44,671 bases of DNA from Terriglobia bacterium (lineage in GTDB: Bacteria; Acidobacteriota; Terriglobia; JAIQFV01), in contig JAIQFV010000030.1 of the NCBI GenBank assembly GCA_020073085.1, forward strand, positions 1-44,671. Direction: 5' to 3'. The notes beneath the pieces are model-generated. The model was not told the origin of the DNA and did no database searches. It saw only the letters and a list, made by a program, of their open reading frames with translations. Positions 1 to 44,671 of this stretch are shown piece after piece. Every line of letters begins with the position of its first letter. Positions within the stretch are counted from its first letter, which is position 1. The position numbers were made by a program, and so were the translations under genes.

Positions 1-34
1 GAAGTTGACTGAAAATGCTGCAAAATGTGTTCAC

Positions 35-102
35 GGTTGAGCCTCCGAATGTGAATTTGCAATCTTCCGGACTGCGAATCCATCATACGTGATGGCTCAA
101 CC
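35..102. repeat. 9-bp inverted repeat downstream of the PrimPol gene
   Basis: GGTTGAGCC at 35-43 is matched by its exact complement GGCTCAACC at 94-102, with a 50-base interval. It lies just beyond the stop of the minus-strand PrimPol gene and could be a transcript end or an element-end structure; there is no T-run typical of a Rho-independent terminator. A short minus-strand frame from 110 to the window edge is open but has no recognisable product. Confidence 0.4.
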
Positions 103-119
103 CCTTTCATTTTAAAAAG

Positions 120-659
120 CTAATTTGGACAAGAGTGATTGGTGTAGATTTCGTGCTTTTGGCTTATCCTTATGAGTTCGATTAACCATAATGGGGCATA
201 GGCCAAAGGAATGTCATCAAGAGAGTATCCGGGCTTCCATCTGTATAATTCGCCCGATTCGTGTTTGCTGGGGGGGGCTTTGGCATAGCCATCATAAGCC
301 CGTATATCCACACTTGGGATAATATGCTGACAATTTTTAACGTCAAAGCCCGGATCTTTGAAGTAATGGTGAAGCCCATCCCCTGTTATGACGGTTGGCG
401 TCTCTGGGATATAAAGCCCATGAACCGACTTCATTCCTTCTTCGCCGTCTGGATCTAGAACCAGCAACCCCTGCGTGACGATTGCGATATCGTTATTACT
501 GCCGTTACCCCACCATTCATTGCATTTTCGCAAAGAAGCCGTCGTGTCTCGGTAGGGCTTCCAATGGCGGACGTTTGGGTACTTTGTGGAGGGCTTCAGG
601 GGGAAAGGGCTGAGACCATGCTGGATGTAATTAAGTGCTGCCTCTAACGTTTCGTTCAC
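120..659 (-). CDS. Stand-alone PrimPol (bifunctional DNA primase/polymerase N-terminal) domain protein
   Basis: The 179-residue product matches the Prim-Pol domain found at the N-terminus of phage and plasmid replication primases. Visible features are an early aromatic/proline stretch with W43-type aromatic residues (NEWWGNGSNNDIAI), the acidic metal-binding motif in LLVLDPDGEEG, the TPTVITGDGLHHYF strand with its histidines, and the SVDIRAYDGY...APPSKHESGELYRW block typical of the family C-terminal half. Replication primases of this type usually continue into a helicase or DnaB-like domain of several hundred residues; here the frame stops right after the domain, so it is either a minimal primase or a truncated remnant. 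The start is the first ATG of the frame. Context (island genes, tRNA fragment) fits a plasmid- or phage-derived origin. Confidence 0.75.
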   Translation of the reverse strand: MNETLEAALNYIQHGLSPFPLKPSTKYPNVRHWKPYRDTTASLRKCNEWWGNGSNNDIAIVTQGLLVLDPDGEEGMKSVHGLYIPETPTVITGDGLHHYFKDPGFDVKNCQHIIPSVDIRAYDGYAKAPPSKHESGELYRWKPGYSLDDIPLAYAPLWLIELIRISQKHEIYTNHSCPN

Positions 660-1373
660 TGCCGCCTCAATGTTACGGGGCTAGGCGATTAGGCGGAATC
701 GCCAGGGCTTTTGACCTTTTCGCCCCGATCCTTTGTCGAAAGTTGCTTTGCTGCTTACTTGCTCAAGAAATATCTAATCAAATGAACCCTGGCATCGATC
801 ACTTTGCTGTCGGTCTCCTCGCTATTGTGAAAGTATTCACATGTTCTAATAAACCTATAAGTCACTCGGGCCATTATCCAGATTATCTATGGAACGGAAC
901 ACCGGGGGACTTACTCTATTTCACCCCCCTTATTTCATATTTTTCGCTGAATGTCGATAATCCTTTCGGCAAATCTCAATAAAATAAATTCTGGTTTATG
1001 TGAGTTATTAAAAACAAAAGCGCTATTAATCGAATCCTCCTCTCATGGGAAGGGCCGTCGAACTAGTGCATGGTGCAAATAGGTAATTTTCACTTATTTC
1101 GGTTTTCACCGGAAAATGGCAACATCTGGGAGCGAGAAACCTGCACGGTGCAACCATAAGACAAATCAAGCTCAAAGCCACAATTTGAGCAAGTAACTTG
1201 CATAAGTGGACAGGGAAAAGAATCACCACAATATAGCATATATTTTAACCATGCCATGACTCTCTGCGCGGTTTCCAGGTTGGCTCTTATTGACAAATCA
1301 CACAGTGGATTCAAAACCAGCTCGTGAAAAATTTCTCTTGAAATTGTAGCAGCGAAGTTCTACACTTTTGCTC
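660..1373. other. Gene-free stretch
   Basis: No reading frame here has a convincing ribosome site together with protein-like composition. The longest candidates (plus strand 635-982, minus strand 1,090-1,314) lack recognisable domains. The latter contains a CxxC pair but nothing else to support it. The stretch may hold the promoter of the PrimPol gene and decayed sequence. Confidence 0.4.
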
Positions 1374-1425
1374 GGCCAGCCGCCCCCAAGTCGGCCCCTT
1401 ATCACAATGCACCGATCGGCTGGCT
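1374..1425 (+). repeat. Structured hairpin element, copy A
   Basis: GGCCAGCCG (1,374-1,382) pairs with CGGCTGGCT (1,417-1,425; one G-T pair). Inside it GTCGG (1,390-1,394) pairs with CCGAT (1,412-1,416), directly stacked on the 3' side and separated by a C-rich bulge on the 5' side. A second copy with compensating changes lies at 2,053-2,101. The two copies flank the secreted-protein gene 1,494-1,979. It does not show the GTTRRRY/RYYYAAC ends of integron attC sites. Confidence 0.6.
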
Positions 1426-1493
1426 ATTTGAGGCTGTTCCGTTTATCTCCAGGTTAACCAGTGATTTGGAAAGCCCCGCCTACAGGAGGCCAA

Positions 1494-1979
1494 ATGCGTC
1501 TTCAATTGGTTGGAATCCTCACAGTCTTGCTACTGCTCCCCCAATTGATTTTTTCGCAGCAGGCAAGTTCGAAGAGCGCTTTCACTTTGAAGCCCGGACA
1601 AGCGGTTTACCTTGTCGCAGCTAAGAGTAATGGAAATCCCGACCTTTCGTCTGAGCGCAAGATCAAAGAGGAGTTTGAAAAGCAAAAGGTGTTTAAGATT
1701 GCCTCTTCCCTCCAATCCGCCGACTTTGTTTTCATAATGCTTGTTGAATACGAATATAACCAAAGCATGGTTGGTGGAATCGGGATTGGGAGCGAGGACA
1801 TAAAGAGCATCCTTGCTCTTGGAGTTCCTCCTTCTGCATACAGCCGATACAAGGCAAATCTCGATGGCTTGCGTGAAGAATCATTCTGGCAGTTGAGCGA
1901 GAATAACAATGCATGGCGGACAGGAGGCCTTCCGAAGAAAATTGTGAAGAAATTTCATGAAATGGTTCCCCCAAAATAG
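1494..1979 (+). CDS. Secreted protein of unknown function
   Basis: The 161-residue product begins with a clear Sec signal peptide (MRLQLVGILTVLLLLPQLIF, cut probably near SQQA), so it is exported to the periplasm or outside. The mature part has a compact alpha/beta look, with a strand-like VYLVAAKSNGNPDLSSE segment, an ERKIKEEFEKQ helix and hydrophobic ADFVFIMLVEYEY, then a GGIGIGSED glycine stretch and a C-terminal GGLPKKIVKKFHE. I do not recognise a named family, though similar small secreted proteins seem common in Acidobacteria. The ATG at 1,494 is preferred over the upstream GTG at 1,461 because AGGAGG (1,484-1,489) precedes it and it starts the signal peptide. Hairpin copies A and B flank the gene, so it may move as a cassette. 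Confidence 0.7.
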   Translation: MRLQLVGILTVLLLLPQLIFSQQASSKSAFTLKPGQAVYLVAAKSNGNPDLSSERKIKEEFEKQKVFKIASSLQSADFVFIMLVEYEYNQSMVGGIGIGSEDIKSILALGVPPSAYSRYKANLDGLREESFWQLSENNNAWRTGGLPKKIVKKFHEMVPPK

Positions 1980-2362
1980 GTCTTCCTGGACGATTTCTAC
2001 ATGAAAAATACCCCATGAATCTAGGTAAGAGATGAACATGAGATCTTGCGTTGGCCAGTCGCCTCCCATGTCGGCCCCCTGGTGATTCCGACCGACTGGC
2101 CACGTTTGTTTCCCCGGCCACATAAAGAAACCCTTCCACGAGAGATGAGAGAGGAGGCACCCCCATGTTGAGAATCCGCAAGTCTGTTGCCTTCGTGTTC
2201 TTGTTCTCGATGCGTTCCACTGCACTTCAAGAGGTTTGTAAAGCGTCCGATAAATAGATTTGCGGTTGCTGGTCATACAGCAAATTTCCCTCATTCTTTG
2301 GAGCGCCTGTTCAAAAAATCCTTAGTGAAATCTCAGCTCCGAAAGTAGAAGGAGTTGGTGAA
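1980..2362. other. Intergenic stretch with hairpin copy B
   Basis: Apart from the hairpin at 2,053-2,101, nothing is supported here. Three overlapping minus-strand frames (largest 1,732-2,220) run antisense into the secreted-protein gene and have no recognisable domain. AAGGAG at 2,349-2,354 belongs to the next gene. Confidence 0.4.
2053..2101 (+). repeat. Structured hairpin element, copy B
   Basis: GGCCAGTCG (2,053-2,061) pairs perfectly with CGACTGGCC (2,093-2,101), and inside it GTCGG (2,070-2,074) pairs with CCGAC (2,088-2,092). Relative to copy A, pair C1380-G1419 has become T2059-A2095 and G1374-T1425 has become G2053-C2101. The pairing is therefore conserved while bases change, which argues that the fold is functional. 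Confidence 0.6.
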
Positions 2363-2983
2363 ATGTACTCTTTCGATTCATTTCCAGATTTCGAGAATTT
2401 CAGGTATCAAATCGCGAATGTTCCATCTGGTAGTAAGCTGCAGGCGTGGATCAAGCTCCGAGAGTGTGAACGACGTCTCGCGTTTTGCATTTGGGCCAAA
2501 TCTTTTTGTGATTTCAGAGATCCAAAGATAACTCTCATTTTTCAGGATGCAATAAGTGCCTTCCTGCAAAGTTACGAATCAACGATTCAGATTCTTTATC
2601 GTCAATTGACGCCCGGAAAGCTGAAGTTGCCACAACCATTACAAGATGACGTGATCGTTGGCGGACTGCGGACCTTACGTGATCTTGAGACGCATGTGGA
2701 AGGGCGCCTAGAACAAGAAATTGAGGTGAATATCGGCGACTCGATTCAAGGTCATTCGTCTGGCACGAAGATCTCATATACAGTGAAATTGCGTTCGCTT
2801 GAAAAATCAGACCTGCCAAGGAACAAGAACGCAAGGAAATTGAGGGAGACTGGTCTATCAAATTGGAACAATTTGGATCGGGACCCCGCCAGATTATTCG
2901 AGCATGGCCTTCAAGAGCTGAAGAAAGCACTCATAGCCGTGGAGAACCAGACATATCCCCTCCCCTCGGAGAAAATGAAATGA
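2363..2983 (+). CDS. Hypothetical cytoplasmic protein, first of a coupled pair
   Basis: A 206-residue, charged, mostly helical protein without signal peptide or membrane segment; I do not recognise a family. Visible features are an N-terminal helical half rich in Arg/Glu/Trp (WIKLRECERRLAFCIWAKSF), a central LRDLETHVEGRLEQEIEV helix, and a C-terminal LEHGLQELKKAL-like helix. The ATG at 2,363 has AAGGAG at 2,349-2,354 with 8-base spacing. Its stop codon overlaps the start of the next gene as ATGA at 2,980-2,983, so the two are translationally coupled and probably act together; the partner is a membrane protein. A soluble plus small membrane protein pair on an island could be a defence or stress module, but nothing in the sequence proves that. 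Confidence 0.65.
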   Translation: MYSFDSFPDFENFRYQIANVPSGSKLQAWIKLRECERRLAFCIWAKSFCDFRDPKITLIFQDAISAFLQSYESTIQILYRQLTPGKLKLPQPLQDDVIVGGLRTLRDLETHVEGRLEQEIEVNIGDSIQGHSSGTKISYTVKLRSLEKSDLPRNKNARKLRETGLSNWNNLDRDPARLFEHGLQELKKALIAVENQTYPLPSEKMK

Positions 2984-3525
2984 TTTACCGAATAATAATC
3001 GAGACCTTTCTTGCAATAGCAAGCTTCTGGATGGGAAGCCTTTTTTGGCAACTAATGAAGCGGAGCAAATTCCTGAAGTCAATTGTTTGTGACCAGCCTT
3101 TTCTTGAAGCATTAATCTCACAGAACAATCTTGAGTCCCCTCCTCAGAGGCTAATTCCTTATGCCTTGAAAAACGACGTCGGTTACTTTGTGAACATGAT
3201 GGCAATCATAGAAAGCGACAGAATTTCACAGCAACGCACAAAGAGGATCACTGGCTTATTGCTTTTAGTGATTTTCATCGCAAGTTATTTCTTGGGAGAT
3301 TTGTACCTCTTCATCAACATCACAATCTTTCTGCTTCTCTTCTGGGTTCCTGTCGCTCAATCAACAAAGTTCAATGCCATTGAGCATGTCCTCGCTCTGG
3401 CGTTAATCCTTCACAGGTGGCGACGGGAAAATGAGGCACAGTGTAACCAATGGGTTGAGGAGGTCAGAAGTCTTCACCCATTGTATAACGCAGTGAAAAT
3501 CGTTGAGTCCAAAGCCAGCACGTAA
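2980..3525 (+). CDS. Small membrane protein of unknown function, coupled to preceding gene
   Basis: The 181-residue product has a hydrophobic N-terminal segment (about residues 3-23) and a central hairpin of two membrane helices (about residues 87-120, ITGLLLLVIFIASYFL then LYLFINITIFLLLFWV), followed by a soluble C-terminus. The start at 2,980 is chosen because it forms an ATGA overlap with the upstream stop, and a GGAGA ribosome site lies 7 bases ahead. The longer frame from 2,863 would overlap the upstream gene by 121 bases. No family recognised. Confidence 0.65.
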   Translation: MIYRIIIETFLAIASFWMGSLFWQLMKRSKFLKSIVCDQPFLEALISQNNLESPPQRLIPYALKNDVGYFVNMMAIIESDRISQQRTKRITGLLLLVIFIASYFLGDLYLFINITIFLLLFWVPVAQSTKFNAIEHVLALALILHRWRRENEAQCNQWVEEVRSLHPLYNAVKIVESKAST

Positions 3526-4064
3526 AGATTTTCAAGCGTGGATCATCTGGTGCCAGCGGGGTCACCGTGGCTCATCAGTCGGATGCCCCATGTTAAACAA
3601 GGAACTACGCAACCTGAGGTTTTGGCAGGGTCCTAATTTGGTTTTTCACGATGGGGGATTTTGACTGACTTTTGGTGTTCGTTTTCCGAACAGCAAACGG
3701 TTCTCCTTGTTATGTCATTTCTTAGCGTAGTTGCCTTCCTTTTAGAATCCTAACACAGCACCCCTAAAATAATTCGTATTATGAATATCCTGTGCACCGT
3801 ATGTGGAAGACGGATGCTTGACTCCCTTTTTCTGTCAAGCCGAACCTGATTCGTGAAGAAAACTCTTTCGTGCGAGTCTTCTTGAAGAGTTCTTGTCTCT
3901 GTTCTAGGCTTTTTGACAATAGTTCTAAAAATACTGTTTCATTTTGAGAAATCAAGGCCCATAATCCTTGGACGTTTAGACCAATAACCCTTTATTCCGG
4001 TTAATGTTAAATAAAGTTCAACCGATGGCATATATGTTGCTAGGAATTAATCGCGTATTCGATG
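3526..4064. other. AT-rich gene-free stretch
   Basis: No supported gene. Runs of A/T and stop codons occur in all frames. The right edge grades into the regulatory region of the TacAT pair. Confidence 0.5.
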
Positions 4065-4081
4065 TACGGCAATTTGCCGTA
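4065..4081. promoter_or_regulatory. Perfect 8+1+8 palindrome upstream of tacA
   Basis: TACGGCAA at 4,065-4,072 and TTGCCGTA at 4,074-4,081 form an exact inverted repeat around a single base. Its position 9 bases before the -35 element makes it a likely distal operator for the ribbon-helix-helix antitoxin or another regulator. Confidence 0.5.
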
Positions 4082-4089
4082 TTTTTATC

Positions 4090-4118
4090 TTGACTTGTAC
4101 GGCGGTTGGGTGTACAGT
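4090..4118 (+). promoter_or_regulatory. Promoter with embedded operator for tacA-tacT
   Basis: TTGACT (4,090-4,095) and TACAGT (4,113-4,118) are separated by exactly 17 bases and resemble a sigma-70 type promoter. An inverted repeat TGTAC (4,096-4,100) / GTACA (4,112-4,116) occupies the spacer and runs into the -10 box, where a bound repressor would block RNA polymerase. This is the expected layout for autoregulation by a ribbon-helix-helix antitoxin. Confidence 0.6.
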
Positions 4119-4142
4119 CACAGACGATTTATGGAGACGACG

Positions 4143-4442
4143 ATGCCACAAATACAACAGACCGAGGAACGCTCTCCCAAAAAGGAGCGCCTTGACGCTA
4201 GGGTTACTGCGGAACAAAAACGTCTGATTGAGCGTGCGGCCGCATTACGTGGGACATCCATCACAAATTTCGTAGTCGCGAGTGCACAGGAGGCCGCCAC
4301 TAGCACAATCAAAGACTTCGATGTTCTGTACCTTCGAGATCAGGCCCGCAACGTTTTCATAAGGGCGATTTTGAATCCCCCTGCACCCACCGATGCTGCT
4401 CTTGCCGCAGCAGAGCGGTACAAAAGGAACATGGGGCGCTAG
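4143..4442 (+). CDS. tacA: Type II antitoxin, DUF1778 / TacA family
   Basis: The 99-residue product has the DUF1778 antitoxin pattern. A basic N-terminus with KKERLDARVTAEQKRLIERA forms the ribbon-helix-helix DNA-binding fold, then comes LRGTSITNFVVASAQEAA, and a C-terminal tail (ILNPPAPTDAALAAAERYKR) of the kind that wraps and inhibits the GNAT toxin. It should neutralise TacT and repress its own promoter, where inverted repeats lie at 4,065-4,081 and 4,096-4,116. The ATG at 4,143 is preferred because GGAG at 4,133-4,136 sits 6 bases ahead; an ATG at 4,131 has no comparable site. The toxin gene starts directly after the stop codon. Confidence 0.9.
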   Translation: MPQIQQTEERSPKKERLDARVTAEQKRLIERAAALRGTSITNFVVASAQEAATSTIKDFDVLYLRDQARNVFIRAILNPPAPTDAALAAAERYKRNMGR

Positions 4443-4964
4443 GTGGCTCCCGAAGAGAAACAATCCGCATTCGAAATCGAGCCGCTCGGCAATAATCATG
4501 ACCGAGCGGCTTTTTCTTGTGGGGATAAAGCGCTCGACACATACCTGCACACGCAGGCGGGGCAAGATGTAAAGAAAAGTGTGGCGGTCGTATTCGTTGC
4601 AACGCCAGATAGAAGAACCATCGCTGGATATTACACGCTCTCCCAGTACGCGATACATCTTGACACCATTCCGCCGGGAGTTGCCCGAAAACTGCCAAGG
4701 TATCCAATGCTTCCGGCAACGCTTATAGGTCGCCTTGCATCGTCCGAGAAATTTCGCGGGCAGAGGGTCGGGGAAACATTGCTGATGAACGCCCTTGAAA
4801 CCTGTCTTAAGTATAGTAAACAGGTCGCCGCCGTATGTGTTGTTGTGGATGCCAAAAATGATTCGGCAGCTGCATTCTATAGGAAATACGGGTTTATTGA
4901 CCTTCCGAAAGTGGAGCGACGCCTCTTTCTCCCCATGAAAACTGTTGCAGCACTTTTTCCCTAG
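4443..4964 (+). CDS. tacT: GNAT-family acetyltransferase toxin, TacT-like
   Basis: The 173-residue product is a GNAT N-acetyltransferase of the TacT/AtaT toxin group, which blocks translation by acetylating the amino acid of charged tRNA. Family marks are FSCGDKALDTYLHTQA near the N-terminus, IAGYYTLSQYAI, the LPRYPMLPATLIGRLA strand, the acetyl-CoA loop in FRGQRVGETLL, VVVDAKNDSAAAFY and the FYRKYGF motif whose Tyr146 matches the catalytic tyrosine. The GTG start at 4,443 abuts the antitoxin stop codon (4,440-4,442) with no gap, so expression is coupled. Together with TacA it forms a complete toxin-antitoxin module, probably stabilising the island. Confidence 0.9.
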   Translation: MAPEEKQSAFEIEPLGNNHDRAAFSCGDKALDTYLHTQAGQDVKKSVAVVFVATPDRRTIAGYYTLSQYAIHLDTIPPGVARKLPRYPMLPATLIGRLASSEKFRGQRVGETLLMNALETCLKYSKQVAAVCVVVDAKNDSAAAFYRKYGFIDLPKVERRLFLPMKTVAALFP

Positions 4965-5106
4965 ACCTTCTTTGTCTAACCTACGATTGCGCTCCCCAAG
5001 CGCAGAGTGGGGAAAATCAACGGATTGATTACGATTGATCCATGGGTAGAGATGCCCCCTTGTACCCTTGTGAATCCAAATTAGGACACTGCGCAATTTC
5101 CCCATA

Positions 5107-5529
5107 TCAACCCACGGGGACACCGGAGAAAATCGATTCTAGACCACCAGCGTGCTCTTGTGGGCGGGGTTCTTGGATTCTACACGCCATTTCAAGCCCC
5201 CTCTTGGCTGCTTGACGCTGCTTCTCCGACATGACGCGGATTCTCTTAATTCCTGCCTCCCGAATGGCGACTTGTGCCATTTTCTTATCGGTGGGGTAAA
5301 AAAGCACCATCCCCTCAGTGTCACAGTCCAATGTCACTTCTAACCCTGCCGCTTCCATCCGTCGTTTTGAGTTGCCCCATTTTTTCGCCGTCTCAAACAT
5401 CAGCAAAACGCCAAACTGACCGGACCCATGTTCGTAGATGTGACCCCGCTTGCCAGGAATAATCGTTTCACCGCATGTATCGCGCTTTGTGCGTACTCTG
5501 TGTAACTCGGAAAACTCGCGTATATTCAA
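5107..5529 (-). CDS. Conserved hypothetical protein
   Basis: A 140-residue protein with the pattern CGETIIPGKRGHIYEHG...FGVLLMFET, then KRRMEAAGLEVTLDCDTEG, and a C-terminal AIREAGIKRIRVMSEKQ segment. I have seen this arrangement in uncharacterised proteins from accessory regions, but no function is known to me. The TTG at 5,529 is chosen because AGGAGG (5,534-5,539 on the complementary strand) lies 4 bases ahead; a longer frame begins at 5,595 without a good ribosome site. It is the last gene before the tRNA-Arg fragment and convergent with tacAT. Confidence 0.6.
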   Translation of the reverse strand: MNIREFSELHRVRTKRDTCGETIIPGKRGHIYEHGSGQFGVLLMFETAKKWGNSKRRMEAAGLEVTLDCDTEGMVLFYPTDKKMAQVAIREAGIKRIRVMSEKQRQAAKRGLEMACRIQEPRPQEHAGGLESIFSGVPVG

Positions 5530-5857
5530 CTTGCCTCCTAAAAAAGAATGCTTTTGTAATGTCGTGCTGGATTTCCAAGGCCCCTTAATGCCCAATGGGG
5601 TTTCACAAATGCGAATCCAAATCTCTCGCGTACTATCAAACCTTTTCCGGTCGATCCTGCTTGCACCCGTCTTTCAGGCGTAATGCGGTTTGAGATGCGG
5701 TTTGAGATTTGGAAACGGTGTGCCCATTTTTGTGCCCTATCGCAGGAACAACTGCAAAGATTATTGGGAGCATTTGAATCGCACAGCATGACTAAACCTT
5801 TAAGCGAGAGATACGTTTGTGCTATGATTTGTTTTTGTGTGGATCGTCCGGCTTGAA

Positions 5858-5902
5858 CTTCGAATCCGCAGGTCGCAGGTTCAAATCCTGTCGGGCGCAC
5901 CA
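5858..5902 (+). pseudogene. 3' fragment of tRNA-Arg(TCG), putative attachment site
   Basis: The fragment runs from the anticodon loop CTTCGAA (5,858-5,864; anticodon TCG) through variable loop AGGTC, T-arm GCAGG-TTCAAAT-CCTGT (5,875-5,891), acceptor 3' strand CGGGCGC (5,892-5,898), discriminator A and CCA (5,900-5,902). The 5' half is absent. The bases before the loop do not pair with the anticodon 3' strand, and no GCGCCCG acceptor strand or D-arm lies upstream. A break exactly at the anticodon loop and a conserved 3' end are hallmarks of tRNA-targeting integrases. Confidence 0.75.
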
Positions 5903-6036
5903 GTTCTTTGGTATGATTCAGGAGTATGGTAGTAACGGAGGCGATGGAGAGACATTGTGGGGGCGAGGCTTCTTTTTTCATGAAGCGGCACTCTCCCGGC
6001 GACGGAGAGGATGCTCCCGGCCCCCGCATGGAGTAC

Positions 6037-6114
6037 GGTGGGTGTAGCTCAGCTAGGTAGAGCGCCAGATTGTGGATCTGGTGGCCATGGGTTCGATCCC
6101 CATCACCCACCCCA
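6037..6114 (+). tRNA. tRNA-His(GTG)
   Basis: Complete cloverleaf. Acceptor GTGGGTG (6,038-6,044) pairs with CACCCAC (6,104-6,110), the D-arm is TAGCTCAGCTAGGTAGAGCG, anticodon stem CCAGA/TCTGG encloses loop TTGTGGA with anticodon GTG at 6,072-6,074, the T-arm is ATGGG-TTCGATC-CCCAT, and CCA is encoded at 6,112-6,114. G at 6,037 faces C73 at 6,111, the extra G-1:C73 pair characteristic of tRNA-His. Confidence 0.97.
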
Positions 6115-6404
6115 AAGTTCAAAATCCCCCTGACGGCAAGCGCTGTTCACCACTCATTCCCCAGGTCATGCGTTCCGGTTTTCGTCGAGTGATCCGCCAG
6201 GGGGGGAAGCGTCCCGTTCTTTGTGCCCTGTGTAAACTCAGTTTATTGCCGGTGGGGACCAGGATTGTGCTCTTTCATGGTCTTTACCGCGAGGTCCAAG
6301 TCGTAAGCTGCAGCGCCTGAAGCTCTTCTCTCCTGGCGCATTCATCCTTTTCCTAAAGAGTTTGACTTCGCTGCGGAAAATTCATTGCCTGAAGGAGGCT
6401 TGTG

Positions 6405-8885
6405 ATGACATTTCGTTTTTTGAGGATGGTTTTCATCCTCACCTTGTTGATGGGGACGGCGGTTGTGAATGCGGCTGGAGGAGGAGCCGGAGCGGGCGAT
6501 GCCTCCGCCTCAAAGGCCAATCAGGACCCTACCTACCAGGCGCTCCGCACGGTGGGGCTGAGTGGAGACGCTGTGGCCGTCACCAATTTCACGCTGAAGC
6601 GCGAGGCGGGGACCTTCATATTCAAGTCGGGCAGTCTCTATTTTCTTGCGCCGGTGGCGAGCAAAGTGACCGGGGCCGTGTTTGTGGGGGAAGGGAATTT
6701 CCAACTGAGCCCTCTGCTGAAGAGTGAACGCCAAAGCTTGTCGATCTTGACCAAGGACTCCGAAGGGGTCATCAATGAGGAATTCAATCAACTTGTGTTG
6801 CGGTTTACCGACGGTACCTACGAAGAGCTCAAGAAAGCGGGGAGCGTCGCCCCGGGGTCAGCCGATAGCCACGCCCGGGATGTCCTTGGCGATAATCAAT
6901 CCCTCCTGCGCCGTACGCTCCACTACAACCTCAGCGGTAGAATCCTTCAAGATCTTCTGGGTGATCACCAGGGGGGCTTGTTCTATGCGTTCATCAAGGG
7001 GAAGAAATACAGCGGCAAGCTTCTCTTTGCGATTGATCCTCACGGCGTGCCGGGCCTGGGTGATCTCCCGCCAGTTGAGCCTGAAGAAGTGGCCTTACTG
7101 ACCTATGACGATTCCAAACTCGGCATTTGGTGCTCTTTTCATCTGGCTTCTGAATACAATACCGGCAAGGCCGTGGGGAATCAGAAAAATGGCGTGATCC
7201 ACATTGAACACCAGGAGCTCGACACCACCATCGAGCGTAATGCCCGAATCCAGGGAACCGCCACCACAAAATTCATCGTCCAGTCGGCCGGGGTGCGGGT
7301 GGCTCCGTTCGACTTATTTCCGACGTTACGAGTCGAGAGCGTGACGGACTCCGCGGGTCAGGCGCTTTCCTTCATCCAGGAGGGAAAGGACGACGATCCT
7401 CAGTTCTCCGTGATTCTTCCTAAGGCTCTCGGGGCCGGTGAGAGTTACGTGATTAAAACGACCTACGGGGGGAAAGAGGCCGTGAGAGACTCGGGAGGCG
7501 GAAATTATTATCCGGTCGCCAGAGACAACTGGTATCCCAACAGCCGATTTGGCGATTATGCGGAGTATGAGATGACCTTCCACATCCCCAAGGGATTAAC
7601 CATGGTGGCCACCGGGACTCCGGTCAGCAACGAGAATGACGGGAATCAGAACGTCTCCCGGTGGCGCAGTGAAGTACCGCAGGCCGTGGCGGGTTTCAAC
7701 TTCGGGAAATTTAGAAAACAAGAGGCAAAAGACAATCAGCTTGGGTACACCATCGAGTCCTACGCAAACACGGAGCAACCGGATATTTTCCGCGAATTAC
7801 AGGCGGACATAGAGCAGGAGGAGCAACGGGGGAACCGATCAGAAACGACGCTGGGAAGCCTGGACACGACCGGGTTGATCAAAAAGGCCTTGGCGGAAGG
7901 ACAGATTTCCATCGCACTCTACACCACCTATTTTGGGCCGATCCCTTATAAGCGGGTCGCCTTGACCCAGCAGACAGCGACAAACTTCGGTCAGTCTTGG
8001 CCCACCCTGGTCTATCTTCCCATTACGGCATTTCTCGACACTACCATTCGCCATCAACTCCACATCGATGATACCAAAGGGTTCTTCAAGATTGTGGGCC
8101 CCCATGAAGTGGCGCACCAATGGTGGGGACACGCAGTCGGATTTGCCTCCTACCGGGACCAGTGGATGAGCGAGGGGTTTGCGGAGTTCTCTTCTTCCTT
8201 GTACGTCCAGGTGATCCAGAAAAAGACGCAGGAATTCAAAAAATTCTGGGATGACGAACGCAATCTCATGCTTGAAAGAAATAATTTTGGGAAACGGGCT
8301 ATTGATGTGGGTCCGGTGACGATGGGATACCGGCTCAGCAACAGCAAGTCCGGCTTCGACATCTATCAACGCCTGATTTATCCCAAGGGAGCCTACATCC
8401 TCCACATGATCCGCATGATGATGTGGAACAATCGCACCGCGGATGAAAAGTTCATTGAGATGATGAGAGATTTCATCAAGACCTATGCCAACCAGACGGC
8501 CACCACCGAGGACTTCAAGGCGATGGTCGAGAAACATATCCTTCCCGTGATGAATGTGACGGGCGACGGGAAAATGGATTGGTTCTTCAACGAGTATGTT
8601 TATGGCACCTCACTGCCTAATTATGCTTTGGATTACTCGGTGAATAACAGCCCGGACGGCAAGCTCATGCTGCACGTTAAGATGACCCAATCGAACGTGG
8701 ACGACAACTTTGCGATGCGCATTCCGATCTACCTGGAGCTTGCGGATTCGCGCGTGATCCGTCTGGGAGGTGTCCTCCTTCAGGGAAACAAATCAATTGA
8801 ACAGGATGTTCCTCTCGAAGGGTTAAAGGAAAAACCTAAGCGGGTCATGCTGAATTACTTTAATGATGTTCTGTGTACCCAGTAA
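6405..8885 (+). CDS. Secreted M1-family zinc metallopeptidase (aminopeptidase N-like)
   Basis: The 826-residue product has a signal peptide (MTFRFLRMVFILTLLMGTAV, cut near VNAA), so it acts in the periplasm or outside. The gluzincin site is intact: HEVAH at residues 567-571 and Glu590 in MSEGFAEF, giving HExxH-X18-E. The upstream region (residues about 270-480) resembles the M1 N-terminal beta domain, and the NWYPNSRFGDYAEYEMTF stretch is typical of bacterial secreted M1 relatives. A canonical GxMEN exopeptidase motif is not evident, so true aminopeptidase activity is uncertain. ATG 6,405 is preferred over GTG 6,402 because AGGAGG (6,393-6,398) is 6 bases ahead. The 3' end overlaps by 26 bases the convergent gene on the other strand. 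Confidence 0.85.
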   Translation: MTFRFLRMVFILTLLMGTAVVNAAGGGAGAGDASASKANQDPTYQALRTVGLSGDAVAVTNFTLKREAGTFIFKSGSLYFLAPVASKVTGAVFVGEGNFQLSPLLKSERQSLSILTKDSEGVINEEFNQLVLRFTDGTYEELKKAGSVAPGSADSHARDVLGDNQSLLRRTLHYNLSGRILQDLLGDHQGGLFYAFIKGKKYSGKLLFAIDPHGVPGLGDLPPVEPEEVALLTYDDSKLGIWCSFHLASEYNTGKAVGNQKNGVIHIEHQELDTTIERNARIQGTATTKFIVQSAGVRVAPFDLFPTLRVESVTDSAGQALSFIQEGKDDDPQFSVILPKALGAGESYVIKTTYGGKEAVRDSGGGNYYPVARDNWYPNSRFGDYAEYEMTFHIPKGLTMVATGTPVSNENDGNQNVSRWRSEVPQAVAGFNFGKFRKQEAKDNQLGYTIESYANTEQPDIFRELQADIEQEEQRGNRSETTLGSLDTTGLIKKALAEGQISIALYTTYFGPIPYKRVALTQQTATNFGQSWPTLVYLPITAFLDTTIRHQLHIDDTKGFFKIVGPHEVAHQWWGHAVGFASYRDQWMSEGFAEFSSSLYVQVIQKKTQEFKKFWDDERNLMLERNNFGKRAIDVGPVTMGYRLSNSKSGFDIYQRLIYPKGAYILHMIRMMMWNNRTADEKFIEMMRDFIKTYANQTATTEDFKAMVEKHILPVMNVTGDGKMDWFFNEYVYGTSLPNYALDYSVNNSPDGKLMLHVKMTQSNVDDNFAMRIPIYLELADSRVIRLGGVLLQGNKSIEQDVPLEGLKEKPKRVMLNYFNDVLCTQ

Positions 8886-9795
8886 GGAATCGGATATCGC
8901 TCCCATTGGGAAGAACGCGCACCCGGACGTGCTCGGTCAGACGGCGGACCCGTTCCCTGAGGGCTCCGTGACGCGATGGATCCTCGGTAAACGTCAAGAG
9001 CCTCGAATAAAGGTGTGAGAATGCCTGGTTTCCCGTCAGCGGGGCTTTGTCCGGGGCCACAGTTCCACTGCAGATGAAGATCTCAGCCAGTGGGGCTCCC
9101 TTCAATTTTGTCGCGGGTCGCGCATTCCCGCCAAGCGGTGTCTGATGTGCCATAAACTTCCCGTCTTTGGATTGGGCGAGCAGCGATATCTCCCCCCCGA
9201 ACAGTGAGCTTGCCTTTGGAGTGCCGTCCGCCCGCTCGTCGCCCAATGCTGAATCATCCAGCAGAAGGTAACTCCGCTCGTGGTGCACCACCGTCGACCC
9301 CCGTATCAGCATGCCATCGAATCCCTCCAGCCACAGCGGGAACAGCATCTGCAAGAGGGTCAGAAATTGAGGGAGCTTTTCCGGAATGGCAGCCCAGGCC
9401 AATCGATAGCGGGGAAGGTACGTCGCCTCCAAGCCGGTGTTCCTCAGTATCCAGTAGTGGGACCGTGCTTCAACCGTCCTCCCGGATTCCCGTAAGGCGA
9501 AGTCCTTGTCAGGAAAAAATCCCGATTCACAGACCAGTCGCGGCGATCCCTCCACAGGACGGCCGATCTCAGGAGAGAAATGGTGGTGAATGATTTGAGT
9601 CATGACGGGGGTACGCGATTCGACAGTGAATGCGACGGGGCCGATTCGCAATGTGATCTCCGAGGCCAGCATCTGTGGAGTATTCAACCGTTGGACCGCT
9701 GGCGTCGATCTGGAACCTGCGTGACAAACACTGGTCAGTTCCTCCCCGAATGGGGCTCCAGGCTTAATCATCTTGTTTCCTCGTTGAATGTTCAT
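8860..9795 (-). CDS. HprK-like protein with a degenerate P-loop
   Basis: The 311-residue protein has the layout of HprK-related kinases. An N-terminal beta-rich region (EITLRIGPVAFTVESRTPVM, then IHHHFSP) precedes the segment GMLIRGSTVVHHERSYLLLDDSALGDE, at the place where such proteins normally read 'LHAAAVV..G.GLLLLGPSGSGKST'. Here the glycine-rich loop and its lysine are replaced by DDSALGDERADG, so ATP binding is unlikely. The later QTPLGG matches the TPF/TPW-G motif. It may be a scaffold or pseudokinase. Assignment rests on pattern similarity only. ATG 9,795 is preceded by AGAGGAG close by; ATG 9,771 is an alternative. Confidence 0.45.
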   Translation of the reverse strand: MNIQRGNKMIKPGAPFGEELTSVCHAGSRSTPAVQRLNTPQMLASEITLRIGPVAFTVESRTPVMTQIIHHHFSPEIGRPVEGSPRLVCESGFFPDKDFALRESGRTVEARSHYWILRNTGLEATYLPRYRLAWAAIPEKLPQFLTLLQMLFPLWLEGFDGMLIRGSTVVHHERSYLLLDDSALGDERADGTPKASSLFGGEISLLAQSKDGKFMAHQTPLGGNARPATKLKGAPLAEIFICSGTVAPDKAPLTGNQAFSHLYSRLLTFTEDPSRHGALRERVRRLTEHVRVRVLPNGSDIRFLTGYTEHH

Positions 9796-10301
9796 AGCTC
9801 CTCTTTTCCGGTTGGAATGGGGTAACGTCTCGATACAGTGGAAAACCCATTTAATCCTCGGGGTAAGTGTGAATTGCAGCTGACGTCTGTAAACAGGCAA
9901 GTAGCCATCCAAATCAACATCCCAATTATTCTCTGATACTTAAGTCGTATCAGCTAGAAAAGATCGCTCCTCAAAACTGCCGGAAAAAGTCAGGTTTGAA
10001 ATCAAATTTGGTCCAGGGGAGGGATCGATGAAAATTGCCCTCACCCGCCTCATCCCCGCGAATTCGCCAAAGCGTGACGAATTTCCATCGCAGTGATGAA
10101 ATGTCGTCATCGCTGGCGATGGCTTACGCGGAAGGAAAATTCGTGACTCCAAAACAACCCTCTTGTTTTCGAGTAAGTTAGTTTGAGTCTCAAGCCCGAT
10201 CTCATTTTTGGATTCAGGCGTGCAACTCTTATTGAGAATTGCCACTGTGGGTAGCCTGGATGAAGGCCACCAGGAAGAGACTTCCAGACGGGACAACGAC
10301 C
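9796..10301. other. Divergent intergenic region
   Basis: This region separates the minus-strand HprK-like gene from the plus-strand STAS/export operon and should hold both promoters. A small hairpin, CATCGC-TG-GCGATG, lies near 10,108-10,121. No clear promoter or gene can be assigned. Confidence 0.4.
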
Positions 10302-10661
10302 ATGATTAAGATTTCAAAAAAGGAAAGGGATAAAGGAAAGACGATCGAGCTCAAAATCGAGGGCAAAATCTGCGGGGCTTGGGCGCAGGAATTCAAGCAA
10401 ACCTGCATTCAAATCCTGGGGGAAGACGTTCAGCGACTCATTCTGGACTTTTCATCAGTGACCAGCATCGACCGTGAGGGGTTGAATTTACTGAAGAAAG
10501 TGGATTGTCCCCGGATAGAAATTGTCGGCTGCAACCTGTTTCTCAATGACCTGATTCAAGGGACGAAGTTGAAGCAGTCGAAGATCGAGGCAGATCCCCA
10601 AGCCGGATCAGCCCATTCGGCTCCCAAGGGAGTTCGAGGTGGTGGAAGAATTTCTCGATGA
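10302..10661 (+). CDS. STAS-domain protein (anti-sigma factor antagonist-like)
   Basis: The 119-residue protein fits a single STAS domain: KTIELKIEGKICGAWAQEF, then VQRLILDFSSVTSIDREGLN (core strand and helix with the conserved serine/aspartate region; SIDREG in place of the usual phospho-serine motif), then a RIEIVGCNLFLNDLI strand-helix. Such proteins bind anti-sigma factors or act as regulatory subunits. The ATG at 10,302 removes an unsupported extension; the ribosome site is weak. The stop is 11 bases before the tolC-like gene, so it is probably the first gene of the export operon. The C-terminal 20 residues are low-complexity and basic. Confidence 0.75.
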   Translation: MIKISKKERDKGKTIELKIEGKICGAWAQEFKQTCIQILGEDVQRLILDFSSVTSIDREGLNLLKKVDCPRIEIVGCNLFLNDLIQGTKLKQSKIEADPQAGSAHSAPKGVRGGGRISR

Positions 10662-10672
10662 GGTGAGCAGTG

Positions 10673-12253
10673 ATGCAAAAACTCATGGAAGTATTGGATT
10701 TCAGAAATATGTCTAACCTCTGGACCTCGATGGTGCAGCAGTACCAGATCCTGGGCTTTGAAGGCGTCGTGATCACGCTTTTGATCCTCATCGGGAATCT
10801 ACTACTGGAACAGTGGCGGCGGTATCGGAGGTCCTGGGGAGTGGCGGGACCGTTTCCAGTGCCCGTCCGGGCCGTGCAGATCCTGATGGTAGGCACGATT
10901 CTGGTGCTTGGGGTCAACCTCCCGGCATATTCGCAGAGCTCGTCTCCGACCCAGCGCCCTTCCTCCGCTCAGCCGGCAGCACAATCTCCTCAATCGCTTA
11001 CTTTGCGTCAGGCGGTCGAGATGGCGCTCGAGAACAATACCCAGGTCCAACTCAGTGCGGAGGAAATACAAGCCGCAAAAGGGCGATCGAACCAGGCGCG
11101 GGCCGCTCTTCTGCCGAATTTGGATGGCCAAGTGTCCCAGTCCAATATAACCATAAACCTCAAAGCCCAAGGCATCGATTTTTCCAAGATTCCGATTCCT
11201 GGATTCAGCAGTTTTGGGGCGCTGGTCGGGCCCTTCGATCGATTTGATGCTCGTGCTTTCCTGCAGCAGAATTTGTTCAACTTCGCGGCCATCCGTCAGT
11301 ATCAGGCCGCGCGCATCAGCCACAAAGTTTCAACCCTGGAGGCCGAGCGGGTTCGGCGAGACACGATTGCGACGGTGTCGGCACTCTATTACGGGGTCTT
11401 GCAGGCAGCGGCTCACATCGATGCCACTCAGGCGAATATCCGTTTGAACGAGAGCTTGCTGGAATTGGCAGTCCATCAAAAGGACGCCGGCACGGGGACG
11501 GCGGTGGATGTCACCCGCGCACAGGTGCAACTCGCCCAGCAACGGCAGCGTTTGCTGAGTGATGAAGTCGATTACGAGGACGCCCGGCTGAGGTTACTGA
11601 AGGCGATGGGGAAAGACGTTTCCATGGATGTCCAACTGGTGGATACCCTGACGCTTCGGGACGAGCCGATCCTGAGCATGCCCGAAGCGCTCACGATTTC
11701 GAAGGAGAACCGGGTGGAGCTGCAGTCACAGACGGAGCGGGAGCACGCCGCCCGATTGCAGTTGAGTTCGGTCAAGGCCGAACGGTATCCCTCGGTGGGT
11801 TTTTTTGCGGATTATGGGTCCAGCGGGTTGACCCCCGGCGACTCCGCTCTTGCAACACGCACCTATGGGGTTGCTGCGACCCTGCCCATTTTCGATGGAG
11901 GACGCCGGGAAGGGCGAATTGCGGAACAGTCGGCGCGAACCAGGGAAGAGGCCATCCGGTTGACGGATGTCAAACAACAAGTGGAAGTGGAGGTTCGCCT
12001 CGCCTTGAAGACCCTGGAATCGACCCGTCAACAGGTGGCTGTGTCGGAAGAAAACCTGAAGTTATCGCAGACTGAACTGGAACTTGCCCGCGACCGGTTC
12101 CAGGAGGGCGTCACGAACAATATTGAAGTGGTCAATGCCCAAACCTCCCTCGAACAGGCCCGCGACCGAAGGATCGAAGCGCTGTATCTGTTCAATCTGG
12201 CCCGCGTCAATCTGGATCGGGCATTGGGTCAGGTGGAGAAAATTTATCAGTAA
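10673..12253 (+). CDS. TolC-family outer-membrane efflux protein
   Basis: The 526-residue protein carries two OEP repeats. The first follows SLTLRQAVEMALENN (about residue 105), and the second half has the TYGVAATLPIFDGGRREGRIAE pattern and the closing coiled-coil repeat ENLKLSQTELELARDRFQEG...EVVNAQTSLEQARD. It forms the trimeric outer-membrane and periplasmic channel for the EmrA/EmrB-type pump encoded next. Oddly, about 88 residues precede the expected mature start, with two hydrophobic segments (about 28-46 and 67-86); only the second, ending NLPAYSQ, looks like a normal signal peptide. The true start may therefore be internal, or the first segment is an added membrane anchor. The ATG at 10,673 follows AGGTGAG. 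Confidence 0.9.
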   Translation: MQKLMEVLDFRNMSNLWTSMVQQYQILGFEGVVITLLILIGNLLLEQWRRYRRSWGVAGPFPVPVRAVQILMVGTILVLGVNLPAYSQSSSPTQRPSSAQPAAQSPQSLTLRQAVEMALENNTQVQLSAEEIQAAKGRSNQARAALLPNLDGQVSQSNITINLKAQGIDFSKIPIPGFSSFGALVGPFDRFDARAFLQQNLFNFAAIRQYQAARISHKVSTLEAERVRRDTIATVSALYYGVLQAAAHIDATQANIRLNESLLELAVHQKDAGTGTAVDVTRAQVQLAQQRQRLLSDEVDYEDARLRLLKAMGKDVSMDVQLVDTLTLRDEPILSMPEALTISKENRVELQSQTEREHAARLQLSSVKAERYPSVGFFADYGSSGLTPGDSALATRTYGVAATLPIFDGGRREGRIAEQSARTREEAIRLTDVKQQVEVEVRLALKTLESTRQQVAVSEENLKLSQTELELARDRFQEGVTNNIEVVNAQTSLEQARDRRIEALYLFNLARVNLDRALGQVEKIYQ

Positions 12254-12385
12254 CCAAAAGGGTGGAGCCCATCCATGAGAAACCGGACATGTCAAATGGG
12301 ATCCGCTGAGTGAGTGGTGAGTGAATGGATTGAGACTTTGGATTGACCTGGAAACTCGGACGATAGGTCAACAGGAGATGTGGAT

Positions 12386-13675
12386 ATGGCAAACGAGCCC
12401 AATGCAGTGATACCGAATGAGAACCCTCCCAAGGCAGCACCCGTCAGCAATGGAAACGGGTTTAACGCGCGGCGCAAGCAACAGCTGCGCATCGGGCTGA
12501 TCGTTGGGACCATCGTCTTTGCTTTTGTATTCGGCGGGTGGAGGATTTACTCCGCCGGGCATGTCAGCACCGACGACGCCCAGGTGGCCGGGCACATTAT
12601 TGTCATCAGCGCCAAGGCGACGGGCTTTATCAAGAATGTTTATGTTCTGGACAACCAGGAAGTCCAGGCGGGACAACTGCTGGCGGAAATTGATGACCGG
12701 GACTACCAGGTCCGACTCGCGCAGGCAGAAGCGGATCTGGCTGTGGCCCGGGCGACGGCCAGGGCCTCGTCAACCCAGGTGTCGGTAACCAGCCAGACCA
12801 CCACCTCATTGGTCGATCAGGCCAGGGCCGGCGTGACCAGTGCCAGGGCCGGCGTCGAAACGGCGGAAAAAGACCTGGAACAGACCCGGGCGATGCTCCG
12901 CGCAGCAGAGGCGGATGTGGTGGCCGCAAGATCCAATCTGAAAAGAACACAGGACGATGTGACCCGCTACCGGAAACTGGCCGCCAAGGAAGAGATCCCG
13001 CGTCAAACCCTCGAGGCCGCCGAGAACGGGGAAGTGGCGGCCCAGGCAAGCGTCACCAGCTCGGTTCAAAATGAACAAGCCGCCCGGGCCAAAGTCGCCT
13101 GGGCAGAAGCTCGCGTGACGCAGGCGAAGGCACAGATAAACGATTCTCAGGCCCGCTTGATTGGGGCGGAGACTGCACCGGCCCAGGTGTCCATCTCCCA
13201 GTCGCAGGCCTCTACGGCCGAGGCGAAGGTGAAACGGGCGGAGGCCGACGTGGAATCACGACGGCTGGAATTGAGCTACACCAAAATCTATGCTCCCCTC
13301 CACGGGGTGGTCAGCAAAAAGAGCGTGGAAATCGGCCAGAACGTCGCCATCGGGCAGCCGTTGATGGCCCTGGTTCCATTGGATGATGTTTGGGTGGTGG
13401 CGAATTTCAAGGAAACGCAGTTGAAGAATGTGCGCGCCGGACAGAGTGCCGATGTCGACGTGGACACCTATTCGGGGAAGACGTTTCACGGGAAAGTGGA
13501 CTCAGTCGCCGCCGGCACGGGGGCCGTGTTCTCTCTGCTTCCCCCGGAAAATGCCACGGGCAACTACGTTAAAGTGGTGCAACGAATTCCTGTAAAAATC
13601 CTGCTGACCGAGCAGAAGCCGGGAGAGGTTCTTCGGCCCGGCATGAACGTGGTGGTCACCATTCATACCCGTTGA
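12386..13675 (+). CDS. emrA: HlyD/EmrA-family membrane-fusion protein
   Basis: This 429-residue periplasmic adaptor has a cytoplasmic N-terminus, one membrane helix (about 36-54, LIVGTIVFAFVFGGW), then STDDAQVAGHI typical of EmrA and the first lipoyl half. A long alanine-rich coiled coil follows (about 105-285), then the second lipoyl half (LSYTKIYAPLHGVVSKKSVE) and a beta-barrel with VVANFKETQLKNVRAGQ and a closing LRPGMNVVVTI. It links the inner-membrane EmrB to the TolC-type channel. The ATG at 12,386 has AGGAGA at 12,373-12,378; the GTG at 12,380 is too close. The gap to tolC is 132 bases. Confidence 0.92.
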   Translation: MANEPNAVIPNENPPKAAPVSNGNGFNARRKQQLRIGLIVGTIVFAFVFGGWRIYSAGHVSTDDAQVAGHIIVISAKATGFIKNVYVLDNQEVQAGQLLAEIDDRDYQVRLAQAEADLAVARATARASSTQVSVTSQTTTSLVDQARAGVTSARAGVETAEKDLEQTRAMLRAAEADVVAARSNLKRTQDDVTRYRKLAAKEEIPRQTLEAAENGEVAAQASVTSSVQNEQAARAKVAWAEARVTQAKAQINDSQARLIGAETAPAQVSISQSQASTAEAKVKRAEADVESRRLELSYTKIYAPLHGVVSKKSVEIGQNVAIGQPLMALVPLDDVWVVANFKETQLKNVRAGQSADVDVDTYSGKTFHGKVDSVAAGTGAVFSLLPPENATGNYVKVVQRIPVKILLTEQKPGEVLRPGMNVVVTIHTR

Positions 13676-13794
13676 TCAGGGATTTGCGCCGGGGATCGAA
13701 CTGGTCCTCGAGGGCGCTTAAAGGATGACTTGGAATTCGGAAGTGTGCGAGACAGCAGATCGACGAAACATCGGGGTAGCAAGAGGACTTTGAA

Positions 13795-15441
13795 ATGTCG
13801 GCCATAACACAGGATGTATTCTTAGAAGGACCCCAGGAGACGACTCTGAGCCAGACCGTGGTGGGCGATGTGAATTTCCACGCCGACGGGATGCCCCGGA
13901 TCAATCCCTGGCTCATCGCGGTCACGGTCACCATGGCGACCTTCATGGAGGTGCTGGATACCAGTGTAGCCAATGTGGCGCTGCCGCACATCGCCGGGAG
14001 TCTCTCGGCAGGCGTCGACGAATCGACCTGGGTCCTGACCTCCTATCTCGTCTCGAACGCCATTATTCTTCCCATCTCCCCCTGGCTGGGCGGCCGGATC
14101 GGGCGCAAACGGTTTTACCAGCTCTGCGTCATCGTGTTCACCGTCTCGTCCCTGCTGTGTGGTCTGGCCCCTTCCCTGGGCATGTTGATCTTCTTTCGTG
14201 TGCTTCAGGGGTTGGGCGGGGGAGGACTGCAACCGACGGAGCAGGCCATCCTGTTCGAATCCTTTCCGGCTGAAAAGCGCGGAATGGCTGCGGCGGTTTA
14301 CGGAATGGGCGTTTTGTTCGCGCCGATCATCGGACCCACCCTGGGCGGCTGGATTACGGACAACTATTCATGGAGATGGATCTTTTTCATCAACCTCCCG
14401 GTGGGGGCGCTCTCCATTTTCATGACACAGCTGGTGGTGTTCGATCCTCCCTATATCAAGGCGCTGAAAAACAAGGTCGGAAAGATCGATGCCGTGGGGC
14501 TCGGCCTGGTGGCGGTGGGGCTCGGCTTTCTCCAAATCGTCCTTGACAAGGGTCAGCGGGAGGACTGGTTTGAGTCGGGATTCATCGTTCAGATGGTCAT
14601 TTTGTCGGCGATCGCTTTGATCTTTTTCGTCATATGGGAGTTGCGTGTTGCCCATCCGGTGGTCAACCTCCGTATCCTCAAGGACCGGACGTTTTCGACG
14701 GGGATGGTTCTTATTTTTATGACCGGATTCGTGTTATATGGCTCGATCGTGTTACTCCCGATATATTTGCAGAGTCTAATGGGATACACGGCCATGCTGT
14801 CCGGTCTGGTGATTTCGCCGGGAGGCATCGCCACCTTGATGATGATGCCGTTGGTGGGCGCCATGGTCAGTAAGCGCGTCGATGCCCGCCTTTTGATTGC
14901 CATTGGATTGATTGTGACTGCAGCTTCGGTCTTTCAGATGTCGGATTTCAATTTGGAGGCAGGGCTGGCAAATTTCATCTGGCCCCGCATTGTTCAGGGC
15001 ATCGGCCTGGCGTTCCTGTTCATCCCGGTGAACACCGCGGCGTTTTCCGCGATGCCCAAGGAGATCATGAATGAAGGCACGGGATTATTTAACCTGATGC
15101 GCAATCTCGGAGGCAGCTTCGGAATTGCGGCGGTCGCCACGGTCTTGTCGAGGAGACAGCAGGTTCACTCGGCGCACTTGACCGAGTACATCAACCCGCT
15201 GAACCCCAATTTTCAATCCCGTATCATGGGGGTCCAGCAGTTTATCGCAGGATCGGGTTCTGACCCGGTGACCTCCCAGCAACATTCCCTGGGTCTGGTG
15301 AATGGGCTGCTTGAGCGACATGCCGCCATGCAAGCGTTCGTGGATGACTTTTGGTTGTTAGGGGTGTTGATGCTGGCCATGCTTCCGCTGCTCCTCTTCA
15401 TGCGGAAGCCTGCTCAGGATTCAGAGATTGTGATGCATTGA
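13795..15441 (+). CDS. emrB: DHA2-family MFS drug exporter, EmrB/QacA-like
   Basis: This 548-residue inner-membrane proton antiporter has about 14 predicted helices. It has the DHA2 marks VLDTSVANVALPHIAGSL in helix 1, WVLTSYLVSNAIILPISPWLGGRIGRKR (motif A), FRVLQGLGGGGLQP (motif B) and GMGVLFAPIIGPTLGGWI (motif C, the antiporter signature). With EmrA and the TolC-type channel it forms a tripartite exporter for hydrophobic toxic compounds. RBS AAGAGGA lies 7 bases before the ATG. The gene follows emrA by 119 bases on the same strand. Confidence 0.93.
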   Translation: MSAITQDVFLEGPQETTLSQTVVGDVNFHADGMPRINPWLIAVTVTMATFMEVLDTSVANVALPHIAGSLSAGVDESTWVLTSYLVSNAIILPISPWLGGRIGRKRFYQLCVIVFTVSSLLCGLAPSLGMLIFFRVLQGLGGGGLQPTEQAILFESFPAEKRGMAAAVYGMGVLFAPIIGPTLGGWITDNYSWRWIFFINLPVGALSIFMTQLVVFDPPYIKALKNKVGKIDAVGLGLVAVGLGFLQIVLDKGQREDWFESGFIVQMVILSAIALIFFVIWELRVAHPVVNLRILKDRTFSTGMVLIFMTGFVLYGSIVLLPIYLQSLMGYTAMLSGLVISPGGIATLMMMPLVGAMVSKRVDARLLIAIGLIVTAASVFQMSDFNLEAGLANFIWPRIVQGIGLAFLFIPVNTAAFSAMPKEIMNEGTGLFNLMRNLGGSFGIAAVATVLSRRQQVHSAHLTEYINPLNPNFQSRIMGVQQFIAGSGSDPVTSQQHSLGLVNGLLERHAAMQAFVDDFWLLGVLMLAMLPLLLFMRKPAQDSEIVMH

Positions 15442-15607
15442 TGGATGAAAGTTGAGCCAAAGGGAGAAGTCTTGATATGGAGTCAGAGCCGGAAGAATCC
15501 TTGAGGCCGGGAGGCCTGTCTTTTCGAGAGTGCCATGCGATCCTTCATCAGAACGGTTCTTTTAAACTTTTACCGACGCAGCGACTCTTCATAGGAGGGG
15601 TCTGAAT

Positions 15608-15868
15608 ATGACGCAAAGCAAATCGCGCGCTCTGTGGTGGAAACTTACTGAAGGAAGAATGGTTGCAAACAAGTCAGGGATCGACCTCGACGGCTCGACG
15701 CAGGTGCTAGTGCACGATTTGGTAGAATTCGAGACGGCGTCAAAGACTCTGAAGGAAAAGGCGATTTCCGACTCCCCGACGATGCGACTGGAGGAGGCTC
15801 CACTTCCGTTTGAGGCGATCCATGAATGGATGACCTGGACCATGGGTGGCAGCAAGATAAATCAATAA
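15608..15868 (+). CDS. Small hypothetical protein
   Basis: The 86-residue soluble protein is acidic overall, with no recognisable domain, signal peptide or membrane segment. Support comes from a strong AGGAGG (about 15,593-15,598) before the ATG and a position just downstream of the emrB operon. A minus-strand frame over the same bases has no such site. Confidence 0.5.
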   Translation: MTQSKSRALWWKLTEGRMVANKSGIDLDGSTQVLVHDLVEFETASKTLKEKAISDSPTMRLEEAPLPFEAIHEWMTWTMGGSKINQ

Positions 15869-15931
15869 AGGGATTTATTCCTGGTGTTTTCTCAATTCCA
15901 GCACAACTGGATTCTGGTGGAAAAAGAAGGA

Positions 15932-15991
15932 GGGACAGACACCAGCTTTGCTACCATTCTGCAAAGTTATTTAAGAGAAGGTGTCTGTCCC
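15932..15991. repeat. REP3 palindromic element, solitary copy
   Basis: GGGACAGACACC (15,932-15,943) and its exact complement GGTGTCTGTCCC (15,980-15,991) bracket 36 bases. The same arms recur many times around the Y1 transposase gene at 42,625-43,206, about 27 kb away. The element lies just upstream of the oxidoreductase ribosome site (16,002-16,007), so it will be in that gene's leader. Confidence 0.8.
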
Positions 15992-16018
15992 TAACCCTGC
16001 GAAGGAGATCAGTCATTC

Positions 16019-17056
16019 ATGAGGGCGATCCGCATTCACAAGCACGGAGGGGCGGACAACATCCGAATCGATGATATCCCAGTTCCCTCCCTCAAACCGC
16101 ATGAGGCGCTTTTGGAAGTGAAGTCGACTTCCCTCAATCACCTCGACCTATGGGTTCGTAACGGGATGCCGGGGGTTCAACTCCCGCTCCCGTTGATTCT
16201 GGGAAGCGATGCCTCGGGGGTAGTCAAGGAAGTCGGTACATCAGTCAAAAACGTCAAGGTGGGTGATCGTGTCCTGGTGGTGCCGGGCTACGGCTGTGGG
16301 GCCTGCGAGGAATGTTTTTCCGGGCGGGAGAATTATTGTCTCGAGTATGCCCTTTACGGGGAGCACGGGGATGGGATTCAAGCGGAGAATCTGGCGATTG
16401 ACAGCAGAAGGCTCCTCCCGATGCCCTCCAACATTTCCTTCGACGAGGGCGCAGCCATTCCGCTGGTGTATTTGACCGCATGGGAGATGCTGGTGAACAA
16501 GGCGGGTGTTCAGCCGTGGCATACCGTGCTGGTGTGGAGCGCGTCGAGCGGCGTGGGCAGTGCGGCAGTTCAGATCGCCAAGCTTTACGGAGCCCGGGTG
16601 GTGACCACGGCCGGTGGACCGGATAAGGTGGCCAAGGCCAAGCAATTGCTCAGCCCGGATGCGGTCATCGACTACCGCGCTCAGGATGTCGTGAAGGAAA
16701 TGCGTTCGATCACTCGCGGACTGGGGGCGGACATCGTGGTGGATCATGTCGGCCAGGCGACCTGGGAGAAGAGCTTAAGATCGCTGGCGAAGGGCGGAAA
16801 ACTGGTTTTTTGTGGCGCCACCTCGGGACCCAATGTGAGTTTTGATCTGCGTTATGTGTTCTTCAAGCAGCAGTCCATTCTGGGTTCGACGATGGGGAAC
16901 CGCGGGGACCTGTTCAAGGTGCTCCAGCTGGTGGAGCACGGCAAGCTCCGGGGCGTCGTTGACCGTACCTTCGATGTGGAAGCCATTCGGGAAGCACACG
17001 AATACCTCGAGTCCGGGAAGCAGTTCGGGAAAGTGATCGTGCGATTCGCACGCTGA
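16019..17056 (+). CDS. Zinc-type MDR-superfamily alcohol dehydrogenase / quinone oxidoreductase-like
   Basis: This 345-residue NAD(P)-dependent oxidoreductase has a GroES-like N-domain and a Rossmann fold with VLVWSASSGVGSAAVQIAK. The structural-zinc lobe is kept: four cysteines in GCGACEECFSGRENYC (spacing C-x2-C-x2-C-x7-C). The catalytic-zinc ligands are not: where alcohol dehydrogenases have C-x-T/S-D and GHE, this protein reads SLNHLDLWV and GSDASG. It is thus more like zinc-independent quinone/enoyl reductases with a retained structural zinc. AAGGAG at 16,002-16,007 precedes the ATG by 11 bases. The substrate cannot be inferred. Confidence 0.85.
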   Translation: MRAIRIHKHGGADNIRIDDIPVPSLKPHEALLEVKSTSLNHLDLWVRNGMPGVQLPLPLILGSDASGVVKEVGTSVKNVKVGDRVLVVPGYGCGACEECFSGRENYCLEYALYGEHGDGIQAENLAIDSRRLLPMPSNISFDEGAAIPLVYLTAWEMLVNKAGVQPWHTVLVWSASSGVGSAAVQIAKLYGARVVTTAGGPDKVAKAKQLLSPDAVIDYRAQDVVKEMRSITRGLGADIVVDHVGQATWEKSLRSLAKGGKLVFCGATSGPNVSFDLRYVFFKQQSILGSTMGNRGDLFKVLQLVEHGKLRGVVDRTFDVEAIREAHEYLESGKQFGKVIVRFAR

Positions 17057-17179
17057 GCACGGCGGGCCCACATCTGTGAATTGCCGCCCGCGTTATTCGG
17101 CCGGGCCCCAGCGGAGGGAACAAAGAGGCGTAATCCCGGCTCCCCTGAAGGGGCGGGGTAGAGTCATGATAGCGTTCTG

Positions 17180-18496
17180 ATGTCCAAAGGAAGAATTGAA
17201 CCCCCCCAAATGATCGAGGCCACGGCCCCGGTGGAGTCCGCTGTCGCCATTGAAATGGTGAATGTGCGGCCTTCTGCGTTTCAGGCTTTGAAGGCGCCCA
17301 ACTATCGTGCCTTTTGGATTGGCAGTTTCCTTTCCAACATCGGGACGTGGATGCAGTCGGTAGCGCAAGGATGGCTGGTGCTTCAACTGACTAACTCCGC
17401 CTTCTGGCTCGGACTGGTGGGATTCTCAAGTTCGCTGCCCTCCCTGATCTTTTCTCTTATGGGGGGCGTCCTGGCTGACCGTGTCAATCGTCGCAAGCTC
17501 CTCTTTGTCACGCAATCCGTCATGATGGCCTCCGCGCTGGCAACCGGGCTCCTTACCGCTTCTCATGCCATCCTGGTCGGTGAGATTATTGTGCTGGGCT
17601 TTGTTTCCGGGCTCGCCAACTCCGTTAACGGGCCGGCGTACCAGGCCACACTGCCCGACTTGGTGGGCGACAAAGATCTCCCGAATGCGATTGCCCTCGA
17701 CTCGGCTCAATTCAACCTCTCCCGCGTGATCGGTCCGACCCTGGGTGGCTTGGCGCTCGCGGCGTTTGGCGTCGCCGTATGTTACCTGCTCAACGCTGCC
17801 AGCTTTCTGGCACTCTTGGCAGCGTTGTTCTTGATCCGCCTCCCCTCGAATGGAGGCGTGCGCCGGAACTCGGTGTGGCGTGACCTCATGGAGGGCGTCC
17901 ATTATGTCCGTCACACTCCACTCCTTGTAGTTTTGTTGTCGATTATTGTCGTGATGTCCCTGTTCGGATTGCCCTATGTCACGATGCTACCGGTCTTCGC
18001 CCGGGACATTCTGGGAGCGGGAGCGAGTGGGCTGGGATACCTTTACGGGGCCGCAGGGATTGGGGCCGTTATCGGGACCTTGACGATCGCTTTTCTTCGA
18101 GACTTGAAGCACAAAGGGATTACGATCCTCTGTTGTTCCTCCCTGTTCGGAATCTCGATCACCCTTTTTGCGCGCAGTCGAGACTTTCGTCTTTCCCTTG
18201 TCATCTTGTCGTTCGCGGGCATGATGATGATCGGGGCATTGACATTGACCAAGACCTTGCTGCAAACCACCGCTTCATTCGAGATGCGAGGTCGCGTCAT
18301 CAGTATGTACTTCTTCTGTGCAGTCGGCTTCTTTCCGCTCGGGAATCTGATCTCGGGAACACTCGCTGGCTGGCGGGGTGCCCCTTTCGCTCTTCAGCTG
18401 GGCGGCGGGGTTGTCTTTCTGTTTTCAGCCACCATGCTGGCCTTTATATCCAGGATTCGCCGCTGGGTGCGACAACCCGCGTCCATCAGGCATTAA
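17180..18496 (+). CDS. MFS transporter, MFS_3 (EntS-like) family
   Basis: This 438-residue inner-membrane transporter has about 12 helices. Near the N-terminus APNYRAFWIGSFLSNIGTWMQSVAQGWLVLQLT is typical of the EntS/MFS_3 group, followed by motif A-like GGVLADRVNRRKLL and GLANSVNGPAYQATLPDLV. Relatives export siderophores or drugs; the substrate here is unknown. The ATG is the first of the frame and the ribosome site is not strong. The stop is followed at once by a degenerate short-repeat tract. Confidence 0.85.
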   Translation: MSKGRIEPPQMIEATAPVESAVAIEMVNVRPSAFQALKAPNYRAFWIGSFLSNIGTWMQSVAQGWLVLQLTNSAFWLGLVGFSSSLPSLIFSLMGGVLADRVNRRKLLFVTQSVMMASALATGLLTASHAILVGEIIVLGFVSGLANSVNGPAYQATLPDLVGDKDLPNAIALDSAQFNLSRVIGPTLGGLALAAFGVAVCYLLNAASFLALLAALFLIRLPSNGGVRRNSVWRDLMEGVHYVRHTPLLVVLLSIIVVMSLFGLPYVTMLPVFARDILGAGASGLGYLYGAAGIGAVIGTLTIAFLRDLKHKGITILCCSSLFGISITLFARSRDFRLSLVILSFAGMMMIGALTLTKTLLQTTASFEMRGRVISMYFFCAVGFFPLGNLISGTLAGWRGAPFALQLGGGVVFLFSATMLAFISRIRRWVRQPASIRH

Positions 18497-18670
18497 AGTC
18501 CAAAGTCCAAAGTCCCAAGTCCAAAGTCTGAAGCCCAGTTCAAAGTTCCAAGGTCTGAACGTACAGTTCAAAGTTCCAGGTTCAAAAAACCCAGTTCAAA
18601 GTTCCAAGGTCTGAACATACAGTTCAAAGTTCAAAGTTTCACGGCCAAAGTCCAAGGTCCAAATTCCACA
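18497..18670. repeat. Degenerate short tandem repeat tract (AGTCCAA/AGTTCCA-like units)
   Basis: Imperfect units of about 7 bases such as AAAGTCC and AAAGTTC follow one another for about 170 bases after the MFS gene, with longer echoes such as AGTTCAAAGTTCCAAGGTCTGAAC occurring near 18,539 and 18,594. Such heptamer tracts resemble the STRR class described in cyanobacteria; origin here is unknown. Confidence 0.7.
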
Positions 18671-18734
18671 ATCTATGATTCCAAGATCTTCAATCCCGAC
18701 TTCTGACTTCCTTCCCCCGACTTCGGCGTCTGCC

Positions 18735-18795
18735 CTACTACCTACTACCTACTACCTACTACCTACTACCTACTACCTATCACCTATCACCTATT
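18735..18795. repeat. Heptameric tandem repeat (TACTACC)n
   Basis: About six near-perfect copies of TACTACC are followed by two TATCACC variants. The TATCACC form also appears, in both orientations, between pilC and pilS (32,880-33,022). Confidence 0.85.
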
Positions 18796-18828
18796 CCCTG
18801 ACACCCGGCACCCGTCCTCCAACAAAGA

Positions 18829-18860
18829 AAACCTTCCAGCGATCTTTTGCTGGAAGGTTT
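18829..18860 (-). terminator. Perfect 12-bp hairpin, terminator-like on the minus strand
   Basis: AAACCTTCCAGC (18,829-18,840) and GCTGGAAGGTTT (18,849-18,860) enclose 8 bases. Read on the minus strand the stem is followed by TTTTCTTTGTT, which fits Rho-independent termination of transcripts from the TPR gene side. No T-run follows on the plus strand. Confidence 0.5.
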
Positions 18861-19286
18861 CAGGCCTCACTACGGCTATCCCCAGGGGATAGCTTTGGGC
18901 AGGAGGTAGGAGGCAACTCGTTGTAGCTTATTTTTGTCTGTCTTGTAAGGATCGGGCAAAGAGCCCTTTGAAGGCCTTGCCCGAGTCCGATCATTAACCT
19001 GCGACTCGACAGCTACCCCTCCACATGTCGAGAAGCGCGGTCATATCCATTCGACAGAAAAACACTGTGAAGGTTTATTGGTTGGCCGGTTTTTTTTAGG
19101 ACAAGGGGGCCTGCTACGGTCTTATTTGAGGGCAAAAGTCAGGAAAGGCAGGAAGGATGGCACCGACAAGGACACAGCTCCTCCCTTCCACTCCGCAATC
19201 CGAAATCCGCATTCCGCAATTGAATGGGGTGTCGTGTGAGATCGTGAGAGTCGGTGTTCGGGGATTCGTCCAGGGATGATCTGGAG
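18861..19286. other. Gene-free stretch with short repeats and a hairpin
   Basis: It contains an 8-bp inverted repeat TCGGGCAA (18,952-18,959) / TTGCCCGA (18,977-18,984) and a degenerate CCGCAATCCGAAATCCG-type repeat around 19,190-19,221. No gene is supported. Confidence 0.5.
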
Positions 19287-20501
19287 CTAGATCCCATTGG
19301 GCCGGACGGAGGAGTCCCGGGACTTTTCAATCAGTTCTTTCAAGCCCTCAGTGGAACCATTATGGCGGGCCTTGTAATAGGCCTCCAGCAACTGGCTTGC
19401 TTGGGTCTGAATTTCACTCGGGATGGCGGCGCTTCTGGCCAGGGCGGCGATCGCCTCGTCAATTTTTTTTGACTTCCAATAGGCGATGCCAAGGCGGTAT
19501 TCCACCAGCGGATCGGCGGGCAGAAAGTCCCGCGATTTCTCCAGGTCCGCCACCGCAGCATCCAGCGTCTCGTCTTTCTGCAATTCCACGAGCCCGCGCG
19601 TCGAATAAGCCAGACTCTTCCATTGAATCTTCTGCTTTCCCCATTGTTCCTCGGAAAGGGCCGCAGGCTTCGGCCTCGAGTCGAGCGCATCCGCGACAGC
19701 AACCGCTTTTTGTGCTTGTGCCATCGCCGCCTCGATCTCCATCGGCTTTCTGAGGTACGCACTAACAATCAAGGTGATGATTTCGACGTTGTCGGGGTTA
19801 AGAGCGAGCGCTTTTCCCGCGTACTCCAGAACCTTGGCCCGGTTTTCCAGTCGGAAGTAGGCCCGCATATACTGTTCATCAATGAGGGGCCTGGTCTCCG
19901 GATCATCCACGACCTTCGTATATTCATCGAGCATCGCTACGATCTTCTCCGGATCCGGCTCGGAAGACAGCTTGGCAAAGAAGACCTGCTTGTATCGATC
20001 GATCGCGTAAGCCAGCAACTGTTTGGCAGTTGAAATGACCGATTCTTGTGACAGCAGCCACTCCTTCGGCGAGACGCCCGAGGGAGGAGTGTCCTTGACC
20101 TTGGCAGCGAGGGTGGAAGCGTCCTGAATCATCTGGATCGCCTTGGACAGATTTTCACCCTTGACGGCCAGGACTCGGCCCAACATGAGCATCAACTGCG
20201 GGTCCTGGCGGAGAGCGAGGGATTTCTCGGAATATTCGATCTCCTTGTCGGAACTCCCCAGCTCGCGGTAGGAGATGGCATAGAATTCGTAAATCTGCGC
20301 GAGGTCAGAGGTCTTCGGGAAATTTTTCAAGAACCCGTCCAGCAGTTCCACGCGTTTCTTTGCGTCGGTTTCGCGCGCAATCGCCTGGTAAGCCTTATCC
20401 TCGGGTGAACCCGCGATCACCTGAGCCCAGTGCGTCAATGGGGCCATCAAAAACAAGAATACTGTGATCCCGGCCATCATTTGGAAAGTGCGACCGCGCA
20501 T
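19287..20501 (-). CDS. Secreted TPR-repeat protein
   Basis: The 404-residue protein has a signal peptide or N-terminal anchor (residues 9-28, MAGITVFLFLMAPLTHWAQV). A helical solenoid of tetratricopeptide-like repeats follows, for example SDLAQIYEFYAISYRELGSSDKEIEYSEKSLAL, RAKVLEYAGKALALNPDNVEI and PLVEYRLGIAYWKSKKIDEAIAALARSA. TPR proteins scaffold complexes; the partner is unknown. The ATG at 20,501 starts the signal sequence and has GAGGG upstream; a longer frame to 20,693 adds an unsupported segment rich in Cys and Arg. Confidence 0.8.
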   Translation of the reverse strand: MRGRTFQMMAGITVFLFLMAPLTHWAQVIAGSPEDKAYQAIARETDAKKRVELLDGFLKNFPKTSDLAQIYEFYAISYRELGSSDKEIEYSEKSLALRQDPQLMLMLGRVLAVKGENLSKAIQMIQDASTLAAKVKDTPPSGVSPKEWLLSQESVISTAKQLLAYAIDRYKQVFFAKLSSEPDPEKIVAMLDEYTKVVDDPETRPLIDEQYMRAYFRLENRAKVLEYAGKALALNPDNVEIITLIVSAYLRKPMEIEAAMAQAQKAVAVADALDSRPKPAALSEEQWGKQKIQWKSLAYSTRGLVELQKDETLDAAVADLEKSRDFLPADPLVEYRLGIAYWKSKKIDEAIAALARSAAIPSEIQTQASQLLEAYYKARHNGSTEGLKELIEKSRDSSVRPNGI

Positions 20502-20821
20502 GGCTGTTACCCTCGCACAAAGATTGTCTTCAAACCTGGAGCAAACCGGATTGTCGCGCCTCGACCCTGGATGATGCTTAAGCCCCCGGAACTGCTGGTC
20601 CATCGCGGCCCGGACATGCTCACGTTCGGGCGGACAAGTATTTGAGCAGTATTCTCGCACAATGAAAACAATCGAAGCAAGCTGCAATTTCACCCTCCGG
20701 GCGTCTTCGACTTTTTGCTTGAAAAAGTCTCGGACGCTAGGGGATGATGTTGAGGGTTTGAATCACATGGCACTTCGTTAGAGACTTCCCAGGTCATTAA
20801 CCTTAAGGAGGCACCTCAACA
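20502..20821. other. Divergent intergenic region
   Basis: This region lies between the start of the TPR gene (minus) and the DGQHR gene (plus) and should contain both promoters. No convincing -35/-10 pair or operator can be singled out. Confidence 0.35.
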
Positions 20822-21976
20822 GTGGATGTTCCTGCCATACGCATTCAACAATTCGGAGTTCAGTTCTACCAGGCCGCACTTTCCGCCGAGGCGGTGGGGC
20901 AACTGGTGACCTTTGAAGTTCTGACCTATGACGCCCGGACTAAGATGTCAAGGCGACCCATCAAATCCGGCGTGGACAAGGCAAAAATAAACTGGGAACT
21001 GCTGGAAAACGTCATTCGCGCATCGGCCGAAGCTTATCAACGTCCGATCATCAGCAAGAAAATCGCGGAATTGGCGGAATACTATCACTTGTGCGCAGAA
21101 CTGAATACGCTCCCTTCAATTCCGGGGTCGGTTTTGCTTGTTGCGGACCGGCGGCTGGATTTTCAGCAGAGCGGTCGCGACAAGTTTTACGGAAGCTTGA
21201 CCATTCCCGCCGAGCCGGGCGTCCTTCGAGTGCTGGATGGCCAGCATCGACTTCTGGCCTTGCATCAGATGCAGACCGATCCTGCCGTCACCAGCGGGGG
21301 CCGAAGTCTTAAAGATTTCTATGTTCCCAGCGTCATCTTTGACTTTCTGCCGCCGGACCATGCGGTGGAGATGTTTGTCACGATCAACGCCAAACACACC
21401 CGGCTGAACCCCTCTCACATTATTTCCCTGGCGGGCCGGCGCCTGTACAAGGACGAATGGCTCGCGGCGGCGCACGACACCATCCGGGCATTGAACGAAG
21501 ACCGGGACTCGCCCCTGGCGGGTCAGATCAAGGTGCTGGGCGTGGGACCCGGAAAGGTGTCCCAGGCGGCGCTTGCGGACGAGATCAAAGCGATTTTTAC
21601 CAACATGGCAGGGGCCTCAGAATCGGCGGCTAAACAGTTTCGCGACGATTCCCGGCGATTTTTTGTGAGCTATTTCAAGCAGGTGGCCCGGACCTTTGAA
21701 TCGGCCTGGTACGGACGCAAGTACTCCATCAAATCCGGGACCGCCCTGCGGGCGTTCATTCGCATCGTTCCCGATGTGCTGCAGATCATCCGGTCCCGGC
21801 GCGGGGAAGTGACCGACGCCCTGAAAATCCGCGAAGCGATCGCCCCATGGGCCCTCACCATCGGGGATCGGCGGTTTGAATCGGAAGGCGAGTGGAAATT
21901 GAAGCTCCTGGGGGGCACACAATCCACGGTGGACCTGCTGACGCGGGAACTGCGCGCCGGCCTGCAACCTCGTTAG
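20822..21976 (+). CDS. DGQHR-domain protein (DndB-like), orphan
   Basis: The 384-residue protein contains the DGQHR signature at residues 139-143 within VLRVLDGQHRLLALHQ, preceded by a REP-like basic segment and RRPIKSGVDKAKI and followed by FVTINAKHTRLNPSHI, the second conserved block of the family (FxxINxxxxxLxxSHI). DndB is the regulator of DNA phosphorothioate modification clusters, and related DGQHR proteins occur in other defence islands. No dndC, dndD, dndE or restriction genes lie nearby, so this is an orphan copy. The GTG start at 20,822 follows AAGGAGG at 20,805-20,811. It stands alone on this strand. Confidence 0.8.
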   Translation: MDVPAIRIQQFGVQFYQAALSAEAVGQLVTFEVLTYDARTKMSRRPIKSGVDKAKINWELLENVIRASAEAYQRPIISKKIAELAEYYHLCAELNTLPSIPGSVLLVADRRLDFQQSGRDKFYGSLTIPAEPGVLRVLDGQHRLLALHQMQTDPAVTSGGRSLKDFYVPSVIFDFLPPDHAVEMFVTINAKHTRLNPSHIISLAGRRLYKDEWLAAAHDTIRALNEDRDSPLAGQIKVLGVGPGKVSQAALADEIKAIFTNMAGASESAAKQFRDDSRRFFVSYFKQVARTFESAWYGRKYSIKSGTALRAFIRIVPDVLQIIRSRRGEVTDALKIREAIAPWALTIGDRRFESEGEWKLKLLGGTQSTVDLLTRELRAGLQPR

Positions 21977-22055
21977 CAAATTCTTCTCCAGAAGAGGGTT
22001 TATTTCATGATTCGACCCTGGATGGATGGTTCAGCGAAGCGGACTGCAGGGCGGA

Positions 22056-22421
22056 TTAGTGGATGATCCAGTTTTCATGCGCATCCACGAAGCGCAATCC
22101 CACCCGGTACTTTCCCGACTGGGATCTCCTGGACCAGATCATGGCAACGCGGGCCTGAGCCAAAAATCTCTGATCAAAAGCAGAAACCTGGATCAACATT
22201 CCGACTTCCATCTCTTGGATGGTCTCCACACAGGCCCCATGCCGGCTGACGTTCTCCGTGACCGTGTCTTCGACGAAGGGCTTATCGGCTTTGTCCTTGC
22301 CAATCAGGCAGACAGGGAATTTGAGCGTGACACGGGGCTCACCGCGCCGCATTTTCCATACCGCATCACTGTGGAGAGCATCGCCGTTCAAGCTGGGATC
22401 ATTTTGATTTTGTGTGGCCAT
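22056..22421 (-). CDS. PilZ-domain protein (c-di-GMP receptor-like)
   Basis: The 121-residue protein is a single PilZ domain. The RxxxR half of the cyclic-di-GMP site is Arg26-Arg30 in MRRGEPRVTL, and the second half NxSxxG is Asn57-Gly62 in ENVSRHGACVET, followed by the closing strands RVAMIWSRRSQSGKYRVGLRFV. Both binding motifs are intact except that the usual Asp is Asn, so ligand binding is plausible. It may link c-di-GMP to motility; the pilus genes lie about 5 kb away. Same strand as ntrX, 212 bases downstream. Confidence 0.85.
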   Translation of the reverse strand: MATQNQNDPSLNGDALHSDAVWKMRRGEPRVTLKFPVCLIGKDKADKPFVEDTVTENVSRHGACVETIQEMEVGMLIQVSAFDQRFLAQARVAMIWSRRSQSGKYRVGLRFVDAHENWIIH

Positions 22422-22633
22422 AGGATTTATCCAGAAGACTTGTTGATCAATTCGTTGGTTGAATCCGAGACTGCTGCAACTCCCTTGATTTCAATTCGAC
22501 TTGAGAGTAATTCACAAATATTACAACTTTTTGAACGACTGAGCATTAAGTTTCCTGCCGTGGACGGGGTTGTTCCGGCTTTCCTGGATGACCGCCTGGG
22601 GCGTTCCCGTTTCACGCCTGCCCTCCTCGGGGG

Positions 22634-23986
22634 TCAGGGACGGATCTGCAGGGCCTTCATTTTCCGGTAAAGGTGGCTTCGCTCCAATCCGAGCGCTCGT
22701 GCGGTATGCGTGATGTTCCCGTGGTTCTCCTCCAGCTTCCGCAGGATAAAATCCCGCTCATAGGCCTTGCGCGCTGTCTCCAGGGAAGAAGGGGCGGGGG
22801 GAGTTTCTTCTGACGCCGCTCCTTCGCGCAGCAAGGCGGCCGGCAAATGGCGAAGTTCGATCCGCACCGCCGAGGTCATGATCACAACGCGCTCCATCAT
22901 ATTTTTCAGTTCCCGGACGTTTCCCGGCCAGGAATGTTTCACCAGGGCGTCAATCGCGTCGTTGGTGAGAATTCTTTCCTTTCGACCGTATTCCCGTGAA
23001 AACTCCTGGACGAAATAGCGGGCCAGCACCGGGATATCCTCGACGCGCTCGCGCAAGGCAGGCACGTAAAACGGGATCACGTTCAGCCGATAAAACAGAT
23101 CCTCCCGAAAATTTCCCTTGGCAATCTCGTCGTCGATGATTTTGTTGGTGGCGGCGATCACCCGGACATCCACCTCCGTCGGCTCGCTGCCGCCGACGCG
23201 CTCGAAGCGCTGGGTCTCCAACACCCGGAGCACCTTGGCCTGAGTCTTCAAGCTCATGTCGCCGATCTCATCCAGGAAGACGGTGCCGCGGTCCGCCTTG
23301 GCGAACTTCCCGATCTTGTCTTCCGTGGCGCCGGTAAACGCCCCCTTGACATGGCCGAACAGCTCACTCTCGATCAGTTCCTCGGGGATCGCCGCGCAGT
23401 TCACCTCGACGAAGGGGTCGTTGGAGCGGAGGGACTGTTGATGCAGGGCATGGGCGATCAATTCCTTGCCTGTCCCGCTTTCCCCATAAATGAGCACGCG
23501 GCCGTTGGTAGGAGCGGCAAGCGCGAGCTGCTGGCGGAGCGCTCGCATGGGCACGCTGTCGCCGATAATCACATATTTTCTCTTGAGTTCACTGCGCAGC
23601 GCCTCGTTCTGCTCGGCCAGGTGGCGTTGCTCCAGGGCGTGCCGCAGCACCAGCATCAGTTTGTCGATCGAGAGGGGCTTTTCGATGAAATCAAACGCTC
23701 CCAGCTTGGTGCATTTGACTGCGGTCTCGATGTTGCCGTGGCCCGAAATCATCACCACGGTGGGGGGATGGTTTTCCTGCTTGATGAGGCGCAATGTTTC
23801 CAGCCCGTCGATGCCCGGCATCCAGACGTCGAGCAGCACCAGATCGTACTCCTTCTTCTGGATGGCCTCGAGACACGCCTCGCCGTTGGCGACCGCATCG
23901 GCCTTGAAGCCCTCGTCCTCCAGGACGCCCTTGAGGGAGCCTCGAATGTTCTTTTCGTCGTCCACGATCAGGATGGTGTTCCTCAA
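22634..23986 (-). CDS. ntrX: Sigma-54-dependent response regulator, NtrX-like
   Basis: The 450-residue protein has a receiver domain (residues 1-120; acidic pocket VDDEKN, phospho-acceptor Asp53 in LLDVWMPG, conserved Lys in IEKPLS), a AAA+ sigma-54 activation domain (about 140-375; Walker A GESGTGKE, sigma-54 contact loop GAFTGA at 215-220, FLDEIGDM Walker B), and a Fis-type helix-turn-helix at the C-terminus ([25 protein letters not shown]). It should activate sigma-54 promoters after phosphorylation by the NtrY kinase encoded 86 bases upstream. NtrX/NtrY pairs regulate nitrogen metabolism or envelope functions; the target here is unknown. Confidence 0.93.
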
Positions 23987-24072
23987 GCGACCCCCCTGGA
24001 TGACCGGATCACCGGCCCGGGAACTTCTCCGCCCGGTCTTGATCCTCTCCTTGAATTGCCGGCCGGTGTTCT

Positions 24073-26319
24073 TCAGGAGCTGAGGACGGGCAATTCGATG
24101 ATGAAGCGAGTGCCGTGTGGAGGATTCTCTTCCACCCGGATAATGCCATTGTGATCGGCGACGATGCGATTGACGATGGCCAGCCCCAGCCCCGTGCCCC
24201 GCTTCCGGGTTGAAAAATAGGGGAGGAAAAGCTTGTCCTTGTCCTGGGGGCGCACGCCATGGCCGGAATCCTCCACCGCCACTTCCACGGTCTCGCGCCG
24301 CTCATCAAATCGTGTCTGAAACCTTAAATGTTTCTCGGGCACATCGGCCATGGCTTCCACGGCATTGTCAATCAGATTGATCAGCACCCGTTTGAACTGC
24401 TCCGGGTCCACCTTGACATTGGGCAGTCCATCGCGGAAATGCTTTTCGATGGCGATATCCTTCAGGCGTCCATCGTAGGTCGCGAGGGTCTGCTCAATGA
24501 TCCGATTCAAGTTGCTCGGGACGGGATCGGCGGAGGGGAGCCTTGCAAAGCGCGAAAACTCATCGACCAGGTTCTTCAGCGCGGAAACTTCCTGCGTGAT
24601 GGTGGAGGCGCATTCCGCAATCAGCTGGCCCAGCGGCCCCGTGATCCGGTTGGCATTGGCGACGCTGCCCGGAGGATCCTGGGCGCGCGTCAGGTTCTTT
24701 AGGATCCGTTCGGCGCTCAGATGGATCGGCGTCAAAGGGTTCTTAATCTCGTGAGCCATACGCCGCGCCACCTCGCGCCAGGCCGCGCTCTTCTGGGCCT
24801 TCAGCAACTCCGTCAGGTCTTCGACGACGAGGATAAAACCGAGATCCTGATTGCTGCCCTCGCGCAGGGCACAGGCCGTGATGGCGCAGTAGAGACTCCT
24901 CTCCCCGCCGATTGAGAGAGTGATCTCGCGGCTGGCAATGGAAAGCACCCGGGCCCGCCCGAGGATCTGCTCCAACAGGGGAGTGACGGTGGGACCAAAC
25001 ACATCCAGGAGCGAGCACACCGGTCCCACTTCAGAATTCAGCATCCGCTGGGCGGCGCCATTCAACTGCGTCACCCGAAAATCATTCGTCAATGAGATCA
25101 CCCCGGTCGGAATCGACTCCACCACGGTTTCGATGTAATGCCGCCGGGCTTCCAACTCGCGATTCGCCTGTTCGAGGGCTTCGGTCGATCTTTGAATGGT
25201 CCGATTCTTTTCGTGAAGCTGCTGCGTCATGGCATTGAAGGAATCGACCAGAAGCTTGATTTCGTCCTGGGCTTCCACCGAAACGCGGTAGTCCAGATCG
25301 CCGGAGGCCACGGCCTGGGTCGCTTCCGCGAGGGCCTGGATGGGCACGGTGATGCGCTTGGAAAGGTAGATGGCTATCCACGAGGCGCTGAAAAGGATGG
25401 AGAGGGTAATTAAGAGGAGCGTGAGGACCTTGACCTTCTTGAAGGTCTTGATGTCGCGGGCCAGCGCCGAGTACTTGGCCCGCTCGGTATTGATCTGCTC
25501 GATCTTTTCCTGCAGGTTGGAGGGGTAAAAATTGAGCGCGGACACCGAGGCGACCAGATGCAATCGCTCATCAAAAATGCCGGTACCCGCCAGGGAGAAA
25601 GGCCGGCCGTTGATCTGGCCTTCGCGTGAAATCTCGGCGGTCTCCTTGAGGGCAGCCGCCGCCTGGGTGAACTCCTGTCCCATGGGACGTGTCCATTGCT
25701 CCGCCGAAGGCAAATGGTAGAGCAGGATCCCTTTTCCATCCCGGTCGTAGAGGGCAACACCCTCCACCTGGAACTCCTGCGCCGATTGCCCGATAAAGGC
25801 CTGGAGCTTGGTGGTGTCGTGCGACCTGAGAGCAGCGATAACCACGGGAGAGCTCGCCAGCTGCTTGACGTAGAAATAGGTCTGGGTCGCGAAAACCCCT
25901 TGATACTGGGCGACGATGTCGCGGGCGCTGTCGAGAACCGTGTCGACCGGGACACTGAACCACTTGTCCAGGCTGCGATTGATGAGCCCATAAGCGAAGA
26001 TGAATAGGAAAATGGCCGGGATAAACGCCAGTCCCAGGAAGGCGCCGAGCAACTTGGTCTTGAACTTGGAGCCAAGCTTCACGGATCGCCGCTCCACATA
26101 GATCTTGATGAGATACCGGGAAAGGATCAGGGAGAACACGATCAGGGCCACAACAATGAGCGTCGTGAGCGCAAAGAGCACCACCGTCTGAGACGGGTCG
26201 GAGGGGGACAGAAACTTCGAGATATTGAATGCCGCCTCGATGAATACAATGGCGACCAGGATGAGGATCAGAGCGGCGATCCCCGCCAGGGCCCATATCT
26301 TCTTTGTTCTCGGGGTCAT
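24073..26319 (-). CDS. ntrY: Membrane sensor histidine kinase, NtrY-like
   Basis: This 748-residue protein has about three N-terminal membrane helices (about 9-30, 45-68, 90-110), a periplasmic or extracytoplasmic sensor stretch (about 115-290) and a fourth helix near 300-320. Then come a HAMP linker (LSKRITVPIQALAEATQAVASG), a PAS domain (IETVVESIPTGVISLTNDFR), HisKA with phospho-acceptor His523 in MAHEIKNPLTP, and an ATPase domain with N-box NLIDNAVEAM and G-boxes DSGHGV and GTGLGLAI. It phosphorylates NtrX. It lies 22 bases downstream of the endonuclease III-like gene, so the three genes are probably one operon. Confidence 0.93.
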   Translation of the reverse strand: MTPRTKKIWALAGIAALILILVAIVFIEAAFNISKFLSPSDPSQTVVLFALTTLIVVALIVFSLILSRYLIKIYVERRSVKLGSKFKTKLLGAFLGLAFIPAIFLFIFAYGLINRSLDKWFSVPVDTVLDSARDIVAQYQGVFATQTYFYVKQLASSPVVIAALRSHDTTKLQAFIGQSAQEFQVEGVALYDRDGKGILLYHLPSAEQWTRPMGQEFTQAAAALKETAEISREGQINGRPFSLAGTGIFDERLHLVASVSALNFYPSNLQEKIEQINTERAKYSALARDIKTFKKVKVLTLLLITLSILFSASWIAIYLSKRITVPIQALAEATQAVASGDLDYRVSVEAQDEIKLLVDSFNAMTQQLHEKNRTIQRSTEALEQANRELEARRHYIETVVESIPTGVISLTNDFRVTQLNGAAQRMLNSEVGPVCSLLDVFGPTVTPLLEQILGRARVLSIASREITLSIGGERSLYCAITACALREGSNQDLGFILVVEDLTELLKAQKSAAWREVARRMAHEIKNPLTPIHLSAERILKNLTRAQDPPGSVANANRITGPLGQLIAECASTITQEVSALKNLVDEFSRFARLPSADPVPSNLNRIIEQTLATYDGRLKDIAIEKHFRDGLPNVKVDPEQFKRVLINLIDNAVEAMADVPEKHLRFQTRFDERRETVEVAVEDSGHGVRPQDKDKLFLPYFSTRKRGTGLGLAIVNRIVADHNGIIRVEENPPHGTRFIIELPVLSS

Positions 26320-26341
26320 GTCAAATTACCGGGGTCTTGAA

Positions 26342-26998
26342 TCATCGGTGGCCCCCCTCCGGTTTCGGGCCTTCGGGTAACAGGGGCTGCAATGGGCATT
26401 GCGAACATCGCGGCTCCTTCCGCTTACAATAGTTTTTCCCGACATTTACGAGCAGGGCATGATACTGGTTAAAAAGCGACTCATCACGCGGAAGCTGAGA
26501 ATCGAATGAACCCTGGATTTTCCCGTAGGCCGCCTTCTCGTCGGCCCAGCCGTGACGCGAAAGAATTCTCCGTGTGTAGGCATCAACGACAAACACCGGG
26601 CGCTGTGCAGCATAAAGCAGAATTGAATCAACCGTCTCCGGCCCCAGACCCTCGATTGCGAGCAATTCCTCCCGCAGGGTTTCCGTCGGCTCCTGGAACA
26701 TCCTGTCCAGTGTCCCATAGCGGGACAGGTAAGAAAGGAAATTCTTCAGTCGCCGGGCCTTCTGATTAAAATAGCCCGACGAGCGAATGTGAGCGGCGAG
26801 TTCTCGAAGCCCGACCCGGGAAAGGGTCATGGGGGTCAGCAGTCCCTCGCGCTTCAGGTTCCCGATCGCCTTCTCGACATTCGTCCAGGCGGTTGACTGA
26901 GTCAATATCGCCCCGACAATCACTTCAAATGGAGAATCTCCCGGCCACCAATGTTGCGGCCCCAGCACCTTATCCAGAAGTTGGAACGCCTCAAGCAA
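26342..26998 (-). CDS. Endonuclease III-related DNA glycosylase (COG2231/MagIII-like)
   Basis: This 218-residue HhH-GPD base-excision glycosylase fits the endonuclease III-related group that includes MagIII: FEVIVGAILTQSTAWTNVEKAI, hairpin LLAIEGLGPETVDSILLYAA, and catalytic Asp in VVDAYTRRIL. The lysine of bifunctional endonuclease III (GxGxKTA) is replaced by Glu (GLGPET), so it is probably a monofunctional glycosylase without lyase activity. The iron-sulfur motif is incomplete: C-x6-C-x2-C is present (CKRKEPRCSQC) but the fourth cysteine is absent. The TTG start at 26,998 is the first of the frame and has no strong ribosome site, so the exact start is uncertain. Confidence 0.8.
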   Translation of the reverse strand: MLEAFQLLDKVLGPQHWWPGDSPFEVIVGAILTQSTAWTNVEKAIGNLKREGLLTPMTLSRVGLRELAAHIRSSGYFNQKARRLKNFLSYLSRYGTLDRMFQEPTETLREELLAIEGLGPETVDSILLYAAQRPVFVVDAYTRRILSRHGWADEKAAYGKIQGSFDSQLPRDESLFNQYHALLVNVGKNYCKRKEPRCSQCPLQPLLPEGPKPEGGHR

Positions 26999-27679
26999 AG
27001 GCCGGTCGGTTTTCTTTCTGCTTCCTGGTCTCCGAATTCCGTCACCTCCATCAGGTTGTCCGTAGGTCTCGACTGTTGCAATTCAACCACACTGCTCTGC
27101 TCACTCTATCGCGACAGGAGAAAGGGAGTCAAGACAAGGAAGCCTGAGGTGTCCGGATGTGGACAATGCACCTCCTGAAAGGCCTTGACTTTGCATGCGT
27201 GATTCACTATGTTACGCAAGCAGGCAAAGGAGTCAGTGTCGGTAACAGCGGCTAATATTGAGTTTTTTGGAGGTTGGGTCAAAATCTGCCTTGGACGATT
27301 CAGGAGGTTACCCCAAAGGATCGAGGTGATTGTCGAGGCCAGGGTTATGTTTCCATCCCTCTCGGTAAGAGAGTCTTTTCGGCCATCGAGTATTGGTTTC
27401 ATTGACCCACACTTGGTCCCCCGACCTTAAGATCCTTCGATTGGCCCGAGCGGAGGGAGTTGTCCGTTCCCTCGTCAAGCCTCAAAGAAATTCATGGATT
27501 CTGTCACTTTTGCCTCAGAGTGGCGCAAGGGCTGGTGGAGAAGACCCGGGCCCCATCATCAAAATTCACTCGGGACATGGCCGCCGGCATTTTCTCTTGA
27601 AACATTCGTTAAGGATCTCCCCATTATTTGTGTTGAGTGACGTTGATATTTGCGAAAGAGCATTCCTGGAGGGGTGTTT
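26999..27679. other. Divergent intergenic region before pilB
   Basis: Open frames here are short and unsupported. A small inverted repeat CTCTC-GGTAA-GAGAG lies at about 27,359-27,373. The promoter of the minus-strand glycosylase operon and of pilB should be here, but no confident sites were found. Confidence 0.4.
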
Positions 27680-29443
27680 GTGTCGGTAAGAGAAGGCATG
27701 GCGTCAAAACTGGGTGATCTTCTCGTCAGCGAGAATCTGATTACCACGACACAACTGGACGAAGCGGTTGAGCTGCAGCGCCGTTCGGGCAATCGATTGG
27801 CCCAATGCCTTGTGAAGTTGGGCTACGTCAACGACGAGGATATTGCAAAAGTCCTCTCCCGTCGTTACGGGGTTCCATCCATCAATCTCTCCTATTTCGA
27901 AATTGACACTACCGTCATCAATTTAATCCCCCGCGAGACCGCCCAGAAATACCATTTGCTCCCCCTGAGCCGGGTCGGATCGGTGCTCACGATTGCGATG
28001 CTCGATCCCACCAATGTAACGGCTCTCGACGACATCAAGTTCATGACGGGCTTTAACATCGAACCCGTCGTGGCGTCAGAGTCATCGATTACGGAGGCCA
28101 TCGAGAAGTACTACGGATCGCCGCACGCCATCGAACTCAAGAAGGTGATGGAATCGATCAGCGGTGCAGGCGACGGGGAAATCATCGCCGGCGAAATCGA
28201 TGCGGATGTGGAGCTTCAGACAGGTGCCGAAGAGCAGGTTGACCTCGCCGAGCTGGAGCGCGCGGCCGAGGAGGCTCCCGTCGTAAAGCTCGTGAATCTC
28301 ATCCTGGTGGACGCCCTTCGGCGGGGGGCATCCGATATTCATCTCGAACCGTACGAAAAAGAATACCGGGTGCGGTTCCGCATGGACGGCGTTCTTTATA
28401 ACATCATGACGCCTCCCCTGAAACTCAGGGATGCCATCATCTCCCGATTGAAGATCATGGCAAAGCTCGATATTTCGGAAAAACGACTGCCCCAGGACGG
28501 CCGCATCCTGATGAAGATGAGGCATCAGGGGAAACGCAAGGAACTCGATTTCCGCGTTTCCGTCCTGCCGACCTTATACGGCGAAAAAGTGGTTCTCCGT
28601 CTGTTGGACAAGGAGAACTTGATGCTCGATATGACCCGGCTGGGTTTTGAGTCGGAGTCGCTGGTTAAATTCGAGCAGGCCATCTTGAAACCTTACGGGA
28701 TGGTGTTGGTGACGGGTCCCACCGGCAGCGGCAAGACCAACACGCTTTATTCGGCCATCTCGCGCCTGAACACGCCCGAAACCAACATTATGACAGCGGA
28801 AGATCCCGTTGAGTTCCAGTTGCAGGGCATCAACCAGGTCCAGATGAAAGAACAGATCGGCCTGAATTTCGCGGCCGCCTTGCGCGCTTTCCTCCGCCAG
28901 GATCCCAATATTATTCTGGTCGGTGAAATTCGTGATTTCGAAACGGCGGAGATCGCCATCAAAGCCGCTTTGACCGGTCACCTGGTCCTGTCCACGTTGC
29001 ATACCAACGATGCCCCCTCAACGATTTCGCGTTTGATGAACATGGGAATCGAACCTTTCCTGGTAGCAACGTCAGTCCATTTGATCGCCGCCCAGCGCCT
29101 GGTGCGCCGGATTTGCAAGGCCTGTAAAGAAGAGATTCCCACGCCGCAGAAAGTGCTGGTCGAAGCCGGATTTTCCCCCGAGGAAGCTAAGAAACTGAAA
29201 CTTTACAAGGGGAAGGGATGTCCCCTCTGCAACGGGACCGGTTACAAGGGACGCGTGGGATTGTACGAGGTCATGGAAATCACCGATGAGATTCGGGAAC
29301 TGGTGTTGGTCGGGGCGTCCGCATTAGAGTTGCGCAAGAAATCGATTGAGAACGGAATGATTTCCTTGCGCGGCAGCGGGCTGCGGAAAATAAGAGATGG
29401 AGTGACAACCCTCGAAGAAGCACTCCGTGAGACGGTCCTATGA
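27680..29443 (+). CDS. pilB: Type IV pilus extension ATPase PilB
   Basis: The 587-residue cytoplasmic hexameric ATPase polymerises pilin by turning the PilC platform. It has an N-terminal MshEN-type domain (about 6-160, LGDLLVSENLITTTQLDEAVELQ...), then the GspE/PilB core: Walker A GPTGSGKT at 346-353, Asp box AEDPVEFQL, Walker B LVGEIRDFETAEIA and His box LSTLHTNDAPSTI. The zinc-binding tetracysteine motif is CKAC (479/482) and CPLC (514/517). The GTG at 27,680 is chosen because GGAGGGG (27,668-27,674) is 5 bases ahead; an ATG at 27,698 is possible. Confidence 0.95.
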   Translation: MSVREGMASKLGDLLVSENLITTTQLDEAVELQRRSGNRLAQCLVKLGYVNDEDIAKVLSRRYGVPSINLSYFEIDTTVINLIPRETAQKYHLLPLSRVGSVLTIAMLDPTNVTALDDIKFMTGFNIEPVVASESSITEAIEKYYGSPHAIELKKVMESISGAGDGEIIAGEIDADVELQTGAEEQVDLAELERAAEEAPVVKLVNLILVDALRRGASDIHLEPYEKEYRVRFRMDGVLYNIMTPPLKLRDAIISRLKIMAKLDISEKRLPQDGRILMKMRHQGKRKELDFRVSVLPTLYGEKVVLRLLDKENLMLDMTRLGFESESLVKFEQAILKPYGMVLVTGPTGSGKTNTLYSAISRLNTPETNIMTAEDPVEFQLQGINQVQMKEQIGLNFAAALRAFLRQDPNIILVGEIRDFETAEIAIKAALTGHLVLSTLHTNDAPSTISRLMNMGIEPFLVATSVHLIAAQRLVRRICKACKEEIPTPQKVLVEAGFSPEEAKKLKLYKGKGCPLCNGTGYKGRVGLYEVMEITDEIRELVLVGASALELRKKSIENGMISLRGSGLRKIRDGVTTLEEALRETVL

Positions 29444-30087
29444 TCCCGGGGGTAAGGCGCGGGCAGACCCCGGCGTTTTGATCGAGTCAGCCGAATAATC
29501 CCCGGGACGATGAACTCTGGTTTTCCTTCTGTTGTAATTCTCACCTGATCCTCTTCAACCTGAATTCCGAAGTTGAAAACCCGGGGGGAATCTCCAAGGG
29601 ATTGCAGGGAAGATCGAAGGACTATTCCTATCTTTCCGCGAGCAGGAACCGAAACCCTGCGCCGGTTGAGTACTGCTGTTGCCTCCGACGGGAACCGGCT
29701 GAGGGTGGCATAGCGACGCCAAGGGCCGATTGCGGCGTGGACACAAGCCTTCACCCGATCCGCCGGCAAGATCTGAAATCTCAGATTTGAGATTTGGGAT
29801 CTGCTGGGCTAGGGGGGTCGCCACCCCGAAGAGGGAACCCGCGCAGCAGGGCCTCGAATTTTGGCTGGGGATCGTATTTCCAGGAAGAGGGAGAAGAGAA
29901 CCCATGGATGTTCCCCGATCGGACCATCCCATGGAGATTTCCAGACCTCCTCTCGGACCGGTACCTTTTTCGGGCTTCAACTGAGGACCTGGGGTTAAAA
30001 TTTGTGGGTTTTGGTCTGAAACCTATCCTCCGGGAAAGAATCGGGGTCGGGTCGTCAGAACCCCAAGATTCAAAAATACTACCCACT
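29444..30087. other. Long gene-free stretch between pilB and pilT
   Basis: Frames on both strands are overlapping and without recognisable domains. A degenerate ATCTGAAATCTCAGATTTGA-type short repeat lies near 29,770-29,800. The whole pilB-pilT spacer is about 950 bases, unusually long within an otherwise compact pilus cluster. Confidence 0.5.
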
Positions 30088-30105
30088 TTGTGATCTGCAT
30101 CACAA
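30088..30105. promoter_or_regulatory. CRP/FNR-type binding palindrome upstream of pilT
   Basis: TTGTGATCTGCATCACAA matches the TGTGA-N6-TCACA consensus of CRP-family regulators exactly (core 30,089-30,104). It is about 290 bases before pilT. No CRP gene is in the window, so the regulator is unknown. Confidence 0.55.
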
Positions 30106-30133
30106 GCAAAAAATACATCTGAAATATTTTGGT

Positions 30134-30162
30134 AATGGTCCGATAAGACTGTTAAGACCATT
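30134..30162. promoter_or_regulatory. Inverted repeat AATGGTC...GACCATT
   Basis: AATGGTC (30,134-30,140) and GACCATT (30,156-30,162) form a 7-bp inverted repeat with 15 bases between, about 30 bases downstream of the CRP-type palindrome. It could be an operator or an early transcript hairpin. Confidence 0.35.
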
Positions 30163-30391
30163 CGGCAGGAGGAAACAGGGATTTACGCGGGGTTGGAAGT
30201 TGAAAAAGCGGGGATTACCGCAGACCGCGGGAGGGAATCGACTGAACCAAACAGGAGCGGCAGGGGGATGGACGTATTGGCAGTGAGACAGACCATCGGC
30301 CTCGGAGGCCGGACCCCCGGCGGCAATCCTGCGGATCGGTCCCGCGAATGTTCGTCCACTTGATGTTGGTCAGGTTAGGAAAGGATTCTTC

Positions 30392-31516
30392 ATGCTTTCG
30401 CTCAGTGACCTTTTGAAAACGATGATGGAGCAAAATGGGAGTGATCTTCACATCACCACGGGGTCACCTCCACAAATCCGCGTGGACGGCGTGCTGCGTC
30501 CGCTGGATACGCCTCCCCTGACCCCTGCCGATACCAAACAGCTCGCCTACAGCGTCCTGACGGACGCGCAAAAAAAACGCCTCGAAGAGGACCTCCAGCT
30601 CGATCTATCATTTGGCATCAAGGGGCTGGCGCGTTTTCGAACCAACGTTTTTCACCAGCGCGGAGCCGTCGCGGCGGTCTTTCGGAATATCCCCTTTTCC
30701 ATCCGGAATTTCGACCAACTGGGCCTGCCCTCCATCATCCGCACCTTGTGCGATAAGCCGCGCGGGTTGATCCTGGTGACGGGGCCCACCGGCTGCGGAA
30801 AGTCGACTTCCCTGGCCGCCATGATCGACAAGATTAATGCCGACCGGCACGAACACATTGTCACCATCGAAGATCCCATTGAATACCTGCATCCTCACAA
30901 GAATTGCATCGTCAACCAGCGCGAGGTGAATAACGACACCCATTCCTTCAGTGATGCCCTTCGATCGGCCTTGCGCGAGGATCCGGACGTCGTCCTGATC
31001 GGTGAAATGCGGGACTTCGAGACCGTCGAATCGGCGCTGCGCATTGCTGAAACCGGCCACTTGACCTTTGCCACCCTGCACACCAATTCGGCCATTTCAT
31101 CGATTACCCGCATTGTGGACGTGTTTCCCTCCCACCAGCAGAACCAGATCCGGGCGCAACTCTCTCTGGTGCTCGAAGCCATTCTCACGCAGGCACTGTT
31201 GCCCCGGGCCTCCGGCAGCGGGCGGGTGATGGCCATGGAGATTCTGATTCCGAATGCGGCGATCCGCAACCTGATCCGTGAAGACAAGATCCATCAGATC
31301 TACTCGTCCATGCAGGCGGGACAGGAGAAGTTCGGGATGCAGACGTTCAACCAGTCGTTGGCGTCGCTTTACTTCCAGAAGCAGATCACGCTCCAGACGG
31401 CGTTGAGCCAAACTTCGAATGTGGACGAACTGCAGGAGATGATTAACCGCGGCGCCGGCCTGGTGACTCAAGCATACAAGCGGCCGGTTCATCCCGCTTA
31501 TAAGGCTTCGCATTAG
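30392..31516 (+). CDS. pilT: Type IV pilus retraction ATPase PilT
   Basis: The 374-residue hexameric ATPase depolymerises pilin and pulls the pilus back, giving twitching movement and DNA uptake. It has the N-terminal PAS-like domain (SDLLKTMMEQNGSDLHITTG), Walker A GPTGCGKS at 131-138, Asp box IEDPIEYLH, Walker B VLIGEMRDFETVESAL, His box FATLHTNSAISSI, and the PilT-specific AIRNLIRE motif that separates it from PilB. AGGAAAGGA precedes the ATG at 30,392. pilC follows 105 bases downstream. Confidence 0.96.
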   Translation: MLSLSDLLKTMMEQNGSDLHITTGSPPQIRVDGVLRPLDTPPLTPADTKQLAYSVLTDAQKKRLEEDLQLDLSFGIKGLARFRTNVFHQRGAVAAVFRNIPFSIRNFDQLGLPSIIRTLCDKPRGLILVTGPTGCGKSTSLAAMIDKINADRHEHIVTIEDPIEYLHPHKNCIVNQREVNNDTHSFSDALRSALREDPDVVLIGEMRDFETVESALRIAETGHLTFATLHTNSAISSITRIVDVFPSHQQNQIRAQLSLVLEAILTQALLPRASGSGRVMAMEILIPNAAIRNLIREDKIHQIYSSMQAGQEKFGMQTFNQSLASLYFQKQITLQTALSQTSNVDELQEMINRGAGLVTQAYKRPVHPAYKASH

Positions 31517-31621
31517 ACCACCCTCAGAGTGGGGCAACGCGCGGTCGTTCCAGATAGTTGAGTTCGCAGGATCTTTCGAAATCTCGCAGCTTCAGCAATG
31601 AAGGTTTAAAGGAGATCAGCG

Positions 31622-32827
31622 ATGCCAGTCTATACTTACCGAGCAAGAACAAGAACAGGAACCACGATTTCGGGAGAGCGCGCGGCCGACAACCAGCAGG
31701 TGCTGGCAGCCATGCTGCGTCGTGAGCAGGTCAGTCCTATGGCGATCAAAGAGAAGCGAAAGGGATTTGCTCTCCCTACGTTCGGGGGAAAGGTCAAGGC
31801 CAAGGATCTGGCGGTTTTCACAAGGCAGTTCTCCGTGATGATCGACGCCGGCTTGCCCCTGGTGCAGGCGCTCGAAAGCCTCAGTTCGCAGATGGAGAAC
31901 AAGGTCTTCAAGAAGGCAGTCGAAACCGTCCGTGGCGATGTGGAAGGCGGTTCCACGCTCGCCAATGCCATGCGGAATCAGCCCAAGGTGTTTGATGCTC
32001 TTTTTACCAACATGATTGCCGCCGGAGAAGCGGGGGGTATCCTTGACACCATTTTGCAGCGCCTCTCCACTTACATTGAGAAGGCGGTGAAATTAAAGCG
32101 GGCCGTTCGCTCCGCCCTGATCTATCCCTGTTCCATCCTGGCCATCGCAATGGGCGTGGTCACCCTGATTCTGGTCTACGTGGTGCCCACCTTCATGACC
32201 CTCTTTGCCGGTTTGGGGGTTGCACTTCCGGTGCCGACACAGATCGTCATTAGCGCGAGCCATTTCTTGACGCGATACGGTCTGTTCATCCTGTTTGGTC
32301 TGGGCATATTCATTGTCGCATTTCGATCCTACTACTCCACGCAGGCCGGCCGTTATAATGTGGATGCCGTCTTGTTAAAACTTCCTGTGTTCGGGATCCT
32401 GCTTCGAAAAATTGCGGTCGCCCGCTTCTCGCGAACTCTTTCCACTTTGATCACCAGCGGTGTGCCCTTGCTGGAGGCCTTGGATGTGACGGCAAAAACG
32501 GCTGGAAATGCCGTGATCGAGAAGGCCATCATGGACACCCGGAAAGCCGTGGAACAGGGACGCACCATCGTTGATCCCCTGAGACAATCCAAAATTTTCC
32601 CCCCAATGGTGACCCAGATGATCTCCGTGGGAGAACAAACCGGCGCCATGGACTCCATGCTCACCAAGATTGCCGAGTTTTACGAGGAAGAGGTCGATGC
32701 CGGCGTCAAGGATTTGCTCACCGCCATGGAACCCCTGCTGATCGTTTTCCTGGGCACGGTGGTAGGCGGGGTCGTGATTTCCATGTACCTGCCGCTGTTT
32801 ACACTGATCGATAAGCTGTCGGGGTAG
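31622..32827 (+). CDS. pilC: Type IV pilus inner-membrane platform protein PilC
   Basis: The 401-residue protein has two T2SSF domains (about 65-190 and 270-393) and three membrane helices (about 170-190, 220-240, 370-395). The first domain contains FTRQFSVMIDAGLPLVQALESL and the second FSRTLSTLITSGVPLLEALDV, each with the G-D/E-A-G-like GEAGGIL and GEQTGAMDSM repeats. It transmits PilB and PilT motion to the growing pilus. AAGGAG lies before the ATG. Confidence 0.96.
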   Translation: MPVYTYRARTRTGTTISGERAADNQQVLAAMLRREQVSPMAIKEKRKGFALPTFGGKVKAKDLAVFTRQFSVMIDAGLPLVQALESLSSQMENKVFKKAVETVRGDVEGGSTLANAMRNQPKVFDALFTNMIAAGEAGGILDTILQRLSTYIEKAVKLKRAVRSALIYPCSILAIAMGVVTLILVYVVPTFMTLFAGLGVALPVPTQIVISASHFLTRYGLFILFGLGIFIVAFRSYYSTQAGRYNVDAVLLKLPVFGILLRKIAVARFSRTLSTLITSGVPLLEALDVTAKTAGNAVIEKAIMDTRKAVEQGRTIVDPLRQSKIFPPMVTQMISVGEQTGAMDSMLTKIAEFYEEEVDAGVKDLLTAMEPLLIVFLGTVVGGVVISMYLPLFTLIDKLSG

Positions 32828-33066
32828 GGGATGGGTGTTAGGGCATAGGTGATAGTGGATAGTTGTTAGGGGACAAGGTATAGGTGATAGGTTTTAGCCG
32901 GAGTGTGGCTCCCCCTCCCGATTGATTCACGAACTCCTTCCACGCCCACATTTTCATTTTTCTATTGTTCATAGCGAAAAGCCTGGGCCCTTTCACCTGG
33001 GTTCCTATAACCTATCACCTATGATCTACAGCCTATTACCTATCTTTCGCCTCGGAGAAATCCTGA
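32828..33066. repeat. pilC-pilS spacer bracketed by inverted heptamer repeats
   Basis: Degenerate GGTGATAG/GGTATAG units fill the left edge (to 32,893) and their complements fill the right edge (from 33,003). ATAGGTGATAGGTT (32,880-32,893) is exactly complementary to AACCTATCACCTAT (33,009-33,022). The middle has no gene. Confidence 0.75.
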
Positions 33067-34713
33067 GTGGCAAACGTCACAATAGCGACTGAAACCCGCG
33101 ACTGGTTGCTGTGGTTTCTCAAGCTTCGCGTCATCGTCTACACGGTGATCCTCGGCATTTTGGTCGGGGTGGAACGGATTGCGACCCCGCGAGTGCCTTT
33201 TGGGGCCGTGATGGGGGTCCTGCTGGTCGCTCTTTCCCTCACCCTGATTTATTCCCTGTGGGTCAATTACGCTTCCAATTACTTGTTCCAGGCCCTCTGT
33301 CATATCGTCACGGATCTGGTCATTATTACCCTGATTATCTATTACACTGGAGGGACCGAAAGCTATTTTTCGATTCTATATTTTCTGCCGATCGCATTTT
33401 CCAGTTTGGTGCTGTACCAGCAGGGCGCCCTGCTCACTGCTTTTTCGGCCTCGATGGTGCACGCCTCTCTTCTCCTTTTAACCCAGGCGGGATTCCTTCC
33501 TACCCATGCTCTCACGCATCCCTCTTTGAGGACATTGATTGCGTTCATTACCCTGAACACCTTCGCCTTTCTGGTGGTCGGATACTTCAGTGGATATCTG
33601 TCGGAGAACCTCCGGCGCAAGGGCGCGGAGCTGGTGAATAAGACCGGGGCGCTGGCCAGCTTGAAGGCGCTGAACGAAAACATAATTCAAAGCCTGCGCG
33701 GAGGGCTGTTGACAACCGACCTCGACGGAAAGGTGACCATGCTCAATCCTGCCGGGGAAGAAATCGTCGGGCGTCGCCTGGTCGAGGTGCTGGGCGGATC
33801 GATCAAGGAAACCTTTCCCGACGTCGACTTTGAGCGTTGCATCCATCAACTGCGTGATGGACGCCGCAACGTCCGTGTCGATTCCATTCTTCGCAACCGG
33901 CCGGGGGAGGAGAAATTTCTCGGGCTCTCGGCCTCGCCGCTTTACGGCGATCAGCATGTTTTGATCGGATACCTCGTGAATTTTCAGGATCTGACTGAAA
34001 TGAAGCGACTGGAGGGAGAAATCCGCGCCAAGGACCGCATGGCCGCCGTGGGTGAAATGGCGGCGGGGATGGCCCATGAGATCCGCAATCCGCTCGCCTC
34101 TATTTCCGGTTCGGTGGGATTGCTTCGAAAAGAAGTCCCCTTGACCGATGAGCAGGACAAGTTGATGAGCATCGTGCTCCACGAGTCACAGCGTCTCAAT
34201 AAGATTATTGATGGCTTTCTGATTTATTCGCGCCAGATTACCTATAACCCCCGGACCGTGGATTTGAATGAGCTCATGGAAGACACGGTGACTTTGTTGT
34301 ACAACAACCCTGAGGTCACCGCGCAGCACCGGATCGAAAGCATCTCGGACCAGCACCCGCTGGAGTGCCATCTCGACCCCGATCTCATCAAGCAGGTGTT
34401 CTGGAATTTGTCGCATAATGCCATCCGGGCGATGCCCGAGGGGGGAACGCTGACCATCGAACTGAAGAAGGCCGGCGATGACGAGGTCAGGATAGTGTTT
34501 CGGGATACCGGCGTGGGCATTGAAGAAGAGCGGATTGACAGAATCTTCGAGCCCTTTCACTCTTCATTTGCCAATGGCACCGGGTTGGGGTTGGCGATTG
34601 TTTATCAGATTGTTCAGGCGCATCATGGCCGCATCGAAGCCCATTCGAGCGAGGGACTGGGCTCCGTGTTCGAAATCTCTCTCCCCTGCCAGGTTCCGGT
34701 CCAGGTCCATTGA
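33067..34713 (+). CDS. pilS: Sensor histidine kinase PilS
   Basis: The 548-residue protein has six N-terminal membrane helices (about 15-185) without a large periplasmic domain, as in PilS, which senses pilin within the membrane. A PAS domain (NIIQSLRGGLLTTDLDGKVT) follows, then HisKA with phospho-acceptor His337 (MAHEIRNPLASIS) and the ATPase domain (NLSHNAIRAMPEGG, DTGVGI, GTGLGLAI). It should phosphorylate PilR. The GTG start at 33,067 has GGAG about 9 bases upstream. The gene is followed by an inverted-repeat-bracketed spacer and then pilR. Confidence 0.92.
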   Translation: MANVTIATETRDWLLWFLKLRVIVYTVILGILVGVERIATPRVPFGAVMGVLLVALSLTLIYSLWVNYASNYLFQALCHIVTDLVIITLIIYYTGGTESYFSILYFLPIAFSSLVLYQQGALLTAFSASMVHASLLLLTQAGFLPTHALTHPSLRTLIAFITLNTFAFLVVGYFSGYLSENLRRKGAELVNKTGALASLKALNENIIQSLRGGLLTTDLDGKVTMLNPAGEEIVGRRLVEVLGGSIKETFPDVDFERCIHQLRDGRRNVRVDSILRNRPGEEKFLGLSASPLYGDQHVLIGYLVNFQDLTEMKRLEGEIRAKDRMAAVGEMAAGMAHEIRNPLASISGSVGLLRKEVPLTDEQDKLMSIVLHESQRLNKIIDGFLIYSRQITYNPRTVDLNELMEDTVTLLYNNPEVTAQHRIESISDQHPLECHLDPDLIKQVFWNLSHNAIRAMPEGGTLTIELKKAGDDEVRIVFRDTGVGIEEERIDRIFEPFHSSFANGTGLGLAIVYQIVQAHHGRIEAHSSEGLGSVFEISLPCQVPVQVH

Positions 34714-34901
34714 CAGGACGTGGACCAACACTGACAAACACGGATAATGAATTAATCAGGAATGAATTGAGTCGGCCGGTATGATGGACGTGAGATTCTT
34801 CAGTTCGTGCGTCATTTTGATGTGGGTCGAGAGCATTTGGACGCTCGCTTTTGCTCTTAACCCAAGTACTTCCGTGTTCATCGGTGTTCATCCGCGTCCT
34901 G
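34714..34901. repeat. 188-bp inverted-repeat-bracketed element between pilS and pilR
   Basis: The left arm starts right after the pilS stop (34,714-34,744) and the right arm ends one base before the pilR start (34,868-34,901). Read in reverse complement the arms share CAGGACG-GGA--AACAC-GA--AACACGGA, about 25 of 31 positions. The arms are built of about 10-base units of the GATGAACACG type. The centre carries no gene. Confidence 0.75.
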
Positions 34902-34902
34902 A

Positions 34903-36282
34903 ATGCGTTTTATGAAACTGCTCATCGTTGACGACGAAAAATCGATTTGTGATCTGCTGGAAATTGTTTTCAAGCGGGATGGCTACGAGGTGAAAACGGC
35001 TTCCAGTGGGCGTGCCGCTCTGGACCTGCTCTCCAAAGAATCCGTGGATCTGGTGGTCTCGGATATCAAGATGCCGGGCATGACGGGGCTTGAGCTTCTG
35101 AAAGAAGCCAGGGCGCTGCTGCCCGACGCCGTCTTCATTTTCATGACCGCCTTTGCCTCGACTTCGACGGCCATCCAGGCGCTCCGGATGGGGGCCAACA
35201 ACTACATTATCAAAACGGAGAGCTTTGTTGACGAGTTGAAGGTGGTGGTCGAGAAAGAGATGCAGGAAGTGAAGGTCCGGCAGGAGAACCGCGACCTGAA
35301 ACGTGAACTCGGACGTTTGAGCAGCATTGAAAACCTCATCGGCACCAGCGCCCCCATGCGGGCGCTGACCGAGTTGATTCACACCGTGGCTTCGACCAAC
35401 AGCACGGTTCTGATTACGGGGGAGAGTGGCACGGGGAAGGAACTGGTGGCCCGGGCCCTGCATCGGTTGAGTCCGCGGGAGCTGGAGCCCTTTACTTCCA
35501 TTAACTGCGGCGCCTTTCCCGAGACGCTTTTGGAGTCGGAACTGTTCGGTTACGTGAAAGGGGCGTTTACTGGCGCCGCCAGTAATCGAAAGGGGTTGTT
35601 CGAGGTGTCGGACCGGGGAACCGTCTTCCTGGATGAGATCGGCGAAATGAGCCCCACCATGCAGGTGAAGCTGCTGCGGGTCCTCCAGGATCACAAGATC
35701 CGCCCCGTCGGAGGCACCGAAGAAATCTCAGTGGAAGTGCGGGTCATCGCGGCGACCAACCGCAACCTGCAAAAGATGGTGGCCGAAAAGGGCTTCCGTG
35801 AAGACCTGTATTATCGAATCTCGGTGATTCCCATCCCCGTGCCTCCCTTGCGGGAAAGGAAGGAGGACATCCGGGCGCTGACCGATCACTTCATGAAACG
35901 GTTTTCAAAATCGATGGGTAAATCGATCCTCGGGGTGGAACCGGAAGTGTACGAAGCCCTGGAGGCCTATGCATGGCCGGGCAATGTGCGCGAACTCGAG
36001 AACACGATCGAGCGCGCCGTGGCGTTTGAATCCACCGAGACCCTGAAACTGGAGCGATTGCCGGAGCGTATCGTGATGCCCGAGATCAAGATTCCTGAAA
36101 TCGAGGCGTCGTTCCCTCAGGAGGGGGTCAATTTCGATCAGCAGATCTCCGAGGTGGAAAAGAAACTTCTCGAAGCCGCCCTGCGAAAAGCCGACGGCGT
36201 CCAAACCCGGGCCGCGGAGCTCTTAAAAATGACCTACCGCTCTTTCCGGCACTACATGGCGAAATATAATATTCAGAAATGA
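34903..36282 (+). CDS. pilR: Sigma-54-dependent response regulator PilR
   Basis: The 459-residue protein has a receiver domain with phospho-acceptor Asp54 (VVSDIKMPGM), a AAA+ domain with Walker A GESGTGKE, sigma-54 contact loop GAFTGA at 220-225 and VFLDEIGEM, and a C-terminal Fis-like helix-turn-helix (KADGVQTRAAELLKMTYRSFRHYMAKY). It should activate the pilA promoter with sigma-54. One oddity: the receiver's usual Lys-Pro after strand 5 reads YIIKTES (Lys104-Thr105), so the cis-proline is missing. The ATG at 34,903 has no good ribosome site, and ATG 34,912 is an alternative; the repeat element ends just before it. Confidence 0.93.
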   Translation: MRFMKLLIVDDEKSICDLLEIVFKRDGYEVKTASSGRAALDLLSKESVDLVVSDIKMPGMTGLELLKEARALLPDAVFIFMTAFASTSTAIQALRMGANNYIIKTESFVDELKVVVEKEMQEVKVRQENRDLKRELGRLSSIENLIGTSAPMRALTELIHTVASTNSTVLITGESGTGKELVARALHRLSPRELEPFTSINCGAFPETLLESELFGYVKGAFTGAASNRKGLFEVSDRGTVFLDEIGEMSPTMQVKLLRVLQDHKIRPVGGTEEISVEVRVIAATNRNLQKMVAEKGFREDLYYRISVIPIPVPPLRERKEDIRALTDHFMKRFSKSMGKSILGVEPEVYEALEAYAWPGNVRELENTIERAVAFESTETLKLERLPERIVMPEIKIPEIEASFPQEGVNFDQQISEVEKKLLEAALRKADGVQTRAAELLKMTYRSFRHYMAKYNIQK

Positions 36283-36295
36283 GGAGACCCTGAAG

Positions 36296-37003
36296 AAACC
36301 GATGAATCGGTTTAATACCGAAATGGGTGGGGACAGTTGACACCCCGATAAATCGGGGTGCTGCAAACAGGGGTTCTAACAGCACCCGGATTTATCCGGG
36401 TGACCCAGGGATCATCCAAATCATGTTGATTCCGACAGCACCCGGATTCATCCGGGTGGACCTGAGATCATCAGAATAAGTTTGATTCCAACAGCACCCG
36501 GATTCATCCGGGTGTTGATGAAACAACGAAACGCATGTCAACCGTTTCAACGGTTTTATGGAGCTTGGGGAAGAAACCGATGAATCGGTTTAATACCGAA
36601 ATGGGTGGGGACAGTTGACACCCCGATAAATCGGGGTGCTGTGAAGAACGAATCCAACAGCACCCGGATTCATCCGGGTGAACCAGGGGTCATCCAAATC
36701 AGTTTGATTCCAGAAGCACCCGGATTCATCCGGGTGGTGCCGTAGCATCAAGAAGCGAAGACAACCGTTTCAACCGTTTTGTGGAGTTTGAGGAAGAAAC
36801 CGATGAATCGGTTTAATACCGAAATGGGTGGGGACAGTTGACACCCTGATAAATCGGGGTGCTGTGAAGAACGAATCCAACAGCACCCGGATTTATACGG
36901 GTGACCCAGGGATCATCCAAATCAGTTTGATTCCAGGAGCACCCGGATTCATCCGGGTGTCGATGAATTACCAAAAACGAAGTAGAAACCGTTTCAACGG
37001 TTT
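36296..37003. repeat. REP1 array: three tandem composite units upstream of transposase 1
   Basis: Each unit runs from AAACCGATGAATCGGTTT (starts 36,296, 36,574 and 36,797) through ACCCCGATAAATCGGGGT, two or three copies of CACCCGGATTCATCCGGGTG and a final AACCGTTTCAACGGTT-type palindrome. Unit 1 is about 278 bases and unit 2 about 223; the difference is one extra copy of a roughly 55-base subrepeat carrying a CACCCGG palindrome. Confidence 0.92.
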
Positions 37004-37018
37004 CCAGAGGAGACCGCA

Positions 37019-37471
37019 TTGCTCCACTCACACACGAAGATATTCATTCACCTTATCTGGGCAACCAAGAGTCGTGAACGAATGCTCACGAAGGATGTTC
37101 GTCCTCTCCTTCGTCGGCATTTGGTCGACTATGCGAGGGAGAATGATATTCACTGTGATACCCTGAATGTTCAAATGGAGCACGTTCATGGCCTGATCTC
37201 TCTTCAGAGCACTCAGAAAACTGATGATGTCGTTAAACTTCTGAAAGGAGAATCTTCACACTGGATTAATGAGCAGAACCTTCTCCGCGGAAAGTTCTCC
37301 TGGCAGCGGGGATATGCGGCTTTGTCCGTGAGCCCATCGCATGTGGAGCGGCTCAAGTTGTATATCAACAATCAGGACGAGCATCACCGTCGAAAGACGT
37401 TTGCAGAGGAGTATCAAAGCATCCTGAAGAAGTATGGATTTTCAGTTGCGGAAACCGATGAATCGGTTTGA
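37019..37471 (+). CDS. IS200/REP-associated Y1 (HUH) transposase, copy 1
   Basis: The 150-residue single-strand transposase has the HUH pair His55-Val-His57 (MEHVHGLISL) and candidate nucleophile Tyr115 (KLYINNQDEHH). These enzymes recognise hairpins in single-stranded DNA and cut via a 5'-phosphotyrosine. The TTG start at 37,019 is supported by GAGGAGA (37,007-37,013) right after the AAACCGTTTCAACGGTTT palindrome (36,986-37,003). The last codons and the stop are made by the next REP1 palindrome (37,452-37,469). No accessory tnpB is present. The gene thus sits between two array units. Confidence 0.88.
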   Translation: MLHSHTKIFIHLIWATKSRERMLTKDVRPLLRRHLVDYARENDIHCDTLNVQMEHVHGLISLQSTQKTDDVVKLLKGESSHWINEQNLLRGKFSWQRGYAALSVSPSHVERLKLYINNQDEHHRRKTFAEEYQSILKKYGFSVAETDESV

Positions 37472-37835
37472 AGGAGAGTCGGAGGGATCGTTAACACCCC
37501 GATAAATCGGGGTGCTGCAAAGAACGAATCCAACAGCACCCCGATTTATCGGGGCGAAATGGGTATCCCTAAGATCAGTTTGGATTTGAACAGCACCCGG
37601 ATTTATCCGGGTGAACCAGGGGTCATCCGAATCAGTTTGATTCCAGGAGCACCCGGATTTATCCGGGTGTCACGATATTGTCAAAAATCGAAGGCAACCG
37701 TTTCAACGGTTTTATGAAACTTGGGGGAGAAACCGATGAATCGGTTTGATTGGGAAGTAGTTGGGCACAGTTGACACCCCGATAAATCGGGGTGCTGCAA
37801 AGAACGAATCCAACAACACCGGTAGCCACCCAGGT
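37452..37835. repeat. REP1 array downstream of transposase 1 (one complete and one partial unit)
   Basis: A full unit runs from AAACCGATGAATCGGTTT (37,452-37,469) to AACCGTTTCAACGGTT (37,696-37,711). A second begins at 37,730-37,747 and decays after the ACCCCGATAAATCGGGGT palindrome at about 37,776-37,793, near 37,835. The order of palindromes is the same as in the upstream array. Confidence 0.92.
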
Positions 37836-37873
37836 GGTGACAGAACCTGCCAAATCATTCGAACGTTATCTCC

Positions 37874-39808
37874 GTGCGATCCAAAACCAAATCAGGAGTT
37901 CATAGTTCCTCATTGAATCCCAAGGAAGCCCCGCGACTCTCTTCGCTCGAGCTTTCCTGGATCGAGTCCCTTCCCACCTCTAAGATTCTGATCGCCCTTC
38001 TCTTGCTTGTTCTCCTGGCCTTTGCCAACTCCCTGTCCGGCGAATTTGTCTTCGACGACGTCAAATATATCGTCAACAATCGAAGCCTCCGCGGCCCCCT
38101 GGACCTGGCCGGGGTGTTTACTAACGATCTGTCTGCATTTCAAACTCATTCTTCCAGGGATGTCGCACTCCCTTATTACGGACGCCTTTACACCCTCTGG
38201 CTCCACTTCGGTTTTCGCTTGTTTCATCTCTCGCCGCCCGGATGGCACTTGCTGAACATCGTGCTGCACGCGGGGGTCTCTTGCCTGGTCTTCTTCGCGA
38301 TCTCCGCCGCCCTGAAACGGAAGTCCCTGGCGGTCATCGCGGCGGCTTTGTTCGCGGTGCATCCGATCCATGCGCAGGCGGTGGCCTGGATCAGTGCCGC
38401 CCCCCAGTTGCTCGTGGCCCTTTTCTTTCTTGCCGCTCTCTTATCGTACCTTCGGGCCCGGCGGACTCATTCGATCGTTTCCTGGGTGATGGCGTTTTTC
38501 TTTTTCATACTGTCGATCCTGTGCAAGGAAACCGGCTTGGCCTTGCCGGTCGTCATACTCGGTCTGGAATACTTCTCCCTGGGTGAAGGCCACAGAACCC
38601 CAAGCTCCCGATTTTCCCGTCGGCATCTGGGTCGTGTGTTTCTCCATGCTTCGGGTTTTCTAGTAATTAGCATCGTTTTCGTGGCGGTCCGATACAATCC
38701 GGCAAGTTCTGCAAGCCTGAATCATCCGCTCAACCAGGGTCTCACGGCCCTCAATGTCGTCCTGACCATCCCCGCGGTGGTTCTGAGTTACCTCACCCAT
38801 TTGCTCTTCCCGTTTCGCCTGAGTCTCCTTTACGATACAGACTTCGTCCACGCGGCTACGTCGACCGGATTTCTGTTCCCCGCGATAATCGTTTTGATCC
38901 TCGGAGCAGCCCTGTATTGGATCTGGCGAGGTCTTCGAGAAAATCCTATTGCGGACGCCCTGGTTTTTGCAGGCCTGTTGTTTTGGGCGCCGTTGCTCCC
39001 CGTGCTGAACTTGAGGGTTTTTCATCCGGAATACCTTGTCCAGGACCGGTACGCCTACCTGCCGTCCATTGGGTTTTGTCTCGTGATTGCGTTGCTGATG
39101 ATATGGCTGCTGAACAAGGTCCAATCCGTGGGCGTCCAAGCGGCATGGGTGGGGGTCCTATTGACGGCTCTTTTGATTGGGGTCACCCGGGAGAACGGAA
39201 CCTGGCACGATTCTGTGGCCTTGTGGAGCAGGGCGGAGACGAACCGCCCCCAATCCTGGGACGTGCATTACAATCTGGGACTGGCGTTGTTGGAACACCG
39301 GCGTTTTCGAGAATCGGAGCAGGAGCTGCTCGAAGCGGCCAGACTCGCGCCCGACGACCCTGCGGTCATGAACAACCTCGGCATGGCCCGGATGAACCTT
39401 TCTGAAACCGATCTCGCCGCCCGGAGTTTTGAGCGCGCCATCCAGCTTGATCCCCATCTGGTCGAGGCATACATCAATCTGGGAACGCTTCAGTTCCGAA
39501 TGAACAACGTCCCCGCCGCAGAGAAGACATTTCGCTCGGCGTTGGCGGTCGACCCTCAATCGAAGGAAGCCCTTTACAACCTCGCCCGGCTTCAAATGGC
39601 CCGTGGTGACCTGCGGGCGGCTGTGGAGGCATGGGACCATCTGTTGCGGATCAATCCGGAAGATGCGGAAGCACGCTGGCAATACGGGAAGACCTTGAAG
39701 GGTCTCGATCGTGATGCGGAAGCGCGGGCGCAGTGGAGCCGAGCGCTCGAGGATGTGAGGGATGAAGCATTGAGGAAGAAGATAGAATCGGAATTGAATT
39801 CGAGGTAG
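37874..39808 (+). CDS. GT-C fold membrane glycosyltransferase-like protein with C-terminal TPRs (TMTC-like)
   Basis: The 644-residue protein has about ten membrane helices up to residue about 445 and then TPRs (about 450-640, such as WDVHYNLGLALLEHRRFRESEQELLEAARLAPDDPA). Family marks are GEFVFDDVKYIVNN after helix 1 (acidic pair of GT-C enzymes), AVHPIHAQAVAWISAAPQ and LCKETGLALPVVILGLEYF. Relatives are lipid-linked-sugar-dependent mannosyl- or other protein glycosyltransferases. A role on pilin or other surface proteins is only suggested by its place near pilA. The GTG start is poorly supported; TTG 37,913 is possible. REP1 copies lie on both sides, and in opposite orientation on the right. 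Confidence 0.75.
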   Translation: MRSKTKSGVHSSSLNPKEAPRLSSLELSWIESLPTSKILIALLLLVLLAFANSLSGEFVFDDVKYIVNNRSLRGPLDLAGVFTNDLSAFQTHSSRDVALPYYGRLYTLWLHFGFRLFHLSPPGWHLLNIVLHAGVSCLVFFAISAALKRKSLAVIAAALFAVHPIHAQAVAWISAAPQLLVALFFLAALLSYLRARRTHSIVSWVMAFFFFILSILCKETGLALPVVILGLEYFSLGEGHRTPSSRFSRRHLGRVFLHASGFLVISIVFVAVRYNPASSASLNHPLNQGLTALNVVLTIPAVVLSYLTHLLFPFRLSLLYDTDFVHAATSTGFLFPAIIVLILGAALYWIWRGLRENPIADALVFAGLLFWAPLLPVLNLRVFHPEYLVQDRYAYLPSIGFCLVIALLMIWLLNKVQSVGVQAAWVGVLLTALLIGVTRENGTWHDSVALWSRAETNRPQSWDVHYNLGLALLEHRRFRESEQELLEAARLAPDDPAVMNNLGMARMNLSETDLAARSFERAIQLDPHLVEAYINLGTLQFRMNNVPAAEKTFRSALAVDPQSKEALYNLARLQMARGDLRAAVEAWDHLLRINPEDAEARWQYGKTLKGLDRDAEARAQWSRALEDVRDEALRKKIESELNSR

Positions 39809-39927
39809 GGGAAGCAGAAGATGATTGCGAAGGCGCCCGGGTGACCCCCAGAAAGAACAGGAAGTTTCTTGCACAGACAGAGCACCCCGAGTTATCAGGG
39901 TGTGTGCGAATTCCGTTGCTTCCCTTC

Positions 39928-39971
39928 AAACCGATTCATCGGTTTAGTATGTGAAATCGTTGAAACGGTTT
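39928..39971. repeat. REP1 remnant in inverted orientation
   Basis: AAACCGATTCATCGGTTT (39,928-39,945) and AAATCGTTGAAACGGTTT (39,954-39,971) are the reverse complements of the array palindromes. A degraded AGCACCCCGAGTTATCAGGG copy lies just upstream, at about 39,881-39,900. It closes the right side of the GT-C/TPR gene. Confidence 0.85.
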
Positions 39972-40061
39972 CGATTCATTCTTGCAAATATTCCGGCCGC
40001 CCGGAACCTGGATTTGGCGCCAACACACCATTCGGAAGTGTCATACCCCGGAACGTCCAAT

Positions 40062-40146
40062 CTCCCAACTCCGATAGGAGTGGCATCTTTATAGCTCTCA
40101 GTCCTCTCCCATTTTTGCGTGGTTGAACCCCGTAGGGGTGACATCT
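40062..40146. repeat. REP2 element R1, upstream of transposase 2
   Basis: CTCCCAACTCCGATAGGAGTGGCATCTTTATAG at one end and AACCCCGTAGGGGTGACATCTT at the other enclose about 30 bases. The two palindromes CTCCnnnnGGAG and CCCCGTAGGGG are the hallmarks of the REP2 family. Orientation is opposite to the downstream copies F1 and F2. Confidence 0.8.
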
Positions 40147-40256
40147 TCAATATCTCCGATCTCGGTTACCCTTAAATTCTCGGGAAAACCTGCATCCGAC
40201 GTGGTATTCTGTCAGGTAGGCAAGCGCCCCCCCTGTTCCCATAGGAGCAAAACCTC

Positions 40257-40721
40257 ATGGCCAATACCTATACCCAGATTTACATCCACTTGGTGTTTGC
40301 AGTCCAAGGGCGTCAGAATTTGATCCATCCCAGGCATAACGACGAGTTGCAGAAATACATCACAGGGATCGTCACCGCTCAAAAGCAGAAACTCATTTCC
40401 ATCAACAACCGGCCGGACCATGTTCATATGCTGATTGGTCAGAAACCTGACATTGCCCTTTCAGACTTGGTGCGGGCAATTAAAGCTGGATCATCAGGGT
40501 TCATCAACCGGTGTGGATGGATTCGCGGGAAATTCGAATGGCAGGAGGGATTCGGGGCATTTTCGCACTCTCATTCCCAGTTGACCGCAGTGATCCGCTA
40601 CATCCAGAATCAGGAAAAGCACCATGCGAGGAGAACTTTTCAGCAGGAATATCTAGAGCTCTTGGAGAAGTTTCAGATCCCCTATGATCATAAATACATC
40701 TTCGAGTCCGTTGAGTTTTGA
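40257..40721 (+). CDS. IS200/REP-associated Y1 (HUH) transposase, copy 2
   Basis: The 154-residue protein has IYIHLVFAVQGRQNLI at the N-terminus, His55-Val-His57 (PDHVHMLIG) and candidate nucleophile Tyr115 (RYIQNQEKHHARR). HUH and Tyr positions are the same as in copy 1, although the sequences differ widely. AGGAG lies about 10 bases before the ATG. REP2 palindromes lie on both sides at 40,062-40,146 and 40,741-40,825, so they are the likely substrate. No tnpB follows. Confidence 0.9.
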   Translation: MANTYTQIYIHLVFAVQGRQNLIHPRHNDELQKYITGIVTAQKQKLISINNRPDHVHMLIGQKPDIALSDLVRAIKAGSSGFINRCGWIRGKFEWQEGFGAFSHSHSQLTAVIRYIQNQEKHHARRTFQQEYLELLEKFQIPYDHKYIFESVEF

Positions 40722-40740
40722 AGCGGGGGTTTGAAAGGCC

Positions 40741-40937
40741 AGATGTCACCCCTACGGGGTTTCACCTCAGGGTGGGGGGAGGTTCGGCGATACTATAAAG
40801 ATGGCACTCCTACGGAGTTGGGGAATCGCCAACCGTTTGGGGACAGCCCGTTCGATAGGAAAGGCAATATGTCCGTCTGTGGTCGGGAGTTGGGGGATGC
40901 GCAAACGGGGAGGTGTTAGCACGTTCGCTAGAGAATG
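40741..40937. repeat. REP2 element F1 and first copy of a 197-bp direct duplication
   Basis: From 40,741 CACCCCTACGGGG and, 30-odd bases on, CTATAAAGATGGCACTCC TACGGAGTTGGGG form REP2; then non-palindromic sequence follows to the CACGTTCGCTAGAGAA end. The block is repeated at 41,179-41,375 with about 10 percent differences by eye. Confidence 0.85.
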
Positions 40938-41027
40938 GGAGGTATCGCTTTGTGGTCTCTCGACCCTTGGAACCTCGCTCCGGTGTCGAGACACCAATGG
41001 GATCCGCTGCACCCCGGAACGCGCGAT

Positions 41028-41112
41028 TCCCCAACTCCGTCAGGAGTGGAATATTTATAGCGCTCGGCCCTCCCCCCTTCGCTCAGGGTTTGAACCCCGT
41101 AGGGGCGGCATC
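41028..41112. repeat. REP2 element R2
   Basis: CCCCAACTCCGTCAGGAGTG near 41,030 and TTGAACCCCGTAGGGGCGGC near 41,090 give the same pair of palindromes in reverse orientation between the two direct copies. Confidence 0.8.
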
Positions 41113-41178
41113 TGGGTGGGCTATTGTGCAGGCCGTGCTCCGCACGGTATTGCACCAGCCATTTGATTTCGGCAGCGC

Positions 41179-41375
41179 AGATGTCACCCCTACGGGGTTT
41201 CACCTCAGGGTGCGGGGGGTGTCGGCGATACTATAAAGATGGCACTCCTACGGAGTTGGGGAATCGCCAACCGTTTGGGGACAGCCCGTTCGATAGAAAA
41301 AGCAATATGTCCGTCTGTGGTCGGAAGTGGGGGGATGCCCAACGGGGAGATGTTAGCACGTTCGCTAGAGAAAAT
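41179..41375. repeat. REP2 element F2 and second copy of the 197-bp direct duplication
   Basis: This block is nearly identical to 40,741-40,937 and starts 438 bases later. REP2 occupies the first 87 bases; the rest is non-palindromic and ends in CACGTTCGCTAGAGAA. The remainder up to pilA (41,376-41,579) has no gene. Confidence 0.85.
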
Positions 41376-41579
41376 GCGGGCCTTTTCTTAGCAAAGCTGC
41401 ACGTCCCCTTCCCTGACACAAAACGTTATGGGGACTCACAGAAATTGTAATTAGTACCGCCTCGAGATCCACTGACAAAGATCGTCCCCGTGAAGCAATT
41501 TCGACTGTACCAATCTAAGCCAATTATTTTCATGGGGTTACATCAAGTCCCCGGTCCGGTCAACTTGACCGAGACCTTT

Positions 41580-41593
41580 GGAATCCGGGGTGC
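41580..41593 (+). promoter_or_regulatory. Candidate sigma-54 promoter of pilA
   Basis: TGGAATCCGGGGTGCA contains GG (41,580-41,581) and GC (41,592-41,593) with exactly 10 bases between. The TGG-A and TGCA ends fit the TGGCAC-N5-TTGCA consensus. It lies 56 bases before the pilA ATG, allowing a leader of about 45 bases. Control by PilR, which is encoded in this window, is expected. Confidence 0.6.
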
Positions 41594-41649
41594 ATCAAAC
41601 AGGGCAGGCTGCGATGATCGCGGTCGATAAATCTCCGGAGGATCTAATC

Positions 41650-42147
41650 ATGAAAAAGAATAATAAGAAAGGTTTCTCGCTCCTAGAACTGCTGATCGTC
41701 GTAGCGATCATCCTGATCATTGCCACGATCGCCATCCCCAGCTTGCTGCGTTCGCGTCAATCAACCAACGAATCAGCAGCAGTGGGCGATTTGCGAACAA
41801 TTAACACGGCCGAAGTGACTTATTCTTCGTCCAACTCCCAGCAATACGCCTCATTGGCTGACCTGATGACGGCTGGCATGCTGGACGGTCGGTTTGCCGG
41901 TGTGGCCGCGGCTCCTGGACTTCATGGGCAGGTTTATGCGGAAGATGCAGCGGTAACGGATAAAGGAGGCAGCGGTGCTGATGTTGGTGGAGCGGTCCCA
42001 ACTGCCTACGGCATTGCTCAAACTCCTATCGTTGGTAATGCGCGTTATGGTTACATAACGGGCACTGATGCTGTGGTTCGATACAATGTGACTGATGGCT
42101 CGGCGGCATTCCCGACCGGTAAGGCGCAATTCGATCCAGTTCAGTAA
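41650..42147 (+). CDS. pilA: Type IV major pilin PilA
   Basis: The 165-residue precursor has a short basic leader MKKNNKKG cut after Gly8 by prepilin peptidase. Mature FSLLELLIVVAIILIIATIA carries the invariant Glu at +5. The N-terminal helix is followed by PSLLRSRQSTNESAAVGDLRTINTAEV, resembling Acidobacteriota pilins, and a globular head rich in Gly/Ala/Val. No cysteine pair for the usual C-terminal disulfide loop is present. The ATG at 41,650 has GGAGG (41,637-41,641) 8 bases ahead; the longer frame from 41,578 would cover the promoter. A strong terminator follows. Confidence 0.95.
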   Translation: MKKNNKKGFSLLELLIVVAIILIIATIAIPSLLRSRQSTNESAAVGDLRTINTAEVTYSSSNSQQYASLADLMTAGMLDGRFAGVAAAPGLHGQVYAEDAAVTDKGGSGADVGGAVPTAYGIAQTPIVGNARYGYITGTDAVVRYNVTDGSAAFPTGKAQFDPVQ

Positions 42148-42170
42148 AGGATGCACGGCTTCAACTCCAG

Positions 42171-42208
42171 GCGATGGTCCCGAGGAATCGGGACCATCGC
42201 TTTTTTTT
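42171..42208 (+). terminator. Rho-independent terminator after pilA
   Basis: A 13-bp perfect stem GCGATGGTCCCGA (42,171-42,183) / TCGGGACCATCGC (42,188-42,200) with a GGAA tetraloop is followed by eight T. pilA is therefore transcribed as a single-gene unit, consistent with its own promoter. Confidence 0.95.
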
Positions 42209-42214
42209 GTAACA

Positions 42215-42427
42215 GGGACTGACACCTTTTCGCTCGACTGTTTTGAAAGTTCCCTGAATCCAGGTGTCTGTCCCTTGTCAGGATTTGCCGTGAGCAAAGG
42301 GGACAGACACCCGCCTTGTTGGCATTCTTCCGGATTTGTTTGCGAGAAGGTGTCAGTCCCCAAGACAGGGACAGACACCTATTCGCTCGACCGTTTTGAA
42401 AGTTTCTGGAATCCAGGTGTCTGTCCC
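42215..42427. repeat. REP3 cluster upstream of transposase 3 (three elements)
   Basis: Arm pairs are 42,215-42,226 with 42,263-42,274, 42,300-42,311 with 42,349-42,360, and 42,368-42,379 with 42,416-42,427. Arms are GGGACAGACACC or GGGACTGACACC opposite GGTGTCTGTCCC or GGTGTCAGTCCC. The first two elements carry one mismatched stem position and the third is perfect. They lie between the pilA terminator and the transposase. Confidence 0.92.
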
Positions 42428-42624
42428 TTGTCGCAAAAATCCTGCGCGAGTAAAAGCAGAATCCCCTGAAAAAAACTAATTGATTGCTGTTGAATGATTC
42501 TTAATCTTCTCATAAAATAGTCCTGTTCACCCCCATACCACCAAAGGGACCGTCACCTTCTTGGTTTGTCACCTCGTGATTTCCGAGAGGCCAGATGTCT
42601 GTCCTGGTTGGAAAGGGGGATCAA

Positions 42625-43206
42625 ATGGCGCGTACCGCTCGAACCGTTGCTGTCGATGTTCCCCACCATGTGACACAACGTGGAAATAATCAGCAGACGC
42701 TCTTCTTTGATGATGAAGATCGTCGCTTCTACCTTTGCTTGTTGGAAAATTACATCCGCAAGTTTAACGTTGATATGCTGGGATTTTCCTTAATGACCAA
42801 TCACGTTCATTTGGTACTGCTCCCGCCTGAAGCCAATGCCTTGGCCAAAGCGCTGGGAAAGGTCCACTCTCGGTACTCTCAACACAATAACTTAAAGCAA
42901 GGGCGCAGTGGTCATTTGTGGCAGAATCGATTTTTTTCGTGTCCCTTGGAACCACCTGATTTATGGAGTGCGCTGTGTTATATCGAGAGAAATCCAGTCC
43001 GGGCCCGGATGGTCAAGCAGGCATGGGACTACCCATGGTCAAGTGCAAGAGCTCATGTTACAGGTCATGATCCAAGCGGATTACTAAGCATGGACTTGTG
43101 GCAAGCAGCGTTTACTCCAGCAGAATGGCGAAAAATGCTGGAGACTCCTGAAGAGCCTGGAATGCTCACTGACATTACGAACGCCACCCGCCACGGGCGC
43201 TATTGA
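42625..43206 (+). CDS. REP-associated tyrosine transposase (RAYT, TnpA-REP), copy 3
   Basis: The 193-residue protein has the RAYT pattern: VDVPHHVTQRGNNQQTLFF at the N-terminus, HUH pair His60-Val-His62 (MTNHVHLVLLPP) and candidate nucleophile Tyr119 in LCYIERNPVRARMV, followed by YPWSSARAHVTG. It is longer than copies 1 and 2 and belongs to a different branch. ATG 42,625 is preferred over 42,595 because AAGGGGG lies just ahead. REP3 elements flank the gene on both sides (42,215-42,427 and 43,217-43,437). Confidence 0.93.
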   Translation: MARTARTVAVDVPHHVTQRGNNQQTLFFDDEDRRFYLCLLENYIRKFNVDMLGFSLMTNHVHLVLLPPEANALAKALGKVHSRYSQHNNLKQGRSGHLWQNRFFSCPLEPPDLWSALCYIERNPVRARMVKQAWDYPWSSARAHVTGHDPSGLLSMDLWQAAFTPAEWRKMLETPEEPGMLTDITNATRHGRY

Positions 43207-43216
43207 GGCTAAAAAA

Positions 43217-43437
43217 GGGACAGACACCTGCCGGGGTGCCATTCCTCTGGAGTCATCAGCGAGAAGGTGTCAGTCCCCGCGCCCGTGCGCGCAAAGGGGA
43301 CAGACACCTGCCGGGGTGCCATTCCTCTGGAGTCATCAGCGAGAAGGTGTCAGTCCCCGCGCCCGTGGGCACAAAGGGGACAGACACCTGCCGGGGTGCC
43401 ATTCCTCCAGATTTATCAGCGAGAAGGTGTCAGTCCC
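43217..43437. repeat. REP3 triple tandem array, 80-bp period
   Basis: GGGACAGACACC begins at 43,217, 43,297 and 43,377, and each is followed by CTGCCGGGGTGCCATTCC and, about 37 bases after the arm, GGTGTCAGTCCC (for example 43,266-43,277 and 43,426-43,437). Copies are nearly identical, so the array is recent. Each stem contains one A-A mismatch. Confidence 0.95.
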
Positions 43438-43503
43438 CGGACTCGATGCGCGAGCCGTCGAGGCTGCTTGGGCGAAATGGGGATTTGGGATAGAATCGCG
43501 TTC

Positions 43504-44205
43504 ATGGATATTCGGAACCCCCATCGCCCAACCCATTGGCCCGTTCACAGTGAGGCATGTTTGCAGGCATTAGTGGTCCATGGCCTGGGAGATAAGATCT
43601 CTCTCGGCGGCGGCTTCGGCTTGTTGCATTATCTCGATTATCGACCCACCCACGATGTGTATGCGTGGTGGACCCCTTCGGCGACCTCAGAGGATCAGCA
43701 GCAAGTGGTTCGGGTGATCGAAGCGACTCTTGGATCTTTTGGCGAGGTCAAAACGCGGTCTTGGGGTGATGTGGTCAGCATTGAATTGAAGCGCGAGGGA
43801 AAGAGCGTGTTTAGTTTTCAAATTGCTCGCCGTTCGGCCCAACTGGAGCCCTCTGTCCCAGCCCCGGGGACCGCCGTGCTTCTGGACAGTTTTGCCGACT
43901 TGTTAGCCAGCAAAATGGTGGCACTCATTGAACGCGGCCCCCCCAGGGACTTTCGCGATATCTACGCCTTGTGCCAGGGGGGATTGGCGACCCCGCAGTC
44001 CTGTTGGAATCTTTGGCGGCAACGCCAGCGGTTGGCAGGAAGTGATGCCGACAGCACGCGTGCCCGCCTCGCCATTCAGACGCACTTGGCGAGAATTGAA
44101 CAACATCGTCCCTTGGCTCAAATTCCTGATGGCCACCAGCAGGCTGAAGCCGAACAGCTCCGGAAATGGTTTAGAGAGGGGTTTCTGAATGCCCTCCAGT
44201 CCTAG
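43504..44205 (+). CDS. AbiEii/MNT-like nucleotidyltransferase family protein, altered active site
   Basis: The 233-residue protein resembles the nucleotidyltransferase toxins of the AbiEii type. LGGGFGLLHYLDYRPTHDVYAWW corresponds to the hG[GS]-x9-13-[DE]h[DE] motif, but reads DVY so the second acidic residue is Tyr. The later RDFRDIYAL block is typical of the family. The ATG at 43,504 follows the REP3 array; the in-frame extension to 43,267 merely reads through the array. The stop overlaps the start of a small gene by 17 bases, as in a coupled two-gene module. Toxic action is only possible if the altered site still works. Confidence 0.6.
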   Translation: MDIRNPHRPTHWPVHSEACLQALVVHGLGDKISLGGGFGLLHYLDYRPTHDVYAWWTPSATSEDQQQVVRVIEATLGSFGEVKTRSWGDVVSIELKREGKSVFSFQIARRSAQLEPSVPAPGTAVLLDSFADLLASKMVALIERGPPRDFRDIYALCQGGLATPQSCWNLWRQRQRLAGSDADSTRARLAIQTHLARIEQHRPLAQIPDGHQQAEAEQLRKWFREGFLNALQS

Positions 44206-44515
44206 TTCCGATTCGCCATGGATCGATGGGGCATTGTACCCGGACAGGGAAGCCCCTCGGTCGTTGGACACGTTGGCTGACCGCGTGGACTTTCTGGCGC
44301 GACTGTGTGGGGCGTGGGATTTTGGTGTTTTGCCAGAGGAGAACGTGGTGTCTGAAATCCGCCGGGCGGAGTGGCTCGAAGCCGTGGATGCCTGTCGGTT
44401 GTTGACTTCACCCGTCTACCATTTGGTGCGCCAGTGGCATGGCTTGCCCACGCTGCCCTACTTAGGACAACAATTGGCGTATATCCGTGATGACCCCGAG
44501 CTGGAACATGTGTGA
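44189..44515 (+). CDS. Small hypothetical protein overlapping the nucleotidyltransferase gene
   Basis: The 108-residue protein, rich in Asp, Glu and Leu (RSLDTLADRVDFLARLCGAWDFG, RRAEWLEAVDACRLL), overlaps the previous gene by 17 bases and has AGAGGGG 7 bases before its ATG. It has no similarity I recognise. The arrangement suggests the antitoxin or partner of the nucleotidyltransferase, but the usual AbiE order has the antitoxin first. Confidence 0.55.
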   Translation: MPSSPSSDSPWIDGALYPDREAPRSLDTLADRVDFLARLCGAWDFGVLPEENVVSEIRRAEWLEAVDACRLLTSPVYHLVRQWHGLPTLPYLGQQLAYIRDDPELEHV

Positions 44516-44522
44516 AACAACA

Positions 44523-44533
44523 GGGACAGACAC
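44523..44533. repeat. REP3 half-element
   Basis: GGGACAGACAC without a nearby right arm, placed after the small gene and before the partial minus-strand gene. Confidence 0.6.
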
Positions 44534-44546
44534 GAATGGCACTAAG

Positions 44547-44671
44547 TTAAGGATTCTCGCCACGCGGCACGCGCATCCGCCTGGGTACTCCCACCGTGGT
44601 ACGCTGCAAGATGGTTTGTGACAGGTCGAGCATTTTCTTGAGAATGCGATGGAGCCGGCGCTGATTGTGGA
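44547..44671 (-). CDS. Partial gene, C-terminus of an unidentified basic protein
   Basis: A minus-strand frame enters at the window edge and stops at 44,547-44,549. Its C-terminal residues include RRLHRILKKMLDLSQTILQR and a terminal RRMRVPRGENP. The basic helical character and the adjoining REP3 half-element would suit a transposase tail, but the sequence is too short to identify. Confidence 0.4.
   Translation of the reverse strand, partial: HNQRRLHRILKKMLDLSQTILQRTTVGVPRRMRVPRGENP

Follow-up and report, generated by a model that had tools for sequence, protein, structure and literature searches.

The two folded elements near the start of the window (the whole stretch of DNA analysed, 44,671 nt) belong to a dispersed family whose members are probably Pc-like promoter and leader units derived from integron platforms that lost their integrase. 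A sigma-70-type promoter would start a transcript at, or 1-2 nt from, the GGCCAG hairpin formed by the element, and this transcript would run into whichever gene lies 3' of it. The module family would descend from the expression platform of integrons in which intI and the cassettes are co-directional, so that one promoter would read intI, attI, and the cassettes. Where intI decayed to its 3' end or vanished, a Pc-like promoter and leader, with or without attI, would be left in front of captured genes. The evidence in the sequences comprises the family itself, the geometry of its promoters, the intI tails, the attI boundaries, and the differing downstream genes; activity of the promoters is predicted.

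Both window copies of the element are on the + strand, with a single secreted-protein gene between them. Copy 1 (1374-1425), the predicted 5' end of a transcript, has a 9-bp outer stem (1374-1382/1417-1425), a C-rich bulge, and a 5-bp inner stem (1390-1394/1412-1416). Copy 2 (2053-2101) has the corresponding arms at 2053-2061/2093-2101 and 2070-2074/2088-2092. An earlier sequence-only reading had reported these positions and stems, the paired differences between the copies (C-G to T-A and G-T to G-C), and the one gene between them, all of which we confirmed; the first difference is in the outer stem and the second in the inner stem. Upstream of copy 1 are a -35 box (TTGAAA, 1338-1343, +), at a position matching that in 25 of the 26 copies described below, and, after a 17-nt spacer, a -10 box (TACACT, 1361-1366, +) that is 7 nt 5' of the hairpin. 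The hairpin is followed by a leader common to other copies (the ATTTGAGGCTGTTCC region, 1426-1440, +), by a Shine-Dalgarno sequence (AGGAGG, 1484-1489, +), and by the gene (1494-1979, +), which encodes a 161-aa protein with a signal-peptide-like N-terminus. This protein had no Pfam hit, and a search of the other 60 related genomes turned up no homologue. The only ORF behind copy 2 (2165-2257, +), preceded by another AGGAGG (2152-2157, +), encodes 30 aa with a signal-peptide-like start and is probably truncated. Copy 1 would drive the secreted-protein gene, and copy 2, which has no recognisable promoter and a long branch in the family tree, would be a decayed duplicate.

The window pair is not a product of chance, because a covariance model made from both window copies and two further copies found by pattern recovered additional copies in a genome search (down to E 1e-4). 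In total there are about 26 dispersed copies in three genomes: 15 in the window genome (the weakest, L023, with E 0.5), nine in a congener (G001, Terriglobia MAG SRVP_39) from the same uncultured acidobacterial genus, and two in another genus of the same family (G002); two of these three genomes are thus from one genus, and all three are draft assemblies. This was the check that the sequence-only reading had proposed, and it found the element in the window genome and two relatives, tied to single genes. A search of 297 genomes of the phylum gave one weak extra match and nothing convincing beyond the three genomes, and when 85,000 species genomes were scanned for the exact pattern, a single contig matched, from the same congener. 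Searches of viral contigs, phages, and plasmids gave no match to the element, and we dropped a phage or plasmid origin.

The position of the element relative to a promoter is nearly constant. Sigma-70-like hexamers (TTGAAN-like and TANACT-like, with an N17/18 spacer) precede 25 of the 26 copies, copy 2 being the sole exception, and the -10 box lies 6-8 nt from the first base of the element. No individual promoter is significant alone; the evidence is the constant position over 25 copies. Since the promoter ends 6-8 nt before it, the element is at the expected transcription start, and the transcript would begin with the hairpin.

Twelve copies (type A: L015-L018, L021, L029, L030, L037, L038, L040, L042, and L043) have in common a tail reaching up to 484 nt. 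Its sequence matches identify it as a decayed integron integrase gene, of which the 3' end remains. A search with TIGR02249 found a full intI on contig C8 of the window genome and matches, with stops inside, in two type A tails. By tblastn, the C-terminal motif of intI (HSFATHLLE...TTMIYTHVLNRGG) was present at +105 to +306 in eight copies, strongly in L038 (E 3e-13), L043, L021, and L018 and more weakly in L037, L040, L029, and L015. A DNA HMM of the tail matched the 3' ends of four intI loci spread over the three genomes (E 5e-29, 3e-23, 5e-30, and 4e-21). The type A copies retain intI only as decayed 3' remnants, several with stops; intact intI is found elsewhere (C8). Behind the tails are unrelated genes encoding TIR, BrnT/BrnA, a GmrSD N-terminal domain, an RHS-repeat protein, a glyoxalase, and a DUF3455 lipoprotein.

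Several of the tails end at a boundary that resembles attI. The main type A group stays homologous precisely as far as TTTAATG|TT, with unrelated sequence beyond, and in several tails the site reads ...TTTAATG|TTRRRY, after which unrelated genes start. Six more copies of the site in the congener end at the same base before unrelated sequence (0 with a reversed-pattern control). This relic attI, the TTTAATGTT site, has the sequence features expected of attI: a conserved left side, a putative crossover at G|TT, and differing putative cassettes to the right. The attI of L029 matches those of the intact integrons on C8 and the congener's C34; a profile that also hit this attI includes L029 itself. 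In L042, attI (GTTAGGC) is followed by a glyoxalase gene, with attC at +587; in its ortholog L021, where the upstream flanks are 88-89% identical, BrnT/BrnA comes after attI. Because BrnT/BrnA is found there in the window species and glyoxalase plus attC in the congener, this site fits the placement of different cassettes at one attI. Downstream attC sites were detected in L042 and L021, with candidates in L043 and L018 and none found in the other type A copies. Four attI-like copies, ending at 1639, 15627, 22667, and 24295, are also present in a mostly one-strand gene array of the congener (L090/L091, G001:C64:1-30000), each followed by unrelated sequence and without the promoter hairpin; a single attC was detected in this array.

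The resemblance of the gene and its flanking hairpins to a cassette, as suggested by the sequence-only reading, is therefore partly borne out. The element is repeated at single genes and has a real connection to integrons and cassettes, through the 12 relatives with a decayed intI tail, the best preserved of which have attI, cassette genes, and attC. However, the element is a 5' start behind a promoter and not a flanking cassette end, and because it starts each transcription unit, the copies on either side of one gene represent two units in succession. The same reading had remarked on the missing standard attC ends, and indeed there is no RYYYAAC...GTTRRRY pair at either window hairpin; we dropped the hairpin as an attC or cassette end.

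An intact integron with the predicted ancestral arrangement is present in the window genome. There (L077, G000:C8:262000-281999), promoter, intI (6879-7928), attI, and cassettes with attC follow one another on one strand. Closely similar attC sites of about 75 nt number about a dozen in this integron, and the count of regular ones on C8 is at least nine. The leaders of intact intI resemble the module in promoter layout and in a short TTGAGGCTT stretch only, which is also the core of the copy 1 leader. At one locus in the second genus (L081, G002:C2:189279), an integron promoter and leader are fused to an internally deleted intI with a 113-aa C-terminal frame. In two species the leaders of intact intI lack the hairpin, so it may have been inserted later, may come from another lineage, or may have been lost from the intact loci rather than gained by the relic lineage. 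This absence, the dispersed copies, and the inverted GGCCAG/CTGGCC ends would also suit a non-autonomous transposable element (MITE or REP-like) with terminal inverted repeats, but homology starts about 45-65 nt upstream, at the promoter rather than the hairpin, near-identical copies are absent (the best within-genome pairs are <90% identical), no empty site was found, and no target duplications were seen. We consider such an element very improbable.

The intI tail was not detectable in 14 of the 26 copies, including both window copies, which raises the possibility of a generic dispersed promoter or leader (a putative mobile promoter or regulon leader) that an old integron also recruited, leaving the window copies without integron descent. 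Many copies precede secreted-protein genes, and a separate group of seven includes four that have a recognisable secreted-protein paralogue (L022, L025, L045, and, in part, L041). Pairwise comparison also set apart window copy 1, L014, L019, and L039, which share only about -50 to +61. However, the tail-bearing copies fall in three separate clusters of the (weakly supported) tree, interleaved with tail-less copies and in both genera, so tail loss fits better than gain. On this evidence we regard the generic promoter as possible but doubtful. Putative mobile promoters are homologous promoters in front of non-homologous genes, as here, but part of the present family has an identifiable source, the integron platform. 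Nothing specific turned up in our literature searches, which covered mobile promoters and acidobacterial leaders. Several 45-75 nt repeats of the TTTGGAATTTGGATTTTGG type lie upstream of the element in L024 (-502 to -89), 5' of the promoter, and this type of repeat also occurs in L022, L025, L045, and L046.

Within the preferred reading, descent from integron platforms, we read the window copies as reduced members of the family that would have passed through an attI/intI stage. They share the hairpin and the TTGAGGCT leader with type A, plus the promoter for copy 1, and they are placed among the type A clusters with low support. Because neither element is adjoined by an intI tail, attI (0 matches), or attC, their integron descent rests on about 110 nt of homology. 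A search of the window for the 22-nt attI core found none, and a CAGGTTAACCAG stretch in the copy 1 leader is too weak to claim as an attI scar.

The family keeps a self-complementary sequence, and covariation does not show selection on pairing. The sequence-only reading had concluded from the two window copies that the pairing rather than the sequence is kept; over 26 copies it is mainly the sequence. Across all 13 pairs, 87.2% of cells were paired compared to a shuffled mean of 87.3%, the covariation score was 0.151 compared to 0.162 in shuffles (429 of 500 shuffles scored as high), and the number of compensated pairs was not in excess of shuffles (26 copies; the same with 23 copies). Of the 26, copy 2 alone has the C-G to T-A change. 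Folding z-scores on the + strand were -2.3 for copy 1 and -3.1 for copy 2, and the family mean was only -0.9. With no covariation signal and weak z-scores, we dropped a conserved RNA fold. The element matched no known RNA family in an Rfam covariance-model search, and we dropped that candidate too; two sub-threshold Acido-Lenti-1 matches (RF01687) in L038, at 1275-1325 (-) and 1131-1182 (+) with 33.3 and 31.7 bits, are upstream of the element and outside it.

These results also bear on a structured cis-regulatory RNA (a riboswitch or protein-binding leader) whose fold would be the conserved feature. Most copies have terminal self-complementarity, the length of 47 to 56 nt suits an RNA hairpin better than a DNA operator of fixed spacing, and base pairing between the C-rich bulge and Shine-Dalgarno sequences is possible, but the missing covariation signal, the weak z-scores, the lack of an Rfam match, and the unrelated downstream genes make this explanation improbable. 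A DNA operator with two half-sites is not favoured because the spacing varies from copy to copy. As part of an integron-derived leader, the hairpin may protect or regulate the mRNA. One further version, which we think rather unlikely, is a dispersed integron: an intact integrase would serve in trans many scattered attI/promoter stations, with a hairpin at each transcript start, so that captured genes would be expressed from many single-cassette stations rather than one long array, and the hairpin would stabilise cassette mRNA or let transcription and translation pass.

The components of this family have precedents. Same-direction intI is known from Treponema (PMC3607928), and the intact integron on C8 shares this layout; compared to such an intact integron, the copies here have a 3' remnant of intI or none, number about 15 in the window genome, and have an extra hairpin in the leader. 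Integron platforms with a broken integrase are common: nearly one third of intI genes are reported to be pseudogenes, and 20% of the bacteria to carry more than one integrase gene (PMC2426708). The present platforms are likewise broken but, unlike those pseudo-integrons, form a multi-copy dispersed family that shares promoter, leader hairpin, and intI tail across two genera. In CALIN (attC clusters without a neighbouring intI), cassettes likewise persist without a local integrase, whereas here it is the platform side (promoter and attI) that persists, mostly without attC arrays. The Delta-attI type gene cassettes (PMC12901181) likewise have repeated attI flanking genes, comparable to the congener's C64 array, but they come from clinical bacteria, where mobile integrons carry them, and their recombination was tested, whereas the present sites are putative ones recognised by sequence. 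A review of expression (PMC8876359) discusses cassettes that carry a promoter but no ORF, as well as hairpins in cassette mRNA. We came across no account of a multi-copy promoter-hairpin-attI family in the literature searched.

If our reading is correct, integron platforms persisted after the loss of their integrase and now supply ready promoters and attI sites in many copies, one orthologous site having a different cassette in each of two species. Such platforms would account for the way in which cassette genes become established in a genome as ordinary single genes, each with its own promoter, and the combination of promoter, hairpin, and attI would be a searchable signature for relic integrons that are missed by intI- or attC-based tools.

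Other features lie near the window copies. What looks like half of a tRNA gene, the 3' part with its CCA end (GGTCGCAGGTTCAAATCCTGTCGGGCGCACCA), is at 5845-5903, with an intact tRNA-His 3' of it at 6038-6114, and a Prim-Pol gene is at 120-659 (-). The tRNA half and the Prim-Pol gene suggest that 1-5.9 kb of the window is an integrated island. A gene for a TacA-like antitoxin followed by one for a GNAT acetyltransferase (4062-4964) is a probable toxin-antitoxin pair.
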